This document shows, piece by piece, positions 1 through 64,000 of a stretch of 64,000 nucleotides of DNA (its first letter is position 1; every line of letters begins with the position of its first letter). The notes under the pieces were generated by a model. It was not told where the DNA came from and made no database searches. It was given only the letters and a program-made list of their open reading frames with translations. Source of the stretch: an uncultured Pseudomonadota bacterium (GTDB lineage Bacteria; Pseudomonadota; Gammaproteobacteria; Steroidobacterales; Steroidobacteraceae); contig CAIRLC010000010.1 of assembly GCA_903879335.1 (NCBI GenBank), positions 1 to 64,000 of the forward strand, read 5' to 3'. The translations under genes and the position numbers were made by a program.

Positions 1-154
1 GCATTGGATCGCCCTGGCCCGGGGCCTCAATCTTGATGACTTCGGCGCCCAAATCGCCGAGCAGCTGCCCGCAAAACGGGCCGGCGAGCAGCGTGCCCAA
101 TTCCAGGACACGTAGGTCGGAGAGAGGGCCGTGCGGGAATTCGGGATTGCTCAT
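1..154 (-). CDS. CaiB/BaiF family III CoA-transferase, N-terminal part
   Basis: Only the first 51 codons lie in the window; the gene runs off the left edge. The translation ([20 protein letters not shown], then [21 protein letters not shown] and [10 protein letters not shown]) is the typical opening of family III CoA-transferases, with the conserved [19 protein letters not shown] block of the first Rossmann half. Enzymes of this family move CoA from a donor such as succinyl-CoA to a carboxylic acid. It is transcribed away from the HMG-CoA lyase gene across a 139-bp shared promoter region, so the two probably act on the same substrate (for example activation of an acid to its CoA thioester before lyase cleavage). 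The substrate cannot be told from this fragment. The catalytic Asp lies outside the window. Confidence 0.85.
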
Positions 155-187
155 GGGAGGGCCTTGCGGGGTTCAGGACTGAGGGGA

Positions 188-195
188 TGTATACA
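188..195. promoter_or_regulatory. TGTATACA palindrome, probable GntR/FCD operator 1
   Basis: Perfect 8-bp palindrome inside ATGTATACAAT, in the divergent promoter between the CoA-transferase and the HMG-CoA lyase. FCD-type GntR regulators often bind palindromes with a GTATAC-like core, and such a regulator is encoded at the end of the same cluster (5447-6079). The link is inferred. Confidence 0.5.
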
Positions 196-250
196 ATCGG
201 GGCAAAATTTGGTCAAGGATTCGAAGTTTTTGTTGATTCTGGTCGCTCCG

Positions 251-258
251 TGTATACA
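251..258. promoter_or_regulatory. TGTATACA palindrome, probable GntR/FCD operator 2
   Basis: Second copy of the same palindrome, here extended to GTGTATACAC (250-259). Its centre is 63 bp from the centre of the first copy, which equals six helical turns, so two dimers would sit on the same face of the DNA. It lies 35 bp upstream of the lyase start. Confidence 0.5.
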
Positions 259-293
259 CTCGGACAGAGCACCCCTTCCCCGAGCTCAGAGGA

Positions 294-1223
294 ATGCCTG
301 TGGCTGAGACGTTGCCGCCCCGCATACAGATCGTCGAAGTCGGCCCGCGAGACGGGTTGCAGAATGAGCGGGGCGTGGTGTCGACCGCCACCAAGATTGC
401 GCTGATCGAGCGCGCCGTGAGCGCCGGCATTCGCAGGCTCGAAGTCACCAGTTTTGTAAACCCCAAGCGCGTACCGCAAATGGCGGATGCCGAAGCGGTG
501 CTCGAGGGCATCGCGCGGCACCCCGAGACGCAATACGTTGGACTCGTGCTGAATGCACGGGGACTCGAGCGCGCCATTGCCGCGCGTTGCACGGAAATCG
601 GCATGGCCGTCGTGGCCTCCGATACCTTCAATCGCAAGAATCAGGGCGTCAGCACCGAAGAGTCGGTCGCGGATTGGCTGACCATGGCCGCAGCGGCCAA
701 GGCGGCGGGACTGCGGGTGCAGGTCACGGTGTCGGCCGCCTTCGGGTGCCCGTTTGAAGGCGAGGTGGATCCCGGTCGCGTCGTCGAATTGGCCTGCCGT
801 GTCGCCGAGGCCGGCCCCGTCGAGGTCGCGCTGGCCGACACCATCGGGGTTGCCGTGCCCTCGCAAGTCCGCTCGCTGGTTGGGCGCGTAGCCGCCGCCT
901 TGCCGGGCATGACGTTGCGCTGTCACTTCCACAACACCCGCAACACCGGCTTTGCAAATGCCTATGCGGCGCTCGAAGCGGGCGCGACCGTCCTCGATGC
1001 CTCGATCGGCGGGATCGGCGGCTGTCCGTTCGCGCCGGCCGCGACGGGAAATATTGCAACGGAAGATCTCGTGTATATGCTCAACCGTATGGGCGTCGAG
1101 ACAGGCATTGATTTGGACCAATTGATCGAGACGAGTCGCTGGCTGGAAAGTGAACTGGGCCGACCGGTACCGGGTGCACTGTCCAAGGCTGGCGTTTTCC
1201 CCAAACCACCGGTGGCCGTCTGA
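294..1223 (+). CDS. mvaB: Hydroxymethylglutaryl-CoA lyase family protein
   Basis: 309 residues, the usual length for bacterial HMG-CoA lyase, which splits 3-hydroxy-3-methylglutaryl-CoA into acetoacetate and acetyl-CoA. Seen in the sequence: the GPRDGLQNE motif near residue 17 (metal Asp), the HxH metal pair in LRCHFHNTRNTG, and the GGIGGCPFAPAATGN signature with the active-site loop cysteine. It is a cytosolic TIM-barrel enzyme. AGAGGA sits only about two bases before the ATG, so the GTG two codons later (position 300) may be the true start. It is followed by hyuA after 65 bp and probably forms one transcription unit with hyuA, hyuB and the GntR gene. The real substrate may be an HMG-CoA homologue; related lyases act in leucine, acyclic terpene and meglutol breakdown. 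Family call is firm, substrate open. Confidence 0.88.
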   Translation: MPVAETLPPRIQIVEVGPRDGLQNERGVVSTATKIALIERAVSAGIRRLEVTSFVNPKRVPQMADAEAVLEGIARHPETQYVGLVLNARGLERAIAARCTEIGMAVVASDTFNRKNQGVSTEESVADWLTMAAAAKAAGLRVQVTVSAAFGCPFEGEVDPGRVVELACRVAEAGPVEVALADTIGVAVPSQVRSLVGRVAAALPGMTLRCHFHNTRNTGFANAYAALEAGATVLDASIGGIGGCPFAPAATGNIATEDLVYMLNRMGVETGIDLDQLIETSRWLESELGRPVPGALSKAGVFPKPPVAV

Positions 1224-1288
1224 GTGCAGCCAATGGGCAGACACCGACCGGATATTTCTTTGACAACAACGTCATCGCAGAGGCACGC

Positions 1289-3418
1289 ATGAGTTACCGA
1301 TTGGGCGTCGACGTAGGCGGAACCTTCACGGACTTGCTGCTCGTCAATGAGCGGACAGGTCAGACGTGGACCGCAAAAGTACCGAGTACACCTGCCGACC
1401 AGTCGGTCGGCGTGCTGAACGGCATTGCTAAGGTGTGCGAGCGCGCCGGGATTTCCCCGGAGTTGATCGAGCACGTGATGCACGGCACCACCGTCGCGAC
1501 GAACACCGTCCTGACCGGTACGGGTGCACGCTGCGGCCTCGTCACGACCAAAGGCTACCGGCAGGTCTTGCAGATCGCCCGCAGCTTCGTGCCGGGCGGT
1601 CTCGGCGGCTGGGTGATCTACAACAAGTCGCTGCCGATGGCACCGTTGAGCTGCACCATTGAAGCCGATGAGCGCGTGAGCGCCTCGGGCGAGGTGGTGC
1701 GCGAACTGAACGAAGCCGATCTGCGCGCAAAGCTCGAAGCGCTCAAGGCCAAGAACATTGAGGCCCTCACGGTCTCGCTGATCAACGCCTACGCCAACGA
1801 TTCGCATGAGCGTCGCATCGCTCAAATCGCGCGTGAAGTGATGCCGGACATCCCGGTCTCGCTGTCTTCGGAAGTCGTGCCGGAAATGCAGGAATATGAG
1901 CGCGCCGTCACGACGGTCGCTAATTCCTACGTGCGCCCGCGCGTGCAGCGCTACGTGCACAACCTGACGACCAAGCTCGCCACCCAGGCGAAGGATGTGA
2001 AGTTGCACATCCTGCGCTCGGACGGTGGTCTGGCTTCGGCATCCTCCGCGCAGGAATACCCGGTCAACCTGCTCATGTCCGGTCCTGCCGGTGGCGTGAC
2101 CGGTGCCTTGTGGGTCGCGGTACAGGCCGGCTTCCCCAACCTCCTGACGGTCGACGTCGGCGGTACGTCGACGGACGTCGCGCTGATCATGAACGGTGAG
2201 CCGCGGCTGCGTCGTGAGACAACGGTCGGTGACGTCACCGTGCGCGCATCATCCGTCGACATTCGCACGGTCGGTGCGGGTGGTGGCTCGATCGCCCACG
2301 TGCCGGAGTTGACCAAGGCACTGCGCGTCGGCCCGCAATCGGCGGGTGCCGATCCAGGCCCCGCGGCCTATGGCCGTGGCGGCACGGAGCCGACCGTGAC
2401 CGATGCGAACATCGTGCTCGGCTATCTGCCGGAGATGCAGCGCCTCGGCGGTGACATGGAACTGAACCGCGGCCTGGCCAATACGGCCGTGACCAAGGTC
2501 GGCGAGGCCCTCGGCAAGCGCGTCAAGGATGCTGCCCAAGGTATCTACGACATCGTCAACGAGAACATGGTCGGCGCGCTGCGACTCGTGTCCGTTGAGC
2601 AAGGCCACGATCCGCGTGACTACGCGCTGATCGCCTTCGGCGGTGCGGGTCCTTTGCATGCCAACGCGTTGAGCCGTCTGCTCGGTTCGTGGCCATCGAT
2701 CATCCCGCCGGGCCCCGGCGTGTTGTGTGCCTTGGGCGACGCGACGACGGCGGTGCGTGACGAATCGGCGCGCACGTTCATCCGTCAGTTCTCGGAGACT
2801 TCGGCGAAGGAAGTGCACAAGATCCTCACCGCGCTCGCCAAGGACGCCGCGAAGTCGCTCGAGCGTGAGAAAGTGCCGCGTAAGGAAATGCGCTTCGGCT
2901 ATCAGGTCGACGTGCGCTACAAGGGTCAGGGTTTGCAGTTGACCGTTGCCGTGGATCTCGATGACCTCCTGAAGCGTGGTCTTGCTGCAATCTCCGGTCC
3001 GTTCGATGAAGAGCACAAGCGTCTCTTCACCTTCGCGCTGCCGCTCGAGCATGAACTCGTGAACCTGCGTGCCAACGTGCAGGGTCGCGGTATCAGCATC
3101 GCCCGTCCGGCACTCGCCAAGGGCACGGCCGATCCGAAGGCTGCGGCCGTCGGCAAGCAGAAGACGTACATGGACGGTCGCGATTACACCGCGACGGTCT
3201 ACGATCGCGCCAAGCTCAAAGCAGGCAACAAGGTCGCGGGTCCCGCGATCGTCATGGAGATGGACTCGACCACCGTCATTCTGCCCAAGCATCAGGGCAC
3301 GGTGGACAAGTTCGGCAACATCCTCATCTATCCGGATGGGTATCAAGCCAAGAGCAAGGCAGCTGCAAGCCGCCGCGCCGCATCGTCCAAGAAAGCGCCC
3401 GCCAAGGGCCGCAAGTAA
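1289..3418 (+). CDS. Hydantoinase/oxoprolinase family subunit A (HyuA-type ATPase)
   Basis: 709 residues. The protein begins with the actin-like phosphate-1 motif GVDVGGTFTD and has a second nucleotide motif TVDVGGTSTDVALI near residue 288 and an adenosine-type motif FGGAGPLHA near residue 450: Hydant_A_N followed by Hydantoinase_A. The family includes ATP-dependent N-methylhydantoinase, 5-oxoprolinase and the ATP-using subunits of acetone and acetophenone carboxylases. ATP hydrolysis activates the substrate carbonyl or bicarbonate. The partner B subunit starts 18 bp downstream. An AGAGG box precedes the ATG. The last 25 residues form an unusual Lys/Arg/Ala-rich tail, which is not part of the enzyme fold. 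The neighbouring CoA-transferase and HMG-CoA lyase hint at a ketone or branched acid pathway rather than hydantoin use, but this is inference. Confidence 0.9.
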   Translation: MSYRLGVDVGGTFTDLLLVNERTGQTWTAKVPSTPADQSVGVLNGIAKVCERAGISPELIEHVMHGTTVATNTVLTGTGARCGLVTTKGYRQVLQIARSFVPGGLGGWVIYNKSLPMAPLSCTIEADERVSASGEVVRELNEADLRAKLEALKAKNIEALTVSLINAYANDSHERRIAQIAREVMPDIPVSLSSEVVPEMQEYERAVTTVANSYVRPRVQRYVHNLTTKLATQAKDVKLHILRSDGGLASASSAQEYPVNLLMSGPAGGVTGALWVAVQAGFPNLLTVDVGGTSTDVALIMNGEPRLRRETTVGDVTVRASSVDIRTVGAGGGSIAHVPELTKALRVGPQSAGADPGPAAYGRGGTEPTVTDANIVLGYLPEMQRLGGDMELNRGLANTAVTKVGEALGKRVKDAAQGIYDIVNENMVGALRLVSVEQGHDPRDYALIAFGGAGPLHANALSRLLGSWPSIIPPGPGVLCALGDATTAVRDESARTFIRQFSETSAKEVHKILTALAKDAAKSLEREKVPRKEMRFGYQVDVRYKGQGLQLTVAVDLDDLLKRGLAAISGPFDEEHKRLFTFALPLEHELVNLRANVQGRGISIARPALAKGTADPKAAAVGKQKTYMDGRDYTATVYDRAKLKAGNKVAGPAIVMEMDSTTVILPKHQGTVDKFGNILIYPDGYQAKSKAAASRRAASSKKAPAKGRK

Positions 3419-3436
3419 CCGCCGGGAGCTATCAAC

Positions 3437-5350
3437 ATGCCAGCGAAAATTATTCTGAAGAACAAGAAGCCGATGAAGAAGGTGAAGGTCGATACCGTCA
3501 CCATCGACATCATCGAGAGCGCGCTGCGCTCGGCTCGCTATGAAATGGACACGGTGCTGTTCCGCACGGCGATGTCGCCGGGTATCCGTGAGCAGCACGA
3601 TGAGTTCCCGATGATCGCGAACTCCGAGGGCAAAATGGTGGTCGGTCAATTCGGTTCCTTCATTCACGGCTTCTTGGCCGGATATGAGGGCACCGTGGAG
3701 GAAGGCGACATATTCCTCACGTCTGACCCGTATTCGGTCAACGGCGCCATCAGTCACGCGAACGACTGGTTGGCGATGATGCCGATTTACAAGGAAGGCC
3801 GAATCATCGCCTGGTCAGCAATGTTCGGTCATATGACCGACATCGGCGGTAAGGTTCCGGGTTCGTTGCCGACCGACGCGCGTCAAATCTATGAAGAAGG
3901 CGTTTGCATTCCGCCGATTAAGATTTTCCAGGGCGGGGTGCTGCAGACGGACGTACTGAAAGTCATCCTGCATAACTGCCGCTTGCCGATGTGGAACTTG
4001 TCGGACTTCAACGCGATCATTGCGGCACTGCGGACAGCGGCGAACCGTTGCATCGAGATTTCGAACCGCTTTGGTGACGATCTGTTTTACTCCGCGATGG
4101 ACGAGATGCTGGAACGCAACAAGCGCGCCATGCGCGAGTTGATGCGTCGGACGATCCCGGAGAAGAAGCAGTACTTCGAGGACTACTTGTGCGATGACGG
4201 TATGGGCATGGGTCCGTACAAGATCGCGTGCAGCATGTGGCGCGAGGGCGATAAATGCATCTTCGACTTCGAAGGCACGGATCCGCAGTCAATCGGCAGC
4301 ATTAACTTCCTCCTCAACGAGGAGATGTTCAAGATGTTCGCCGGCGTCTACATGATCATGGTCTTCGATCCGCAGATCCTGTTCAACGACGGCTTTTATG
4401 ACCTGATGGAAGTACGCATTCCGAAGGGCACGCTGCTCAAGCCATTGAAGCCGGCCGCGCTGTCGTGCCGTACCCACGCCCTGGGTCGTATCTTCGACGT
4501 GCTCGGCGGTCTCTTGGGTCTGGGCAATCCGGCGTTCATGTGTGCGGCCGGCTTCTCGGACAGCCCGCACTTCATGTACTCGGGCTATCGCGCCAACGGC
4601 GAGTGGTACCAGCTCTACCAGATCGGCTTCGGCGGTATTCCCGGCAAACCCTTCGGCGATGGACCGGACGGTCACTCGCTGTGGCCGGCCTTCACCAACG
4701 TGCCGAACGAGTTCCTTGAGAGCTACTTCCCGTTGCGCATCGAAACCTACGAGACGATTCCCGACTCGGGCGGCGCTGGCCGCTTCCGAGGCGGTAACGC
4801 CATCCGGATCGGCTATCGCTTCTTGGAGCCGGGTGAGATCTCGATCCATGACGATCGTTGGCTGACTTACCCGTGGGGCGTCAACGGTGGTCTGCCGGGT
4901 ATGCGCAGCAAGAAGATCATGGTGCGCACCGATGGCAGTGAAGAGAACATGCCGTCGAAGTGTGACCGGGTCAAAGTCGAGGCGGGCGATCTGCTCTACT
5001 TCGACACGTGGGGCGGTGGTGGATGTGGCGATCCGCTCGAGCGCGATCCGGCCAACGTCTCCTTCGACGTGGAAGCGGGGCTGGTGACCGTCGAGGGCGC
5101 ACGTCGGTACGGGGTTGTCGTCAATGAGGACGGCGTCGTCGACGCGGCCGAAACGACCAAGCTCCGTGCGAAGATGGCGAAGGCCCGCGGTGGGGTGCAG
5201 TTGTTCGATCGTGGCTTCACCTCGATCGACGAGCTGAAGTCTCGCTGTGAGGCCGAGACCACGTTGCCGGCGCCGAAGGCGCCGGAATTTACGCGGCGCA
5301 CCGCGGCTGTCGTGAAGCCCAAGGGTAAGTCCAAGGGTAAGGCTGCCTGA
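3437..5350 (+). CDS. Hydantoinase B/oxoprolinase family subunit (HyuB-type)
   Basis: 637 residues, the catalytic-type partner of the preceding A subunit. Recognisable family blocks are the N-terminal VDTVTIDIIESALRSARYEM, the FRTAMSPGIREQHDEFPMI region, the acidic/His-rich DPYSVNGAISHANDW, FGHMTDIGGKVPGS and the C-terminal DSGGAGRFRGGNAIRI and WGGGGCGDPLERDP blocks. Together with subunit A it should form an ATP-dependent ring-opening or carboxylating enzyme in the cytosol. GGGAG precedes the ATG. Both ends carry lysine-rich extensions (N-terminal NKKPMKKVKV, C-terminal KPKGKSKGK), matching the basic tail of subunit A. No third small subunit such as AcxC is visible, which argues against a classical acetone carboxylase. 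Substrate unknown. Confidence 0.9.
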   Translation: MPAKIILKNKKPMKKVKVDTVTIDIIESALRSARYEMDTVLFRTAMSPGIREQHDEFPMIANSEGKMVVGQFGSFIHGFLAGYEGTVEEGDIFLTSDPYSVNGAISHANDWLAMMPIYKEGRIIAWSAMFGHMTDIGGKVPGSLPTDARQIYEEGVCIPPIKIFQGGVLQTDVLKVILHNCRLPMWNLSDFNAIIAALRTAANRCIEISNRFGDDLFYSAMDEMLERNKRAMRELMRRTIPEKKQYFEDYLCDDGMGMGPYKIACSMWREGDKCIFDFEGTDPQSIGSINFLLNEEMFKMFAGVYMIMVFDPQILFNDGFYDLMEVRIPKGTLLKPLKPAALSCRTHALGRIFDVLGGLLGLGNPAFMCAAGFSDSPHFMYSGYRANGEWYQLYQIGFGGIPGKPFGDGPDGHSLWPAFTNVPNEFLESYFPLRIETYETIPDSGGAGRFRGGNAIRIGYRFLEPGEISIHDDRWLTYPWGVNGGLPGMRSKKIMVRTDGSEENMPSKCDRVKVEAGDLLYFDTWGGGGCGDPLERDPANVSFDVEAGLVTVEGARRYGVVVNEDGVVDAAETTKLRAKMAKARGGVQLFDRGFTSIDELKSRCEAETTLPAPKAPEFTRRTAAVVKPKGKSKGKAA

Positions 5351-5360
5351 TGAGTCGGCT

Positions 5361-5392
5361 GCTGGGAGTGGCGCGGAGGCGCCACTCCCAGC
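5361..5392. terminator. Strong hairpin after hyuB
   Basis: Perfect 14-bp inverted repeat GCTGGGAGTGGCGC / GCGCCACTCCCAGC with a GGAG loop, 10 bp after the hyuB stop. There is no T-run, so it may act as an mRNA stabiliser or partial terminator between hyuB and the regulator gene rather than a full intrinsic terminator. Confidence 0.6.
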
Positions 5393-5446
5393 GGTACTCA
5401 CGAGGGTCGGCTGCGCCGCTGGTCAGCGTCCGCACTGGAGGAACCT

Positions 5447-6079
5447 GTGCGAGCAGTCGATAAAGCTTATGCAGCGGTTCGTTCCGGCATTATCGAAGGC
5501 CGCTACGAGCCCAGTGCGCGGATCACCGAGCAGGAAGTGGCGGTCGCTGCCGGCGTCAGCCGTACGCCGGCGCGAGAAGCCTTGCGTCGTCTGCATGCCG
5601 AAGGGTTGGTGACGTTCACCCCGAATGTGGGTGCGGTGGTCGCCCATTGGACCCAAGCCGACGCTGATGAGATCTTCGATTTACGTGCGTTGCTTGAGTC
5701 CCATGCCGCGGCACGAGCGGCCAAGTATGTCTCCAGCGAAACCTTGGCCGACATGCGGGTCTGTGCGATGAGCCAGCTGAAGGAAGCTCGTCAGCGCGGG
5801 GAAGGGCACCTCGACCGCATCAGCTTGCTCAATTCGCGCTTCCACCGCTTGTTGCTGGCCGCGGCCAACAGTCCGCGCCTAGATCAAGCTTTGGCGTCAC
5901 TGCTCGAAGCGCCGCTGATCATGAAGACCTTCCGTCGTTACAGTATCGATAGTCTCGAGCGTAGCGCGCTGCACCACTTGGAATTGGTGCAAGCCTTTGA
6001 GGCACAGGATTCAGAGTGGGCGGCCTCCGTCATGCGTGCGCACATTCTGGCCGCCAAAGTCGCGATCAAGCCGGACTGA
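5447..6079 (+). CDS. GntR family regulator, FCD (FadR-like) subgroup
   Basis: 210 residues, typical of the FCD subgroup. Residues 1-65 form the winged helix (ARITEQEVAVAAGVSRTPAR, then EALRRLHAEGLV); residues about 75-205 are the all-helical ligand-binding FCD domain with the expected metal-binding pattern: Asn/His in LNSRFHRLLL, His in HHLELVQAF and His in VMRAHILAA. Start is GTG, chosen because GGAGG lies six bases upstream. It sits at the end of the hmgL-hyuA-hyuB cluster and most likely controls it by binding the TGTATACA palindromes at 188-195 and 251-258. The inducer is presumably the substrate or a CoA-free acid of the pathway; FCD proteins commonly bind carboxylic acids. Family assignment is firm, target and ligand are inferred. 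Confidence 0.9.
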   Translation: MRAVDKAYAAVRSGIIEGRYEPSARITEQEVAVAAGVSRTPAREALRRLHAEGLVTFTPNVGAVVAHWTQADADEIFDLRALLESHAAARAAKYVSSETLADMRVCAMSQLKEARQRGEGHLDRISLLNSRFHRLLLAAANSPRLDQALASLLEAPLIMKTFRRYSIDSLERSALHHLELVQAFEAQDSEWAASVMRAHILAAKVAIKPD

Positions 6080-6327
6080 GTTCGGCATTTCCCGTCGACG
6101 CAAGAGCGGACGGTACGGCTCACATGCTGTCCGGTGACGATTGATTGGCCCGGCGTAATATACATACACCTTACCTACGCAGCTCGGGCAGGTTGGGCAG
6201 GGCAATCCGGACCGCGACGGGTCAGCTTACCGGGCGCTCGCGTGGTAAATTGCGCGCATCGTATGCTCGCTACTGTTAGGACTCCGATGACTGTTCGTTG
6301 CGCTGACCGCCTGCCCGGAATCCGCCG
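6080..6327. other. Intergenic region before lapB
   Basis: 248 bp without a supported gene. Most gammaproteobacteria have lapA immediately before lapB, but no LapA-like frame (short protein with two membrane helices) is present here. The lapB promoter must lie in this stretch; I see no clear operator. Confidence 0.5.
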
Positions 6328-7503
6328 ATGAAATGGGGTGAAGCGGCATTGATTCTGAGTGGCGCAATCGTGGGTTGGTACGCCACTCGCCGCGCACGGA
6401 TCGATCTGGGTGCGCCGAAGAAGGGGCCTTCCAGCGATTATTTAGCGGGCCTGAACTACCTCGTCAATGAGCAACCAGACCGCGCCGTGGAGGCTTTTCT
6501 GCGAGCCGTGGCGGTTGAGCCAGATACGGTCGAAACTCAGTTTGCGCTCGGCGCCTTATTCCGTCGCCGCGGTGAAGTGGACCGCGCTATCCGCGTCCAT
6601 CAGAACCTGGTCGAACGGCCGGACCTTGCGCCTGCGTTCCGCGAACAAGCCACCTACGCGTTGGCTCAGGATTACCTGAAGTCAGGGCTCTATGACCGGG
6701 CCGAGAAACTGCTCGGTGATTTGTCGAAGGCCGGTGCCTATCGCTTACCCGCACTCAAAGATCTGGTGCTTATTTACGAGTTGGAGCGGGAATGGGCGCG
6801 TGCGATCGAGATGCACGAGGAATTGGCGCGTAGCGGGAAGCCGGATCAGGCGATCGCTCTCGCACACTATCGCTGCGAATTGGCCGATGCCGCGCGACGA
6901 GCCAAAGATTTCGAGGCGGCCAAAGCGCAGATTAAGTTGGCGCGCTCCGGACCCCGGCAGTTTCCTCGGGCCGCATTGGTGCGCGCCGACGTGGCGCTTG
7001 ATCAAGGCGAGGCCGAGCTTGCGTTAACGCTGTTGCGGCGGGTGCCGGTCGAGAGCCCGCAGCTGGCCTCCGAAGTGCTGCCGCGCCTCGTCCGTGCCCT
7101 CATGTTGCAGGGCCGTGAAGCGGCCCTGCCGGAGGTGCTGGCGGAGTTTGCCGGTGACGGAACCGAGGTGGCGGATGCCATTGCCCACGCCGCGATCTTA
7201 GCCGGCAGCACCGATTCACCTGCCTTGCTGAATGTCTTGCGCGGTTATTACACCCGTCAACCGGCAGTCGCCGAATTGGTCAATGCCTTGTCGCCCGATC
7301 GGACGCCCGACGATGTGGCCGTTCGAGCCCTAGCCTTGGCCTTACGGCGCCAGTCCCAACAGGTTGCCCGCTATCGCTGCGGTGACTGCGGCTTCGCGTC
7401 GAGCGCCTTTTTCTGGCAATGCCCTGGCTGCAAGAGCTGGGACACCTTAAAGCCGCTCGGCCCGGGCGAGCAGGGCGGTGCCTTGGCGCCGCCACGCGCC
7501 TGA
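6328..7503 (+). CDS. lapB: Lipopolysaccharide assembly protein B
   Basis: 391 residues, as in E. coli LapB (YciM). An N-terminal membrane anchor (AALILSGAIVGWYATRRAR, residues 6-24) is followed by tetratricopeptide repeats (for example DYLAGLNYLVNEQPDRAVEA and FLRAVAVEPDTVETQFALGA) and ends in a rubredoxin-like metal knuckle, YRCGDCGF-(x)n-WQCPGCKSWD, near residues 348-372. LapB works on the cytoplasmic face of the inner membrane, presenting LpxC to FtsH and so tuning lipopolysaccharide synthesis. The four rubredoxin cysteines are intact. The usual partner gene lapA is absent upstream. The ribosome-binding site is weak (GGAA). A hairpin at 7528-7550 may end the transcript. Confidence 0.93.
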   Translation: MKWGEAALILSGAIVGWYATRRARIDLGAPKKGPSSDYLAGLNYLVNEQPDRAVEAFLRAVAVEPDTVETQFALGALFRRRGEVDRAIRVHQNLVERPDLAPAFREQATYALAQDYLKSGLYDRAEKLLGDLSKAGAYRLPALKDLVLIYELEREWARAIEMHEELARSGKPDQAIALAHYRCELADAARRAKDFEAAKAQIKLARSGPRQFPRAALVRADVALDQGEAELALTLLRRVPVESPQLASEVLPRLVRALMLQGREAALPEVLAEFAGDGTEVADAIAHAAILAGSTDSPALLNVLRGYYTRQPAVAELVNALSPDRTPDDVAVRALALALRRQSQQVARYRCGDCGFASSAFFWQCPGCKSWDTLKPLGPGEQGGALAPPRA

Positions 7504-7938
7504 CGGTGGCTCACACGTAGAGCCCAAACCCTCGGCGATCGGCCGAGGGTGGTCACCGCACGGGTGGCCCATTCCATCGAGTACACGGATGCTGACTGCC
7601 GACTGATGATCGGTGGCGGCGTCGTTTGCACTTGATGACGAATAAAAACACGTTTTATATGCTTTTTTAACGGACGTTAAATAAGAAAACTAAAAAACGT
7701 ATAAAATTTAATAGTGCTTTATAAACATATAATTGTATTCAATATATAGAACAACAATTATTGGCTGCGATTTCGAGATTGCTAGACAGTGGTCCTGCTC
7801 AGAGCGCGCCCGCAGCTGCGGCGACGCAGCGGCCTATGAAGGTGCGGGCGGCGCCGGGATCGTGGCTTATGCGCATGTGCGGCACGCCAACCCGGAGCAT
7901 GCTGAAGCCGAATCGGTTCATTAAGGCAGGAGGCCGTT
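7504..7938. other. Gene-free region with hairpin and AT-rich island
   Basis: 435 bp without a supported gene. It holds a hairpin just after lapB (7528-7550, 9-bp stem ACCCTCGGC/GCCGAGGGT, no T-run) and then a strikingly AT-rich segment at about 7640-7770 in otherwise GC-rich DNA. The AT-rich segment is placed to be the promoter or a nucleoid-protein binding zone for the three-gene unit that starts at 7939. No repeats beyond simple A/T tracts were seen. Confidence 0.6.
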
Positions 7939-8235
7939 ATGACCCACACAGCCATGAATGAAGTGCTTGAAGACCTGAAGGCGCTGGTCCGCAGTGCGGA
8001 GGAGCTGCTCGATACGACCGCACACGACGCGTCGTCGGCAGCCGTCGGTGTCCGCGAACGAGCGACGCGAACGCTGCAGGCAGCCAAACAACAACTCTCA
8101 GGACTAGAACGCGCCGCCGAGGCTAAGGCCCGCGAAGCAGACCGATATGTTCATGAGAACCCGTGGACTGCGATCGGTCTGGGCGCCGCTGTCGGTGTAC
8201 TGCTGGGCGTGCTGATTGGACGGCGCGAACGATGA
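7939..8235 (+). CDS. YqjD/ElaB-type (DUF883) ribosome/membrane-associated protein
   Basis: 98 residues. A long amphipathic helical region (residues 8-70, VLEDLKALVRSAEELLDTT onwards) is followed by the DUF883 hallmark YVHENPWTAIGLGAAVGVLL and a C-terminal hydrophobic anchor ending in GRRER. In E. coli YqjD, ElaB and YgaM are inner-membrane proteins that bind ribosomes in stationary phase. Strong AGGAGG precedes the ATG by eight bases. The stop overlaps the next start (ATGA), giving the conserved yqjD-yqjE-yqjK order. The AT-rich upstream region suggests growth-phase control, by analogy only. Confidence 0.88.
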   Translation: MTHTAMNEVLEDLKALVRSAEELLDTTAHDASSAAVGVRERATRTLQAAKQQLSGLERAAEAKAREADRYVHENPWTAIGLGAAVGVLLGVLIGRRER

Positions 8236-8615
8236 GCGACTCCCCTGAGGCCTGGTGGGACCGACTGCAGCGCATCGTTGCCAATCTCTTGGCGTTGGTG
8301 CGCACGCGGCTGGATCTTGTCGCGGTGGAGACTGAAGTCTTTGTCAGCGGGGTGATCGAGGAGTTGGTGCTGGGCGTCTTCGCGGTCTTGCTTGCGACGC
8401 TGGCGTTGGCCTTCCTCGGTTTAGGGGTGATTGTCGCGGTGGCGGAAGCACACCGCCCATGGGCCTTCGGTGGCGTAGGACTGGTGTACTTCGGCTGCCT
8501 ATGGGGCTGCCTCTGGTGGACCCGTCGGCGCCGCCGCCTGCGCGGCGGTTGGTTGCGCTTGACCCAGGCCGAGCTGCAGGCGGACATCCGGGCTCTTGAG
8601 CGGGAGGCCTCATGA
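8232..8615 (+). CDS. YqjE-type (DUF1469, phage holin superfamily III) membrane protein
   Basis: 127 residues from the ATG that overlaps the previous stop. Residues 1-40 are cytoplasmic and helical (MSDSPEAWWDRLQRIVANLL), then two membrane helices about residues 44-72 (LVLGVFAVLLATLALAFLGL) and 80-98 (FGGVGLVYFGCLWGCLWW), then a basic tail. This matches YqjE, which is named a holin-superfamily protein but is a chromosomal inner-membrane protein, not a phage lysis gene. It sits in the middle of the yqjD-yqjE-yqjK trio and overlaps the next gene by four bases. Exact function unknown. Confidence 0.85.
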   Translation: MSDSPEAWWDRLQRIVANLLALVRTRLDLVAVETEVFVSGVIEELVLGVFAVLLATLALAFLGLGVIVAVAEAHRPWAFGGVGLVYFGCLWGCLWWTRRRRRLRGGWLRLTQAELQADIRALEREAS

Positions 8616-8812
8616 GGATGAGCCGAACGGCACTGCGCACGGCGCAGTTGTTAGCGGCGAGTCGTCGATTGCGGCAGGATATCTTGCACGATGGCAGTCA
8701 CCTGCTCGCGGGCGTCCGGCGGCTGCGAGCTGCGCTGACGTGGTTCAATCGATTGAGCCGGCTGCGTCGCTTCGGGAGGAGGCTGAGGCTCAGGCTTAAT
8801 CGAGAGCCCTAA
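8612..8812 (+). CDS. YqjK-like small basic protein
   Basis: 66 residues, very rich in arginine and leucine (LLAASRRLRQDILHDGSHLL), no membrane segment. It overlaps yqjE by an ATGA junction, so it is translated by coupling. Position and basic character match YqjK, the third member of the yqjDEK set; similarity at the sequence level is weak, as usual for such a short protein. Function unknown. Confidence 0.7.
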   Translation: MRMSRTALRTAQLLAASRRLRQDILHDGSHLLAGVRRLRAALTWFNRLSRLRRFGRRLRLRLNREP

Positions 8813-8884
8813 GATTCCCGCGCACACGTCTCGCGCCTCGTTGCCCTGCGCTATCATGGGGGACCATTTACGGAGAGACTTGCT

Positions 8885-9781
8885 ATGTCCGCGCGTAAGC
8901 CTGTTCGCTTTGCTGTCTTTCCGGTGGCGGGTCGAGGGACCCGCTTCCTGCCGGCCACCAAGGCCAGCCCTAAAGAAATGTTGCCGATCGTCGACAAGCC
9001 ACTGATCCAGTATGCCGCCGAAGAGGCGCTGCAGGCCGGTGCAACTCAGCTTGTCTTTATTACCGGCAGTTCAAAGCGGGCCATCGAAGATCATTTCGAC
9101 TCGGCGCCTGAGTTGGAGGCCGCCCTTGAGGCACAAGGTAAGTCGGAGTTACTCGATGCCTTGCGCGGTATCGTGCCGTCGAACGCCAGCTGCATCTATA
9201 TTCGCCAGCCGGCACCCCTCGGCTTGGGCCATGCCGTGCTCTGCGCCCGACCCGTTGTCGGCGACGAACCCTTCTTCGTGCACCTCGCCGACGACCTCAT
9301 CGACGCCAAGGTCCCGTGCTTGCGGCAGATGGCGAATATTTACGATGAGCTGGGTGGCAGTGTCTTAGGCGTGCAAACGGTCGATGCGAAAGAAACCGAC
9401 AAGTACGGCATCGTCGCCTCCGAGACGATGACGGCTCGTTTGTCGCGGATCACGTCGATTGTCGAAAAGCCCAAACCGGCGGATGCGCCATCGAATCTGG
9501 CCGTCGTGGGTCGTTATTTGTTGACGCCCAGCATCTTCGACAAGTTGCAGACCATCGGCCGCGGCGCGGGCGGTGAGATTCAGTTGACCGACGGTATCGC
9601 CGCATTGTTGGCCGACGAGGCGGTCTACGCCTATGCCTTCGAAGGCAAGCGCTACGACTGTGGCAGTAAGTTGGGATATCTCGAAGCCACCGTTGAATAC
9701 GGTCTCAAACATCCGCAGTTGGGCGAGCCGTTCGTGCAGCTCTTGGCACGACTGCTCATCGATCGACTGCGTGATCGCTGA
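8885..9781 (+). CDS. galU: UTP--glucose-1-phosphate uridylyltransferase
   Basis: 298 residues, standard length. It makes UDP-glucose from UTP and glucose-1-phosphate for capsule, LPS core and glycogen-related pathways in the cytosol. Seen: the nucleotide-binding signature [19 protein letters not shown] at residues 15-33, the HLADDLID metal-binding stretch, the IVEKP motif and [17 protein letters not shown] box precedes the ATG at 8885. It is separated by 72 bp from the yqjK-like gene and is followed by a hairpin (9810-9842), so it may be monocistronic. Confidence 0.95.
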
Positions 9782-9809
9782 GCTTCCCGCCTAAGCTTTC
9801 GTGCTGAAG

Positions 9810-9842
9810 TCACCGACGCGGTCCATGAACGGGCGTCGGTGA
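9810..9842 (+). terminator. Hairpin after galU
   Basis: 10-bp perfect inverted repeat TCACCGACGC / GCGTCGGTGA with a 13-base loop, 28 bp after the galU stop, followed by a weak T-rich stretch (TTCCTGTTT). Probable transcription end. Confidence 0.5.
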
Positions 9843-10037
9843 TTCCTGTTTGCGCCGATCAAGGTCCTCGAGCGTCGCAAACTGTTCGCGGTTCAGTCAT
9901 TCGGTCTGGTTCGAATGGTGGCCTTAGGCACGGCTCAGCACGGCGTCATCGTCGACCTCGTCGGCGACCTGGGCCACGTTCGCAACGCCGATCTATCCAT
10001 GATGTTGTGGGAACGCGACATCCAATTCAGTGCTTAG
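9843..10037 (+). other. Open frame of 64 codons, doubtful gene or remnant
   Basis: A stop-free stretch between galU and the TonB receptor whose translation looks protein-like (from the only ATG at 9915: MVALGTAQHGVIVDLVGDLG, HVRNADLSMMLWERDIQFSA). I find no ribosome-binding site and do not recognise a family. It could be the tail of a decayed gene. The rest of 9782-10238 holds only the galU hairpin and inverted repeats near the receptor promoter. Confidence 0.2.
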
Positions 10038-10144
10038 TCGCCACGAGTCAATGCAAGCCCAAGACTGATTTGCGCCGAATTATGGCGAGACGTCAGCGTA
10101 TGTTTTCTCGTGCCGACGGGGTTGTCCTGTACGGTGTAGTTTTG

Positions 10145-10176
10145 TTGCACGCCCATGTGCAAATCTGATAAATCAG
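10145..10176. promoter_or_regulatory. Paired inverted repeats upstream of TonB receptor
   Basis: Two adjacent dyads, TTGCAC-N6-GTGCAA (10145-10162) and CTGAT-AA-ATCAG (10165-10176), about 60-90 bp before the GTG of the receptor gene. Position fits an operator; the regulator is unknown. Confidence 0.35.
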
Positions 10177-10238
10177 TAGTTCGCGACGCGAATGGATCGC
10201 GTACGGCCGAAAAAAACATCACGACAGGGAGATTTTGC

Positions 10239-13049
10239 GTGACCCCATCACACACCTTGAGGCCATGGTCGCCTCGCATCGCTTGGATCGGATTGACGGT
10301 GGGTCTCTTGGCCGCAGTCGCCAGCGCTGGCGCAGACCCACAAAAAATGAGCGTGCCTAAAGATACGCTCGACGAGGTGGTGGTGACCGGTACGCTCATC
10401 CCGCAGTCGAAAGTCGAGACCGCAACGCCGGTCACCTCGATCACGGCCGATGACCTGCAGGTGCGTGGCTTCTCGACCATCGCCGATGCTTTGCAGCAGA
10501 GCGCGTTCTCCACCGGTTCAGTGCAGGGTGCGCAGTTCTCCTATGGCTTCACGCAGGGCGCGAAGACGCTCAGCATGTTCGGCCTGTCGCCAAGTTATGT
10601 TAAATACCTGATCGATGGCTTGCCGATGTCGGACTACCCGGCGCTCTACAACGGCACAGACACCTTCACGAGCATCGGCGGTATTCCGATGGCGCTCGTC
10701 GATCGCATCGACATTCTGCCTGGCGGTCAGTCCTCGCTGTATGGATCCGACGCCATTGCGGGCGTCGTGAACATTGTGCTGAAGAAGAAGGTAGACGGTT
10801 TAGAAGCCGATGCCCGCTATGGCTTTGGCGCGACCGGCGGCGGTATCTCGAAGACCTTCTCGATCGCCGACGGCTTCGACCGCGGTGGTTTGCACGTGAT
10901 GGGCGGACTTCAGTACGACAACACGCGCCCGATTTTTGGCTACCAGCGCGGCATCACCTCGAACTACAACGCTAATGGCACCACCCCACAGACGGCCGAG
11001 CGCGACTGGCTGCTCTATGGGTACTTCGGTCCGACGGGTAATTACCGCAATACCTTTTACTTTGCCGATCCGGCTAACTGCGCCAATGTCGCGTCCCAAT
11101 TCGGGGGTTCCACGGCACAGTATTCGCGTGCGAATCGCGGTTCCTATTGCGGCACCACTCGCGCAGGTTATTACTCCCTGAGCAACGGCAACGAGACCTC
11201 GCAGGGCTATCTGCGGGCCAATCTGGAGATAAACAATCACCTTGAGTTGTACAGCGATCTCTTGCTCAGCCATGACAAGGTGTACTTCGCAAATCCGGGG
11301 CAGGAGTTCAACACCTCGTGGGTGAATAGCCAGTACTCGTACTACTACGATCCGCGTTTCGACGATTTGATGAACATGCAGCGCATCTACTCGCCGGAAG
11401 AAATCGGCAGTCTTGACTCGACCTATAGCTACAACATCACCGACATGATGCGGGCGACGCTCGGTGCTAAAGGCAGTTTCGGTAGCAGCTGGCATTACGA
11501 CGTCAGCGGCACCTTTAATCAGCAGAAGCTGACGGAGAACACCTTCACGCAGCTCACGGATCCAATCCTCGCCTTTTACGCACCGATCTTTGGTCCGAAC
11601 TTGGGCCCAGATCCCTACGGCTTTGGCGTCTCAACCTTCACGCCGGACTACGCGTCGTTCTATAAGCCCATCACACCCGCGCAGTTTGCAAGCTTCAGCG
11701 GCTACTTCCATAACCATTCGAAGACCGAGAACACGCTGTTCCGCGCGCAGTTGACGAACGGTTCACTGTTCAAGCTGCCGGGCGGAGACGCCGGTATCGC
11801 GTTGGTGGCCGAGGGTGGTCGGCAGGGTTGGTCCTACGTGCCCGATGCTGGCTTTACCACCGGCCAGTTCTTCGGCTACACCTCGTCGGGCGCTTCGTAC
11901 GGCGACCGTACCCGCTCCGCGATCACGACGGAGCTGAAACTGCCGATCGTTAACATGCTGACAGTGAACGGGTCTGCGCGTTACGACAATTACAAAGTCT
12001 CCGGTGGTAGCTTCAGCAAGGCGACCTACAACCTCGGCTTTGAATTCCGCCCAACGCAATCCTTGCTGGCGCGCGCTCGGTTCGGTACGGCCTTCAAGGC
12101 GCCGACCTTGTCCGACGAATTCCAGGGCTTGAGCGGTTTCTACACCGGCGCGACCGACTATTATCTGTGCACGGTGAACGGCTACACCGGCGCGAACCTC
12201 GCCAATTGCCCGTTCCCCAACAGTTCGGTCTTCGGTCAGACCTCGGGCAATACCCAGCTGAAACCCATCAACGCCGATGTGTGGAATGCCGGTATCGTCT
12301 GGTCGCCGACTGAGCGCTTCTCGCTCGATCTCGACTACCTGCATTGGAAGATCAAAGACGAAGTGTCGCAGCAGAGCACCGATGCCTTGCTGCGTACGGA
12401 GGCGTCCTGCCGCCTCGGGCAGCTGGACATTCACTCGCCCACCTGCGTGGCGGCGCTTGCGCAAGTCACGCGTGACCCAAACACGGGACAGATCGTTCAG
12501 GTCTATACGCCGAAGGTGAACGTCTCCCAGGAGGCGGTGGATGCCTTGACGCTCACGGGTAATTACTCCGTGCGATTGGGCGCCTATGGGACTCTGCACG
12601 TCAATTTGGCGTGGACGGATATGTTGAAGCACAGCTATCAGCAGTACGCCGGCGATCCGTTCATTGATGATCTGAGCAATCCGTATTACAGCTCGGAGTT
12701 CAAGTCGAAGGTGAACGGCTCGCTCACCTGGGAGAAGGATGCGTTCAGCTCGACGGTGTACTTCACGCGTAATGGGCGCACCCCGAATAACCTGGCGGGG
12801 CTGTATGCGGATGGCTACGCCACCCCGGGCGCGGGTACCTTATCCCCGTGGACGCTCGTGAACCTGAGTGCGCGGTATCTCGTCACGCCACACCTCGAGG
12901 TTTCCGGCACGATCATCAACCTAGCCAACACGATGCCGCCTGAGGACAAGACCTACAACGGCTTGACCAATCAGCCGTACAACATCTTCAACTTCAATCC
13001 TTACGGCCGTTCCTTCCGGCTCGAAGCGAAATATTCGCTGCCGAAGTAA
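10239..13049 (+). CDS. TonB-dependent outer-membrane receptor
   Basis: 936 residues from a GTG chosen because GGGAG lies eight bases upstream and it begins a good signal peptide (hydrophobic core WIGLTVGLLAAVASAGA). The mature protein starts with a TonB-box-like DEVVVTGT, then the plug domain (TPVTSITADDLQVRGFSTIA; GGQSSLYGSDAIAGVVNIVL) and a large beta-barrel rich in aromatic residues with a LEAKYSLPK end. It imports a large or scarce ligand through the outer membrane using TonB energy. The plug type resembles the large receptor class found with sugar or peptide oligomers, but no hydrolase or inner-membrane transporter is adjacent, so the ligand is unknown. A strong terminator follows. Confidence 0.92.
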   Translation: MTPSHTLRPWSPRIAWIGLTVGLLAAVASAGADPQKMSVPKDTLDEVVVTGTLIPQSKVETATPVTSITADDLQVRGFSTIADALQQSAFSTGSVQGAQFSYGFTQGAKTLSMFGLSPSYVKYLIDGLPMSDYPALYNGTDTFTSIGGIPMALVDRIDILPGGQSSLYGSDAIAGVVNIVLKKKVDGLEADARYGFGATGGGISKTFSIADGFDRGGLHVMGGLQYDNTRPIFGYQRGITSNYNANGTTPQTAERDWLLYGYFGPTGNYRNTFYFADPANCANVASQFGGSTAQYSRANRGSYCGTTRAGYYSLSNGNETSQGYLRANLEINNHLELYSDLLLSHDKVYFANPGQEFNTSWVNSQYSYYYDPRFDDLMNMQRIYSPEEIGSLDSTYSYNITDMMRATLGAKGSFGSSWHYDVSGTFNQQKLTENTFTQLTDPILAFYAPIFGPNLGPDPYGFGVSTFTPDYASFYKPITPAQFASFSGYFHNHSKTENTLFRAQLTNGSLFKLPGGDAGIALVAEGGRQGWSYVPDAGFTTGQFFGYTSSGASYGDRTRSAITTELKLPIVNMLTVNGSARYDNYKVSGGSFSKATYNLGFEFRPTQSLLARARFGTAFKAPTLSDEFQGLSGFYTGATDYYLCTVNGYTGANLANCPFPNSSVFGQTSGNTQLKPINADVWNAGIVWSPTERFSLDLDYLHWKIKDEVSQQSTDALLRTEASCRLGQLDIHSPTCVAALAQVTRDPNTGQIVQVYTPKVNVSQEAVDALTLTGNYSVRLGAYGTLHVNLAWTDMLKHSYQQYAGDPFIDDLSNPYYSSEFKSKVNGSLTWEKDAFSSTVYFTRNGRTPNNLAGLYADGYATPGAGTLSPWTLVNLSARYLVTPHLEVSGTIINLANTMPPEDKTYNGLTNQPYNIFNFNPYGRSFRLEAKYSLPK

Positions 13050-13071
13050 GCGGTCGTTGACCTCAAGAGGG

Positions 13072-13104
13072 CGCCGACAGGATCTTCCTGTCGGCGTTTT
13101 TTTT
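13072..13104 (+). terminator. Rho-independent terminator
   Basis: Perfect 9-bp stem CGCCGACAG/CTGTCGGCG with a 7-base loop, followed by eight T residues (13097-13104), 23 bp after the receptor stop. Confidence 0.9.
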
Positions 13105-13139
13105 GGGGGTAGCCTGATGGCGATGGCTTTGCCTTTGTC

Positions 13140-14378
13140 TTAGGCCACAACCATCGGGAGCCATGCGGCGGCCACCACGATGAATAGGCCCATGCCGACC
13201 CGCATACCATAGGCGGTTCCGCCGCTGACGAATGCAGCCACGAGTTTACTGATGGCGTTGGCGGTGTACGCCAGCACAATGGGGAACCGGAGGGCGCCGA
13301 CGGGCAATTGCCCGCCGGAGCCGAGGGATAGGGATGAGGCCGCCGAGGCATGAACATCCACGGCGCCGCCGAGGAAGGCCATGACGTTCGCAGCCATCAC
13401 GCCCGAGTGTCGTAGGGCATAGGCGATCGCGCTCGAGACGATCGTTAGGACCACCGAGAATACGATCGCGTGCAGTAGATTAAATGCGTGTCCGGAGGTG
13501 ACCACGGGGACTGGTTGGTCACGTAGGCGCAACGTGCTAAGCCCTGTGACCACGACGGTCGCCAAGAGTGTGCACAGCAGGCTTGAGGCCAAGGCGGGAA
13601 GTGCTTTTGCATACACCGTCAAGACCACCGCGAACAGCAACGTGATGGTCGCGATGCAGGACGATAGCGCGCCGGCGACGTAGGTGGCGCGCGCGGCTGG
13701 TGCAAGCCGCGCCCGGGCCCCAAAAGCGGCAATCGTGGCGGTGCTGGAGACAAAACCCGCCATCAATCCCGAGAGCACCAGTCCGAAACGCAATCCCACG
13801 AGGCGCTGCGCCACGTAGCCGAGCGCCTGCAAACACAGAAACAGCACGGTCAAGGCGCATAAGCGTTGCGGGCTGGTGGACATCCACTCGCTGATCGGTT
13901 CATCCGGCAGCAGTGGAATGGCAATTAAGGCGATGGCAGCGAGCAACAAGCCATCCCGTAATTCAGTCGCCGACAGCACAAATTTCGAAAAATGGTGCAG
14001 CGGGCTGCGCGCCGCCAGAAGGATGGTCAGCAATACCGAGGTGCCCGCCGCAATGAGCGGTCGCGTGACGGAGAGGACGCCGAGAAGATACGTCGCTTGC
14101 AGCGCGAGGGCCGTCGTCACGCCGGGGTCGTCGCTGTGGCGCTTCAAGGCGGTCACCAGACCCAACCCACCCACGCAGAGCGCTGTGCTGAGGATCAGTC
14201 CCGGCACATCAAGGATGTGAGCCACGGCGCCGCTGATGGCGGCCAGCGCAAAAGTGCGGATGCCGGCGGCGAGGCGATCGGGACCCTGTCCCTTACGGCG
14301 CTCCCGCTCAAGCCCAATCAGTAGGCCGCAACCGAGCGCGGTGGCTAATCCTTGTGCCGTGTCGAGCGTCATGCTCAT
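13140..14378 (-). CDS. MgtC/SapB-DUF4010 family integral membrane protein
   Basis: 412 residues with about eleven hydrophobic segments. The N-terminal part carries the MgtC/SapB block GLLIGLERERRKGQGPDRLA, then AGIRTFALAAISGAVAH, and the C-terminal half is the DUF4010 domain (FLGGAVDVHASAASSL). Proteins of this architecture lie in the inner membrane; MgtC itself is linked to magnesium limitation and ATP synthase control, but the DUF4010 type has no defined role. It converges with the TonB receptor, sharing the 13072-13104 terminator zone, and diverges from the DoxX/bufferin cluster over 168 bp. Confidence 0.82.
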   Translation of the reverse strand: MSMTLDTAQGLATALGCGLLIGLERERRKGQGPDRLAAGIRTFALAAISGAVAHILDVPGLILSTALCVGGLGLVTALKRHSDDPGVTTALALQATYLLGVLSVTRPLIAAGTSVLLTILLAARSPLHHFSKFVLSATELRDGLLLAAIALIAIPLLPDEPISEWMSTSPQRLCALTVLFLCLQALGYVAQRLVGLRFGLVLSGLMAGFVSSTATIAAFGARARLAPAARATYVAGALSSCIATITLLFAVVLTVYAKALPALASSLLCTLLATVVVTGLSTLRLRDQPVPVVTSGHAFNLLHAIVFSVVLTIVSSAIAYALRHSGVMAANVMAFLGGAVDVHASAASSLSLGSGGQLPVGALRFPIVLAYTANAISKLVAAFVSGGTAYGMRVGMGLFIVVAAAWLPMVVA

Positions 14379-14470
14379 GTCCAGAGTGTACGCCTAAGCG
14401 AGGCTTTGTCAGCCATTGAACGGCATAGCACGAGTGGGTCGTTCCGTGGGATCGATCGGGCTCCGCCTTT

Positions 14471-14532
14471 GATGGAATCGGGGCGAAACGTTAAGATGAT
14501 GCTACGTATTGCAATGGAAGCGATATTCCATC
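14471..14532. promoter_or_regulatory. GATGGAA repeats before the DoxX/bufferin cluster
   Basis: Three copies of a (G)ATGGAA half-site: direct at 14471-14477 and 14514-14519, inverted (TTCCATC) at 14526-14532. The last two form the dyad ATGGAA-N6-TTCCAT, ending 15 bp before the doxX start. Placement suggests an operator for the cluster. Confidence 0.4.
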
Positions 14533-14546
14533 AAGGGGGGAAGAGT

Positions 14547-14999
14547 ATGAAGCTGGTTTCGCGTGTATCGCGTCTATTAGATCCGTTGTTGATTCCGCTG
14601 CAGCCGCTACTGCTGTTGGCGGGTCGTGTGTATTTGGCGAAGGTGTTCATCGCTTCCGGATGGCTGAAGCTCACCAATTGGAGCCAGACGCTGGACCTAT
14701 TCACGAGTGAGTATCATGTGCCACTCCTGCCACCGCCGGTGGCGGCCGTGGCGGGCACCTTCGGTGAGTTGGTGTTTCCGACCTTGTTGCTGCTCGGCCT
14801 GTTCAGTCGCCCTGCGGCGGTGGGTTTGTTCTTCGTCAACGCCATGGCGGTGATTTCCTACCGCGAAGTGTTGTTTTCGGAGGGCTTTGAGGCGGCGCTC
14901 GGTCAGCACGTGCTGTGGGGCGTCATCATCGCCACACTCGCGGTCTTTGGCGCTGGCGTTGTGTCGCTCGATCGCGTCGTAAACGGCAAGTCTCGTTAA
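14547..14999 (+). CDS. DoxX family membrane protein
   Basis: 150 residues from the ATG after GGGGGGAAGAG. Four membrane helices; the family block LLLAGRVYLAKVFIASGWLK at residues 20-39 and TFGELVFPTLLLLGLFSRPA near residues 73-92 are typical of DoxX/DoxD-like proteins. DoxX proteins are quinone-linked or redox-associated inner-membrane subunits and are a frequent companion of DUF2282/MNIO clusters. It lies 99 bp ahead of the bufferin precursor gene, in the same direction, so it is probably part of the same redox/metal-stress module. Confidence 0.88.
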   Translation: MKLVSRVSRLLDPLLIPLQPLLLLAGRVYLAKVFIASGWLKLTNWSQTLDLFTSEYHVPLLPPPVAAVAGTFGELVFPTLLLLGLFSRPAAVGLFFVNAMAVISYREVLFSEGFEAALGQHVLWGVIIATLAVFGAGVVSLDRVVNGKSR

Positions 15000-15098
15000 G
15001 CGCCTAGCGTTGTAGGCTTCGGCCGCTGACTTCGTTTGATCGCTTTGCTTTAACTGTTTTTTTTCGGATGATTTGATTTTTTTAAAAAGGAGTTCGTT

Positions 15099-15356
15099 AT
15101 GCAAAAGACCACCCGTACAGTGCTCGCCCTCTCGACCCTGCTGGCTGCCGGCGTTGCGTTGGCGCCAGTCGCTCAGGCGGCGGATGCGCCCACCGAGAAG
15201 TGCTACGGCGTTGCCAAGGCTGGCAAGAATGACTGCGCCGCTGCAGGTCACGCTTGCGCAGGCCAGGCTTCGGCCTCGTCCGGCAAGGAATGGATCAAGG
15301 TTCCAACCGGCACCTGCGAGCGCCTGGTCGGCGGCAGCCTGACCCCGGCGAAGTAA
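15099..15356 (+). CDS. bufA: Bufferin-type peptide precursor (DUF2282, BufA1-like)
   Basis: 85 residues: signal peptide (MQKTTRTVLALSTLLAAGVA to AQA, cleavage near residue 27) and a small mature part with four cysteines, C35, C46, C53 and C73, in the family pattern EKCYG, NDCAA, HACAG and GTCERL. DUF2282 proteins are substrates of MNIO enzymes; in the described bufferins, cysteines are turned into thiooxazole-type heterocycles in the cytosol, the peptide is exported by Sec and binds copper in the periplasm. AAGGAG precedes the ATG. The modifying enzyme starts four bases after the stop, and its partner overlaps that, forming the bufA-bufB-bufC order. The call rests on family signature plus gene order; the metal and the exact modification here are inferred. 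Confidence 0.9.
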   Translation: MQKTTRTVLALSTLLAAGVALAPVAQAADAPTEKCYGVAKAGKNDCAAAGHACAGQASASSGKEWIKVPTGTCERLVGGSLTPAK

Positions 15357-15360
15357 GGGC

Positions 15361-16233
15361 GTGCGCGGGACCTCCGCGCTGCCTTTGGGCGCGCAGGCCC
15401 TGCCGGTTCAAACCGGTATCGGCCTGCGCGCGCTTCATCACGACGATTTATTGGCAACCAAGCCGCCCATCGGATGGCTTGAGGCGCACAGCGAAAACTA
15501 CTTTCCGGCCGGTGGTTCACAACCGCAAGCGCTTGAGCGCTTGCGCGCGCATTATCCGATCGCGCTGCACGGCGTCGGCCTGTCACTGGGCTCGACCGAT
15601 CCGCTCTCATCCACTCACTTGGCGCATCTGGCGCGCATTGTGGAACGCTTTGAGCCGAGTATCGTCTCGGAACATTTGTCCTTCGGGGCTTTTGACGGCA
15701 TCCATTACAACGATCTCTTGCCCTTGCCGTATACGCGCGAGTGCGTCGCGCACCTCGTGTCACGCATCAGTGCGGTACAGGATCGTTTGCGGCGTCCTAT
15801 CCTGGTCGAGAACGCATCCTGCTATCTGCGCTATCGCGCCGATGAGATGAGCGAAGCCGAGTTTGTGAGCGCAGTGGCCCGTCAGGCGGGCTGCGGCGTC
15901 CTGTTGGACATCAACAATATTTATGTGAACGCCCGAAATCACGGCCTCGATGCGCAGGCGTACATTGAGGCCATTCCCGTCGAGCTCGTCGGTGAGATGC
16001 ACCTCGCCGGCCACACCGTGAATCGTCATGATGGGCACGACATCCTGATTGATACGCACATCGGCGCGCCGTGTGCAGCCGTGCTCGCCTTGTACGTGCG
16101 GGCGTTGCACCGGTTTTCCCAAGTGCCGACCCTATTTGAATGGGATACCGATGTTCCGGACTTGGCCACGCTGGTGGCTGAGGCCCACCGGATTGACCGG
16201 GTCCGCGAGCAGCTCGATGCCGACGCTGCGTGA
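15361..16233 (+). CDS. bufB: MNIO family (DUF692) multinuclear non-heme iron oxidase
   Basis: 290 residues, standard length. MNIO enzymes are TIM-barrel di/tri-iron oxidases that modify cysteines of ribosomally made peptides. Family blocks are visible: IGWLEAHSENYFPAGG, HGVGLSLGSTDPL, PSIVSEHLSFGAFDGIHYND, RPILVENASCYLRY, GVLLDINNIYVNA, GEMHLAGHT and LFEWDTDVPDL, which together supply the His, Glu, Asp and Asn iron ligands. Start is GTG at 15361, four bases after the bufA stop and with a short AAGG spacing, so translation is probably coupled to bufA. The next gene overlaps by 17 bases. The expected substrate is the BufA precursor immediately upstream. Confidence 0.93.
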   Translation: MRGTSALPLGAQALPVQTGIGLRALHHDDLLATKPPIGWLEAHSENYFPAGGSQPQALERLRAHYPIALHGVGLSLGSTDPLSSTHLAHLARIVERFEPSIVSEHLSFGAFDGIHYNDLLPLPYTRECVAHLVSRISAVQDRLRRPILVENASCYLRYRADEMSEAEFVSAVARQAGCGVLLDINNIYVNARNHGLDAQAYIEAIPVELVGEMHLAGHTVNRHDGHDILIDTHIGAPCAAVLALYVRALHRFSQVPTLFEWDTDVPDLATLVAEAHRIDRVREQLDADAA

Positions 16234-16987
16234 GTTGCAGGCCGCGTTCGCGCGCGCACTCCACGGCGATGCGTCGGGGGCTGAAGCCTGGGTCGAGGCG
16301 GGCGGCTTTGCGCCCGAGCGCCGGCTCGGCATCTACCGGCATAATGTGGATGCGATTGCGGCGGGCTATTTACGCGCCGCCTTTCCAGCGGTCACTCGCT
16401 TGGGCGGTGGCGATTACCTGGAAGGTTTGGCGCGCGACTATCGACTCGCGCACCCGTCCCGGAGCGGTAATCTGCACGATTTTGGCGCGGGCTTTGCCGA
16501 TTTTTTAGCCGCGCAACTCCGCGAGACGCCGTATGACTTCATCGCTGACGTGGCTCATTTGGAGTGGGCTTATCAGGATGTGCTGGTGGCCGCGAGCGCA
16601 CGCAACTTCGACCTAGAGGCGTTTTTAGCGATTCCTCCGGAGGCGCATGAGACGCTCGTGTTTAACCTAGCGCCCTCAGTCCGTCGCGTGGCGTCGCGAT
16701 ACCCGATCTATGCGCTGTGGGCGGCTAACCGGGCAGAGGATGCTGAGGGCACACCGATCGACTTGCAGGCGGGTGGTGATTGTCTGCTGCTCTATCGAGG
16801 GGCCGGTGGTGCACAGGTGATCGAGCTGGATGCGCCCACTGACGCGTTTGTGGGTGCCTTGTTGCAACGGGCATCGCTCGGTCAGGCCATGGCCGCGCTC
16901 GAGGCGGTGGACCCGCAGCGAGATCCGGCCGCCGTGCTTTTTGAGTTGATCCAGTCAGGTCGCATTGACGGATTTGAGCCCGCTTGA
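16217..16987 (+). CDS. bufC: DUF2063 partner protein of MNIO (BufC-like)
   Basis: 256 residues from the ATG inside the end of bufB (17-base overlap). The N-terminal half is the DUF2063 domain (LRELQAAFARALHG; RLGIYRHNVDAIAAGYLRAA; FPAVTRLGGGDYLEGLARDY), the C-terminal half a small mixed domain (LAPSVRRVASRYPIYALWAA). In MNIO systems this protein acts as recognition partner that presents the precursor peptide to the oxidase. The position and overlap support joint action with bufB. No membrane segment or signal peptide, consistent with cytosolic modification before export. Confidence 0.9.
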   Translation: MPTLRELQAAFARALHGDASGAEAWVEAGGFAPERRLGIYRHNVDAIAAGYLRAAFPAVTRLGGGDYLEGLARDYRLAHPSRSGNLHDFGAGFADFLAAQLRETPYDFIADVAHLEWAYQDVLVAASARNFDLEAFLAIPPEAHETLVFNLAPSVRRVASRYPIYALWAANRAEDAEGTPIDLQAGGDCLLLYRGAGGAQVIELDAPTDAFVGALLQRASLGQAMAALEAVDPQRDPAAVLFELIQSGRIDGFEPA

Positions 16988-17071
16988 GTTCGTCGCGACG
17001 AGCGTTGCGGTGTCTCAGCGCCATTCGCCGTTGTACCCTTGGCACCCTCTTTGTCGAAGGTAAACGACCTG

Positions 17072-18100
17072 ATGGCCGCGATGACCACCCTGTTTGAAGC
17101 CCCCTTTGTCGTCTTCATGGGCGATGTGACCGATCCGGTCTACGGCAAGACGGGTTTAGGGCTCGTGCAATGGCGGGCGAGCGATTGTTTAGGGCAGATT
17201 CGCTTGCCGGGTTGCGGTGTGGATACGGGTGTTCCTGAGTTGGATATCCCAATGGCTCAATCGCTCGGCGCCCGTACGTTGATTGTGGGCTCCGCTGCGG
17301 TCGGTGGCCGCATGCCGGATCATTGGGTGGAGTCCCTGTGCCACGCTGCACGCTTAGGCCTCGACATTGTCGCCGGCCTGCATATTCCGCTCTCGATCTT
17401 ACCTGGACTGACCGCCGCCGCGACCGCCGGTCGGGCGCGCCTGATTGATGTGCGCGTGCCGCCTGCCGGTATCCCGGTGGGGTCAGGCGCGAAGCGTAGT
17501 GGGCGCCGCGTGCTGATGGTGGGGACTGATTGCGCCTCGGGCAAAAAATACACGGCCCTCGCGTTGGCGCGTGACTTGAACGCTGCGGGTGTGGCCGCCG
17601 ATTTTCGCGCGACCGGTCAGACGGGCATCATGATCGCCGGCGCCGGCATGCCGATCGATGCCGTGGTGGCCGACTTTCTCACCGGCGCGGCCGAAGTCCT
17701 TTCGCCGGACAATAGCCCCGACCATTGGGACGTCATTGAGGGCCAAGGGGGCGTATTTCACCCCGGCTATCTGCCGGTGACGATCGGTTTGTTAGTGGGT
17801 TCGCAACCGGACGCCTTTGTGGTCTGTCATGACCCCTTGCGCCGCCACGTGTCCGGTTGGCCGGATTACCCTTTGCCGAGTGTGACGGCGGTGATTGAGC
17901 GCACGGTCCTCTTGGGAAGCCTCACGAATCCTGCGATTCGCTGTGTGGGCGTCGCCTTAAACACATCGCGCGTGCCCGCCAGTGAGCGGCTTGCGCTGAA
18001 GGCCCGCTACGCGGAGGAGACCGGCTTGCCCTGCGTTGATCCGATCTTGGACGGCACAGGCCTGATCGTCGATCAGTTGCGCCGCGAGTTTGGTGCATGA
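17072..18100 (+). CDS. dgcN: DUF1611 family protein, DgcN-like N-acyltransferase
   Basis: 342 residues from ATG 17072 (GAAGG 11 bases upstream; TTG 17039 and ATG 17081 are alternatives). The C-terminal half has a P-loop-like motif GTDCASGKKYTALALARDL near residues 163-181 and the DUF1611 blocks RATGQTGIMIAGAGMPIDAV and WDVIEGQGGVFHPGY. DgcN proteins N-acetylate D-glutamate so that the partner DgcA can racemise it, allowing growth on D-amino acids. The next gene, an enolase-superfamily epimerase, overlaps by four bases, reproducing the dgcN-dgcA pair. It follows the bufferin cluster after 84 bp. Family is firm; D-glutamate as substrate is taken from described homologues. Confidence 0.8.
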   Translation: MAAMTTLFEAPFVVFMGDVTDPVYGKTGLGLVQWRASDCLGQIRLPGCGVDTGVPELDIPMAQSLGARTLIVGSAAVGGRMPDHWVESLCHAARLGLDIVAGLHIPLSILPGLTAAATAGRARLIDVRVPPAGIPVGSGAKRSGRRVLMVGTDCASGKKYTALALARDLNAAGVAADFRATGQTGIMIAGAGMPIDAVVADFLTGAAEVLSPDNSPDHWDVIEGQGGVFHPGYLPVTIGLLVGSQPDAFVVCHDPLRRHVSGWPDYPLPSVTAVIERTVLLGSLTNPAIRCVGVALNTSRVPASERLALKARYAEETGLPCVDPILDGTGLIVDQLRREFGA

Positions 18101-19074
18101 AGCTCTCGGTACACGCCGAGCGCTGGCCCACCGCGCGGCCGTTCCGGATCGCCGGCCGCGAGTGGCTCAGCTTTGATTCCGTGGTTGTGGAGCTCGAGGC
18201 GGACGGGGTGGTGGGGCGTGGTGAAGCGCTCGGGGTGTTTTATCTCGGCGACGAGGTCGAGCAGATGCTGCACACCATCGAGTCTGCGGCGCCGGTCATT
18301 GAGGCCGGCGTAGGCCATGAAGAGTTAGAGGCGCTGCTGCCACCGGGCGGTGCCCGTAACGCCTTGGATCTCGCGCTCTGGGATTTAGAAGCCAAGCGCA
18401 GTGGCCGCAGCATCTGGTCCTTGACAGGCATTACGCCTAAGCGACTTGAAACCGTCTACACCATCAGCCTCGATCCTGAGCCTGCACAGATGGCGGCACA
18501 TGCAGCCTCTGCATCAGCCCATCACCTCTTAAAAATTAAGTTGGGCGCCGACCGACCCTTGGAGCGTCTACAAGCGATTCGTCACGCGAGACCGGATGCC
18601 CGTCTCGTCGTGGACGCGAACCAAGCGTGGAGTTTTGAGCAATTGCAGTCTGTTGCTCCGGGATGTGCGGCGCTGGGTATCGAGATGATTGAGCAGCCCT
18701 TAACGCGCGGCGCGGATGCGTGCCTCGACCACTACCAGTCGCCGGTGCCGCTGGGCGCCGATGAGTCCTGCCTGCATCTGGGTGACTTGGATGCGATTGC
18801 GGGACGCTACCAGATGCTGAACATCAAACTGGATAAGGCCGGAGGCCTCACGCATGGCCTTAAGTTGGCGCGCGCAGCCCGCGAGCGCGGACTTGCGCTG
18901 ATGGTGGGCTGTATGGGTGGCTCGTCGTTGTCCATCGCGCCGGCCTTTGTGCTCGGCTGTGTGGTCGACCTCGTCGATATCGACGGCCCGTTGTTGTTAC
19001 GGCGCGATCGAGTGCCGGGTATGCGCTACGAGCATGGCTTTGTGGATCCGCCAACGTCGAGCGTCTGGGGATAA
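18097..19074 (+). CDS. dgcA: Enolase-superfamily dipeptide/N-acyl-glutamate epimerase, DgcA-like
   Basis: 325 residues. Muconate-lactonising subgroup: acid/base lysines in LLKIKLG (K146/K148) and NIKLDK (K244), and metal ligands D173 (VVDANQAW), E199 (EMIEQPL) and D222 (GADES). The family includes L-Ala-D/L-Glu epimerase used in murein peptide recycling and DgcA, which racemises N-acetyl-D-glutamate. Pairing with a DUF1611 gene through an ATGA overlap favours the DgcA role. Cytosolic. A strong bidirectional hairpin follows at 19103-19133. Confidence 0.85.
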   Translation: MKLSVHAERWPTARPFRIAGREWLSFDSVVVELEADGVVGRGEALGVFYLGDEVEQMLHTIESAAPVIEAGVGHEELEALLPPGGARNALDLALWDLEAKRSGRSIWSLTGITPKRLETVYTISLDPEPAQMAAHAASASAHHLLKIKLGADRPLERLQAIRHARPDARLVVDANQAWSFEQLQSVAPGCAALGIEMIEQPLTRGADACLDHYQSPVPLGADESCLHLGDLDAIAGRYQMLNIKLDKAGGLTHGLKLARAARERGLALMVGCMGGSSLSIAPAFVLGCVVDLVDIDGPLLLRRDRVPGMRYEHGFVDPPTSSVWG

Positions 19075-19102
19075 GCGATCCACGCGGCGTGAACCACAAA
19101 AT

Positions 19103-19133
19103 CCCGTGGGACGGCCAACGGCCGTCCCACGGG
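19103..19133. terminator. Bidirectional terminator between dgcA and the M1 peptidase
   Basis: Perfect 14-bp stem CCCGTGGGACGGCC/GGCCGTCCCACGGG with an AAC loop, between two convergent genes. An A-rich stretch on its left gives a short U-run for the minus-strand transcript. Confidence 0.8.
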
Positions 19134-19142
19134 CGACTGAGC

Positions 19143-21761
19143 TCAGTGCTCGGCAGTCCACGCATCCACCGCAGGCAACAGCCGTGCGCGTTGATCAAGA
19201 CGAATTTCCAAGCGCAGAGCGACCTGGTCCGCATCGCGGTGTTCACGACCGGCCAGCTCCGTTTGCGCGAAGGCGCGAACGCGAGCCGGCATGCCCGGAT
19301 CCACCGAGGCCGACGTCAAGGAAGGCACATAGCGGCTCCACGCCGGACCGTCGACCTTCGTGCGGACGACGTCTAAGTGCGCCAACACAAAACTCAGCGT
19401 CTCATCCGGGTAGTGCGCAGACACTTGCTTGATCATCTCAGGCGCCACGGTGACGGGTGGCTCATCACTCAACGCGAGCGTCAGCACGCGCTGCGCCAAG
19501 GCCTTGTTACGAACAGCACTGAGCACCGTATACAAGTGCGCCCGCAACGCCGGTGAGCGTTCGGCGGCGGCGGCCTTGTGTAAGGCATCAAAGGTGGCTT
19601 CATCGGCGCCAAGCGCCACCACGTAATCGATCAGGCGACGCAGTGATGCCGGCACGAGCGACGGATCGCGCTGCGCCCCGACATAGCGACGACGCGCTTC
19701 GCTCAAGGTCGCCGGATCCTCAGCGGTGGCGAGCGCGCTGATCACGCTCTCGCGTAACCCCGCCGTCTGCATGCTGTCCTCGTTCGACGGCGACCAACCC
19801 ACGCGTACCATGATCGGCGCGAGCAGTTGACGCACGCGCGCGTGATACGCCGCGCGTCCAGGGTCGCCTTCGGCGTACAGGTTGCCGATGGTCTCCAGCG
19901 CTGCAATCATGCCGCGCCACACCGGTGCCGGTGCGTCGCTCGGCGTCATCGCCACGAGACGCAAGACATCCTCGATCGGGGCTTGGCCTGCACGCGCCAA
20001 GGCCAGTCGATCAGCCACAATCCCGAGGCGATCGGTGACGCTCAACGCATTGAAGTGCGGCAGCAGCGCCGCAAAGCTCTGTGCGTCATAGCTCACGCGG
20101 TAATAGCCGCCTGCGCCGACGTTGACCAAGACGGCGTCACAGCCGGGCACGCTCGCCGTCGCTTGGTCAGCGCTGATCACCAGTCGGCCGGTGTCACCGC
20201 TGAAATTGGCGTAGGTGACCGGCACTGGCCAGTGGCCCTTGGGACGAGGATTGGGGCCGACGCGGAACTCGTCCTGCGTGAACTGGACTTGCGTGCTGTC
20301 ATTCTCACAGCGACTGCTGACATGGATGAGCGGCACGCCTGGCGCATTCACAAAGCTGCGCGCGATGTCGCCGATCGGCGTGCTGGAGACCGCATCAACA
20401 GCGGCCCACAAGTCGTCGGAGGTCGTGTTCGTGTAGGCGTGCTTGGCAATATACCGACGCACACCGGCCTGCCAGACGTTCGCGCCTGCATAAGACTCCA
20501 GCATCCGCAAGACCGCGTTGCCTTTTTGATAGGTGATCGAGTCGAACGCTTCATCGACATCAAGCGCGCTGCTGAGGTGCTGCACGATCGGGTGCGTGGT
20601 CGCCAACGCATCGACGGCCATGGCGGACTCCCGGCCGCGCACGGCGTCACCCGCCGTTTCCCATTCCGGGTGCAGGCGCTCAGTGGCCCGGCCTTCCATC
20701 CAGGAGGCAAAGCCTTCGTTCAGCCACAGGTCATCCCACCAGGCCATCGTGACCAAGTCGCCAAACCACTGGTGGGCAATTTCGTGTGCGGCCGTCTCGA
20801 AGATGCGTTCACGATCCTCGGAGGTCGCAATCGCGGGATCCACCAAGAGCGCATGTTCGAAGGTGAAGATCGCGCCCCAGTTCTCCATGGCACCGAAGAA
20901 CTGGCTCTGGCCGGGTGCTGCGATGTTGTCGAGTTTCGGTAGCGGGAAAGGTTTGTCGAACCAGCGTTCGTAATCCGAGATGACGGCGCGCGATGCTTCT
21001 AAGGCGAACTGTCCTTGTGAGATGACCCCGCGACGGGTCACGACGCCCGCTTCCAAGCGCCCGGCGTTGACTGGAATTGAGGCACGCTCAAAGTCACCCA
21101 CGCCGAGGAACAGCAGATAACTCGACATCGGCGGTGTGGCGGGGAAATGCCAACGCACGAGGCCGTTCGCTTCAGGGTGCGTGCCTTGTACCGGTAAATT
21201 GGAGACCGCGACGCGATCTTTCGGGATCAGCACGTCCAGCGTGAACGGCGTGCGGAATGCCGGTTCATCGAAGGAGGGCACGAAGCGGCGCGCATCGTGG
21301 CTCTCAAACTGGGTGTAGAGGGCCCGTTCTTTAATGCCGGCGTCCGTCGTGTAGTCGAGTGCGAATAAACCAGCGGCCTGGGTACCGATGGATCCGTCAT
21401 AGTCGATCTCAAGACGGTGCTGACCCTTGGACAGCGGGGCTTGCGCGCTGAAGGTGATCGTCTCGTGGCCCGCGTCTACGGTTGAGGTCAGCGCGTGCGC
21501 CCGTCCATTGCGATCAAGGGCTTGGGCTTCGATGATATGCAGGCCGTTGGCATGCAGCGTAATGCTGCGGGTGGCGCCGAGGACATCCACGTCGATGCCG
21601 ACATGGCCGCGAAAATGCAGAGCCGCGGCATCAGGGGTGACCTCAATCTGATACGCCAGCGGGCGTACGTTGCGAGGGAGTTCACTGGTCGGGTTACCTG
21701 GCGTGGCATAGGCCAAGGCCGAGCTCAGGGTGAGGGGGATCAGGCAAAGCGCTGTACGCAT
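19143..21761 (-). CDS. Exported M1 family metallo-aminopeptidase
   Basis: 872 residues from the ATG preceded by GAGG (the longer frame begins with TTG at 21773). Signal peptide MRTALCLIPLTLSSALAYA. The M1 exopeptidase motif GAMENW is at residues 290-295 and the zinc site HEIAH at 326-330 with the third ligand E349, so the catalytic core is complete. A C-terminal ERAP1-like helical domain follows (from about residue 560). It removes N-terminal amino acids from peptides in the periplasm or outside the cell. It is transcribed alone; upstream lie a T-tailed stem-loop (21846-21939) and TGTACA repeats that could control it. Confidence 0.93.
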   Translation of the reverse strand: MRTALCLIPLTLSSALAYATPGNPTSELPRNVRPLAYQIEVTPDAAALHFRGHVGIDVDVLGATRSITLHANGLHIIEAQALDRNGRAHALTSTVDAGHETITFSAQAPLSKGQHRLEIDYDGSIGTQAAGLFALDYTTDAGIKERALYTQFESHDARRFVPSFDEPAFRTPFTLDVLIPKDRVAVSNLPVQGTHPEANGLVRWHFPATPPMSSYLLFLGVGDFERASIPVNAGRLEAGVVTRRGVISQGQFALEASRAVISDYERWFDKPFPLPKLDNIAAPGQSQFFGAMENWGAIFTFEHALLVDPAIATSEDRERIFETAAHEIAHQWFGDLVTMAWWDDLWLNEGFASWMEGRATERLHPEWETAGDAVRGRESAMAVDALATTHPIVQHLSSALDVDEAFDSITYQKGNAVLRMLESYAGANVWQAGVRRYIAKHAYTNTTSDDLWAAVDAVSSTPIGDIARSFVNAPGVPLIHVSSRCENDSTQVQFTQDEFRVGPNPRPKGHWPVPVTYANFSGDTGRLVISADQATASVPGCDAVLVNVGAGGYYRVSYDAQSFAALLPHFNALSVTDRLGIVADRLALARAGQAPIEDVLRLVAMTPSDAPAPVWRGMIAALETIGNLYAEGDPGRAAYHARVRQLLAPIMVRVGWSPSNEDSMQTAGLRESVISALATAEDPATLSEARRRYVGAQRDPSLVPASLRRLIDYVVALGADEATFDALHKAAAAERSPALRAHLYTVLSAVRNKALAQRVLTLALSDEPPVTVAPEMIKQVSAHYPDETLSFVLAHLDVVRTKVDGPAWSRYVPSLTSASVDPGMPARVRAFAQTELAGREHRDADQVALRLEIRLDQRARLLPAVDAWTAEH

Positions 21762-21845
21762 GGAAGTCCTCAAATTGGAGACATCAGGCTGCCCGCAAGC
21801 CTACCGGAGTTCGGCAGTCAGTGCGGGGTTCAGGAACTGAGGTTG

Positions 21846-21939
21846 AAAAACAGGGGCGTCGCGTCGGTAGACCGATCGTCCGGTCCAAGGAAACAGGGGG
21901 GAGGGGGGGAGTTCCTAGCCGACGTCTGCGACGCCCCTG
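21846..21939 (-). terminator. Large T-tailed stem-loop, terminator, attenuator or small RNA end
   Basis: Perfect 12-bp stem CAGGGGCGTCGC/GCGACGCCCCTG (21851-21862 with 21928-21939) enclosing 65 bases; on the minus strand the stem is followed by five T residues. The enclosed part has its own small dyad and a C-rich run. It may end the ABC exporter transcript or attenuate reading into the peptidase gene, whose start is 85 bp further on. Confidence 0.5.
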
Positions 21940-21980
21940 TGGAATGAATTAGACCATGAGTCATTTATAAATACAAGTTT

Positions 21981-22080
21981 CGTACAGCGCAAATGCGTTT
22001 AATTTACGTTTTAGTCTGTACAGGTGTCGTTTTATCGGGTGTACAAACCCCATAAGTGCAAAAGTGTACAGTCTGTGTAC
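21981..22080. promoter_or_regulatory. Array of TGTACA elements
   Basis: Palindromic TGTACA at 22017-22022, 22040-22045 and 22065-22070, with partial copies CGTACA (21981-21986) and TGTAC (22076-22080). The three full copies are spaced 23 and 25 bp apart in a locally AT-rich stretch. The clustering is unlikely by chance in GC-rich DNA and suggests cooperative binding by one regulator. Confidence 0.4.
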
Positions 22081-22127
22081 TGCCGCCCCGTGGTGGCGCC
22101 CCAAAGGTCTGGATTCGACCCGATGGC

Positions 22128-23249
22128 TCAATCTAGGGTCCGTCGATAGGTCTTCAACCCGATCCCGAGGACGACCATCATGAAGACGATGATGGGCCAG
22201 ATGTGTGGCCAAAGCGTTACCCAATCCGCCCCTTTCAGAAGAATGCCGCGCACCAGGATCAAAAAGTGGGTCAATGGCAAGACGCTGCCGACCCATTGCG
22301 CCCATGGCGGCATGCCGCGATACGGGAACATGAAACCGGATAACAGGATCGAGGGCAGGAAGTAAAAAAAGGTCATCTGCATGGCCTGCAGTTGATTCCG
22401 CGCTAAGGAACTCAAGGTCATGCCTAGGGTCAGGGTTGCAGCGATAAAGAGCAGGACAACGGCGTAGAGCAGCGCCAGACTGCCGACGATCGGTACGTCG
22501 AAGACAAAGCGGCCGGCCAGCAAGATCAAAGTGACTTGCAACAGCCCGATCCCGATATAGGGCACGATCTTGCCGGTCATCACTTCGATCGGTGTCGCGG
22601 GCGTAGCCAACAGTTGCTCGAAGGTGCCGCGCTCGCGCTCGCGCGTCATGGCGAGCCCGGTCATCAGCACCATGGTCATGGTCAGGATGACACCGAGCAG
22701 CCCGGGCACAATGTTGTAGGCCGAAACGACCTCGGGGTTGTAGCGTCGCTGTACGCGCACATCCACGGGTGGCGCGCCTTCTGACGGTGTCGTCATCGGC
22801 ATGTCGCGCAGCATTTCTGAGACCGGCAAGCCGCTGAACACCGCCAGTGCACTGCCCACCGTCATGGGATCGGTAGCGTCTGCCTCGATCAGAATCGTCG
22901 GTCGGCGTCCGCGCACCAGATCGCGGTGAAAGCCGGCGGGGAAGGTCACGACAAACTGGACATCACCCCGATCGAGCAGGCGCGTGCTGTCGCGTTCATC
23001 GACGATGCCTTTTACGTCAAAGTACTCGGATGCGCGCAGGGCTTGCACATAGGCCCGTGCCGCCGGGCCGGGGTCTGCCATGACAATCGCGGTGGGTAAG
23101 TGCTTCGGTTCTGAATTAATCGCGTAACCGAATAAAAACAGCTGCGCTAACGGTATGCCAATGATCATGCCTAAGGTCAGCCGATCTCGCCGCAACTGGA
23201 TCAGTTCTTTTTCAGCGATGCCCCAAAATCGATGCCAGGAGAAATTCAT
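22128..23249 (-). CDS. ABC-2 type exporter permease (YhhJ/YbhR-like)
   Basis: 373 residues. One N-terminal membrane helix (LGMIIGIPLAQLFLFGYAI) is followed by a periplasmic domain of about 140 residues and five C-terminal helices, the ABC2_membrane_3 layout. The TRERERGTFEQLLATPATPI stretch is the coupling region typical of this family. Together with the ATPase (23246-24172) and HlyD-type adaptor (24172-25131) it forms a tripartite exporter that would use a TolC-like outer-membrane channel encoded elsewhere. Its start overlaps the ATPase stop by four bases. Only one permease gene is present, so it should act as a homodimer; YbhFSR has two. Confidence 0.9.
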   Translation of the reverse strand: MNFSWHRFWGIAEKELIQLRRDRLTLGMIIGIPLAQLFLFGYAINSEPKHLPTAIVMADPGPAARAYVQALRASEYFDVKGIVDERDSTRLLDRGDVQFVVTFPAGFHRDLVRGRRPTILIEADATDPMTVGSALAVFSGLPVSEMLRDMPMTTPSEGAPPVDVRVQRRYNPEVVSAYNIVPGLLGVILTMTMVLMTGLAMTRERERGTFEQLLATPATPIEVMTGKIVPYIGIGLLQVTLILLAGRFVFDVPIVGSLALLYAVVLLFIAATLTLGMTLSSLARNQLQAMQMTFFYFLPSILLSGFMFPYRGMPPWAQWVGSVLPLTHFLILVRGILLKGADWVTLWPHIWPIIVFMMVVLGIGLKTYRRTLD

Positions 23250-24172
23250 GACTGAGCGGGGCGCGTCGCGCGTTGCATCAGGTGGATAAAGGCATCCTCC
23301 AGCGACGCCTCAATCGGCGTGGCCTCCAGGTTCAGTCGCGCGGCGGTCTTCGGTACATGAGTCGCGAGGAGTGCAGCATCGCGACCGGTCACGTGTAGGA
23401 CGGTGCCGAAGCTTGCCAAGTCAGTGACACCGGGGGTCGCGGCAAACTCGGCGCGAGCCGCGGCATCCGCGCCGCGCACGGTCCAGGTGGTGATGCCGGC
23501 CTGAGCAATAATGTCGCGCGCGTCACCGTGTGCAATCAGATCGCCGTAAGCCAGGTAAGCGAGGCGATGACAGCGCTCCGCCTCGTCCATGTAATGGGTC
23601 GACACTAAGAGCGTGACCCCAGTGGCCGAGAGTCGATGGAGTTCCTCCCAAAATTCGCGCCGTGCGCTTGGGTCTACGCCTGCGGTCGGTTCATCGAGTA
23701 GTAACAGGTCGGGTCGGTGCAGCAAGCAACTGGCGAGTGCTAAACGCTGCTTCCAGCCGCCCGATAGCGTGCCGGCCAGTTGATCGGCCCGATCCGCGAG
23801 GCCATAGGTGTTGAGACACGTCTGTACGGCCGCTCGACGGTCGCTGAGCCCATACATGCGCCCGACGAAGTCGAGGTTTTCGCGCACGGATAAGTCATCC
23901 CACAGCGAAAAACGCTGTGTCATGTAACCGACCTTGCGCTTAATGGCGGCGGCTTCGCGGACCAGATCGTGACCTAAACAAGTTCCCGAGCCGCTATCCG
24001 GCGTGAGCAGGCCGCACAACATGCGGATGAAGGTGGTCTTGCCACTGCCGTTGGGACCCAGAAAGCCGTAGATCTCGCCTCGGTTGACGGTGAGGTCGAC
24101 CGCATTCACCACCGTGCGATCTGCAAAACGCTTGGTGAGTCCACGGACATGGATCGCAGTGCTGTGCGACAT
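23246..24172 (-). CDS. ABC exporter ATP-binding protein (YbhF-like, single domain)
   Basis: 308 residues with all ABC motifs: Walker A GPNGSGKTT near residue 38, signature LSGGWKQRL, Walker B LLLLDEPTAGVD, and the switch His in STHYMDEAE. The C-terminal 80 residues are the extra domain usual in DrrA-type drug and multidrug exporter ATPases. It lies between the adaptor and permease genes with overlaps at both ends, so the three are translated together. Confidence 0.93.
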   Translation of the reverse strand: MSHSTAIHVRGLTKRFADRTVVNAVDLTVNRGEIYGFLGPNGSGKTTFIRMLCGLLTPDSGSGTCLGHDLVREAAAIKRKVGYMTQRFSLWDDLSVRENLDFVGRMYGLSDRRAAVQTCLNTYGLADRADQLAGTLSGGWKQRLALASCLLHRPDLLLLDEPTAGVDPSARREFWEELHRLSATGVTLLVSTHYMDEAERCHRLAYLAYGDLIAHGDARDIIAQAGITTWTVRGADAAARAEFAATPGVTDLASFGTVLHVTGRDAALLATHVPKTAARLNLEATPIEASLEDAFIHLMQRATRPAQS

Positions 24173-25131
24173 CAGGGGGCAAGCGTGACGTCGAGTGGCA
24201 GTCCCGGCTGGAGCAAACCGGCGTCACCCGGCAGCGGTGCCGCCTCGATACGAAAAACCAGACGTGCACGGGTGTCGCGACTGTAGATGACGGGGGGAGT
24301 GTATTCGGACTGTGGTGCAATGTAGTCCACCGTCCCGCGCAACGCTCGCGTGCAACCGTCACAGTGCGCGACGATGGCCGTGCCGAGCGTGATCCGTGTC
24401 AGATCGGTCTCGGGTACGAAGAAGCGAATCCGACGTCGATCATCCGGCAGGAGGCTCGCCACCGTAGCCCCGCTGGTCACCCACTCACCGGGACGGTAGT
24501 ACGTGTCCGCAATAACCCCGACGCTCGGTGCGCTGACCTGCTTACGTTCAACGATCCAGTGTTTTTGCTCGGCCTCAGCCCGCGCAGCGTCAAGATCCGA
24601 TCGCGCACCCGCAACCTCAGCGCGCCGGCCCAGAGTCTCCCGGGCCGTTGCTAAGGTCGCGCGCGCGGCGCTGACGGCGGCTTCGGCGGCATCGCGCCGA
24701 CTGCGGGCCTCATCGAGGGCCTGAACCGCGATGAGACGTCGCTCCGCCAAGGCACTCACTCGGGTGTAGTCTGCCGCCGTCAGGGCCAAGTTAGCCTCGT
24801 CAGCGCGCAGCGTGGCCTCGAGGGCGGCAATTTCCGTCTGCCGCCGGGGTTCGGCGAGATTCGTGAGTCGCTCCTGGGCGGAACGAACCCGCGCATCGGC
24901 GCCGGCTGCGGCTTGTGCGTCTGGATCCGTGGCGAGGGTGAAGGTCACATCACCCTGGGCGACGCGGACACCGCGCGGCGCGTCGAGGCTCGCCAGATAT
25001 CCCGCCGTCGGGGCGGCGAGCGACAGGTAATCGCCCTCGGCATAACCTTGCCAAGCGGGTGTCATCGGGTGGCCACAACCGGCCATCATCACGGCGAGCA
25101 ACACCGGGAGACCTAAAAAACACTGACGCAT
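24172..25131 (-). CDS. HlyD-family periplasmic adaptor lipoprotein
   Basis: 319 residues. Lipoprotein signal with lipobox MAGC (Cys19). A biotinyl-lipoyl-like half motif is followed by a long coiled-coil hairpin (residues about 75-190, rich in Ala, Glu and Arg) and a beta-barrel domain (RIRFFVPETDLTRITLG). This is a membrane-fusion protein of the YhiI/EmrA type linking the inner-membrane ABC exporter to an outer-membrane channel. It starts 66 bp downstream of the TonB receptor gene on the same strand with TTGAGG as its ribosome-binding site, so it may share the NikR-linked promoter. Confidence 0.9.
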   Translation of the reverse strand: MRQCFLGLPVLLAVMMAGCGHPMTPAWQGYAEGDYLSLAAPTAGYLASLDAPRGVRVAQGDVTFTLATDPDAQAAAGADARVRSAQERLTNLAEPRRQTEIAALEATLRADEANLALTAADYTRVSALAERRLIAVQALDEARSRRDAAEAAVSAARATLATARETLGRRAEVAGARSDLDAARAEAEQKHWIVERKQVSAPSVGVIADTYYRPGEWVTSGATVASLLPDDRRRIRFFVPETDLTRITLGTAIVAHCDGCTRALRGTVDYIAPQSEYTPPVIYSRDTRARLVFRIEAAPLPGDAGLLQPGLPLDVTLAP

Positions 25132-25197
25132 CGTGTTACCTCAAGGAGGAGCTTAACAAGATTTGGCGCGCCATCCATCGCGGCATACCGCGACGTG

Positions 25198-27342
25198 CTA
25201 GAAGCGGCGACCTGCGCTGATCCGCCACGTGCGCGGGACACCGGGATGGATCACATAGTCAGCGCTGGGGTGCGTTTCGCCGGGGTGGCGCGACACGTAG
25301 TAGTAGGTGATGTCATTCCAGCGCACGTTGGTCAGGTTGAAGACGTCGAGACCGAGTCGCCAATGCGGGGATTGCAACGCGAGCCTGAGATCAAGCGTCG
25401 TGTAGGGCGCGGACCATGCCGAGCCATCCTCGACCAAGGGGGCTCGTCCAAAATGGCGAAAGCGCAAAGCCACGGTCGTGGTCTCTGTCCGGTAATTCAA
25501 GCCGCCATCCAGAATGACCGTGGGCGAGTTGGGAATCTCGCGGCCGGCCACTGCGATCACCGCCGTGCAGGGATGCGTGATGTCGGCATTGCCACAGCCC
25601 AAATCGTTCGGTTCGGTGGGGTGATCAAAGTGACCCCGCGAATACGCGCCGTTCAGATCGGCAGACCACTGCTCATTGAGGGTGTATCGCTCGCTCAGTT
25701 CGACCCCGCGACGGGTGGTTGACCCGGATGGCGAGGTGTCACCGGCATCACCGGCGAACACCAGCTCGGAGGCCAGCTTCAGCTGATAGACATCAATGGT
25801 GGTATGGGCGCCACCGAGCTGAGCGACGACCCCGGCTTCCGCGCTGTGGGCTCGAACCAGCGGCGTGGCCGTCGCGACGAGCGGATTTTCGCCGCTGCGG
25901 GTCACGCCGCGAGCATCGTTGGAGTGGAACCCATCGGCGATATTGAAAAACGCGCGAACCGGACCGAAGGGGCCGAACGCGACGCCGAACTTCGGCGACA
26001 GCAGCGAGGCTCGGCGATGCCCCGTGTTACAGCCCAGCGGGTCCGTGGTGAGATTGCAGAGTCCATCCGCCCGGCTGAGGCCGTCGGTCACCCGGAAGTC
26101 GATCGTATCCGAGCGCAGGCCGACCGTGATGTGAGTGCTTGGATTCAGCGGGGTCGTATTCTCAGCATAGAGCGCCAGCGCGCCTTCACCCACGCGAGCA
26201 TCTTGCTGATGGGCAATCAATCGCCGTTCCTCGGTGTGATCAATCCCGACATCCTGAATATCGTCATATCGTGTCTCGATGCCCAGCAGCGTCGAGGAGG
26301 CGCGCCCCAGGAGTGAATGTCCGAAGCGATCGGAGACCTTGAAGCCGAACACGGTGCGCTGATCGTGCTGGTGGATCTGGTCGCCCAGGCGGGCATCGGA
26401 CAAGTGATCCGTGAAGGTCGAGTAGAGATCAAGGCCATAGTTGAACACGTAGCCGCTGAGATCCCATTCGTGGTTGTCCCGTCGAGCGCGGTGGCTGAAT
26501 GAGAGGCTGTCGCGGTGGGACTCACCGCCGTCCGTTGGGGCGACGCTGCCGTAGCGCCCGACGATGCCATTATCAATCAAATGCTCAGCGATCTGATCCG
26601 TCGAGTTCCAGCGTCCGTCGTAGTGCATCAAGGCCACGGTGCTTCGGTCGCCATCCCGATCGCTCACGAGGCGCAGGAGGGCATTGTTGCGACGGTAATT
26701 GTCGGGCACTTCAAATGGCCCATCGTTGTGATAGCCCTCGATCGCGCCGGTGACGCTGAAAGACTTCAGCTCGACGGTCCCTAAGCCCAACGCGCGTCGA
26801 TAGCCCATGGGTCCTAGACCCGCCTCAAGCACGGGCGTGGGGTGATCATCGAGCGCGATCCGGATGCTTCCCGCGGCACTGAAGTCACCGCTGTCCGTGT
26901 AGTACGGACCTTTGCGGTAGTGCAGATCGCCGACCGTCTCGGGAATCAGAAAATTGAGATCCGCATAGCCTTGACCGTGCGCGTGACTGACCAAGTTGAC
27001 CGGCATGCCGTCGACCACTGGCGCGAGATCGGTGCCGTGATCGAGGTTGAAGGCCCGCATGAAGTACTGATTCGCTTTGCCCTCACCCGAATGCTGGGTC
27101 ACGATTAGGCCCGGCACGGTTTCCAGGATCGCGGCTGGCCTCAAGGTCGGAAGTGCCGCTAAATCTTGCTGACTCACATCGCCTGTGGATGCGCCAGTCA
27201 TTTCGCTGACGCCGCGCGCGGTGACCACGACCGGATCCAGATCCGCATCCACGAGATCAGCGTGATGGGCGTGCGCCGCGCTCGCCAAAGCCCAGAGGGC
27301 AATGAATAGCATGGTCGGGGCTGGTTTTCCGCGCAGGTGCAT
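25198..27342 (-). CDS. TonB-dependent receptor, probable nickel/metal-complex type
   Basis: 714 residues. Signal peptide (hydrophobic TMLFIALWALASAAHA) followed by a His-rich start HAHHADLVDADLD, then the TonB box-like DPVVVTARG, plug domain (RPAAILETVPGLIVTQHSGE; VDGMPVNLVSHAHGQGYADL) and a beta-barrel ending in RISAGRRF, with the C-terminal Phe needed for barrel assembly. Several loops carry extra histidines. The gene next door encodes NikR and a NikR-like operator sits 70 bp upstream of this start, so import of nickel or a nickel chelate is the likely role. A related substrate such as cobalt or a metallophore complex cannot be excluded. HlyD and ABC exporter genes follow on the same strand. 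Confidence 0.88.
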   Translation of the reverse strand: MHLRGKPAPTMLFIALWALASAAHAHHADLVDADLDPVVVTARGVSEMTGASTGDVSQQDLAALPTLRPAAILETVPGLIVTQHSGEGKANQYFMRAFNLDHGTDLAPVVDGMPVNLVSHAHGQGYADLNFLIPETVGDLHYRKGPYYTDSGDFSAAGSIRIALDDHPTPVLEAGLGPMGYRRALGLGTVELKSFSVTGAIEGYHNDGPFEVPDNYRRNNALLRLVSDRDGDRSTVALMHYDGRWNSTDQIAEHLIDNGIVGRYGSVAPTDGGESHRDSLSFSHRARRDNHEWDLSGYVFNYGLDLYSTFTDHLSDARLGDQIHQHDQRTVFGFKVSDRFGHSLLGRASSTLLGIETRYDDIQDVGIDHTEERRLIAHQQDARVGEGALALYAENTTPLNPSTHITVGLRSDTIDFRVTDGLSRADGLCNLTTDPLGCNTGHRRASLLSPKFGVAFGPFGPVRAFFNIADGFHSNDARGVTRSGENPLVATATPLVRAHSAEAGVVAQLGGAHTTIDVYQLKLASELVFAGDAGDTSPSGSTTRRGVELSERYTLNEQWSADLNGAYSRGHFDHPTEPNDLGCGNADITHPCTAVIAVAGREIPNSPTVILDGGLNYRTETTTVALRFRHFGRAPLVEDGSAWSAPYTTLDLRLALQSPHWRLGLDVFNLTNVRWNDITYYYVSRHPGETHPSADYVIHPGVPRTWRISAGRRF

Positions 27343-27411
27343 TGTCTTGGATCATCCAGCCAGAACGAGCGGTTGTCGTTAAGAGAATAGCGTTGAAGTT
27401 CTTACGTCGCA

Positions 27412-27440
27412 GTGTCACGAGGATGGCAGTCTCGTGTCAC
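27412..27440. promoter_or_regulatory. Probable NikR operator
   Basis: Inverted repeat GTGTCACGAG-N9-CTCGTGTCAC with nine of ten positions matched. The outer half-sites read GTGTCA-N17-TGTCAC, close to the geometry of the E. coli NikR site GTATGA-N16-TCATAC. It sits between nikR and the TonB receptor start, 70 bp upstream of the latter. Confidence 0.65.
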
Positions 27441-27491
27441 CCAGTGTGGCGGGACGTGCAGCGCCGGCCACCCAGTCATCGGGCGCTTGAC

Positions 27492-27935
27492 TCAGTCGTG
27501 GCTGTGGGCGCCGTGCACAGTCTCTGATTCGCCGGCGATCAGGTGCAGACGACCGTTTCGAATGCCTTTTAAGGCCGTGATTGCATTGGCCAGTTCGCCA
27601 AGCTCGGCCGCAGGCCCGCGGAGAATCGACACTTCCAGGCAGCGCTCGTGATCCAAGTGGGCGTGAACGGTCGCGACCACCAGGCCATGATGCTGGTGCT
27701 GCGCCTTGGCTAAACGCCCGCTCACGGTTTGGTCATGATGGTCATAGACGTAGGCGAGCGATGCGACGCTTGGCAAATCCGGTAAGGTCGTGACGAGGTC
27801 GGACGCTAAGGTGCCGCGGACCAGATCTCGAACAGCCTCACTGCGATTCGTATAGCCGCGCTTTTCGATCCATTGATCAAAGTCAGCGGCCAGCTGCGCG
27901 GGCAGCGAAATGGTGAAGCGTTCCATGCTCGGCAT
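27492..27935 (-). CDS. nikR: Nickel-responsive transcriptional regulator NikR
   Basis: 147 residues. The ribbon-helix-helix DNA-binding domain (MERFTISLPAQLAADFDQWI, then RGYTNRSEAVRDLVR) is followed by the ACT-like metal-binding domain. The high-affinity nickel ligands of E. coli NikR (H76, H87, H89, C95) align as H80, H91, H93 and C99 with a constant offset of four. A His-rich end (VHGAHSHD) is extra. Start could be the first Met (27935) or the internal MERF. NikR with bound nickel represses nickel uptake genes; here the natural target is the TonB receptor immediately downstream, and possibly the divergent gene at 28087. Confidence 0.95.
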   Translation of the reverse strand: MPSMERFTISLPAQLAADFDQWIEKRGYTNRSEAVRDLVRGTLASDLVTTLPDLPSVASLAYVYDHHDQTVSGRLAKAQHQHHGLVVATVHAHLDHERCLEVSILRGPAAELGELANAITALKGIRNGRLHLIAGESETVHGAHSHD

Positions 27936-28086
27936 GCTAGCGAGTCCATGTGATGAATTTCTGACCGTCTGACTACAGCTGTTCGTCGATCGACGTGGGC
28001 CGCCGGCGGGTATTCACGAGCCGGTCACGTGCACCGCCGAGAATCGCCCTGCGGGCGTTGAGCCCGGCCATGCTGGATAGCTTCCA

Positions 28087-30642
28087 ATGACGGCGACGAA
28101 CTCATCAACGGACTCCCGTGGCGCACTGCTGTGGTGCGTGGCAGCGCTGTCTGGCGCGGCCGGTCTAGGCTACGAGATGGTCTGGACTCGTCTCTTGGGC
28201 GTTGCGATGGGCACCGAGATGTGGGCCGTGCTCGGCGCGATCGCGGGTCTATTTGCCGGGCTTGCGCTCGGCGGCTGGTGGCTGGACGGCTGGGTCGCCC
28301 GGGCGGCGAGACCGGCGATCCGATACGCCCAGCTGGAAGCGCTGATCGCGCTCTGGGGGTTGGTGTGTACCCAACTCTTGCCGGAACTTGCGCATGCGTT
28401 GCCACCGCTCTTGGGGCCGCTGCCCTCGGCGCTGTCGGCGGGCGTGCTCTATTTTGGGGTGCCGGCGATCGTGTTGCTGCCGGCGACGGTGGCGATGGGT
28501 GGCACGTTGGCTGCTTTGACCCGCATGCTGGAGGCTGCGCAGCACTCGCCGCGGGTGGTTGCGAGCGCCTATGCGGCCAATACGCTGGGCGCTGTATTGG
28601 GCACGCTTGGCACGGTCTGGTGGTTGTTTCCCGCCGTCGGGCTGCGCGGCACCTTAGTTGTGTTGGCCGGGCTGAACCTTCTGGCTGCAGCGATCGCTGC
28701 GCACATGGCGCCCAAAGCCGTTGCACTGGACGGTGCGCCAGCCGTGGTCGACGGGCCGGCGGTGCAGACGGTGCTGGGTGACAGACGTCGTTTTTGCGCG
28801 CTTTTCTCGACCGGTTTTCTCGGTGTGGGCATCGAGATCTTATTGATTCGTGTGGCGGCGCAGTTCCTATCCGACACGATCTATACCTTCGCAGGCCTGC
28901 TGGCGGCGTATTTGCTGGGTTCGGCCGTCGGCGGCGCGTGCCGACAAGCCGTGCGCGTCAAAGCCGACGCGACCAGTCGCTCCGTGCTGCTAGGCCTCAC
29001 GGCGACGACGGTGCTGGCGACCGTGGCGTTCATTCCGCTGTTGGCGCGTTGGGTGTTATTGCATGCACTCACGGATCGATGGGGTGAGACGCTCGTCTCG
29101 ATGGTGTTGTTCTTACCCTGCGCCCTCGCGATGGGGGCTCTGTACGCCGATTTGCTTGAGGAATATCGACTCGTGCATGTGACGGTCGGGCGCGCCAACG
29201 CCGTCAACGCACTCGGTGCAGCACTCGCGCCGGGCGTCGTGGCACTGATCTTGATCCCGCTGTTCGGCGCAATGCCCGCGATGCTTGGGCTCGCCGTGGC
29301 CTATCTGGCGCTGGTCGCTGTCGAACGCCGCTCCCTCTTCATCGTCTCCGCGCCGCTGGTGATCGCCGCGGGGCTCTTTGCGGTCGGCGTTGTGCTGCCG
29401 GTCAGTTTGCCGACCGACGGGCATCAAGTCGCCAGCATTGAAGGCCCCATGGTGGCTGCGAGCGTGGTGGATGACGCGCAAGGCGCACGCTATTTGGAAG
29501 TGAATGGACACTTGCGCATGGGTGGCACGAGCTCTGAGCGTTCCGACTTCCGGCAGGCGCTGCTGCCCTTGTTGCTTCACCCGAATCCCAAGCAGGCACT
29601 TTATCTTGGGGTTGGAACGGGCGCGACCCTATCGGGTGCGATGCTGTATCCCGCGCTCAGCGTCCGTGGGATTGAAATCTCTGAGGAAGTGGCGGCGCTG
29701 CTGCCTTACTTTGTGGTGTCTGGGCGGCCCGATCCGCAACCGAATGTGCTCGTCGCCGATGCACGACGTTACCTCGCGGCGGATCGCGCCTTCTACGATG
29801 TGATCGTCGCCGATAATTTTCATCCGGCGCTCGAGGGCAGCGGCTCACTGTACAGCGTCGAGCACTTCAGCGCGGTGCGCGCGCGGCTCGCGCCGGGGGG
29901 GCTATTTTGCCAGTGGCTGCCGCTCTACCAATTAGATCCGCGCTCGTTGCGGGACATCATGCGGACCTATCTGGCGGTGTTCGATCATGGCAGCGCATGG
30001 CTTGCGCATTTTAGTATTCGGATGCCGATGCTGGCGTTGTGTGGAGCGGCGGATCGTCGCGACGAGACCTTACTCGAGCACGCGCTCGCGCCCAAAGCGC
30101 CGACCTTACAGCCTGTGCTGCAACGGCTCGATTTTGCAGCGCCTTTGGCGCTGGCGGGTAGCTATCTGGGGGATGCGGCCGCGCTGCGTCGGTACGCAGG
30201 CCCAGGTCAACTGAATACCGATGATCACCCGATCGTGGCATTGAACGGTAATGCCAATATCGCGGCGCTCTCCTTACCGGTGCTGACCCTCCTGCTGGAT
30301 CTCGTCCATACCATGCATACGAGCGAGTCCGCGGTCAGGAGTGGAGGAGCCGCGATCAATCTCTTGCCGGCGTATTGGCGGGCGCGGGACCGTTTCCTGG
30401 AAGCCGGTGCCGCGCTGCGAGGACAACCCCATGGGCGCGCGCTGATCGATGAGGCGGCCCCAGGGCTTCTCGCGACGGTCGCGCTGAGTGCCGACTTTGA
30501 ACCGGCTTACCAGCCGCTCTTGAGTATGGCGGACGCACTGGCCACCAGCGATCCCGCAGCAGCCCAGACTTTGCTGCGGGCGATTGATGCGGCGGCACCG
30601 TCGCGTCACGAAGCCCGCGAGCGTCTCGAATGGGTGCGATAA
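28087..30642 (+). CDS. Membrane protein fused to spermidine-synthase-like domain
   Basis: 851 residues. Residues about 10-430 are a transporter-like region with roughly a dozen hydrophobic helices (starting ALLWCVAALSGAAGLGYEMV, the usual opening of this family). Residues about 450-680 are a SAM-binding Rossmann domain: YLGVGTGATLSGAML, RGIEISEEVA, LVADARRYLA and LAPGGLFCQWLPLYQL. A helical tail follows. Similar MFS-spermidine synthase fusions are widespread but unassigned. The catalytic aspartate segment of true spermidine synthases (D-x-TDP) reads VADNFHPALEGS here, so aminopropyl transfer to putrescine is doubtful. It is divergent from nikR over 151 bp; a role in metal homeostasis is only suggested by that position. 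No good ribosome-binding site was found. Confidence 0.8.
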   Translation: MTATNSSTDSRGALLWCVAALSGAAGLGYEMVWTRLLGVAMGTEMWAVLGAIAGLFAGLALGGWWLDGWVARAARPAIRYAQLEALIALWGLVCTQLLPELAHALPPLLGPLPSALSAGVLYFGVPAIVLLPATVAMGGTLAALTRMLEAAQHSPRVVASAYAANTLGAVLGTLGTVWWLFPAVGLRGTLVVLAGLNLLAAAIAAHMAPKAVALDGAPAVVDGPAVQTVLGDRRRFCALFSTGFLGVGIEILLIRVAAQFLSDTIYTFAGLLAAYLLGSAVGGACRQAVRVKADATSRSVLLGLTATTVLATVAFIPLLARWVLLHALTDRWGETLVSMVLFLPCALAMGALYADLLEEYRLVHVTVGRANAVNALGAALAPGVVALILIPLFGAMPAMLGLAVAYLALVAVERRSLFIVSAPLVIAAGLFAVGVVLPVSLPTDGHQVASIEGPMVAASVVDDAQGARYLEVNGHLRMGGTSSERSDFRQALLPLLLHPNPKQALYLGVGTGATLSGAMLYPALSVRGIEISEEVAALLPYFVVSGRPDPQPNVLVADARRYLAADRAFYDVIVADNFHPALEGSGSLYSVEHFSAVRARLAPGGLFCQWLPLYQLDPRSLRDIMRTYLAVFDHGSAWLAHFSIRMPMLALCGAADRRDETLLEHALAPKAPTLQPVLQRLDFAAPLALAGSYLGDAAALRRYAGPGQLNTDDHPIVALNGNANIAALSLPVLTLLLDLVHTMHTSESAVRSGGAAINLLPAYWRARDRFLEAGAALRGQPHGRALIDEAAPGLLATVALSADFEPAYQPLLSMADALATSDPAAAQTLLRAIDAAAPSRHEARERLEWVR

Positions 30643-30661
30643 GGGGCCTTCGGCGCTGAGT

Positions 30662-31285
30662 TTAAGGCGAGAAACGGATGCGATAGCCCCAGCAGTCCAA
30701 TTGATCGGGCATCGCGTTAAAAGCCACTGTGAGCCTGCGGACGCCCGGATTGACCGGCACTTCGTGATAGAGATAGCTCGGGAACAGGACGACGTCGCCC
30801 GGATTGGCCTCGGGTAACAGATACTTGCCGGCGTTGTATGGGCCCATCTTGGCCGTACGCGTGTGGTGTCGGAAGCTGAAGTCGTAGCCGCCGGGTGGCC
30901 GGATAAAGACCGTACGACAGCGTGGGTCAGACTCGGTCAGATACAGCACGCCCGAGACAAATGAATTGGCGTGCGAGTGCATGACTTGGTTGCCACCCGG
31001 TTCCAAAACGTTCGTCCACATTTCCTTGACCATCCAATCCAGGCGCTCACCGAAGAGCAACTCGCCGAAGTCGACGAGTTTGGGCTGCACGAGTGCCGTC
31101 AACCGACTGAAGAGTTTATCGCCGCGAGGGTCTGCCACATCGGTATGAAAGAGCGCTGCTGAACGCAGGTTCTGTTCAACCGAAGCATGCTCGATCGAGG
31201 CGCTTAACTCGCTGACTAAGTCAGGCGGGACGAGTCCGCGGCTGCGCAGTAAGGGGATCGCAAATAAGGGCTCGACGGTATCCAT
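30662..31285 (-). CDS. Putative 2OG-Fe(II) oxygenase (PF13759/TIGR02466 type)
   Basis: 207 residues from the Met preceded by AGAAGGA (the longer frame adds 17 residues). The double-stranded beta-helix iron site can be followed: VMHSHANSFVSGVLYL (iron His and partner), FPSYLYHEVPVN (distal His) and RRLTVAFNAMP (Arg that binds 2-oxoglutarate). Members of this family are small cytosolic dioxygenases; substrates are unknown, with protein or amino-acid hydroxylation suspected. It converges with the spermidine-synthase-like gene (19 bp apart) and is followed upstream by a small exported protein gene on the same strand. Confidence 0.8.
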   Translation of the reverse strand: MDTVEPLFAIPLLRSRGLVPPDLVSELSASIEHASVEQNLRSAALFHTDVADPRGDKLFSRLTALVQPKLVDFGELLFGERLDWMVKEMWTNVLEPGGNQVMHSHANSFVSGVLYLTESDPRCRTVFIRPPGGYDFSFRHHTRTAKMGPYNAGKYLLPEANPGDVVLFPSYLYHEVPVNPGVRRLTVAFNAMPDQLDCWGYRIRFSP

Positions 31286-31342
31286 CACGCACATCCTTCT
31301 GCAAGGGAAGGACAGTGTCAGGGGTCGAGATGACAATGCCGT

Positions 31343-31627
31343 TTACGGATGAACAAGTTTTTCGCCGGCGGGTGGGTTGAGGGCGTCGAGTGCTGCGTCC
31401 ACGTAGTCGAGGCACTCCTCGATTTCGCCGCTGCCACCTTCGCCGCGGCCCTCGCGCAGCAAGTGTTCGGCTTCGAGCCGTACCGGGTCATCGGCCGCTA
31501 ATCGTTGCGCCATCGATTCGACAGCGTCCGCACGGCGCCAACACTCCTCGACCGTGGGCTCAGCGTGGGCGAGTCCGCATGCCAGGAGCAGGCTGAGGCC
31601 AGCGCGACAGAGGAGGGCGGTGTTCAT
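31343..31627 (-). CDS. Small exported protein of unknown function
   Basis: 94 residues from the Met that starts a clear signal peptide (MNTALLCRAGLSLLLACGLA to HA). The mature part is about 70 residues, acidic, helical, with two cysteines (EECWRR and EECLDYVDA) that could pair. I do not recognise a family. A start seven codons earlier is possible, but the longest frame would begin inside the terminator hairpin at 31646-31678 and is unlikely. It lies 57 bp upstream of the 2OG oxygenase and may be co-transcribed. Confidence 0.6.
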   Translation of the reverse strand: MNTALLCRAGLSLLLACGLAHAEPTVEECWRRADAVESMAQRLAADDPVRLEAEHLLREGRGEGGSGEIEECLDYVDAALDALNPPAGEKLVHP

Positions 31628-31645
31628 CAGACCATTCTGCCTCAT

Positions 31646-31678
31646 AAAAAAACCCGCCGACACTGACGTGCCGGCGGG
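31646..31678 (-). terminator. Rho-independent terminator after the DUF3604 gene
   Basis: Hairpin CCCGCCG-A-CAC-TGAC-GTG-C-CGGCGGG followed on the minus strand by seven T residues (31646-31652), about 60 bp after the DUF3604 stop. Confidence 0.88.
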
Positions 31679-31738
31679 CTTGGGCTTGGGTCAGAACCGG
31701 ATGGCGGCAAGCACCACCCGATTGCAATCCCAAGTCGA

Positions 31739-33736
31739 TCAGTCTTCCAACTCACCGCCGAGGGTCGCCGCCAGTGCGCGGTTCTTCTCGACCAGCAACT
31801 GCGCCGAACCGACCGGACGGACGAAGATCGGGTTCGTGTAGAACCAGAGATTCGACCAGGCCTGCACGTCGTAGGTCACCTTCTTCACGCCGCCAGACAC
31901 CGCGAGGTGCGCCGGGCATGCCGCATCCGTGCACGACACCAACGCATTGTTGAGGTCGAGCAGCGGGTTGCCGGCCGCATCCGACACGTTTGGCGTGCCG
32001 TTCGGGATGTTGGTGCCGCGAGCGCGCACGTAGAAGGGCTGGCTGCCCATCGTGTAGGTGCGCTTGAAGGTGATCTGATAGGCGCCGTTGGCCAACGCCT
32101 TCTTCGTCATCGAGGTGACCGGGACCTGAGCCACTACCGCATTCGGGTTGTAGACCAGAGCCGCACCCGCCACACCGCCGACCGGTGCCACGCCATTGGC
32201 GTCGGTGCCGTAGTGCGGATCGCTAGGCGCGACGACACCCGTGATCGGGCTGGAGATCAGATCAACGTGATCCAAGTCCGGCGTATTCAAAGGCTGCGAC
32301 ATGCTCAGCTGCGCCAACAGCGGGTTCGCGAAGCTGTAGGGGCTGTTGTTGTGCTTCGGCACGGTGACCGTCATTTCCACGGTGACCTTTTCGCCTGGCT
32401 TGGCCACCAGCGTGTCGCCCATGCCGACCCAGTCGGTCGAGGCGGTCTTGGCGCGGAAGGTCAGGTCGTTGCCGACCAGATCGCCCATGACCGAGTACGA
32501 ATTACCCTTACGCATCGAGCGCACAATCGCCTTCGAGCTGAAGCCGACCTTGTTCGCGACGTAAAGCTTCGAGTATTCGCCCGGGATGAAGTCCGAATCC
32601 GTCGAGCCGTCACCGGCGCCGAACGAACCGCGGCTGTGCCAGTCCGAGGAGATGAACATGAAGGTGTTGCGGCCTTCAGACAGCATGCCGTCCCACAGAC
32701 CGCCGACCTTGGCGTGGTAGATACCGGTCATACCGTAGGTGCCGCCGCCGACCGCGCCCGAGCCGTAGGAGCCCGAACCACCGGTGAGGCCGCCCTGCGC
32801 TGCGTGGCCCGGGGATTCGATGCCGAAGGCCACCGTCGGTGCCGCGTTGTTCATATCGCGGAAGTGGTTGATGTCGAAGCCCTTGGTGCCCGTTGGGTTG
32901 AAGGCGCCCTGACGTTCCGAGTGGGTCGGGATCGCGTACGAGTGCACGGGATAGTTCGCCTGCAGCCAGGAAACGGCGGCGATGGTCTTGCCGTGACCTG
33001 CGGTGCCGGCGTTGTTGACGGCATCCTTGCCCGTCCAGATGGACGCGCCATTGGCGTCAACTGGGCCGATCACGTCGCCGTCGGCGCGGTCGAAGCGGTA
33101 TTCGAATTCAGCAATCGCGTTGGCGTTGCCCTTCTTCGCCTTGAGCGGGGTCTGGCCCTTCACGATCGCCACGTCAGTGTGCTCGTGACCTGGGGTGACC
33201 CACTCGAGACCTTCAACGAGTACCTTCTGGTACTTCGCCGAACGATCGACCACGGCAGGGTATTCAATGTCCTGCGCCATCTGCCAGTGCCACATGGTCT
33301 GGCTGGTGCCGGTGCCATTCGGGGTGCCCTTGAGCGCCGAAATCACGACACTGCCTGGGCCGCCGTACACGCCGTCGAGATTGATGGCCTGACCGAGCGT
33401 CTGGCTCCAGTACTGGACCGGCGATGGCACGGCGTTGTACGCGCCGGCGCCGACGTTGGTGTCGTCAAAACGGCAGTCGCGGTTACCGTTGCCGCCGTGG
33501 TTGCCGAGGGTGAACCAGTCCAAGTTGAAGTTGGTGGCGCCGTTGGTGCTGCCCGAACCGACCGCGCGGTCGATCGAACGGACGGCCGAGACGGAGCCGT
33601 CTTGGCAAATGTTGTGGTTGTGCATGTCGCCGGCGACATACGGATTGGTCGTTGGAGCGGGGGTCGCTGCGAGCGCGCCACCGGCAGACAACGCGGCGCC
33701 GAGGATCAGCGCGGACTTCGTCGTAATCGAATTCAC
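31739..33736 (-). CDS. DUF3604 family exported protein
   Basis: 665 residues from a GTG with AGGGAG seven bases upstream; this start gives a signal peptide (VNSITTKSALILGAALSAGG to ALA). The mature protein begins with the DUF3604 signature YVAGDMHNHNICQDGSVSAV and has FTLGNHGGNGNRD, SYAIPTHSERQG and FISSDWHSRGSFGAGDGS, a set of His and Asp residues resembling the metal site of PHP-type phosphoesterases. The function of DUF3604 is not known; hydrolysis of a phosphate or sulfate ester in the periplasm is a guess. The gene diverges from the parvulin-HupE operon, with inverted repeats between them. Confidence 0.88.
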   Translation of the reverse strand: MNSITTKSALILGAALSAGGALAATPAPTTNPYVAGDMHNHNICQDGSVSAVRSIDRAVGSGSTNGATNFNLDWFTLGNHGGNGNRDCRFDDTNVGAGAYNAVPSPVQYWSQTLGQAINLDGVYGGPGSVVISALKGTPNGTGTSQTMWHWQMAQDIEYPAVVDRSAKYQKVLVEGLEWVTPGHEHTDVAIVKGQTPLKAKKGNANAIAEFEYRFDRADGDVIGPVDANGASIWTGKDAVNNAGTAGHGKTIAAVSWLQANYPVHSYAIPTHSERQGAFNPTGTKGFDINHFRDMNNAAPTVAFGIESPGHAAQGGLTGGSGSYGSGAVGGGTYGMTGIYHAKVGGLWDGMLSEGRNTFMFISSDWHSRGSFGAGDGSTDSDFIPGEYSKLYVANKVGFSSKAIVRSMRKGNSYSVMGDLVGNDLTFRAKTASTDWVGMGDTLVAKPGEKVTVEMTVTVPKHNNSPYSFANPLLAQLSMSQPLNTPDLDHVDLISSPITGVVAPSDPHYGTDANGVAPVGGVAGAALVYNPNAVVAQVPVTSMTKKALANGAYQITFKRTYTMGSQPFYVRARGTNIPNGTPNVSDAAGNPLLDLNNALVSCTDAACPAHLAVSGGVKKVTYDVQAWSNLWFYTNPIFVRPVGSAQLLVEKNRALAATLGGELED

Positions 33737-34087
33737 TAGAGATCTCCCTGGAGGACTGTGAGGTATGAAATTTTTCATTTTCGTAAGACTTAGGTAAGAA
33801 AACAAAAGCACAATTTAAGAAAACTTACGAAACTCAAAAACATCGCGGAATTAAGGGCTTTGCCCGCAGTCCATCTGCGAGCGATCGGACGTTGCTATTA
33901 CTTTGTCGCGGGTCGATTAGAGGCTTCGTAAATGACGAAGCGATGAAGGCTCCATGACCGTTCCGAGAGGATTTTGTTAAACGAAATAAATGTGAAGAAA
34001 AATTTTTTATTCACACCGGTCCAGACAGAAAAACGTCATCAAACATCCCTACAGTTCCGCTCCTCAGTCGTAGAGGTCAGATCTCCA
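33737..34087. other. Divergent promoter region, DUF3604 versus parvulin-HupE operon
   Basis: 351 bp, AT-rich at the left side, without a supported gene. It contains the dyads TTTCGTAAG/CTTACGAAA (33779-33787 and 33824-33832) and GCTTCGT/ACGAAGC (33923-33941). Confidence 0.6.
33779..33832. promoter_or_regulatory. Long-spaced inverted repeat upstream of DUF3604 gene
   Basis: Perfect 9-bp arms TTTCGTAAG and CTTACGAAA separated by 36 bp, with an additional GTAAG copy at 33794-33798. It begins 43 bp upstream of the DUF3604 start, a fitting operator position. Confidence 0.4.
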
Positions 34088-34930
34088 ATGCAAGCCGATC
34101 CACACAGCGCACCTGAATCGAACGCCACCCGATTGGGTTTTATGGCGCAACGTTTGCTGCGCGAGCCACTCGTGCAGTTTCTGTTGATCGGCCTTGCGCT
34201 GTTTGCTATTGATCGGATCTTGCATCCGCCGGTCAAAGAGAACCGCACGATCGTGGTGACGCGGCAAATGCAGAATTCGATCATCGAGAACTACGATGAG
34301 GATCATGCGCGCAAGCCCACGGCTGCCGAGCTCAAGGCCACGATCGACAATTGGGTCGGCGAAGAGATTCTTTATCGCGAAGGTCGCGCGCTTGGATTGG
34401 ATCTGGGGGATCCGACCATTCGCGATCGCATCGTTTACAAATTGAAAGTGATGTTGACGGACGAGGCCAAATCACGCGAGCCGACTGAGAACGAACTGCA
34501 GCAGTGGTTTGCGGCGAATCACCAGCGCTACGACGAACCCGATCGCTTAACCTTTCTGGCAACGGCCCCGGTCTCCGAAGAAATCGCGCGACGGGAGTAT
34601 GCGGACGTCAAAGCCCAGCGTGAGTCTGAAGACCTGCAGGCACAGACGCGCGTGTTCCTCGAGCGTCCTCGCGCCGCCATCAATCCCGTGTTTGGCGATG
34701 CCTTCGCCGCGGCGCTGGATCAAGCAAAGCTGGGCGAGTGGCAAGTGCTGCAATCGACCGCCGGCTGGCATTTGGTCCGCTTGGACGCGCGCAAGGCGGG
34801 CAAAGTCGCAATGCTGGACGATGTGCGTGACGATGCGGTGAAGACATGGAAGTCGGAACAGACCTTAAAGGCCACCTTGCAGGCGATGGATCGGTTGAAG
34901 GCGCGCTATACCGTGCGGGTTGAGCCGTGA
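34088..34930 (+). CDS. Parvulin-type (PpiC-like) membrane-anchored protein
   Basis: 280 residues from the Met with AGAGG upstream. One membrane helix near residues 28-46 (EPLVQFLLIGLALFAIDRIL), then a SurA-like helical region (PTAAELKATIDNWVGEEILY) and a PpiC-like C-terminal domain (LGEWQVLQSTAGWHLVRLDA). The usual parvulin catalytic strand with a conserved His is replaced by DRLTFLATAPVSEE, so isomerase activity is doubtful and a chaperone role more likely. The stop overlaps the next start (TGATG), so the protein probably helps assemble or protect the three HupE-type membrane proteins that follow. Confidence 0.85.
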   Translation: MQADPHSAPESNATRLGFMAQRLLREPLVQFLLIGLALFAIDRILHPPVKENRTIVVTRQMQNSIIENYDEDHARKPTAAELKATIDNWVGEEILYREGRALGLDLGDPTIRDRIVYKLKVMLTDEAKSREPTENELQQWFAANHQRYDEPDRLTFLATAPVSEEIARREYADVKAQRESEDLQAQTRVFLERPRAAINPVFGDAFAAALDQAKLGEWQVLQSTAGWHLVRLDARKAGKVAMLDDVRDDAVKTWKSEQTLKATLQAMDRLKARYTVRVEP

Positions 34931-35910
34931 TGGCCTCGCGTCTGCGGACGTTCCGATGGGCGCTTTTGGCCTTACTGCTGGCGGCCGGTACAGCGCTTGC
35001 GCACGAAGCAGCCATGGGCGTCGTTGAATTCCGTGAACTGCGAGCAGGTGCATATCTGGGACGCTGGCAAAAAGAACCAGTCATTGGCGGTGAGCGCGTC
35101 CGCTTTTCAGTGCCCGCGCACTGTGTGCTGCGCATGCCGCAGTTAGTCTGTGGTGACAAAGGTCTCGTCGGTACCTTAGGCATCGATAACCTTGGCGTGG
35201 ATATGTCGGCCGTGCTGGTGCGCGTGACGCCGCTGAACGGCGAGACCAAAAGCTATACGCTGACCACCGCGAGCCCTCAGGCCACCATTGTGGCCGCCGG
35301 TGCGCCGACGTGGGCCACTTGGATTGAGCTTGCGCGCACCTACGTGAACTACGGCATCGATCATATCCTGCTGGGTGTTGATCACTTGCTCTTTGTGTTG
35401 GGCCTCGTGTGGTTGGTGCGCGGTGGTTGGTCACTCTTTAAAACCATCACGGCATTCACGATCGGCCATAGCGTGTCCTTGGCCGCAGCGGCCTTCGGCT
35501 GGATCGGCATTCCCGAGCGGCCACTGAATGCCTGTATTGCGCTCAGCATCGTCTTCGTCGGTGTTGAGATCGTGCACGAGCGCGAGGGCAAGGCGGGCAT
35601 CAGCGCGCGCTATCCTTGGGCGGTCGCGGGTGGCTTTGGTCTTGTCCACGGCATCGGTTTTGCGACAGCACTGGCTGGACTTGGGCTTGAGCACAGTTTG
35701 TTGCCGGTCGCGTTACTGTTCTTCAATGTCGGCGTCGAGATTGGCCAATTCGCTTTCGTGATGCTGGTCCTCGCGCTGCTGTGGGCGCATCGCCGCCTCG
35801 GCGCGGAACTGCCAGGACGGCTCGGCGCATTGGCACCCGGCTATGTGATCGGCGTGATTGCGTCGTTCTGGTTCATTGGCCGGCTCGTCAAAGTCGTAGG
35901 TGGTCCGTGA
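34930..35910 (+). CDS. HupE/UreJ_2 family membrane protein with N-terminal exported domain
   Basis: 326 residues. Signal peptide ending in ALAHE, an extracytoplasmic beta-rich domain of about 110 residues with a Cys pair (HCVLRMPQLVC), then six to seven membrane helices with the PF13795 motifs YGIDHILLGVDHLLFVLGLV, TIGHSVSLAAA, EIVHERE, FGLVHGIGFATAL and FFNVGVEIGQ. The intramembrane His and Asp residues suggest a metal path; HupE and UreJ are regarded as nickel or cobalt permeases. A GTG one codon earlier is an alternative start. Overlaps the parvulin gene upstream and the next HupE gene downstream. Confidence 0.88.
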   Translation: MASRLRTFRWALLALLLAAGTALAHEAAMGVVEFRELRAGAYLGRWQKEPVIGGERVRFSVPAHCVLRMPQLVCGDKGLVGTLGIDNLGVDMSAVLVRVTPLNGETKSYTLTTASPQATIVAAGAPTWATWIELARTYVNYGIDHILLGVDHLLFVLGLVWLVRGGWSLFKTITAFTIGHSVSLAAAAFGWIGIPERPLNACIALSIVFVGVEIVHEREGKAGISARYPWAVAGGFGLVHGIGFATALAGLGLEHSLLPVALLFFNVGVEIGQFAFVMLVLALLWAHRRLGAELPGRLGALAPGYVIGVIASFWFIGRLVKVVGGP

Positions 35911-36503
35911 ATCTCCGCTTGCGCGCATTGGGTCTGGTGGCGGCCTTGCTCGCGTTGCCTGCCTCGGCCCACGAACAAACCGGGCTCATCGGCGGATTGA
36001 CGAGCGGGATTCTGCATCCCTTGACTGGATTGGATCACCTGGTGGCGATGGTGGCTGTGGGCCTCTGGGGCGCTGAATTAGGCGTTCCCGCGCTGTGGTT
36101 ACTGCCGATCATTTTTCCGCTCGTCATGGCGATCGGCGGTGTGCTGGGCGTGTTGGGCGTTCCATTGCCAGTGCCTGAGGTCTTCGTCGCGGTTTCGGGG
36201 CTGGTCTTAGGACTGGCGGTCGCGCTGCGGTGGAATCCTGGGCTTGGGGTCGCGGCGGGACTGGTCGCCATTTTCGCGGTGTTCCACGGTCACGCGCACG
36301 GCATGGAGTTGCCGCGGGCGGCCAATCCCTTGGGCTACGGCGTGGGCTTTGTGACCTCGACGGGCGTCTTGCACTTATGCGGCATCGGGATCGGCCTGTT
36401 GGCGTCGCGTCCGGGTTGGCAGGTGGTCTATCGCGGCAGCGGCGGCTTGATTGCGGTCATTGGTGCTTATTTCCTCATGCGTGCGCTCGGGGTGCTCTTA
36501 TGA
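35907..36503 (+). CDS. hupE: HupE/UreJ nickel-permease-type protein
   Basis: 198 residues from a GTG that overlaps the previous stop. Signal peptide ending PASAHE followed by six membrane helices and the classical HupE motifs HPLTGLDHLVAMVAVGLW (HPxxGxDH) and FHGHAHGMELP, plus TGVLHLCGIGIG. HupE and UreJ proteins accompany hydrogenase and urease genes and act as secondary nickel permeases; no urease or hydrogenase gene is in the window. Here it sits in the middle of three HupE-like genes. Nickel transport agrees with the NikR and TonB receptor genes about 8 kb away. Confidence 0.9.
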   Translation: MNLRLRALGLVAALLALPASAHEQTGLIGGLTSGILHPLTGLDHLVAMVAVGLWGAELGVPALWLLPIIFPLVMAIGGVLGVLGVPLPVPEVFVAVSGLVLGLAVALRWNPGLGVAAGLVAIFAVFHGHAHGMELPRAANPLGYGVGFVTSTGVLHLCGIGIGLLASRPGWQVVYRGSGGLIAVIGAYFLMRALGVLL

Positions 36504-37111
36504 AACGCCAAGCTTGGGTGGTGAGTGCGGCGACCGTCGGTCTGCTGCTTTCGCTGAACGCCGATGCGCATATCGTGTCGGTTCGACTCGGCGATTTTTT
36601 CATGGGTGCGCTGCATCCCATGACGGATCCCATCGACTGGTTCGTCTGGTTAGGTCTGGCGCTGCTCGCGGCGCGCAGCGGTCGTGAGGCCGGCCGTTGG
36701 CTGGTGGTGGCCGTACCGTTGGCCTTAGCCGTCGGTCTGTGGGTCGTGATGCCGGCGGGGCGTTTGCCGCCTGCCTTCATCAGCGATGCGTTGCCCTTGC
36801 TCGCAGTGGGTTTGTTGCTGGCGTCGGGTTACCGCCTGCGCACAATGGGGTTGCTCGCTGCCGTCGCGGGCTTGATGGTCCTGCGCGGTGCGGCCAATGC
36901 CGCAGGGCTGCGGTTGGGCGCTGATGTGCCGCTGTATGTGGGCGGCTTAATGGGCGCAGGCTACGTCGCCATGACTTTGTTGGCCGCGCTCACCGCGCGC
37001 GGCATCGCCGATGAGGCCGCCGTGGCTTGGCGTCGGATCGGTGTCCGAGTGCTGGGCAGCTGGTTAGCCGCCGCCGGTCTCATGCTGTTCGCGCTCGGTT
37101 TACGCGGCTAG
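36500..37111 (+). CDS. Divergent HupE/UreJ-like membrane protein
   Basis: 203 residues from the ATG overlapping the hupE stop (ATGA). Signal-like N terminus ending NADAH, then six hydrophobic helices. The HupE motif is recognisable but altered: GALHPMTDPIDWFVWLGLAL in place of HPxxGxDH, and the second His-rich motif is missing. It probably keeps the fold but not the same metal ligands, so it may be an accessory subunit of the two preceding proteins. Last gene of the parvulin-HupE operon; converges with the methyltransferase gene 22 bp further on. Confidence 0.75.
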   Translation: MKRQAWVVSAATVGLLLSLNADAHIVSVRLGDFFMGALHPMTDPIDWFVWLGLALLAARSGREAGRWLVVAVPLALAVGLWVVMPAGRLPPAFISDALPLLAVGLLLASGYRLRTMGLLAAVAGLMVLRGAANAAGLRLGADVPLYVGGLMGAGYVAMTLLAALTARGIADEAAVAWRRIGVRVLGSWLAAAGLMLFALGLRG

Positions 37112-37133
37112 GGGTTACGTGCGCAAACGAGCC

Positions 37134-37982
37134 TCAGCGCAATTGCGCCAAGAGACCATCGCCCTGCGCCTGCACGTTCTTAAAGCCCGCCGCATGCAAG
37201 CGCTTGGCCACTTCGGCCGGCACGTCGCGACCGCTCGTGAGACGGTTCGGGCTGCCCACGTAGTGGAAGAGGCGGCCTTTAGGCGCGATCAGGCGCGCGA
37301 AGCGCTCGTAGAGCGGCCGTGAGTACAACTCTCCGGCGATGCCGAAGCGTGGCGGGTCATGCAAGATCGACCCGAAGGAGCGCGCCGGTAAGCGATCGAG
37401 GTGGTCCAGCACGCTGCCCGCCGTGAGCTCAAGCCGCGGATCTGGGCCCGGCGACCACGGATTGAGGGTGCGAAGCCAGCGGACTTCCGGACTGATCTCG
37501 AAGGAACGGATGCGCCTGGCGCCACGCTCCAAGGCTGCCACCGCGAAATAGCCCAGACCGCCGCAGGTATCTAAAACATCGACGCCGTCGACCTCCACGA
37601 GGCCGACCTTGGCGTGGGCATCGTCCATCGGTGACACTTTCTGCGACACCAGCATTTTGATGCCGTCGATCTCGAAGGTGGGTGGTCCCCACTCGGTGGG
37701 GACCAGTTTGTAAAGGCCCGTGCTAAAGCGTGCGACGGGCTCCCACGCGTTTTCGTTGCGGTAATACACCGTACGCTCGCGCACCCGTTCTGGAAAGCCG
37801 TAAGGCACCCCATCCAACCAAAAGCCATCGTCGGCTGGCATCACCTCGCGCGTGCTGCGACCGAGGTCCAGAGAGACGGCTGTGCGCAGCAGGTCGTGTT
37901 TGAACGCCCGCCGGATCGCCTCGACGGTCTGCAGGGTCAGCAGGAGCGGTGCGCTTAGCGGTGCACCCGAGGCGGCCGTCAT
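37134..37982 (-). CDS. SAM-dependent methyltransferase, COG2521-like
   Basis: 282 residues from the Met that begins MTAASGAPLS (longer frames overlap the GMC gene). The Rossmann core is clear: VLDTCGGLGYFAVAALERGA, RSFEISPE and GSILHDPPRFGIAGELYS, followed by GRLFHYVGSPNRLTSGRD. The HDPPRF-ELYS-LFHYVG combination resembles COG2521, a family known mainly from archaea, from memory and not by search. The N-terminal 100 residues form a separate domain. It is probably a cytosolic RNA or small-molecule methyltransferase. Start lies beyond the end of the GMC gene (38047), same strand, 64 bp apart. Confidence 0.7.
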   Translation of the reverse strand: MTAASGAPLSAPLLLTLQTVEAIRRAFKHDLLRTAVSLDLGRSTREVMPADDGFWLDGVPYGFPERVRERTVYYRNENAWEPVARFSTGLYKLVPTEWGPPTFEIDGIKMLVSQKVSPMDDAHAKVGLVEVDGVDVLDTCGGLGYFAVAALERGARRIRSFEISPEVRWLRTLNPWSPGPDPRLELTAGSVLDHLDRLPARSFGSILHDPPRFGIAGELYSRPLYERFARLIAPKGRLFHYVGSPNRLTSGRDVPAEVAKRLHAAGFKNVQAQGDGLLAQLR

Positions 37983-38046
37983 GGATCCATACTCTGCAAG
38001 TACGCGGCCGGGGCGCGCGAAGGGTGCCGAGTGTACCGGCTTGGTG

Positions 38047-39621
38047 TCATTGCAGCAGCCACGCCGCAGCCCGTTCCGCAATCATGATCGTGGGCGCGTT
38101 GGTATTGCCCGAGACGATGCGCGGCATCACGGAGGCATCGGCGATGTGCAGGCCCTCAAGCCCGCGCACGGCCAGTCGCGCGTCGACCACCGCCGCATCA
38201 TCGTCGCCCATGCGGCAGGTGCCCACGGGGTGGTAGAGGGTTTCCGCGCGCTCGCGAATGGACGCCCTTAAGGCGGCCTCACTGGCGTCGGCTGGATAGA
38301 CCGTCTCGGCGCGCCACGCATCGAACGGCGCTTGCGCCAAGATCTCGAGGCCGAGACGGATGCCCTCGAGCAACACGGCCAGATCCTGCGGATGATCCAA
38401 GTATCGCGGCTCGATACGGGGGTGCACCGAGGGGTCAGCCGAGCGTAGCGAGAGCGTGCCGCGACTCTCGGGCCGCAGCAGTCCGCAGTGCAGGGTATAG
38501 CCGTGGCCAGGATGCCGACGCCGACCGTGGTCATCGATCTGGACCGGGGCAAAGTGGTATTGGATGTCGGGCCGACCGGCATCCGCGTAGCGGGTGCACA
38601 GGAATGCCCCGGCCTCGGCGACGTTCGAACTGCCGGGGCCGCGATGGGTGGCGAGATAGCGTAGGAGCACCGCGAGAGATTGGAACGGGCCGAAATCGTA
38701 GGTGTCGGGTCGTTTTGAGCGCACCAAAATGGTGTAGTCGATGTGGTCAGCCAGGTGACGACCGACGTCGGCCTGGTCGAGGTGGACCGGCACACCGACG
38801 GACTCCAGCTGCGCGGCAGGACCAATGCCTGAGAGCAGCAACAGGTGCGGCGAGCCGATCGCGCCGGACGAGAGGGTGACCTGCCCGCCGTCGTAACTCA
38901 CCGCCTGGCCGTTCACCCAAGCATCCACGCCCAGTACCCGCCGGCCGTCCAGACGCACACGGGTCACCTGCGCGCCGGTCACGACGGTGAGGTTTGGACG
39001 ATGTCGCACCGGATCCAGGAAGGCCTTGGAGGTGCTGGCGCGGCGACCTTTCCGTTGCGTGACTTGGTAGAGGCCAGCGCCGGTTTGGCTCAGGCCATTG
39101 AAATCGGTGTTGTGCGGATGACCCAGTGCCGTGCAGGCCTCGATAAACCGCTGCGAAAGCGGGTGCACGGAGCGCAGATCCGACACCGACAGCGGGCCGT
39201 CCACACCGTGGTACGCATCGGCGCCGCGTGCCTGGTCTTCCGAGGCGCGAAAGTAGGGCAGTACGCTGGCGTAATCCCAACCCTCGGCCAGCGTTGCCCA
39301 CGCGTCGTAATCCTCGCGTTGGCCACGGATGTAGCACATCGCGTTCAAGGACGATGACCCACCCAGCACGCGGCCACGAGGCCACCACAACCGTCGAGCG
39401 CCGAGCGTGGGCACGGCCTCGGTGTGATAGCCCCAATCGGCGCCCGGCAGCGTATGAATTTTCGCAATGCCGGCCGGCATGCTGAACCATAAATGACCGT
39501 CGCGGCCGCCGGCCTCGAGCAACAATACGCGCCGGCTTGGATCCGCGCTCAGGCGATGGGCGAGCACGCAGCCGGCGGAACCGGCGCCCACGATGATGTG
39601 GTCGTAGCGGACTGAGTCCAA
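38047..39621 (-). CDS. GMC family FAD-dependent oxidoreductase (choline/alcohol dehydrogenase type)
   Basis: 524 residues from a TTG with GAGGGGAG eight bases upstream (an ATG 17 codons earlier lacks a good site). FAD-binding motif [20 protein letters not shown] at the N terminus, ADP contact LLLEAGG, GMC signature 1 [19 protein letters not shown], signature 2 [16 protein letters not shown], and the active-site His in [11 protein letters not shown] with Asn in [15 protein letters not shown]. Such flavoenzymes oxidise alcohols or choline to aldehydes, usually cytosolic. No betaine aldehyde dehydrogenase or osmoregulatory gene is adjacent, so the alcohol is unknown. Confidence 0.92.
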
Positions 39622-39738
39622 GGTGTACTCCCCTCGGGTGTGAATCCCCGTATTTGTGCATAAACACGTCAAATATGCGAGGCACGGTCAGCCCACGCGC
39701 TGCGCGAAGATGGCGCAGGGGTCACTCAGGGGGGGGCG

Positions 39739-41310
39739 ATGGGGGGGCTGTGGTGTGGATTGATCTGGTATTCGGCGGTCGCATTGACGGTACGCGTCGG
39801 GCTTCGTGGCCTTGCGGTGGAGCCCACCGTCTGGCGCGCTTGGCCGTGGCGAGCGGCCGTGTTGACGGCCGCTTCGCTGATCGGCGTGGCCGTGCTCGAG
39901 CCCGTCTTAAGACATCTGGACATCCCGCGGTGGGCCGTGGCGCCGATCGCGTTTGCGCTCGCCTGGGTCGGCGTCTACGCGGCTGTCCTGTCGCAGGGTG
40001 CCGCAGCGGGGGGCGCCACGCGATGGCTGCGCGGTGCCCATGTACTCGATGAGGCGTCGATTGATGTGCCGTGGTGGCGCGCCATCCTCGCGCGCCTGAT
40101 CGCGCCCCGCTCGACATCGGTCGCCACAGCGCCCGGCCTTCGAATCGGCGGCGTGGCCGTACCCGAGGCAGATGAGCCGAAGCACTTCAAATTCATCGGC
40201 ACGACCGGGACGGGCAAAAGTACAGCGATCCATGCGGTACTCACGCAAGCGCTGGCGCGCGGCGATCGGGCCGTGATTGCTGATCCCGATGGCGGCTATT
40301 TGGCACGCACCTACGATCCGGCACGCGGAGATCGCATGCTGAATCCCTTCGATGCGCGCAGTGACGTCTGGCAACCCTTTGATGAAGTGGTGGCTGCCCA
40401 TGATGCGCGTGAGTTGGCGCGGGCACTGGTGGGGTCTGCCAGTGGTGAGGCGGCTGCGTGGCATGGTTATGCCGAGACTTTTTTGGCCGCTGTGTTGGAG
40501 CGCTTGAAGGCGGCACCGACCGCCACGACGGCTGAACTCTACCGTGTGCTGTCGACGGCGCCGCTGACGGAGTTGCGCGCGCTGCTCGCGGGCACATCAG
40601 CGGCACCGCTCGTCGAGTCGGGCAACGAGCGGATGTTCGGCTCGGTGCGATCCATTGCGATGAGTCGCCTCGCGGCGCTGCCGGCGATCATGCATCAACA
40701 GGGTGCGACGCTGTCGGTGCGGCGCTGGATACGCGAAGGTACTGGCGTGCTGTATCTGCCCTATCAGGCGGACCAGATTGCGACGCTTCGACATCTGGTG
40801 TCGGCCTGGATGCGGCTGGCGATCTTTGAAACCATGACGCTTGGCGAAAGTGACCGACGCTTGTGGTTTATCGTCGATGAGTTGGATGCCTTGGGCGCGA
40901 TTGACGGCTTGAAAGATGCCCTCGCACGCTTGCGTAAATTCGGCGGCCGTTGCGTCTTGGGCTTTCAGTCCATCGCCCAGGTCAGCGGCACCTACGGGGA
41001 GTCCGACGCGCGAACCATCGTCGAGAACTGTGCCACGACCTTGATCCTGCGCTGTTCAGCCTCCGATGGCGGGGGTACGGCGCGTTTCGCCTCGCAGTTG
41101 ATCGGGCAGCGCGAGGTCGAACGCCTGCAAGAATCACGCAGTCGCGGCGAACGCGATGGGCGCGAGCGTATCTCGCTGACCCGGCAGATTGCGGTGGAGT
41201 CGGCGGTATTGCCGGCGGAGATTGAGGCGCTCCCTGATCTGCACGGTTATCTGAAGCAAGCCTCCAATCCGCTCTGGCGCCGTATCCGCCTCGAGCTGCC
41301 GCGATCATGA
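39739..41310 (+). CDS. Orphan TraD/VirD4-type coupling ATPase
   Basis: 523 residues. Two to three N-terminal membrane helices (residues about 35-55 and 65-85), then the type IV coupling-protein core: FKFIGTTGTGKSTAIHAVLT with Walker A at residues 154-162, IADPDGGYLARTYDPARGD, Walker B LWFIVDELDALG and the conserved FGGRCVLGFQSIAQVSGTYG and IVENCATTLILRC blocks of the TrwB/TraD AAD-binding domain. In conjugation such ATPases hand DNA or protein to a type IV secretion channel. Here no relaxase, VirB or mobile-element gene is near, so it is an orphan. The ATG is flanked by G8 (39729-39736) and G7 (39741-39747) runs; the first serves as ribosome-binding site. Confidence 0.88.
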   Translation: MGGLWCGLIWYSAVALTVRVGLRGLAVEPTVWRAWPWRAAVLTAASLIGVAVLEPVLRHLDIPRWAVAPIAFALAWVGVYAAVLSQGAAAGGATRWLRGAHVLDEASIDVPWWRAILARLIAPRSTSVATAPGLRIGGVAVPEADEPKHFKFIGTTGTGKSTAIHAVLTQALARGDRAVIADPDGGYLARTYDPARGDRMLNPFDARSDVWQPFDEVVAAHDARELARALVGSASGEAAAWHGYAETFLAAVLERLKAAPTATTAELYRVLSTAPLTELRALLAGTSAAPLVESGNERMFGSVRSIAMSRLAALPAIMHQQGATLSVRRWIREGTGVLYLPYQADQIATLRHLVSAWMRLAIFETMTLGESDRRLWFIVDELDALGAIDGLKDALARLRKFGGRCVLGFQSIAQVSGTYGESDARTIVENCATTLILRCSASDGGGTARFASQLIGQREVERLQESRSRGERDGRERISLTRQIAVESAVLPAEIEALPDLHGYLKQASNPLWRRIRLELPRS

Positions 41311-41358
41311 GGCTGAGCATCCCTCGCTGTGACTCACGCGCAAAGCGCGGCACGTCGC

Positions 41359-43056
41359 TCAGGGCTCGCCGCTGATCAAGCCGGTGGTCACGAGCGTCGG
41401 GGCGCGTCGATGGTGGGTGGCTTGCTCGTAGGCGTAGGCATAGCCGAGGAGTTCGCCGTCATGCCAACGACGCGCCGAAAATTCGAGACCGAACGGTAAA
41501 CCGTTGGCATACCAGCCGCCCGGTACGACCACGGCAGGGACGCCGATCATATTCACCCAGCCCGTCGCCGAGTGTGGCCCTTCGGATAAGCGTCCGTCCT
41601 GCGCCAATGTTTCGTCCATGGGCGGCATCTGGATGGCGGGATAGACGAGGCCATCGAGGTGTAAACGATCGAAGACTTCATCATAGAGCTTGCGCGTGCG
41701 GTCGCGCGGGTCGCGCACGTTGGCGGCGTAGGCAGGATCGGACTCAATGAGGGCTTGCTGTAAACGCGTATCCCCAATATCCCGATTGGCGGCCTCTGCA
41801 CCCGTCACCGCGGCAAAGCCGGCTTGCCCCGTGACCTGTTCGTACTCGGCCACCGAGTGGTACGCGGTAGGGCCGTAAGCGGCCAGGAAGCGGTCCGTTC
41901 CTTCGCGCACGTACGGGTAGGTGGCGATGCGGCTCGCGCTTGCCGCGAACTCATCGCCGAGTTCCTCGACAGCGACGATCGTGACGCCCAAATCCCGTAA
42001 CTCCTGCAGCGCTTGTTCGAAAACGCGACGGGTCGGTGCCTGCAGCGGCATTGTGGCATCTAACTCGCGCGCCTTCGCCACGGACTCCGGGATCGCGGCG
42101 GGCACGCCGTGGAATGGGATACCGGTCCCGTTCAAAATAAAGGCCGGTACGCCCAACCGTTTGCCGGCGAGCGCGTTCGGCTTTAAGTACGGGTGATAGG
42201 GTCCGGCATCGCCGTGTTGCGCCGCGTTCTCGGTCGCCGGATCCTCCGGATCATCCCCGGCCATGACGCTCAGGATGGTCGCGGCGTCCTCCACGGTGCG
42301 GGTGATGGGCCCTGTGTTGTCGAGCAACCAGTCCAAGGGCGCAATGCCGGCGATGCTGACGAGCCCGCGGGTCGGGAAGACGCCCACCAAGGCGCTGGTC
42401 GCGGCAGGCATGCGAATCGAATTGCCGGTGTCTGTGCCGGTACCGGCCAACGCGAGGTTGCCGCTGACGCTGGTGACCGTGCCGCCCGACGAGCCACCCG
42501 GCGAGTAGCGCGGGTCATAGGCATTGCCGGTACGGCCAAAGGCACTCGAGCGGTTGGTGTCGGAGTTCGCGAGATCCGGCATGTTGGAATGACCGAGCAC
42601 GATGGCCCCCGCGGCTTTGAGTCGGCGCACGATGGGGGCGTCTTGAGGGGCGATCAGTTCATGCCCGGGCAGCGTGTAGCCGGACCAGCCGGCGCTGGTA
42701 ATCGTGCCTTGGATGGAGGTGTTGGCTTTGATCACCATCGGCACGCCCCACAGGGGTCCGGTGGGTATTCGGCCGGCCTTCAGTTCGGCATCGACTTGGG
42801 CCGCAGCGGCGAGGGACGGTGCGTCGAACACGGTCTCCACGGCGCGGTAGATGCCGTTGTACCGGTGGATGCGGTCGAGATACCACTGCACAACCGCCGT
42901 TGCCGTGTACCGGTGGTCGGTGTAGTCGCGGTGCAGCGTCGCAATGGAGACCTCGGGCAGATCTTGCTCGGGATCCGGGCGGTGGGTCGTGTTGGCGGGG
43001 GAGCCTACCGCGCTGAGTGGCAGGCAGGCGATGAGAGCAATGAACAAACGGCGCAT
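41359..43056 (-). CDS. Exported amidase-signature family protein
   Basis: 565 residues from the Met that begins a signal peptide (MRRLFIALIACLPLSAVGSPA). Amidase-signature core: the catalytic Lys in PMVIKANTSIQGT, the Gly/Ser-rich YSPGGSSGGTVTSVSG, and the nucleophile region LAGTGTDTGNSIRMPAATSA (Asn at a place often Gly). The Ser-cisSer-Lys triad therefore appears complete. It hydrolyses an amide bond in the periplasm; substrate unknown. Similar exported amidases occur widely in soil bacteria. It converges with the coupling-protein gene and lies downstream of the large exported protein gene on the same strand (94 bp). Confidence 0.9.
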   Translation of the reverse strand: MRRLFIALIACLPLSAVGSPANTTHRPDPEQDLPEVSIATLHRDYTDHRYTATAVVQWYLDRIHRYNGIYRAVETVFDAPSLAAAAQVDAELKAGRIPTGPLWGVPMVIKANTSIQGTITSAGWSGYTLPGHELIAPQDAPIVRRLKAAGAIVLGHSNMPDLANSDTNRSSAFGRTGNAYDPRYSPGGSSGGTVTSVSGNLALAGTGTDTGNSIRMPAATSALVGVFPTRGLVSIAGIAPLDWLLDNTGPITRTVEDAATILSVMAGDDPEDPATENAAQHGDAGPYHPYLKPNALAGKRLGVPAFILNGTGIPFHGVPAAIPESVAKARELDATMPLQAPTRRVFEQALQELRDLGVTIVAVEELGDEFAASASRIATYPYVREGTDRFLAAYGPTAYHSVAEYEQVTGQAGFAAVTGAEAANRDIGDTRLQQALIESDPAYAANVRDPRDRTRKLYDEVFDRLHLDGLVYPAIQMPPMDETLAQDGRLSEGPHSATGWVNMIGVPAVVVPGGWYANGLPFGLEFSARRWHDGELLGYAYAYEQATHHRRAPTLVTTGLISGEP

Positions 43057-43150
43057 GGGCGAACTCGGCGAGGCGACCGTCGGATCATACCCGTAACGAC
43101 CGCTTAAGCCTCGACCGAGTCTGATCAGCCTGTGCGTCCTGAAGCGTCCC

Positions 43151-45601
43151 TCAGTGCGCGACGGGGGGCATGTCGATCGTGGCCAGATGCGTCGGATCAT
43201 CACGCAGTCGCAAGTACAAATGGCCGTCTTTCGGGCGCGGTACGGCGACGGAGTCGCCCGGAAAGCCGGCTTCGAGCGTGACGACATCCGACCCGTCCGG
43301 ATTCGCGGCGACCGCCGCGAGCAGATACAACTGACTGCCGGGCAAACTGCAGGGCTGTGGTGGCGTGGGCGGGCAAATCGGTGCCCTCAGCTGCGGTAGA
43401 CGGACTAAGCGCCCCAAGGTCTGCCAGTCGGAGACCTCATCGCCGAGCCCCACCCGGTATCGAATCGGGCCAAAGGAGGACGCCCCGAAAGCCTTGGACA
43501 GATCCAAGGTCGCGACCAAGGTGCTGCGATCAACCAGCGTGAGCCCGCCACTCTTTAAATCGAGCCGCGCCTCGACGTCCGAATCCGGCACTTCCGTCTC
43601 AAGGCGGACCGTGGGTAAGAAGCGGGGTGGCGAATCGGCTTGCAGCGAAAAAGTGACGGTGCTTCGGATCGGTAGATCCGAGGGATCGCCGAGGTGGATC
43701 GCCAAGCCATCGGGATCACTCTCCACGCGAGTGCTCAAGGCCAAGCGATGCACTTGCGGGCGCGGCGAGAGGATCTCCATCGTTGTGCTGAGGCTGCGAC
43801 CATCGCGCAAATGGGCGGTGGCTTTGACGGCCGATCCCGGCGACCACTGGGTCGTGACTTCAGCGTCGGTCACGAGTCTCAATTGTTTGGCGCTGGGCGT
43901 TGCGATGGGTTCAGCCTTAAAGGTGAGCCCGCCCACCTCGAGGTCATCGATTTGCCCTAATCCCTCACCGTCGAGGGTGACGGCCGTATCGCCGAGATGC
44001 AGGTGGGCTCGGTCGATCCGGCTGGGCTCCTGGAATGTGGTCAGTTCCAGGGCTTCGGCCGCGACGTCACCGAGATCATTCAGGATGACTTTCACGGAGC
44101 CGGCGCGCAGCCCGGCTAAGGGCAGACGCAGTTCCACCTCGCCCTTGTTGCCGATCGTCAGCGGTACCGGCCGTTCGTGGCCCGCGCTGTCGATGAGACG
44201 GGCATGGGCTAAGCAAGCGCCTTCGCCGGTGATCGGCAAGGTGACCTCGCGTCCGGCCACTACGCCTGCGCGTGCGGTGGCGTCGGCTTGCCATTCGCGG
44301 GCGTGGGGACTGGCTAAGCGAAACTTCGGCCCTGCAAAGCGATCAAAGCCCCAGTCGCCCATAATCTGCGCCGGTTGGGACTCGTCAACGCTGAGCCCGG
44401 CCGTGTCGGCGATGAGGTAGCCGCCATGCGGGGCATCGGCAATGGCCGGTAGATCAAAGGTCGTGCCATCGCTGCGCTGACCGTGCAAGACCGTGTTGTG
44501 CGCAAAACGCGTCGAGTAGACCAAGGCGTCACCCTCAACCGCCAGCACCATCGGCTCCCGTGCCGTGCAGTGGGCCGTATTGCCTTCGGGGGTGCGCAAC
44601 AACGGCGGTGTGGGTCGCTCAATGGCCGGTAGTACCGCCACCAGCACAGACATAGGGTTATGGAATGAGGGCGGTGTGTTCAACATCAACACGACTTTGT
44701 TGTCGCGGATGGAGGGCAGTGCCGGGATGTATTGGTACTGCGCGGTGTGCATCGTGTCCATCAGGCGACCGAGATCGAGGATCGAGCCGATCACGGAGCT
44801 GTAATTGCCGGAGCCGAGCAGGGAGGTTTCGCCGGCATGAATCGCGAGATCGCGGCCGACACCCGTCGTCACCATCGACACCAAGGACTCGCCGTGGCCG
44901 TCATTCAAAATCAGGGCATCTGAGTTTTGCGTCAAACATGGCGCCTGCAGTGCCGGGATCCGATCTAGACATTTCTCATCGATCTTGATGGCGAGACTGC
45001 GCGCGATCAGCGGCGCTGCGGCCTTCACTTTCCCGGGATCCGTGAGGGCGAGGTCGCGCATCACCGCGAGGTAATAGTCGAGACGCGCGCGATCAAGACC
45101 GGCCTGGCGCAGCTGCTGTGCGGCGCGCACAAAAGCGCCGGGCTTGCCGCGCACCGCAGCGACCAGCGTGCGGTAATCACCGCCCGTTTGCGGCGCAAAA
45201 AACAGCATCATCTGTTGTGCGCCTTCAGGAATTTCTACCTCAATCCCGTTCCGGTCGCAGGGTGCCTTCCACGTATCGCAGCGATAGAACCAGTTCTCGG
45301 GCGGCGGGTCGGTGGGGCCGCGCAGGAAGGCCGCGACCATGATGTAGCGGGCATTCTTCGTGTCCGGCATGCTCGCGACGATCTTGATGCGATCATGGGG
45401 CGCCATCGCCGGCACTTCGGCGATCGGCAGCGTGGTGGTGCCGCGCGTGACTTGGATATTGACCGTGGGACCAACGAGATCAAAGGGCGTCTGCTCGACG
45501 GCCGCCGCCGCCGCTTGCGCGAGGCATGAAACGATTGCGACGCAAGCCAGCAGGGTGCTGACCCAGGACATCGGCGCGATACGGGTGCTCTTAAGCGTCA
45601 C
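43151..45601 (-). CDS. Large exported protein of unknown function
   Basis: 816 residues from a GTG preceded by GAGAG; this gives a signal peptide (WVSTLLACVAIVSCLAQAAA). No family recognised. The N-terminal third is mixed with cysteine pairs (WFYRCDTWKAPCDRNG; EKCLDRIPALQAPCLTQN) and a stretch NDGHGESLVSMVTTGVGRDL. The last 400 residues look like successive beta-sandwich or IPT/Ig-like modules (for example LDGEGLGQIDDLEVGGLTFK, the IPT-like pattern). Probably a periplasmic or surface protein. An internal Met 10 codons later (45571) is an alternative start. Neighbours are an exported amidase and an exported sedolisin on the same strand. Confidence 0.7.
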   Translation of the reverse strand: MTLKSTRIAPMSWVSTLLACVAIVSCLAQAAAAAVEQTPFDLVGPTVNIQVTRGTTTLPIAEVPAMAPHDRIKIVASMPDTKNARYIMVAAFLRGPTDPPPENWFYRCDTWKAPCDRNGIEVEIPEGAQQMMLFFAPQTGGDYRTLVAAVRGKPGAFVRAAQQLRQAGLDRARLDYYLAVMRDLALTDPGKVKAAAPLIARSLAIKIDEKCLDRIPALQAPCLTQNSDALILNDGHGESLVSMVTTGVGRDLAIHAGETSLLGSGNYSSVIGSILDLGRLMDTMHTAQYQYIPALPSIRDNKVVLMLNTPPSFHNPMSVLVAVLPAIERPTPPLLRTPEGNTAHCTAREPMVLAVEGDALVYSTRFAHNTVLHGQRSDGTTFDLPAIADAPHGGYLIADTAGLSVDESQPAQIMGDWGFDRFAGPKFRLASPHAREWQADATARAGVVAGREVTLPITGEGACLAHARLIDSAGHERPVPLTIGNKGEVELRLPLAGLRAGSVKVILNDLGDVAAEALELTTFQEPSRIDRAHLHLGDTAVTLDGEGLGQIDDLEVGGLTFKAEPIATPSAKQLRLVTDAEVTTQWSPGSAVKATAHLRDGRSLSTTMEILSPRPQVHRLALSTRVESDPDGLAIHLGDPSDLPIRSTVTFSLQADSPPRFLPTVRLETEVPDSDVEARLDLKSGGLTLVDRSTLVATLDLSKAFGASSFGPIRYRVGLGDEVSDWQTLGRLVRLPQLRAPICPPTPPQPCSLPGSQLYLLAAVAANPDGSDVVTLEAGFPGDSVAVPRPKDGHLYLRLRDDPTHLATIDMPPVAH

Positions 45602-45748
45602 AGAACTCTCGGCAAGGTGACGTGGAGCGCACAGGGCCTCTTCCCTTAGGCTCCACACCCCGTCAATTATGGCACTGAACGCGGACGGCGCGGGTGCCGT
45701 TGCGGATCGACCGGCAGCCGTTGAGCCGTCGAGAGTCGCGACGTCGGG

Positions 45749-45777
45749 CGGATGGCCGCCGGCCTGGCGGCCATCCG
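45749..45777. terminator. Hairpin after the sedolisin gene
   Basis: Perfect 12-bp stem CGGATGGCCGCC/GGCGGCCATCCG with a 5-base loop, just after the sedolisin stop on the minus strand. No T-run, so possibly a factor-dependent end or stabiliser. Confidence 0.5.
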
Positions 45778-45791
45778 CGTCTACGATCGAC

Positions 45792-48086
45792 TTACTGGAC
45801 GGTGAGCACGATCGTTGCGCTCTTGCTCAGGCTACCGGCAGTTCCCTTCAAGGTGATCGTGTAGGTGCCCACCGCGGCCGTGCTCGCCACTTTGAAGGTC
45901 AAGGTGGCGGTCGTGGCGCCGGTGAGCGACGACTTCGACGACGACACGGTAACGCCCGCCGGTTGACCGGAGGCCGTCAAACTGACGCGGCTGGCGTAGC
46001 CGCCCGTGACGGTCTCGGTCAGGGTAGCGGTCCCGCTCTTGCCGCGCGCCACGGTGAGGGTTGCCGGTGTGATCGCCAGGTTGAAGGTCGGCGGTACCGT
46101 CACGCTGGCATTGACGGTGGTGGTCGCACTCACGGTGCCATTGGTCGCCGTGATGGTGACGGGCACGGGGCCGCTGATCGGCGCTGATGCACTCGCCGTC
46201 AAGGTGAGCGTCGAGGCGCCGTAATTGGTCAGGCTGGCTGGGCTGAACGCGGCCGTGACCCCGCTCGGCAAGCCTTGCGCGGCCAAGGCCACGGTCCCCG
46301 TCAGTCCGCCGCTGGCCGCGACGTTGACGATCGTCGCGGCGCTGCCGCCGGTCGGGATCGCTAAGGCTCCACTCTGCGTGGCCACCGACAGCGCCGGACG
46401 GCTGACCACACCCGCTAAGGTGTTGACGAGTGCCGGTGTCGGGCTGCCCCAGCCGGTCACGAGGTCATAGCCGGTGGTTGCCGAATAACTGCCGGAGGTG
46501 CCGCTCGTGATGTCGTGGAAGTCGAGCGCGTAGGTGCTGCCCACCAGGTTTTGGTTGTACAGCGTTGGATTGAGAAAGCCGATCGGCGCTTGGCCGTTGG
46601 TGGCGAGTGCCTGATTCACGAGCGCCAAATACCCCGCCCACATCGGCGCGGCAAAGCTCGTGCCGCCGTAGGTATTGGCCGTGCAGGCCGTCTGGTTGGC
46701 GCAGACGTAGAAGGAGTAGTCGGCATTGGCGCTGATGTCGGGGCCGTTGCGCAGGGTGGTTGAGCCCTTGTTGGTGGCGTTAATGACGCCCGGTAACTGC
46801 TGCCAGGCGGGGATCGGGAAATTATTGGTGGTCACGCCACCGCCCGAAGCCGTCCATGCCGTCTCACCGGCCCAGGCGCCGCCGGCGCCGGTCGTCGTGA
46901 GCGACGTGCCGCCGACCGACACGACCCATGGATCGTCCGCAGGCCAGGGCGCCGATGCGCCGGTGGCCGTCCAGGTGGAGGCGTCGCCGGAGGCGGCGAG
47001 GAAGGTCTGACCTTGGGCGACCATGCGCAGGAAATACGGCTCAAGCGTGGCAGGGTCAGCTGGCGACCAGCCCCACGAGCAGCCGATGGTCAGCGGTAGG
47101 GGATTGGCCGCGACAATGGCGCCGATGATCGCCGTGTCGGTTGAACCGACGTACACGTTCAAGGCGGCAAGCCCCGGCGCCATACCGATCGCCTGCGTCA
47201 TATCGAGCACTTGCTCGGTGTCATCACAGCGAGTTTTCGCGGACCCGGTGTAGTTGCAGGTGAGGCTGGTCTTGTCGGTGGCGATGAGATTGACCGGGAC
47301 CGTGTTGGTTTGTCCGGCGTTGGTGAAGTAGGTGCTGAGGTCCGCCAGGTTCGCGCCGTAATACTCGATCAAGGCCACGATCTGACCGGCACCCGTGAGT
47401 GGGCCCGCGCCGTAATAGGCGGCGCGCATGTCCGAACCCAAATAGGAGGTTGATGGACCGGATCCCGTGGTCGCTTTGGCGACTGGGGTCGATGCGGCGC
47501 GGCTCGCCAAGCGGGGCTTCGGCAGGACGAAGTTGTCGAGTCCCGAGACGTGCCAGAGCGGGGTGCCGGTCGGCACGCTCAATTCGCGGTCCGGTGCGTG
47601 GTAGGTGCGATTTTCGGTGGGGTGGTTGTAGGTCGCGAGCCGAATCGCAAAGGTGCGCTCAATGGTGCTGACGGAGCCTTGCACCTGGACGTCCATCGAG
47701 TCGCGGCTACCGCCGGTGACGGTCAGGCCTTGCGACTGCGCAAAGTGCACCACGCGCGCGTAGTCTGCGGCGCTCGGTCCAAAGCGGCGTGTGAACTCCG
47801 CAACGCCGAGGAATTTCCGATAGTTCGGGCTGCCGGGCGTGATGACCTCTCGCGCGTAGCTGCGCAAACCCGGCAGGTCGGCGGGTGTCACCACAAGATC
47901 GAGGTTGAGCACCTGATCGGCACCCAAGTAACCGGTTTCGCGATGAGCGGCGGAGTCGCGATGCACAGCTTCATGTTGGTGATGGGTCGGCAGGGGGTCA
48001 GCGACGGCGACGCCGAGTGCGGCGAAAACACCGATCGAGACGTGTCGCAGCGGGGTCAGTATCGAGCGGAGGCGTGGAAAGAACAC
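45792..48086 (-). CDS. Sedolisin/kumamolisin-type S53 serine peptidase with Ig-like repeats
   Basis: 764 residues. Signal peptide, then the pro-kumamolisin activation domain (residues about 55-190; VLNLDLVVTPADLPGLRSYA; GSPNYRKFLGVAEFTRRFGP), then the S53 catalytic domain with Glu and Asp in CDDTEQVLDMTQAIGMAPG and the nucleophile in GGTSFAAPMWAGY. The calcium site follows (FHDITSGTSGSYSATTGYDL). Two C-terminal beta-sandwich repeats of about 100 residues end the protein. Such enzymes are secreted acid-active endopeptidases; the C-terminal repeats may bind surfaces. Start is GTG with AGGTGAAG upstream. A bidirectional hairpin at 48147-48176 separates it from the M48 gene. Confidence 0.92.
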   Translation of the reverse strand: MFFPRLRSILTPLRHVSIGVFAALGVAVADPLPTHHQHEAVHRDSAAHRETGYLGADQVLNLDLVVTPADLPGLRSYAREVITPGSPNYRKFLGVAEFTRRFGPSAADYARVVHFAQSQGLTVTGGSRDSMDVQVQGSVSTIERTFAIRLATYNHPTENRTYHAPDRELSVPTGTPLWHVSGLDNFVLPKPRLASRAASTPVAKATTGSGPSTSYLGSDMRAAYYGAGPLTGAGQIVALIEYYGANLADLSTYFTNAGQTNTVPVNLIATDKTSLTCNYTGSAKTRCDDTEQVLDMTQAIGMAPGLAALNVYVGSTDTAIIGAIVAANPLPLTIGCSWGWSPADPATLEPYFLRMVAQGQTFLAASGDASTWTATGASAPWPADDPWVVSVGGTSLTTTGAGGAWAGETAWTASGGGVTTNNFPIPAWQQLPGVINATNKGSTTLRNGPDISANADYSFYVCANQTACTANTYGGTSFAAPMWAGYLALVNQALATNGQAPIGFLNPTLYNQNLVGSTYALDFHDITSGTSGSYSATTGYDLVTGWGSPTPALVNTLAGVVSRPALSVATQSGALAIPTGGSAATIVNVAASGGLTGTVALAAQGLPSGVTAAFSPASLTNYGASTLTLTASASAPISGPVPVTITATNGTVSATTTVNASVTVPPTFNLAITPATLTVARGKSGTATLTETVTGGYASRVSLTASGQPAGVTVSSSKSSLTGATTATLTFKVASTAAVGTYTITLKGTAGSLSKSATIVLTVQ

Positions 48087-48146
48087 GACGGCTTCACCTA
48101 CAACAGGAACTAGAAGCGTCGATTATTATGGTAAACGCGTGAAAAG

Positions 48147-48176
48147 CAAAATGGAGGCGTAGAAGCCTCCATTTTG
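48147..48176. terminator. Bidirectional intrinsic terminator
   Basis: Perfect 12-bp stem CAAAATGGAGGC/GCCTCCATTTTG with a 6-base loop (GTAGAA); A and T runs at the stem base serve either strand. It ends the M48-pilin gene transcript. Confidence 0.8.
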
Positions 48177-48227
48177 TCTAGGACAATGCCGACGTTGTCT
48201 AACTTTAGACGCGCGTTCGACGCAATC

Positions 48228-49490
48228 TCAAGGCACGCAGGACGTCGGGATTTGCTCTTTGGGGACGCCCTCCAGTCCGCCGCACGACCAGTGGATCGTC
48301 CCATCGCGGTTCTGGTGGGGCACGTAGAGCATGCCGGCCTTGCCCGCGGCACCCACGTGGACGGACAGCGCCATGTTGCTGGGCTGCAGGTCGTACAAGA
48401 GTTGCACGGTCTCACCCTTAGGATTCCGGACCTCGCGACGGCTGTCGAGGCCGGCCTCATCCAGCGAGGCGGGTACCCGATGCGTGCGCAGGTAGTACGC
48501 GGCCAGCTCGTCTTTCACGGGGCCCGTCGCCAGGTCCGCCTGAGTCATCTGTGCGAGCATTTTTTGGTTCTGGTACTTCGGGATCGCAATGGCGGCGGTA
48601 ATGCCGATCACGTAGAGGTAAATGAGCAGTGCCATGCCGGCGCCCACTTGGCCCGCATACGGAATGAGGCCGGCGAGCAGGTAAGCGAAGGGGTTGCGGC
48701 GGGGTAGCTCCGGTTGCTCATCCAGGACCCGCACGGTGCGCTTGGCGGTCCATGGATAGCTGCTCACGAGTTCATGGAAGGACATCCAGAAGCCCGTGCC
48801 GTCCAGCGCCTGTCTGCGCGCGCCATCCATGGACAGCGCAGCCCACTGGCGCTTGCCGGCCGCCAGTACCGCAACCGAGCGTGCCGCAGACTCACGGTCC
48901 GGGCAGCAGGCGAGGCCATGCAGGTCGCAGGTGGTTTCGCGGGCGCGCGATGATGCGGCGCCGAGCAGCGGCAAGCGCAAGGCCGGCCAGCGTAGGAAGG
49001 CTTTGACCGGATTGTCGTGCCGCAGGATGTGACCTAACTCATGACCGATATAGAAGCGCGCACCCGCGGGATTGCTGTCGGTTGCATCGACCACATCCGA
49101 ATTGAGGATCACGTAACGATGACCCAAAAACCACGTCGCAAACGCGTTCAGGACGCCATTGCCGTTAAGAATGAATAGGCGTGGCGTCGGGCTGACACCG
49201 AGGGTGGCGCAGCAGGCCTCCAGTTGCTCATGCAGATGCGGCAACTGCACCGGAGTCACCTCAATGCCCTGACCGCGCAGGTGGGCGACGAAGGACAGGT
49301 GGGCGAGTAGGTAGCTTAAAAACAGTGCCAGGACGATCAGCACCGCAGTGACACCAAGCCCCAGGATGACGGCGAGGCCGCCGAGCCGAACCAGCACAAC
49401 GCCGACGATAGTCCAAGCGAGGACCCCGAGCATCATGGATATCGGTGCCAGTTGCCGATCACGTCGCGAAATATTGACGTTCGTCGTCAT
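48228..49490 (-). CDS. M48-type membrane metallopeptidase fused to type IV pilin-like domain
   Basis: 420 residues from the ATG with AAGGGAAT upstream. Two N-terminal membrane helices (residues 18-65) are followed by a peptidase domain with zinc site HELGH (150-154) and third-ligand region E185-TTCDLHG, as in HtpX/Ste24-like M48 enzymes. Residues 270-300 form another hydrophobic stretch that runs into YVIGITAAIAIPKYQNQ (293-309), very like the N-terminal helix of type IV pilins, then a pilin-like region (VKDELAAYYLRTHRVPASLD; GTIHWSCGG with C403; IPTSC with C418, the pilin disulfide loop). The prepilin cleavage motif is absent, so the pilin part is not processed in the usual way. Likely an inner-membrane protein facing the periplasm with its C-terminal part. 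Confidence 0.8.
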   Translation of the reverse strand: MTTNVNISRRDRQLAPISMMLGVLAWTIVGVVLVRLGGLAVILGLGVTAVLIVLALFLSYLLAHLSFVAHLRGQGIEVTPVQLPHLHEQLEACCATLGVSPTPRLFILNGNGVLNAFATWFLGHRYVILNSDVVDATDSNPAGARFYIGHELGHILRHDNPVKAFLRWPALRLPLLGAASSRARETTCDLHGLACCPDRESAARSVAVLAAGKRQWAALSMDGARRQALDGTGFWMSFHELVSSYPWTAKRTVRVLDEQPELPRRNPFAYLLAGLIPYAGQVGAGMALLIYLYVIGITAAIAIPKYQNQKMLAQMTQADLATGPVKDELAAYYLRTHRVPASLDEAGLDSRREVRNPKGETVQLLYDLQPSNMALSVHVGAAGKAGMLYVPHQNRDGTIHWSCGGLEGVPKEQIPTSCVP

Positions 49491-49737
49491 TGCTATTCCC
49501 TTCAAAATGACTGCGGTGCGAGGCCGCGAGGCATTCTGACAGAACCCAGGCGCAGACCACCACGGTGCGTTGATGCGCGTATAGGCCCGATGAGTGCTTA
49601 AAAATGGCTGCGCATCGTGGGCAAGCGGCCGCGAGGAAGGGAGTGCTGATTGGTGTTGACGGCGTCCGCCACACGGCATTCGCCGACAGCATCGTCAATA
49701 TCGGTTGGATTCCCACCGCAGCACGCGACCGCGCTGC

Positions 49738-49760
49738 GAGCCAAATTCAGGATTTGGCTC
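49738..49760 (-). terminator. Hairpin overlapping the tRNA-Asn 3' end
   Basis: Perfect 9-bp inverted repeat GAGCCAAAT/ATTTGGCTC with a 5-base loop. One arm includes the last bases of the tRNA (GAGCCA), so termination or 3' processing could compete with tRNA folding. No T-run. Confidence 0.4.
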
Positions 49761-49830
49761 CCCCGGTTGGACTCGAACCAACGACCCAGCGATTAACAGT
49801 CGCTTGCTCTACCGACTGAGCTACAGGGGA
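49755..49830 (-). tRNA. tRNA-Asn (GTT)
   Basis: 76 bases with encoded CCA. The acceptor stem TCCCCTG pairs with CGGGGGA (one G-T pair), D-arm GCTCAGTCGGTAGAGC, anticodon loop CTGTTAA with anticodon GTT at 49795-49797, T-arm GTTGG-TTCGAGT-CCAAC. It is the only tRNA gene seen in the window and has no integrase beside it. Confidence 0.97.
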
Positions 49831-49909
49831 ACGGTAGACTTCTCATGCCCCCTTGTAGAGGGCGGCGCATTCTCGCGAGACACCACCCTGAAGTCAAGGA
49901 CGAGCGATC

Positions 49910-49942
49910 AAAAATGAGGGCCAATGCGGTCATTGGCCCTCA
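49910..49942 (-). terminator. Rho-independent terminator of the aminotransferase gene
   Basis: Perfect 12-bp stem TGAGGGCCAATG/CATTGGCCCTCA with a CGGT loop, followed on the minus strand by five T residues, directly after the aminotransferase stop. Confidence 0.88.
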
Positions 49943-49947
49943 TGGAC

Positions 49948-51129
49948 TCAGCTCAATAGGGCTCGCATCCGGGACACTGCCTTTTCCAGCGTCTCCATCG
50001 AGCAGGCAAAGGAGAGCCGCATGTGATCGGGAGCACCGAAGCCTGAGCCCGGCACGACCGCCACCAAGGCGTCGGTGATCAGTTTTTCAGCGAACGCATT
50101 GTCATCCGCGCAACCGAGCTTTTCCATCGCGCCCTTAACGTTCGCAAAGGCATAGAACGTACCGAACCCGGGCAGGCAAGACACGCCCGGCAGGCTGTTC
50201 AGCGCCGCGACGAGCCAGTCGTGACGGGCCTTAAAATGCTTGTTCATCTCGTGCACGCAGGTCTGGTCGCCGTTCAAGGCCACCGTCGCCGCGCGCTGGC
50301 TGATCGAGGTCGGGTTCGACGTGGATTGGCCCTGCAGGGTCGCCATGGCCTTAATGACATTGGCCGGACCGCCGCAGTAGCCGATTCGCCAGCCGGTCAT
50401 GGCATAGCTCTTCGACACACCGTTGATGGTGATGGTGCGGTCATAGAGTGCCGGGCAGGCCGTGACGAGGCTGCAGAAGGGCTCAGGGCCCCACCAGATG
50501 TGCTCGTACATATCATCCGTGCCGATCACCACGTGCGGATGCTTCAGCAGCACCTCGCCGAGCGCGGCGAGTTCGGCGCGCGTGTAGGCGGCGCCCGTCG
50601 GGTTCGACGGGCTGTTCAGGATGAGGAGCTTGGTCTTTGGTGTGATCGCCGCATCCAGTTGCGCGGGGGTGATCTTGTAGCCTTGTTCGGGGCCTGCCGA
50701 GACGATCACGGGGACGCCACCGGCAATCAGGGCCATGTCCGGGTACGAGACCCAGAACGGCGCCGGGATGATGACTTCATCGCCATCGTCCAACAAGGCC
50801 TGCATCAGGTTAAAAATCGTGTGCTTGGCGCCAGCGGAGACCAGAATCTGGCTACGGTCGTACTTAAGACCATTGTCGCGCTCGAATTTCGCGATAATGG
50901 CGTCCTTGAGTTCCGGCGTGCCATCGACATTGGTGTATCGCGTCATGCCGGCGCGGATGGCCTCGATGCCCGCCTCGGCGATGTGCGTCGGGGTATCGAA
51001 GTCAGGCTCGCCGGCGCCAAGGCCGATGATGTCTTTGCCTTCCGCCTTCAATTTGGCCGCACGCGCAGTGACGGCGAGGGTGGGGGAGGGCTTGATGCGC
51101 TGCATGCGCGAGGCGAGTCTGATGGTCAC
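49948..51129 (-). CDS. Class I aspartate aminotransferase (pyridoxal phosphate)
   Basis: 393 residues from a GTG with CGGAATAG upstream. Class I fold type I aminotransferase of the Ib subgroup: LGAGEPDFDTPTHIAEAGIE near the N terminus, NSPSNPTGAAYTR (cofactor-ring Asn), IGTDDMYEHIWW and the PLP lysine in NGVSKSYAMTGWRIGY; the substrate Arg is in HMRLSFACS. It transfers the amino group of aspartate to 2-oxoglutarate, feeding amino acid synthesis; cytosolic. It diverges from uvrB over 76 bp, an arrangement seen in several gammaproteobacteria. Confidence 0.93.
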   Translation of the reverse strand: MTIRLASRMQRIKPSPTLAVTARAAKLKAEGKDIIGLGAGEPDFDTPTHIAEAGIEAIRAGMTRYTNVDGTPELKDAIIAKFERDNGLKYDRSQILVSAGAKHTIFNLMQALLDDGDEVIIPAPFWVSYPDMALIAGGVPVIVSAGPEQGYKITPAQLDAAITPKTKLLILNSPSNPTGAAYTRAELAALGEVLLKHPHVVIGTDDMYEHIWWGPEPFCSLVTACPALYDRTITINGVSKSYAMTGWRIGYCGGPANVIKAMATLQGQSTSNPTSISQRAATVALNGDQTCVHEMNKHFKARHDWLVAALNSLPGVSCLPGFGTFYAFANVKGAMEKLGCADDNAFAEKLITDALVAVVPGSGFGAPDHMRLSFACSMETLEKAVSRMRALLS

Positions 51130-51205
51130 GTCTATTCCGTAGGGCGTTGAAAACTGCGGGATTTTCCCGCAAATAGCCCAATCCCGCAATCAGGATCTTC
51201 CGACT

Positions 51206-53230
51206 ATGGCTCGTCGCCGACCCGAAAACCCTCACTTTGAGCAGCGCCGTTTCCGACTGGCGGCTGAATACGAGCCTGCAGGTGACCAACCAAGCGCGAT
51301 CAACGCACTGTGCGAAAACATCAGTTCTGGTCTGCGCTACCAGACGCTGCTCGGTGTCACCGGCTCGGGTAAAACCTTCACGATTGCCAACGTCATTGAC
51401 CGCTTACAGCGGCCGACGATCGTGCTTGCCCATAACAAGACCTTGGCCGCGCAGCTCTACGGTGAGTTTCGCGAGTTCTTCCCGGACAACGCGGTCGAGT
51501 ACTTTGTCTCCTATTACGATTACTACCAGCCGGAGGCCTACGTTCCCTCCTCGGATACCTTCATTGAGAAGGATGCTTCGATCAATGATCACATCGAGCA
51601 GATGCGGCTTTCGGCCACCAAAGCGCTGCTCGAACGGCCAGACGTCATCATTGTGGCGACGGTGTCGTCGATTTACGGCTTGGGTGATCCGGAGTCCTAC
51701 CTGTCGATGGTTCTGCACCTCTCGCGCGGCGAACGCATGGATCAGCGCAAGATCCTGCACCGACTCACCGAGATGCAATACACCCGCAATGACATCGATT
51801 TGACTCAAGGCACCTACCGGGTTCGGGGTGATGTCATCGACGTGTTTCCCGCCGAATCCGAAAAGGAAGCGGTTCGGATTCAGCTCTTTGATGATGAGAT
51901 TGATACCTTGTCTTGGTTCGACCCACTCACCGGTGAAACCCTCCGTCGCGTGCCGCGCACGACGATTTATCCATCCAGTCATTACGTGACGCCGAAAGAG
52001 CGACTGACGTCGGTTCTGGACGATATCAAGGACGAATTACGCGCTCGACTCGTGGTGCTCCGTGAGCAGTCGAAGTTGCTCGAGGCGCAACGCCTGGAAC
52101 AACGCACCTTGTATGACCTTGAGATGATGAACGAGGTTGGCTATTGCTCAGGGATTGAAAACTACTCGCGCTATTTGTCGGGGCGCGCTCCGGGTGAGCC
52201 GCCGCCGTGCCTCTTTGATTACTTGCCCGAAGATGCACTCTTGGTCGTCGATGAAAGCCATGTCACGGTCTCGCAGTTAGGCGCCATGTACAAGGGCGAT
52301 CGGTCCCGTAAAGAGACCTTGGTGGAATACGGCTTTCGCCTGCCCTCAGCACTTGATAACCGTCCACTCAAGTTCGAAGAGTGGGAGCGCCTGGCGCCGC
52401 AGATGATTTTCGTGTCCGCAACGCCGGCCAAATATGAACTCGCACACTCACCCGATGCGATCGTTGAGCAGGTCGTGCGACCCACCGGCCTGATTGATCC
52501 GGAGGTCGAAGTGCGACCGGTGCGCACTCAGGTTGACGATGTGTTATCCGAAATTCGTGCGACGGTTGCCCAGCAGGAACGTGTGTTGGTGACCACCCTG
52601 ACCAAGCGCATGTCGGAGGATTTGACCGAGTATCTGCAGGAGCACGGCGTCAAGGTGCGCTACCTGCACTCCGATATTGAGACGGTGGAGCGCATGGAGA
52701 TCATCCGGGATCTGCGCCTTGGTAAATTCGATGTGCTGGTTGGCATCAATTTGTTGCGCGAGGGACTCGATCTGCCGGAAGTGTCGTTGGTGGCGATCCT
52801 CGACGCCGATAAAGAGGGTTTCCTGCGTTCAGAAATGTCGCTGATCCAGACGATCGGTCGCGCCGCGCGTAACGTGAACGGGCGCGCGATCCTGTATGCG
52901 GATTCGATCACAGGTTCGATGCGTCGTGCGATGGATGAGACCAGTCGACGTCGTGAGCGACAAATCGCCTACAACACCTTGCATGGCATCACGCCACGAA
53001 GCATCAAAAAAGCGGTGCAGGATGTGATGGAAGGAGCGCGCTCAGCCGAGGAGCGTGGCGGCGTTGATTTGCCGCTCGGCGTCTTGAAGCCGGCGGAGAT
53101 CCAGAAAAAGATCAAGAAACTCGAGGGCGAGATGATGAAGCTGGCGAAAAATCTCGAGTTTGAACAGGCGGCCCGGGTGCGCGATGAAATCGGTCGCTTA
53201 CGGGAGGCCGAGTTGGCCTTGCGCAGTTGA
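51206..53230 (+). CDS. uvrB: Excinuclease ABC subunit B
   Basis: 674 residues, full length. Walker [18 protein letters not shown] near residue 48, beta-hairpin [24 protein letters not shown]-type box LVVDESHVT, helicase motifs ([53 protein letters not shown]) and the C-terminal UVR domain ([20 protein letters not shown]) that binds UvrC. It verifies DNA lesions with UvrA and recruits UvrC in nucleotide excision repair. The hydrophobic hairpin needed for lesion checking is intact. AGGA precedes the ATG by ten bases. Confidence 0.98.
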
Positions 53231-53437
53231 CCGGCCGGTCCTAAACCTGGGTTCTGATCCTGGCCGGCAAGGCAACAACCGCATCGGCGTCTAGGTGAGC
53301 CAGGTGGGGCGATTGTGCCGGTCATCGCTTTCGGGCTACAACGCATGCCTTTAGCGGAGCGGGTGGGTAGGTCACTTGAGCGTGCCCTGCATCCACCCGG
53401 TATGCTGTCGAGCGGACCTTATTCATCGAGGAGGAAG

Positions 53438-54544
53438 ATGTTCATGTCCTTACGCGCCCTATTGGTGATTGCGATGTCCTTGGTCGCAACCGTGACGGTG
53501 GCCGAGCCACTGAAAACCCGCAATGTGATCTTTGTGGTCAGCGACGGTCTGCGTTGGCAGGAAATCTTCAATGGCGCCGATTCGGTGCTTCTGAACGATA
53601 AGGACGCTAACTGGACTGAGAATGCCGAACTCAAAGCGCGCTACTGGGACGAGGATCTGCAGAAGCGACGCGCCAAGCTCATGCCCTTTTTGTGGGGCAC
53701 GATGGCGAAAGAGGGGCAGGTGTTTGGTAACCGCACCAAGGGCAGCCTCGCGACCGTCACCAATGACCAGTGGTTCTCATTCCCGGGTTACAACGAAATG
53801 TCCTCCGGTGTGGCGGACCCGAAGATCCGCTCCAATCAATACGGCGTGAATCCCAACGTGACCGTTTATGAATGGCTCAACAACTTGCCAGAACTCAAAG
53901 GCAAGGTGCAGATCTTTGGAACCTGGGACACCTTCCATCAGATTTTCAATGAAGAGCGCAGTCATCTGACGATTCGGGCGGGCCGTAATCTGGTGGATGC
54001 CAAGGACAAGAGCCCACGGGGCGAGTTGTTGCGCGAGCTGTACGAGACTCAGGTGGCGATGGAAGATCCGGATCCGACCGATGCGATGCTGCACATCGTT
54101 GTGCGTGATCATCTGACGAAGACGCATCCGCGCGTGCTCTTCATCGGCTACGGCGACACCGACAATTACGCCCATATGAAGCGCTATGACGGCCTGCTAG
54201 ATGCGGCACACCACGTCGACGCATTCATTGGCGAACTATGGCGTCAGCTGCAGTCGATGCCGGAATACAAAGGTACAACCACGTTAATTTTCACGGCTGA
54301 TCACGGCCGCGGTCGTGGGCGTCATGACTGGATTGATCACGGCGTCAAGCAGCCGGGATCCGATGAAATTTGGGTCGGTGTCTTGGGCCCGGATACACCG
54401 GCACTGGGTGAGCGTGAAAATGTCGCTCCAATCACCCAAGCGCAGTTAGCGGCCACCGTCGCGGCCTTCGTCGGTCAAGACTTCCGCGCCTTCAAGCCCG
54501 AAGCTGCACCGTCCTTGTTCGAGGCGCTCAGCGGTCACCACTGA
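53438..54544 (+). CDS. Exported alkaline-phosphatase superfamily (type I phosphodiesterase-like) protein
   Basis: 368 residues from the ATG after GAGGAGG (ATG 53444 also possible). Signal peptide (SLRALLVIAMSLVATVTVAE). Superfamily metal-site pattern: VVSDGLRWQEIF at the start of the domain, YGDTDNYAHMKRYDG in the middle and FTADHGRGRGRHDWIDHG near the end, supplying Asp and His ligands. The nucleophile position is probably in the NRTKGSLATVTN stretch (Thr or Ser). It should be a periplasmic phosphatase, phosphodiesterase or sulfatase-like enzyme; substrate unknown. It follows uvrB by 207 bp with its own ribosome-binding site and is followed by a hairpin (54562-54591). Confidence 0.85.
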   Translation: MFMSLRALLVIAMSLVATVTVAEPLKTRNVIFVVSDGLRWQEIFNGADSVLLNDKDANWTENAELKARYWDEDLQKRRAKLMPFLWGTMAKEGQVFGNRTKGSLATVTNDQWFSFPGYNEMSSGVADPKIRSNQYGVNPNVTVYEWLNNLPELKGKVQIFGTWDTFHQIFNEERSHLTIRAGRNLVDAKDKSPRGELLRELYETQVAMEDPDPTDAMLHIVVRDHLTKTHPRVLFIGYGDTDNYAHMKRYDGLLDAAHHVDAFIGELWRQLQSMPEYKGTTTLIFTADHGRGRGRHDWIDHGVKQPGSDEIWVGVLGPDTPALGERENVAPITQAQLAATVAAFVGQDFRAFKPEAAPSLFEALSGHH

Positions 54545-54877
54545 GCGAAGGGTCGATGGATTGCGCCGCCGGAACAAGGTCCGGCGGCGCAGGCCGTAAG
54601 CCGGGCAATCCGGTGATCCGGCGCACTCCCCGAGCTCACCTGCAGCTCGGATCTTTAAGGCGCGCTGAGCTTGGCCCTGGCGAGCAGCCAGATGAGTTCA
54701 ACGGCCCCGTAATTTGTGATCGCCGTCGCAACTTCGGCGAGGGCCAAAAACCTGCCCCTTAAACGTGAACTGCGTCGCGTCGCTGCACGCCGACAGATTG
54801 CAATCTTGATCATAACGATAGAAATGACATTCTCTGGCTGTTCAGCGAATGCGACTACCGAATGATCGAGGTGAGCG
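54545..54877. other. Gene-free region with two hairpins
   Basis: 333 bp without a supported gene. A 12-bp hairpin TGCGCCGCCGGA/TCCGGCGGCGCA (54562-54591) lies directly after the phosphatase-like gene and a second dyad CCGAGCT/AGCTCGG (54630-54650) is followed by ATCTTT. The right part probably holds the promoter of the next gene. Confidence 0.6.
54562..54591 (+). terminator. Hairpin after the phosphatase-like gene
   Basis: Perfect 12-bp stem with a 6-base loop ACAAGG, 17 bp after the stop codon. No T-run follows directly. Confidence 0.55.
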
Positions 54878-55534
54878 ATGGGCGTACTCAGTTTTCTCGG
54901 CGCGGCGCGTCGCAAGACGGAAGCTCCGCAGAAGCAGGCTGATGTCGGCTATACACCCAAAGCCACGGTTGATACGGCGCTAGAGCGCATTGAAGCGCGC
55001 TTCGGTGCCCAAGTTGCGAGCGCTGGCGCACAGATTCGTGAAGCGTTTACCTGGCACCGTACTGGACGAAAGGCCGATGCCTTTGCTGCCTTTCAGAATT
55101 TGCTGAGTGACCCCAACATCGTCACCGACGTGAAGGCTCGTGTCGCCCTTGAGGGTGAGATCCACGGCCGTCTGCGCATGTGCTACGAGCGTGAAGGCTG
55201 CTTCAGTTCTGCATTGGTTGAGGCCGGAATGACCTATGCCTCCCGCGTCAAGGCGCTCGCGATCGAAAATCGGGAGGAGGCGCTCGCTCAGATGCGCAAC
55301 CCCGATTTCTTTGACCGGTACTTCAAACCCCTACTGGAACGGGCGCGTCTCACGCACGCCAGCATCAAGTTCCGCTCTATCGTCGAAGCTCAGTTTAAAT
55401 CGTTACCGATGGTGGACATGCAGGCGCTGCACGCGGCGCTGGAAGACTTCCGCTTGCATCCGCCACAGCCGCCTAAGCGCGTGGTTGAACGCGTGGCGGG
55501 GCGTTTGCACATCAGCGAAATCCACGGCGATTAA
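54878..55534 (+). CDS. Unknown cytoplasmic protein, helical
   Basis: 218 residues with GAGGTGAG before the ATG. No signal peptide or membrane segment. Mostly helical; the part VASAGAQIREAFTWHRTGRK, then ADAFAAFQNLLSDPNIVT resembles a TPR-like helical pair. The N-terminal 25 residues are basic and polar (LGAARRKTEAPQKQ). I do not recognise the family. It stands alone; the upstream region has no coding neighbour on the same strand within 330 bp. Confidence 0.65.
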   Translation: MGVLSFLGAARRKTEAPQKQADVGYTPKATVDTALERIEARFGAQVASAGAQIREAFTWHRTGRKADAFAAFQNLLSDPNIVTDVKARVALEGEIHGRLRMCYEREGCFSSALVEAGMTYASRVKALAIENREEALAQMRNPDFFDRYFKPLLERARLTHASIKFRSIVEAQFKSLPMVDMQALHAALEDFRLHPPQPPKRVVERVAGRLHISEIHGD

Positions 55535-55858
55535 AGCCGCTGGCTCACCAACCCCGCGTGGTCGTAGCTTCGCGGGCAGCCGGATCCCGACGAAAAGCGT
55601 AGGCGTCCAACCAGTCTCCAGTGCGTCATGCACTTTCGATCCCAATCCCTGCGATCTAGCAATAGCTGCTTTGGTCAACCGGTGGCCTCAGCAATCTCCT
55701 CGGCGCTGAGATCAGGCACCGCCGGGTCAGGCTACTGATCGCCTCACCCAAGGCCACCTTGACACCCCAGTTCACCGCGGGTGGGGTCGAACGGGGTGTT
55801 AACGGCGGACGCGGTTTGGTTCCGTGTTCCGCCGCCAACAACCCCCCGGTCATCCGTT
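55535..55858 (-). pseudogene. Gene-free region with possible decayed coding remnant
   Basis: 324 bp between convergent genes. On the minus strand three short stretches in different frames read protein-like in order: VALGEAISSLTRR, DLSAEEIAEATG and LTKAAIARSQGLGSKVHDAL, the middle ones resembling a helix-turn-helix. They could be a small gene broken by two frameshifts. Nothing else is visible here. Weak evidence. Confidence 0.2.
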
Positions 55859-57106
55859 TTAACGCGCTGCGCCGTGTCGAAGTTTGTCGAGATAACGGTC
55901 ACGCAACGCCGTCTGGCGCGTGGCCAAACTACGCGACTCACCGTTCAGCCACGCTGCCTCCACCAAGGAGGTCACTTCCAGTGGATCCGCTGTCCAAACG
56001 ACAAGGTTTGCCTTCTCGCCGACGGCGATTCCGCCGAAGGCGGGGCCAGCGGCAAAGATCGACGCCGGTACGGTCGTGATGGCCGCAAAGGCTTTATTCC
56101 AACTCATCCCGTGAGCCACCGCGTTGCCAGCGCCCTGGCGCAGTTTTCGGGCCTCATGGGGTGAGTCGCTGCGCAGGCTGAACGCGACCGTGACGCCCGC
56201 GCGCTCGAGGCGGGCGCCATTTTCGAGGGTCGTTGCTAAGCGATCAAAGTCCGCTGGCAGCGCTTCTAAGGGGTCGATGATAACCGGTACCTTGGCGGCA
56301 GCCAGTTCTCGCGCCACACGCCAAGCCTCAGCCCCACCGCCGATGATCGCGCGAATTTTCTGTGCCGCGGCAAAGCGCAAGACCGCACGGATATCCGAAG
56401 CACGATCCACGTTAAATAAGACGGGTAGTTTTCCGGCGAGCACTTGGTTGAGGGTGGCACGGCCCGCATCGGTCAAACGACGCGGTTCACCCGGGCGCGG
56501 TGGATGGCGGGCTTCCTCAAAGGCATCGGTTAGGACGAGGAAGGCGGCAGCGCGGTTCTCACCGGCGAGTGCAGCACCGCCATGGCCTAGTTCTACCACC
56601 AAGGCGGTAGGCGCCTGCGGCGTCGCGCCGTCTAAGGTCACGATGTCGGCGACGCCGGCGATCACATTGCCGCCGTCGATATGGCCGTCTGGGTGCGACG
56701 CGAGCAGTGCGAAACCCACGCCTTCGACACGCGCGATTTCGACCGGCTCTGAATCCGGGTTGAAGGCGAGTGCTGGATCGAATTCGGGGCGCACACTGCC
56801 TAAATTCAGGCTGCCGTCGTTGGTGTCATGCTCGCCACTGATTTCGATCACGCCCAATGCACCGACGCCGCCAAAGAGTGCCGGCGTGATCCAATGCCCC
56901 TGCAGATCGACCACATGAGCGCCGGCCGGGATTTGCACCGTGTTGCCGATGGCGCGCACGCGCCCGTCGGTAATCACAACGCTCGCATCCGTCTGGCTGA
57001 GGCCGTTCGCGGTCACGACATGGGCATGCTGATACACCGTGGTGTCAGCCTGTGTCCCGACGGGCAGGCTCAGTGCGGTGACGAGGAGTGTCAGGGCGTG
57101 CTTCAT
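55859..57106 (-). CDS. Exported amidohydrolase-family protein lacking metal ligands
   Basis: 415 residues with a signal peptide (MKHALTLLVTALSLPVGTQA). The composite beta-domain and TIM-barrel of PF01979 amidohydrolases are recognisable (HVVTANGLSQTDASVVITDG; LQGHWITPALFGGVGALGVI; GIAVGEKANLVVWTADPLEV), but the usual PGxIDxHxH metal motif is replaced by TPALFGGVGALG. It is probably a non-catalytic or differently acting paralogue. It overlaps the intact amidohydrolase gene upstream by four bases (ATGA), so the two are made together and may form a heteromer. Confidence 0.85.
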   Translation of the reverse strand: MKHALTLLVTALSLPVGTQADTTVYQHAHVVTANGLSQTDASVVITDGRVRAIGNTVQIPAGAHVVDLQGHWITPALFGGVGALGVIEISGEHDTNDGSLNLGSVRPEFDPALAFNPDSEPVEIARVEGVGFALLASHPDGHIDGGNVIAGVADIVTLDGATPQAPTALVVELGHGGAALAGENRAAAFLVLTDAFEEARHPPRPGEPRRLTDAGRATLNQVLAGKLPVLFNVDRASDIRAVLRFAAAQKIRAIIGGGAEAWRVARELAAAKVPVIIDPLEALPADFDRLATTLENGARLERAGVTVAFSLRSDSPHEARKLRQGAGNAVAHGMSWNKAFAAITTVPASIFAAGPAFGGIAVGEKANLVVWTADPLEVTSLVEAAWLNGESRSLATRQTALRDRYLDKLRHGAAR

Positions 57107-58506
57107 GGGGCTTCTCCACGCAAGGCCGGTTGTCCCAGCAAGAAGTCAGATCTCGGAGTGGTGTGCGGATGCGCGCGATCAAATTGCAGTGCGCCATCGA
57201 TATACACCTGTTCCGTCAACGCATAGCTGCTGAATGGGTCGCGATTCCAGACCACGACGTCGGCCATTTTGCCGAGCTCAAGCGATCCGGTGCGATCAGC
57301 AATGCCGAGCGCTTTGGCCGGGTTCAGGGTGATCCACCCCACAGCCCGCTCGGCTGGAATATCCAGCCCCATGGCTCGTCCTCGCGCCAACGCTTTAGCC
57401 GCTTCTTGGTTTAAGCGCTGAATGCCTTCCTCAGAATCGGAGTGGACGATGGCGCAACCATTTGGGGCTGCATCCACGAGGGCAATGTTTTCCTGAATGC
57501 CATCGAAGGACTCCATCTTGAAGCCCCACCAGTCGGCCCACATCGCGGCACAGATACCGTTCTCGGCCAGACGATTCGCGATCTTGTAGGCCTCCGTCGC
57601 GTGGTGGAACGCTGAGATGTGAAAGCCGAATTCCTTCGACATATCGATCATCGTCGCCATCTCATCGGCGCGATAGCAGTGAATTTGGACCCGAATATCT
57701 CCCTTCAGGGCGCCAGCTAAGGTCTCAAGACGCAGATCCCGCTTCGGCGGCTTCGCATCCTGAGCCTCTTTGCCACCGGCGCGGATCTTGGCTTCGTAAT
57801 CGGCCTGATCCCGTAAGTAATCTTTGGCTTCGATCCACTGCGCACGATAACCGGCGACATTGCCCATGCGGGTCGAAGGGGCTTGGTTGTGGCCGCCATA
57901 GACGCGCTTGGGGTTCTCGCCGCAAGCCATCTTCAACCCATGCGGTGCGCCGGGGAACTTCATCGCTTGGTAAGTGACTGCCGGCACGTTTTTGACCACC
58001 ACGCCACGTCCGCCGATCAGGTTGGCGGAACCAGGCAAAATCTCAAGCGAGGTCACGCCGCCTTCCACGGCACGTTCAAAGCCCGGATCGTTCGGCCAGA
58101 TGGAATGCTCGGCCCAGACGTTGGCGGTGACCGGCGCGGTCGCCTCATTGCCATCCGACAGCGACGAGACCGCAGGGCTTGGGTACACACCCAGGTGCGA
58201 ATGAATATCGATGATGCCCGGTGTGACCGTACGGCCGCGCGCATCCACCAGTGTCGCGCCCTCGGGAGCCGCGAGGTGGGGCCCGATGGCGGCAATAACA
58301 CCATCTTTGAGCAGGATATCGGTGTCTTCCAGACGCTCACCGGTGCCGGTCAACACGGTGGCCCCATGGATGAGGACCGGTGCCGCGGTGGCGGCGGCGT
58401 AGGTGGACGGATAAGGGTCTGACGGCGCGGCGTGCGCCAGTAGGGACACGAATGAGGCCGCGACCAAAACGGTCAGTCGGCTGCCAAGTACACGATTCGC
58501 AGTCAT
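57103..58506 (-). CDS. Exported metal-dependent amidohydrolase
   Basis: 467 residues from the Met that begins a signal peptide (LGSRLTVLVAASFVSLLAHA). Metal site present: TPGIIDIHSHLG (HxH), VQIHCYRADE and SAFHHATEAYK (His ligands), and AIVHSDSEEG (Asp). The substrate is likely an amide, lactam or cyclic peptide in the periplasm, as for many exported imidazolonepropionase/dipeptidase-like members. GGAG lies 9-10 bases upstream. It leads the two-gene unit with the ligand-less paralogue. Confidence 0.9.
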   Translation of the reverse strand: MTANRVLGSRLTVLVAASFVSLLAHAAPSDPYPSTYAAATAAPVLIHGATVLTGTGERLEDTDILLKDGVIAAIGPHLAAPEGATLVDARGRTVTPGIIDIHSHLGVYPSPAVSSLSDGNEATAPVTANVWAEHSIWPNDPGFERAVEGGVTSLEILPGSANLIGGRGVVVKNVPAVTYQAMKFPGAPHGLKMACGENPKRVYGGHNQAPSTRMGNVAGYRAQWIEAKDYLRDQADYEAKIRAGGKEAQDAKPPKRDLRLETLAGALKGDIRVQIHCYRADEMATMIDMSKEFGFHISAFHHATEAYKIANRLAENGICAAMWADWWGFKMESFDGIQENIALVDAAPNGCAIVHSDSEEGIQRLNQEAAKALARGRAMGLDIPAERAVGWITLNPAKALGIADRTGSLELGKMADVVVWNRDPFSSYALTEQVYIDGALQFDRAHPHTTPRSDFLLGQPALRGEAP

Positions 58507-58582
58507 GCGCAACGACTCCAAGGGCGACGGCCCCGAAGACGAGGAGTGTAACGCCGCCGAAGCGGCGTTGCAGGGTGCTGAG

Positions 58583-60910
58583 TTAAGGTTCGCGAGCGAG
58601 CGTGCGCGGCCCAACGTCCAGCGTGACGCCATCACTGAAGTGCACCGTCCGGGCCTCCGAGCCCGCGTTGTACGCCAGATGCGTGCGACGTCCGTTCTTC
58701 GTGAATACGCCATAGAGCGGCGTATCGGCCGTGACGCTGAAATCCGGGCGACCCATTTCGGTCAAACTTTGTATCCAGTAGAGCGTCTGCGTCCGAGTAT
58801 TGCCGACCTCGACGCCGCCATGGCGGTCCCAGGCCTTCATGGCCGCGGCAGGATCAAGGAGGGCCTGATATTCGACCAGGACGTCTTGCCAAATATCCGG
58901 TGGTGTCCCATCGGTAATGCCGCGGGTCTGGTAGGCCTTCACCTCCACGGGTAGGGCTGCAAAGGCGCGTTCAATCGCGCTTGGATCACGGGCGAGATAG
59001 GTCGATGCCGTCGTGATCGGCAAGAGATTGATGCCCATGATCTGCCGGGGCTCTTCGGTCCACCACGTGTTGTAGCCGTACATACCCCCGAATACCATGC
59101 TGGCAAAGGGGCTGCCCAGTTCGGGTGCGAGGACATTTCGCGGCAGGTCAAACCAGTACTGTTGGACGGACGCGACCTCCGACGTGTACAGGTAGATCCC
59201 AAGGTCGCGCAGGGCGCGGTCATGGGTCGCTTCGCCGAGCAAGATGAGGCCTGCCCATGCGTTGATGGCTTCGGAGGAACTCTCCTGGTTGTTGCCGAAA
59301 TCGCCGAGTTGAATACCCGACGCCCACGAGTGGCCCTCGTAAGGATCGAAATTACGCAGGAAAGGATAGTCAGCACGGCCGCGTTCGGTGGTGACGATGT
59401 CTTTCAACATCTCGTGCACCATTCCGCCCCAACGATCATCCGCCAACCACGACGGGTCACGCAGACCAATGGCGGCAGCGGCTTGCAGCCAGTAGCCGTA
59501 ATGGAAGTGGTGGTCGTTGATCTGCGTGATGCTGCCGTACTCTTGCGGCAGGCCGAAGAGCGATCCAAAGGTTGGGTCGTAGGTGAAGTGTTGCGCGTGG
59601 CGACCGTCAAACCAATTTTCCAGGCGACTCTTCAGCGCCGAGAGCAGCTCATCGCGTTGTGCGAGCCGGCCTTGCGCCTCGGCGATGCCGGCCAGTTGTG
59701 AGATCGCACCCAGACCTTTGCCGATCCAGTAGGTGCCATGACCTTGTTTCATGAACACTTGGTCGGACTTCGCCACGTCACCGCCCAGTAGACCTTCCAC
59801 CTGGGCGCGGACACCCGGGTCTGTGACGGCGCCCCAGCGCGGGAGGAGGCCGTTGAATGTGCGCTTTAAGGTGAAGGTGTTGGCCGCGATGATGCGAATC
59901 GGGCCGCGTACCGATTCAAAGGTTGGGCTCAAAGCCGGAGCGGCATCAGTGGCGCTCCATTGGTGCGGGAAAAGGCCCATGAGGGTGGTCGTCTCGCTGC
60001 CCTGCAGCGGACGCGTCTGCACCCGAAATGTATTCGTGACCGCTGCCGTCGCCTCATCGTAATGCCAGTCGACACGCGTTTCGGTGGGCAGTGCATAGGC
60101 GTGCTGAGCGAACAGCGCGATCGTTTCCGGCCGCGCATCTGGCAAGCCGGCGACGATCGCATAGCGCCCAGCATCGCTCAGGTGCAACACGACATCGGTG
60201 GGTGACTGGCGCTCGAATCGGCCGCTGGATGGGGCGTATACCCCATACCAGTGCCCATTAATCTGCACGGTGAGCGACTGACCGTCCGCCGACAGGTTCG
60301 GTTCGGTCGCGCTGGCGAAGTGAAAACGCAGGTCGCCCTCAGGTACCGCGTAGTAGCTGTACGGGCTGCCGTGCAGAACGGTGGCATCCAAGCCGCGCCC
60401 AGCCTCATCGGCAAGGCGCACGGTCACGAGCCAATCGTCATGCCGCGCGAGCGCGCTATGGGTGGGATGGATGCTCGTGGATGAGACTGAGATCGCGCTG
60501 GTGTGCGGGTAGCGTATGAAGCGCTTGCGGCCATCATCCTCAATGGCCACGACCTTCGTCGGCAAGCCAAGCTCAAAGCCGGATTCCGTTGGTCGATAGG
60601 TCAGCGGTTGGGCGTAGAGCGGCAGCGCCCAACGGTGGAATACCGTCGTCGAGTACCACTGATTGGTGGGCACGGCTTGGCCGGCAGCCTCGCCAACACG
60701 AAAGATCGGCGGCGGCGGCGGCGCTTCGAAGCCCAATTCGCTGGCCAAGGGTCGCGTGACGAATGCGCCGGCACCGCGTTTTTCCAAGCCGTCTGCGCTA
60801 GCCGAGTGGGCAAAGCTCGCGACGACACTGCTCAGTAAGGCGGCAAAGATCGTTGCGGGACGAACCCCCGCCGAACGAGAACCAAGGTTCGAGGGGCGGG
60901 GGCTAGGCAT
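58583..60910 (-). CDS. Glycoside hydrolase family 81 endo-beta-1,3-glucanase
   Basis: 775 residues from the Met with GAGG upstream. Signal sequence (GVRPATIFAALLSSVVASFA). The N-terminal beta-sandwich (PTNQWYSTTVFHRWALPLYA) and the (alpha/alpha) catalytic domain show GH81 signatures: INDHHFHYGYWLQAAAAIGL, EGHSWASGIQLGDFGNNQES and SSEAINAWAGL, where the Asp and Glu residues are catalytic. It cuts internal beta-1,3 bonds of laminarin, curdlan or callose outside the cell or in the periplasm. It is the last gene of a three-gene unit with a porin-like protein (7 bp upstream) and a GH17 lipoprotein. Confidence 0.93.
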   Translation of the reverse strand: MPSPRPSNLGSRSAGVRPATIFAALLSSVVASFAHSASADGLEKRGAGAFVTRPLASELGFEAPPPPPIFRVGEAAGQAVPTNQWYSTTVFHRWALPLYAQPLTYRPTESGFELGLPTKVVAIEDDGRKRFIRYPHTSAISVSSTSIHPTHSALARHDDWLVTVRLADEAGRGLDATVLHGSPYSYYAVPEGDLRFHFASATEPNLSADGQSLTVQINGHWYGVYAPSSGRFERQSPTDVVLHLSDAGRYAIVAGLPDARPETIALFAQHAYALPTETRVDWHYDEATAAVTNTFRVQTRPLQGSETTTLMGLFPHQWSATDAAPALSPTFESVRGPIRIIAANTFTLKRTFNGLLPRWGAVTDPGVRAQVEGLLGGDVAKSDQVFMKQGHGTYWIGKGLGAISQLAGIAEAQGRLAQRDELLSALKSRLENWFDGRHAQHFTYDPTFGSLFGLPQEYGSITQINDHHFHYGYWLQAAAAIGLRDPSWLADDRWGGMVHEMLKDIVTTERGRADYPFLRNFDPYEGHSWASGIQLGDFGNNQESSSEAINAWAGLILLGEATHDRALRDLGIYLYTSEVASVQQYWFDLPRNVLAPELGSPFASMVFGGMYGYNTWWTEEPRQIMGINLLPITTASTYLARDPSAIERAFAALPVEVKAYQTRGITDGTPPDIWQDVLVEYQALLDPAAAMKAWDRHGGVEVGNTRTQTLYWIQSLTEMGRPDFSVTADTPLYGVFTKNGRRTHLAYNAGSEARTVHFSDGVTLDVGPRTLAREP

Positions 60911-60917
60911 CGGGACC

Positions 60918-62261
60918 TCAGAAAATGAAATTCGCGCCGATCGTAATGGAATTGGCCGACCGACTGAGCCGTGGGTCGACGTTGTAGAACGCCGTGTTGT
61001 TCGGGAATGACAGCGGTGCCGGCAATTGCTTGTCAAAGGTCACCCGACCGAAGCCACCGTACATCTCCATGTGCTTGGAGAGTTCAGGCAATTTGCGATA
61101 GATGCCGACATTGACGAAGGTGGCGCTATTGGACTGGCCCCACTCGGTTGGGGTACGGACGTAGGCCTTGTTATAGCGCACGCCGCCGACCGTGTAGGTC
61201 CACAGTTTGTGCGTGTAGCCCAGTCCGAGCATGCCGTCCCACTCGATGGCGTGATGGCGCTGGAAGTCGGAGGCGTAGTTAAAGCCAGGCTGATCCCAGA
61301 AACAGTTGCTCGCCGTAGGACTCGTCGGGCCGTAATCGCACTGCTGCTGTTGGCCTGACCATTCGTTGCGCTTCACGCCGTAGCTCAACTTCCACGCCGG
61401 ATTGAACCAGTGCGTGCCCTCGATGATGAGGACGTTCTCGGTGGGCGCCTTGTAATCCGGTGAGGTCGAAGGTCCGTTCGTATCGCCCTGGGCTCCGTAA
61501 AAAGCGCCCTTGGAGAAGGAACTCTGCCGACCGCCACTCGAGTCTTGGAAAATAATCTCCACCAGATTCTTCGCGTTTGAATACTGAATGAAGGCTTCGA
61601 ACAAGCGAGGCGTGGGTCCCTCGACGACGGCGGAGCTTGGATTCAGCGGGGCGCGCGTTCGAGCGGTCGCACCCGTCAGTTCGAAGCGAATCTTGCCCAC
61701 CCCAATTTCATACTCGCGCGTCGCGTAGCGAACTGCCTGCGGGAATACGCCGTAACCGGCGCCAGACTCGGCCCACGCGCTCGACAGACCCATCGGGTAC
61801 GCGAACGAGTCCGAACGGGTCCAGGAGCGCGAGGTCATCTTACCCACGTCCAGACTGCCCAGTTTCGGGTAGGCGATGCCGGCATACAAATCGATCATGT
61901 AATTGCCGTAGATATCAGGTCCGTTGTTGCGGACGCGACTCGTGGCCCGGCCGGTGATTGACCATGCATTATCGAACTCGTGATTGACGCCCGCGGTCAG
62001 CATCGCAAGACCGAGGTTCGCCGTGGTTTGTCCCGATTGCCCAGGCTGGTTCAGCATGGGAGTGGGTGGGTTCAAGACACCGCGAGGATCATAGGATGAT
62101 GGGTTCGACAGGCCGAGCGAGCAGTTGTCGCACATCGAGAATTCGTCTTTCGCGAAGCCGTTCAGCTCGATGTCGCCGAATTTAACGGCCTGCGCGCTAC
62201 CCGCGCCGAGGGTCGTCGCTACAACGAGAGCGATGACGCTTCTAAATTTTGCTGTGGTCAT
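60918..62261 (-). CDS. Outer-membrane porin-like protein (beta-barrel)
   Basis: 447 residues from the Met with GGGAGA upstream. Signal peptide (FRSVIALVVATTLGAGSAQA). The mature part begins VKFGDIELNGFAKDEFSMCD, typical of DUF1302/porin-type barrels, with one N-terminal cysteine pair (CDNC), repeated amphipathic strands and an ANFIF end whose final Phe is the barrel-assembly signal. Being sandwiched between GH17 and GH81 genes, it is likely the channel for beta-1,3-gluco-oligosaccharides. The family resemblance is general; ligand is inferred from the operon. Confidence 0.8.
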   Translation of the reverse strand: MTTAKFRSVIALVVATTLGAGSAQAVKFGDIELNGFAKDEFSMCDNCSLGLSNPSSYDPRGVLNPPTPMLNQPGQSGQTTANLGLAMLTAGVNHEFDNAWSITGRATSRVRNNGPDIYGNYMIDLYAGIAYPKLGSLDVGKMTSRSWTRSDSFAYPMGLSSAWAESGAGYGVFPQAVRYATREYEIGVGKIRFELTGATARTRAPLNPSSAVVEGPTPRLFEAFIQYSNAKNLVEIIFQDSSGGRQSSFSKGAFYGAQGDTNGPSTSPDYKAPTENVLIIEGTHWFNPAWKLSYGVKRNEWSGQQQQCDYGPTSPTASNCFWDQPGFNYASDFQRHHAIEWDGMLGLGYTHKLWTYTVGGVRYNKAYVRTPTEWGQSNSATFVNVGIYRKLPELSKHMEMYGGFGRVTFDKQLPAPLSFPNNTAFYNVDPRLSRSANSITIGANFIF

Positions 62262-62296
62262 GACTGTCTCCCGATTCATACGTCGCTCTGGGGGCA

Positions 62297-63922
62297 TCAT
62301 GGGTAGTACCCGGCGCCGTCATAGACGGGGTTGTTGCACACATCGCCCGCGGGTGTGCCGCATAGCGCATAGCGCGCGGTGCGCGAGGCATCCCACAAGC
62401 CCCAACCATCGTCCGTACCTTTCCACGCTTCGTCGAAGGCTTCAAAGTAGAAGATGGACACGGGGCCCGTGCCCGCGGCTTGCCAGCCATTCAGCAGATC
62501 GAGGTACCATTTCTGGTTGATCTGATTGGCCGTGAACAATTCGATCAACGAGTTGCCGTTCGTCTGTGTGGCCTTCCAACCGGTTTCACCGATCACGATC
62601 GGCAATGAGTTGCCGATGGTCACCGTATTGCCGTTGATATCGCGATAGAGGTAGTTCGCCACACTGTTGTAGCTCGTCACCGCATTTTGCAGCGAGGCGT
62701 TCATCATAGCGACCGCACGTCCAGGCCCCGTGGCGACACTCAACTGCTGCCAGTCCCAGCGACCGGCATTGCTCAGCGGATAGGTGTGGATCGAGACGAA
62801 GTCGAGCAGGGGCAAGACGAGGTCCGGCTTTTCACCCGATGACGTGAGGCCTGCATAGAACGTGTAGTCATCATCCGCCGTGACCGCTTGCTGCACTTGG
62901 CCACGCACCGTGAGGACGTAGCTGGCTAAACAGGAGGCTGGCAGGTTACCGGCGAATGAGGTTTCGTTGCCGATGCTGACCGATACGACATTGCTGTAAG
63001 CGTTGGCCAACGAAATGGCTTTGTTGATCTGTGATTGATTCACCGAGTCGACACAGGACGCTGGCGCACCCTCGAGGTAAATGCCCAGTTGGAAGCGCAT
63101 CTCGGGGTAATTCGACTGAGCCAACGAGATGATCTTCTGCGCGACGTTGTCAGAACCGAAGAGGCGCAAGAGATTAAAACCCGCCGTATGCAGGAGCGAC
63201 AAATCCTGCAGCACGGCGTCATCGGTCGGCATTTCACCCACGCCCGGTCCGCCCGAGCGATAGGCGCTGTAAGCCACGGCCTTGCCGGTGCGATAAATCG
63301 CGGGCAGCGGGCGACGGACGAAGGCCGAGCAATTGACAGACACCGAGGTCACGGCGCCAGAGGCGGTGCCTGAACCGTTGGTGACCGAGCACAGCTCGCC
63401 ATTGGGTGGCGTCTTGACGGTGACCGCGTAAGCGCCGCCATCGTGGATCTTCTGGGCGAAGGTGAACGAGCCGTCTGCACCCACCGCCAAATCGTTGGCG
63501 CCATTATTTTGTAGGACGACGATGCCACCGTTGAGGCCGGTGGCGGCGCCGCCGACCGTGACGTCGGGTAAACAAGTGACGGCGACGTTCGTGACGTTAA
63601 AGGCGGCGGCGCCGGTGCCGCCACTCGTGACCGAACAGACGGCCCCTTCGGGCTGCGTTCGTATCGTGACGGCATATTGGGCGTTCGGAGCGATTTTCAG
63701 TGCGAAGGTGAATGCGCCGTTCGCACTGACCGTGAGTGGGTCGCCACCGTTATTGGCAAGCACCACGCTGCCGCCATTCAGACCCGATACGGTGCCACCG
63801 ATCGAGACGTAGGAGGCGTTGTTCGACCAATTCTGCGAGCCGCCGCAGCCGGTGAGGGCGAGGCCCAGGCCGACGATCGACAGCCAGCGATGGCGGCGGA
63901 GTAGGGGGAGGACTTGATTCAT
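62297..63922 (-). CDS. Glycoside hydrolase family 17 beta-1,3-glucanase lipoprotein
   Basis: 541 residues from ATG 63922 (GTG 63931 is an alternative). Lipobox LTGC with Cys26. Two tandem repeats of about 75 residues follow (SGLNGGSVVLANNGGDPLTV and TGLNGGIVVLQNNGANDLAV, each with a conserved Cys), probably carbohydrate-binding or spacer modules, then the GH17 catalytic barrel with acid/base Glu in VVSVSIGNETS and nucleophile Glu in LPIVIGETGWKA, and YFEAFDEAWKG. It would trim beta-1,3-glucan at the outer membrane. First gene of the GH17-porin-GH81 unit; the promoter must lie in 63923-64000, where I see no clear operator. Confidence 0.9.
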   Translation of the reverse strand: MNQVLPLLRRHRWLSIVGLGLALTGCGGSQNWSNNASYVSIGGTVSGLNGGSVVLANNGGDPLTVSANGAFTFALKIAPNAQYAVTIRTQPEGAVCSVTSGGTGAAAFNVTNVAVTCLPDVTVGGAATGLNGGIVVLQNNGANDLAVGADGSFTFAQKIHDGGAYAVTVKTPPNGELCSVTNGSGTASGAVTSVSVNCSAFVRRPLPAIYRTGKAVAYSAYRSGGPGVGEMPTDDAVLQDLSLLHTAGFNLLRLFGSDNVAQKIISLAQSNYPEMRFQLGIYLEGAPASCVDSVNQSQINKAISLANAYSNVVSVSIGNETSFAGNLPASCLASYVLTVRGQVQQAVTADDDYTFYAGLTSSGEKPDLVLPLLDFVSIHTYPLSNAGRWDWQQLSVATGPGRAVAMMNASLQNAVTSYNSVANYLYRDINGNTVTIGNSLPIVIGETGWKATQTNGNSLIELFTANQINQKWYLDLLNGWQAAGTGPVSIFYFEAFDEAWKGTDDGWGLWDASRTARYALCGTPAGDVCNNPVYDGAGYYP

Positions 63923-64000
63923 TGCATTCACCGTCGTTACCTGCAGGCGGGCTTCATCAGAGCCGCGTCAGCCTCACAGGTCAACGGTCACTACTGTGCC

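Follow-up and report, generated by a model that had tools for sequence, protein, structure and literature searches.

The four genes at positions 14547-16987 of the window, i.e., of the 64,000-nt stretch of DNA from an uncultured Steroidobacteraceae bacterium, almost certainly form a Buf1 bufferin operon in which doxX precedes bufA, bufB, and bufC. From its sequence, the encoded DoxX appears to belong to a type shared by Buf1 and Buf2 clusters, and a role beside the finished bufferin is tentatively preferred for it. An earlier, sequence-only reading had described these genes as a modified metal-buffering peptide system of BufA, BufB, and BufC preceded by DoxX. The arrangement, with all four genes on the + strand, is confirmed by the coordinates and family scores (Table 1), and the assignment to a metal-buffering RiPP cluster with an accessory DoxX is supported by family membership and by reports on related systems (PMC12452194, PMC12668002, PMC13419390). 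The explanation taken as a whole, headed by the Buf1 operon, is very likely. In the available text of a 2025 survey of MNIO enzymes, Buf1 is defined by DUF2282, and the precursor, the MNIO, the DUF2063 partner, and DoxX are given as the core of bufferin clusters (PMC12452194). The bufABC genes of the window are thus nothing new, the four-gene core being already in print. The cluster is not a chance assembly, as many other loci of Pseudomonadota contain this gene set.

Table 1. Features of the bufferin locus and its surroundings, in window coordinates.
Feature	Position	Strand	Description and evidence
doxX (GigT/HvfX-like)	14547..14999	+	150 aa; Pfam DoxX 62.6 bits; alignments; hydropathy
doxX-bufA gap	15000..15098	+	99 nt; T-rich; AAAAAGGAG ribosome-binding-like site 5' of bufA
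bufA, Buf1 (DUF2282) precursor	15099..15356	+	85 aa; DUF2282 74.3 bits
bufB, MNIO bufferin maturase	15361..16233	+	290 aa; NCBIfam MNIO_BufB 349.9 bits, cut-off 310
bufC, DUF2063 / PME type 1 partner	16217..16987	+	256 aa; Pfam DUF2063 68.7 bits
Divergent gene, MgtC + DUF4010 domains	13140..14378	-	412 aa; Pfam
TonB-dependent receptor gene, upstream side	10155-13049		Profile searches
dgcN- and dgcA-like genes, downstream side	17072-19074		Each slightly under its own NCBIfam cut-off

All four proteins exceed their Pfam gathering scores, BufB reaching 332.9 bits with MbnB_TglH_ChrH. The host genome (46 contigs, 96.8% complete) yielded a single gene for each of MNIO, DUF2282, and DoxX, all of them in this operon. 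The doxX gene starts with an ATG preceded by AGGGGGG, bufB with an assumed GTG, and bufC with an ATG at its first position. The "tight overlap" of the earlier reading holds for bufB and bufC, which share 17 nt, and fails for bufA and bufB, which lie 4 nt apart. In the closest doxX-bearing relative (locus L118 of genome G007), an MgtC/DUF4010 neighbour 53% identical to that of the window is again divergent from doxX; this gene probably lies outside the bufferin system. Genome G010 (L120), with a BufB 79% identical, carries bufABC without doxX between galU-like and M1-peptidase-like genes, labels that are our own reading of the sequences and not Pfam assignments. In the window, the counterpart of the first flank is found 5 kb upstream of the operon, and that of the second 2 kb beyond its downstream end.

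The BufA precursor has its cysteines at C35, C46, C53, and C73, as the sequence-only reading had placed them. The four columns hold Cys in 80 of 80 aligned precursors, a partly circular figure since these rows were picked, among 110 distinct precursors, for having 4 or 5 Cys. On inspection, the N-terminus resembles a Sec signal over about residues 1-27, with K/R residues, a hydrophobic core, and an AQA/AD end. The DUF2282 match and the four conserved Cys are those of a Buf1 precursor. Buf2 precursors have 6 or 12 Cys and match NCBIfam BufA2, for which the window protein scores 33.4 of the 60 bits required; EGKCG repeats are also absent from it.

BufB scores above the cut-off for bufferin-type MNIO maturases and falls among Buf1 maturases in the BufB tree. 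Its residues E41, H70, H105, E150, D183, N186, H214, D231, H233, and E260 are identical in 116 of 116 aligned sequences, and iron ligands are presumably to be sought, from homology, among these invariant His, Asp, Glu, and Asn. BufB also matches PDB 3bww (E 9.4e-42), and the DUF2063 partner stands directly beside the MNIO gene.

By analogy with related systems, BufC, the partner with a recognition domain, would present the unexported BufA precursor to BufB. The latter, a multinuclear non-haem iron oxidase, would convert C46 and C53 to thiooxazoles, and C35 and C73 would be joined by a disulfide. BufA would be exported through Sec and buffer copper in the periplasm, copper being, on the same analogy, the likely metal of the cluster.

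Several described systems resemble the window operon. Caulobacter CC3254-CC3257 is reported to comprise the same four families, with a four-Cys precursor, an MNIO and its DUF2063 partner, and DoxX (PMC3511200, PMC12452194). Its order is bufA-bufB-bufC-doxX beside sigF and nrsF, whereas doxX comes first in the window. In gigPABT of Cupriavidus metallidurans (PMC10304878), which has a Legionella counterpart (PMC5413113), GigP corresponds to DUF2282, a family listed for the Legionella protein (PMC5413113), GigA to the MNIO (DUF692), GigB to DUF2063, and GigT to a DoxX whose gene is last instead of first. The Hvf or captophorin (EGKCG) clusters, encoding HvfA, HvfB, HvfC, and HvfX (PMC13419390, PMC12668002), have in common with the window an MNIO, a DUF2063-type partner, a DoxX-like protein, and, presumably, thiooxazole chemistry. 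In contrast, their precursor is of the EGKCG-repeat type, and the window proteins miss the NCBIfam cut-offs for HvfB (241 of 360 bits), HvfC (48.1 of 142), and HvfX (45.1 of 80). On the last score, DoxX was rejected as an HvfX equivalog.

Regulators were looked for as NrsF and among the genes adjoining the operon, and no NrsF was found in the host genome. On the + strand of the doxX-bufA gap, neither a sigma-70-like nor a SigF-like promoter was found. The single sigma-70-like site lies on the - strand, towards the MgtC gene, with 0.6 expected by chance. Using the consensus GTAACC-N16-CGAA taken from PMC3511200 with spacers of 15-17, no SigF-like site was found on the + strand at 14380-15110 with two mismatches or fewer, and five appeared at three mismatches. 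The window operon therefore shows neither of the two marks, NrsF and promoter, of a SigF/NrsF-controlled bufferin operon.

The position of doxX was compared across loci after removal of same-contig repeats, the short loci L134-L163 (30 in all), and rows with duplicate BufB sequences. This left 119 rows, 104 with full flanks, in which a DoxX was counted as linked from -1.5 to +2.6 kb of bufB. A linked DoxX occurs in 44 of 61 Buf1 loci versus 5 of 25 Buf2 loci (Fisher p 1.2e-5, indicative only because the rows are related). In 42 of these Buf1 loci, DoxX follows bufC; two, the window and G007, have it upstream, and the remaining 17 show none within the range, so DoxX cannot be essential. In the Buf2-like loci, it is upstream in 5 and missing in 20. 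The 18 loci without a recognised adjacent precursor have it downstream in 5, upstream in 6, and not at all in 7. Five of these six upstream cases (L069, L075, L077, L081, L109) follow the order bufA-doxX-bufB-bufC with the precursor further upstream, and the sixth (L076) is doxX-bufB-bufC with a DoxX of another type. Among the loci examined, the order doxX-bufA-bufB-bufC was confined to the window's genus, in which 7 of 14 genomes matched by the MNIO search have it; none of 48 loci of a class-wide sample does.

The trees of the two proteins part company within this genus. The tree of BufB places the sequences from the window, G007, and G010 within the Buf1 group and separates them from the genus's Buf2-type maturases. 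In the DoxX tree, built on few columns with many weak forks and without repeats and domains of about 90 aa or less, the window and G007 group together inside a starred set of 13 rows (97/92) that also includes the DoxX from the five Buf2-like operons of the genus (L113, L117, L119, L121, L123). These operons have the same gene order as the window, whereas their precursor is of the 6-Cys CKG type and their BufB lies outside the Buf1 group. Either doxX was taken over between the two kinds of operon or bufABC was exchanged beside doxX; both alternatives would imply that DoxX is not tied to a single type of precursor.

The bufferin-type DoxX is marked by W45, T48, E55-Y56, Y105, H121, and W124, all present in the window protein; R27, G38, K41, E74, and G84 are general DoxX residues. 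Invariant positions were read from 44 of 52 linked DoxX (alignment A1, 8 near-copies or shorter sequences excluded) and are R27, F34, G38, K41, F52, A67, E74, G84, H121, W124, and G135. The list of 52 leaves aside cases with the precursor more than 900 nt from bufB. Over all 63 distinct linked DoxX, His121 is kept in 59 and Trp124 in 62. The four without His121 (L075, L077, L081, L109, all outside the list of 52) have Asn, Thr, or Ser instead and the order bufA-doxX-bufB-bufC, and L109 also lacks Trp124. As they adjoin Buf1-type maturases, His121 is not required everywhere; these exceptions leave the standing of the readings of DoxX unchanged. Of 47 rows from the class-wide sample, 45 have His121 and all 47 have Trp124, a partly circular result since these rows were picked with the A1 profile; without the A1 members, the counts are 42 of 44 and 44 of 44. 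In 33 other DoxX rows, which include DoxX beside MNIO genes whose precursor the BufA profile did not recognise, His121 occurs in none and Trp124 in one. Two of these rows, L010 and L145, represent a single gene, and the alignment of distant members is uncertain between helices 3 and 4.

Our reading of hydropathy and charge predicts four helices with both termini inside and, under the positive-inside rule, the type-specific residues grouped on the periplasmic side. The DoxX profile found no solved structural relative at E up to 1. The window DoxX is free of Cys, as are 22 of 47 in the class sample, and the family alignment contains no conserved Cys column. A DsbB-like thiol oxidase using its own cysteines was rejected for this reason, and a redox role of DoxX, possible as it is, would not run through conserved thiols of its own.

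How far DoxX and BufBC travel apart was followed in 229 genomes of the class. Not counting the window's own genome, 48 bufferin-type DoxX were obtained, with flanks of about 5 kb where the contig allowed. In 34 cases, DoxX shares a gene chain with bufA, bufB, and bufC, in 5 with bufA only, and in 1 with bufA and bufC; 6 stand alone, 1 is with a second DoxX, and 1 was not redetected. None of the 48 is chained to bufB or bufC without bufA. Of the six lone genes, one borders the edge of its contig, a second is 1.2 kb away from such an edge, and a third has bufA two genes away. Among the five bufA-doxX units (L205, L207, L214, L229, L230), L229 and L230 come from one genus, and for these two and L214 an MNIO gene stands no more than about 5 kb away. 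L205 lies less than 300 nt from its contig end, and a different contig of the same genome carries an MNIO. Further bufA-doxX units without bufBC in the chain are L168, L250 (on the contig of L071), L251, L061, and L068. Only two genomes with bufA-doxX yielded no maturase gene at all, neither MNIO nor DUF2063, namely G275 (L207; 100% complete) and G095 (L242; 94% complete), the latter with two genes between bufA and doxX. Conversely, G005 and G025 (97% and 98% complete) have bufABC, and a search for DoxX proteins of every kind found none in them; G010 has only distant DoxX without the bufferin signature. The available text of PMC12452194 reports that precursors rarely occur without an MNIO, and no statement on DoxX staying with such precursors was found in it, figures and supplements aside.

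In both G275 and G095, genes for a GMC oxidoreductase and a small subunit adjoin bufA-doxX, an association that constitutes a lead. With occurrences in 35 of 369 genomes, the GMC protein is widespread, and it was rejected as a general replacement of the MNIO, since among the 30 loci listed bufA or doxX lies within about 1.5 kb only in these two genomes. A literature search found no paper naming DUF2282 together with a GMC oxidoreductase.

As bufA-doxX occurs without bufBC and bufABC without DoxX, a function in the service of the mature bufferin is more likely for DoxX than one in modifying it. An action together with the bufferin after maturation is the reading we prefer, tentatively, over an independent stress role and over a part in modification. 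DoxX, as an inner-membrane protein of predicted four-helix topology, would meet the bufferin at the periplasmic face via E55-Y56, Y105, H121, and W124, where its likeliest task would be to deal either with copper carried by the bufferin or with the bufferin's redox state, perhaps with the quinone pool as counterpart. For GigT, a role in quinone-linked oxidation of Cu(I) has been suggested (PMC10304878), and for the DoxX-like HvfX, a protein of the hvf operon still called uncharacterised in 2026 (PMC13419390), an additional Cu-binding role (PMC12668002). A more specific version, which we consider rather unlikely, makes the bufferin-type DoxX a dedicated bufferin membrane partner. At a periplasmic site of His121/Trp124/Tyr105/Glu55, this DoxX would accept copper or electrons from BufA and hand them on to the quinone pool; it could work with unmodified BufA, bufA-doxX in G275 and G095 then being an MNIO-free metal/redox module.

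That DoxX is instead a general stress protein, co-regulated with the bufferin and making no contact with it, is a serious though not the favoured possibility. In a different setting, a DoxX homologue is reported to confer protection from oxidative or sulphur stress (PMC12452194). Within the genus, the DoxX from Buf1 and Buf2 operons are close to each other, unlike their BufB, and DoxX is often absent or, as in 6 of 48 cases above, alone. However, the near-invariant cluster-specific residues and the persistence of DoxX beside bufA where no maturase was found both suggest a specific partner. The earlier reading had named, as a possibility, a redox function of DoxX tied to cysteine modification or metal binding. 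A membrane redox protein giving BufBC electrons or oxidising power, or preparing Cys thiols, could explain why doxX shares the gene chain with bufBC in most Buf1 loci; the quinone link proposed for GigT would also suit it. This role is nevertheless improbable and the proposed tie to modification is not supported, given the lack of conserved Cys, the two genomes with bufABC where no DoxX was found, the bufA-doxX units without bufBC, and the reported activity in vitro of homologous BC pairs, i.e., the one used to reconstitute fontiphorin (PMC12668002) and HvfBC (PMC13419390).

A metal other than copper, such as gold, zinc, mercury, or chromate, is doubtful for this cluster, as bufferins are reported to aid growth under copper stress (PMC12452194) and thiooxazole peptides with binding described in the available sources bind copper, although the Legionella gig operon responds to gold as well as copper (PMC5413113), chromate acts through SigF on the Caulobacter homologues (PMC3511200), MerC-bufferin fusions exist (PMC12452194), and copper elicited no expression of the genes for the related Microbulbifer mmr peptide, itself a Cu(I) binder (PMC12538549).

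Thiooxazole copper buffers are a young and widespread class of RiPPs. What is noteworthy at the window locus is the unusual doxX-first order and the DoxX type that bufferin clusters appear to share. The comparison makes the role of DoxX testable, as it names residues, a predicted periplasmic site, and a predicted partner, which would be BufA and not BufBC, and the loci with bufABC without doxX and with bufA-doxX without bufBC offer natural controls.

Two genomes, G275 and G095, were searched for MNIO and DUF2063 genes, and neither was found in either genome; both carry bufA and doxX grouped with the same two oxidoreductase-related genes (loci L207 and L242 in the table below). A DsbH-like thioredoxin is an additional member of the group in G275. 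The bufA-doxX pair of L168 adjoins a gene in opposite orientation whose sequence reads as ECF sigma factor-like, together with a second small frame that may, on the same reading, encode an anti-sigma factor-like protein.

Features of the window and of bufA-doxX loci
Feature	Location	Remark
MgtC/DUF4010 gene	window 13140-14378	divergent from doxX
bufA (Buf1 precursor)	window 15099-15356	
dgcN- and dgcA-like pair	window 17072-19074	follows the bufferin operon
bufA-doxX pair	L168 1545-3203 (G033)	without bufBC
bufA, doxX, GMC oxidoreductase, gluconate 2-dehydrogenase subunit 3-like protein	L207 2228-5832 (G275)	
bufA, doxX, GMC oxidoreductase, gluconate 2-dehydrogenase subunit 3-like protein	L242 2412-5433 (G095)	

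Composite loci were also observed: L061, L068, and L071/L250 bring together, inside about 6 kb, a Buf1 bufABC, a bufABC of Buf2-like type that runs convergently, and, apart from these, a bufA-doxX unit; in L068 the bufA of the Buf1 bufABC is cut off. Another arrangement, bufA-doxX-bufB-bufC, is found in L075, L077, L081, and L109, and all four of their DoxX proteins are devoid of His121 (window numbering), a residue conserved elsewhere.

The window precursor weakly matches the NCBIfam BufA2 model (33.4/60 bits), with no other NCBIfam match at E values up to 0.001. Among the genes flanking the window operon, the dgcN-like and dgcA-like proteins score below their NCBIfam cut-offs (423/480 and 391/400 bits, respectively), and the MgtC/DUF4010 gene is retained at the same position, with 53% identity, in G007, the closest of the relatives that carry doxX.
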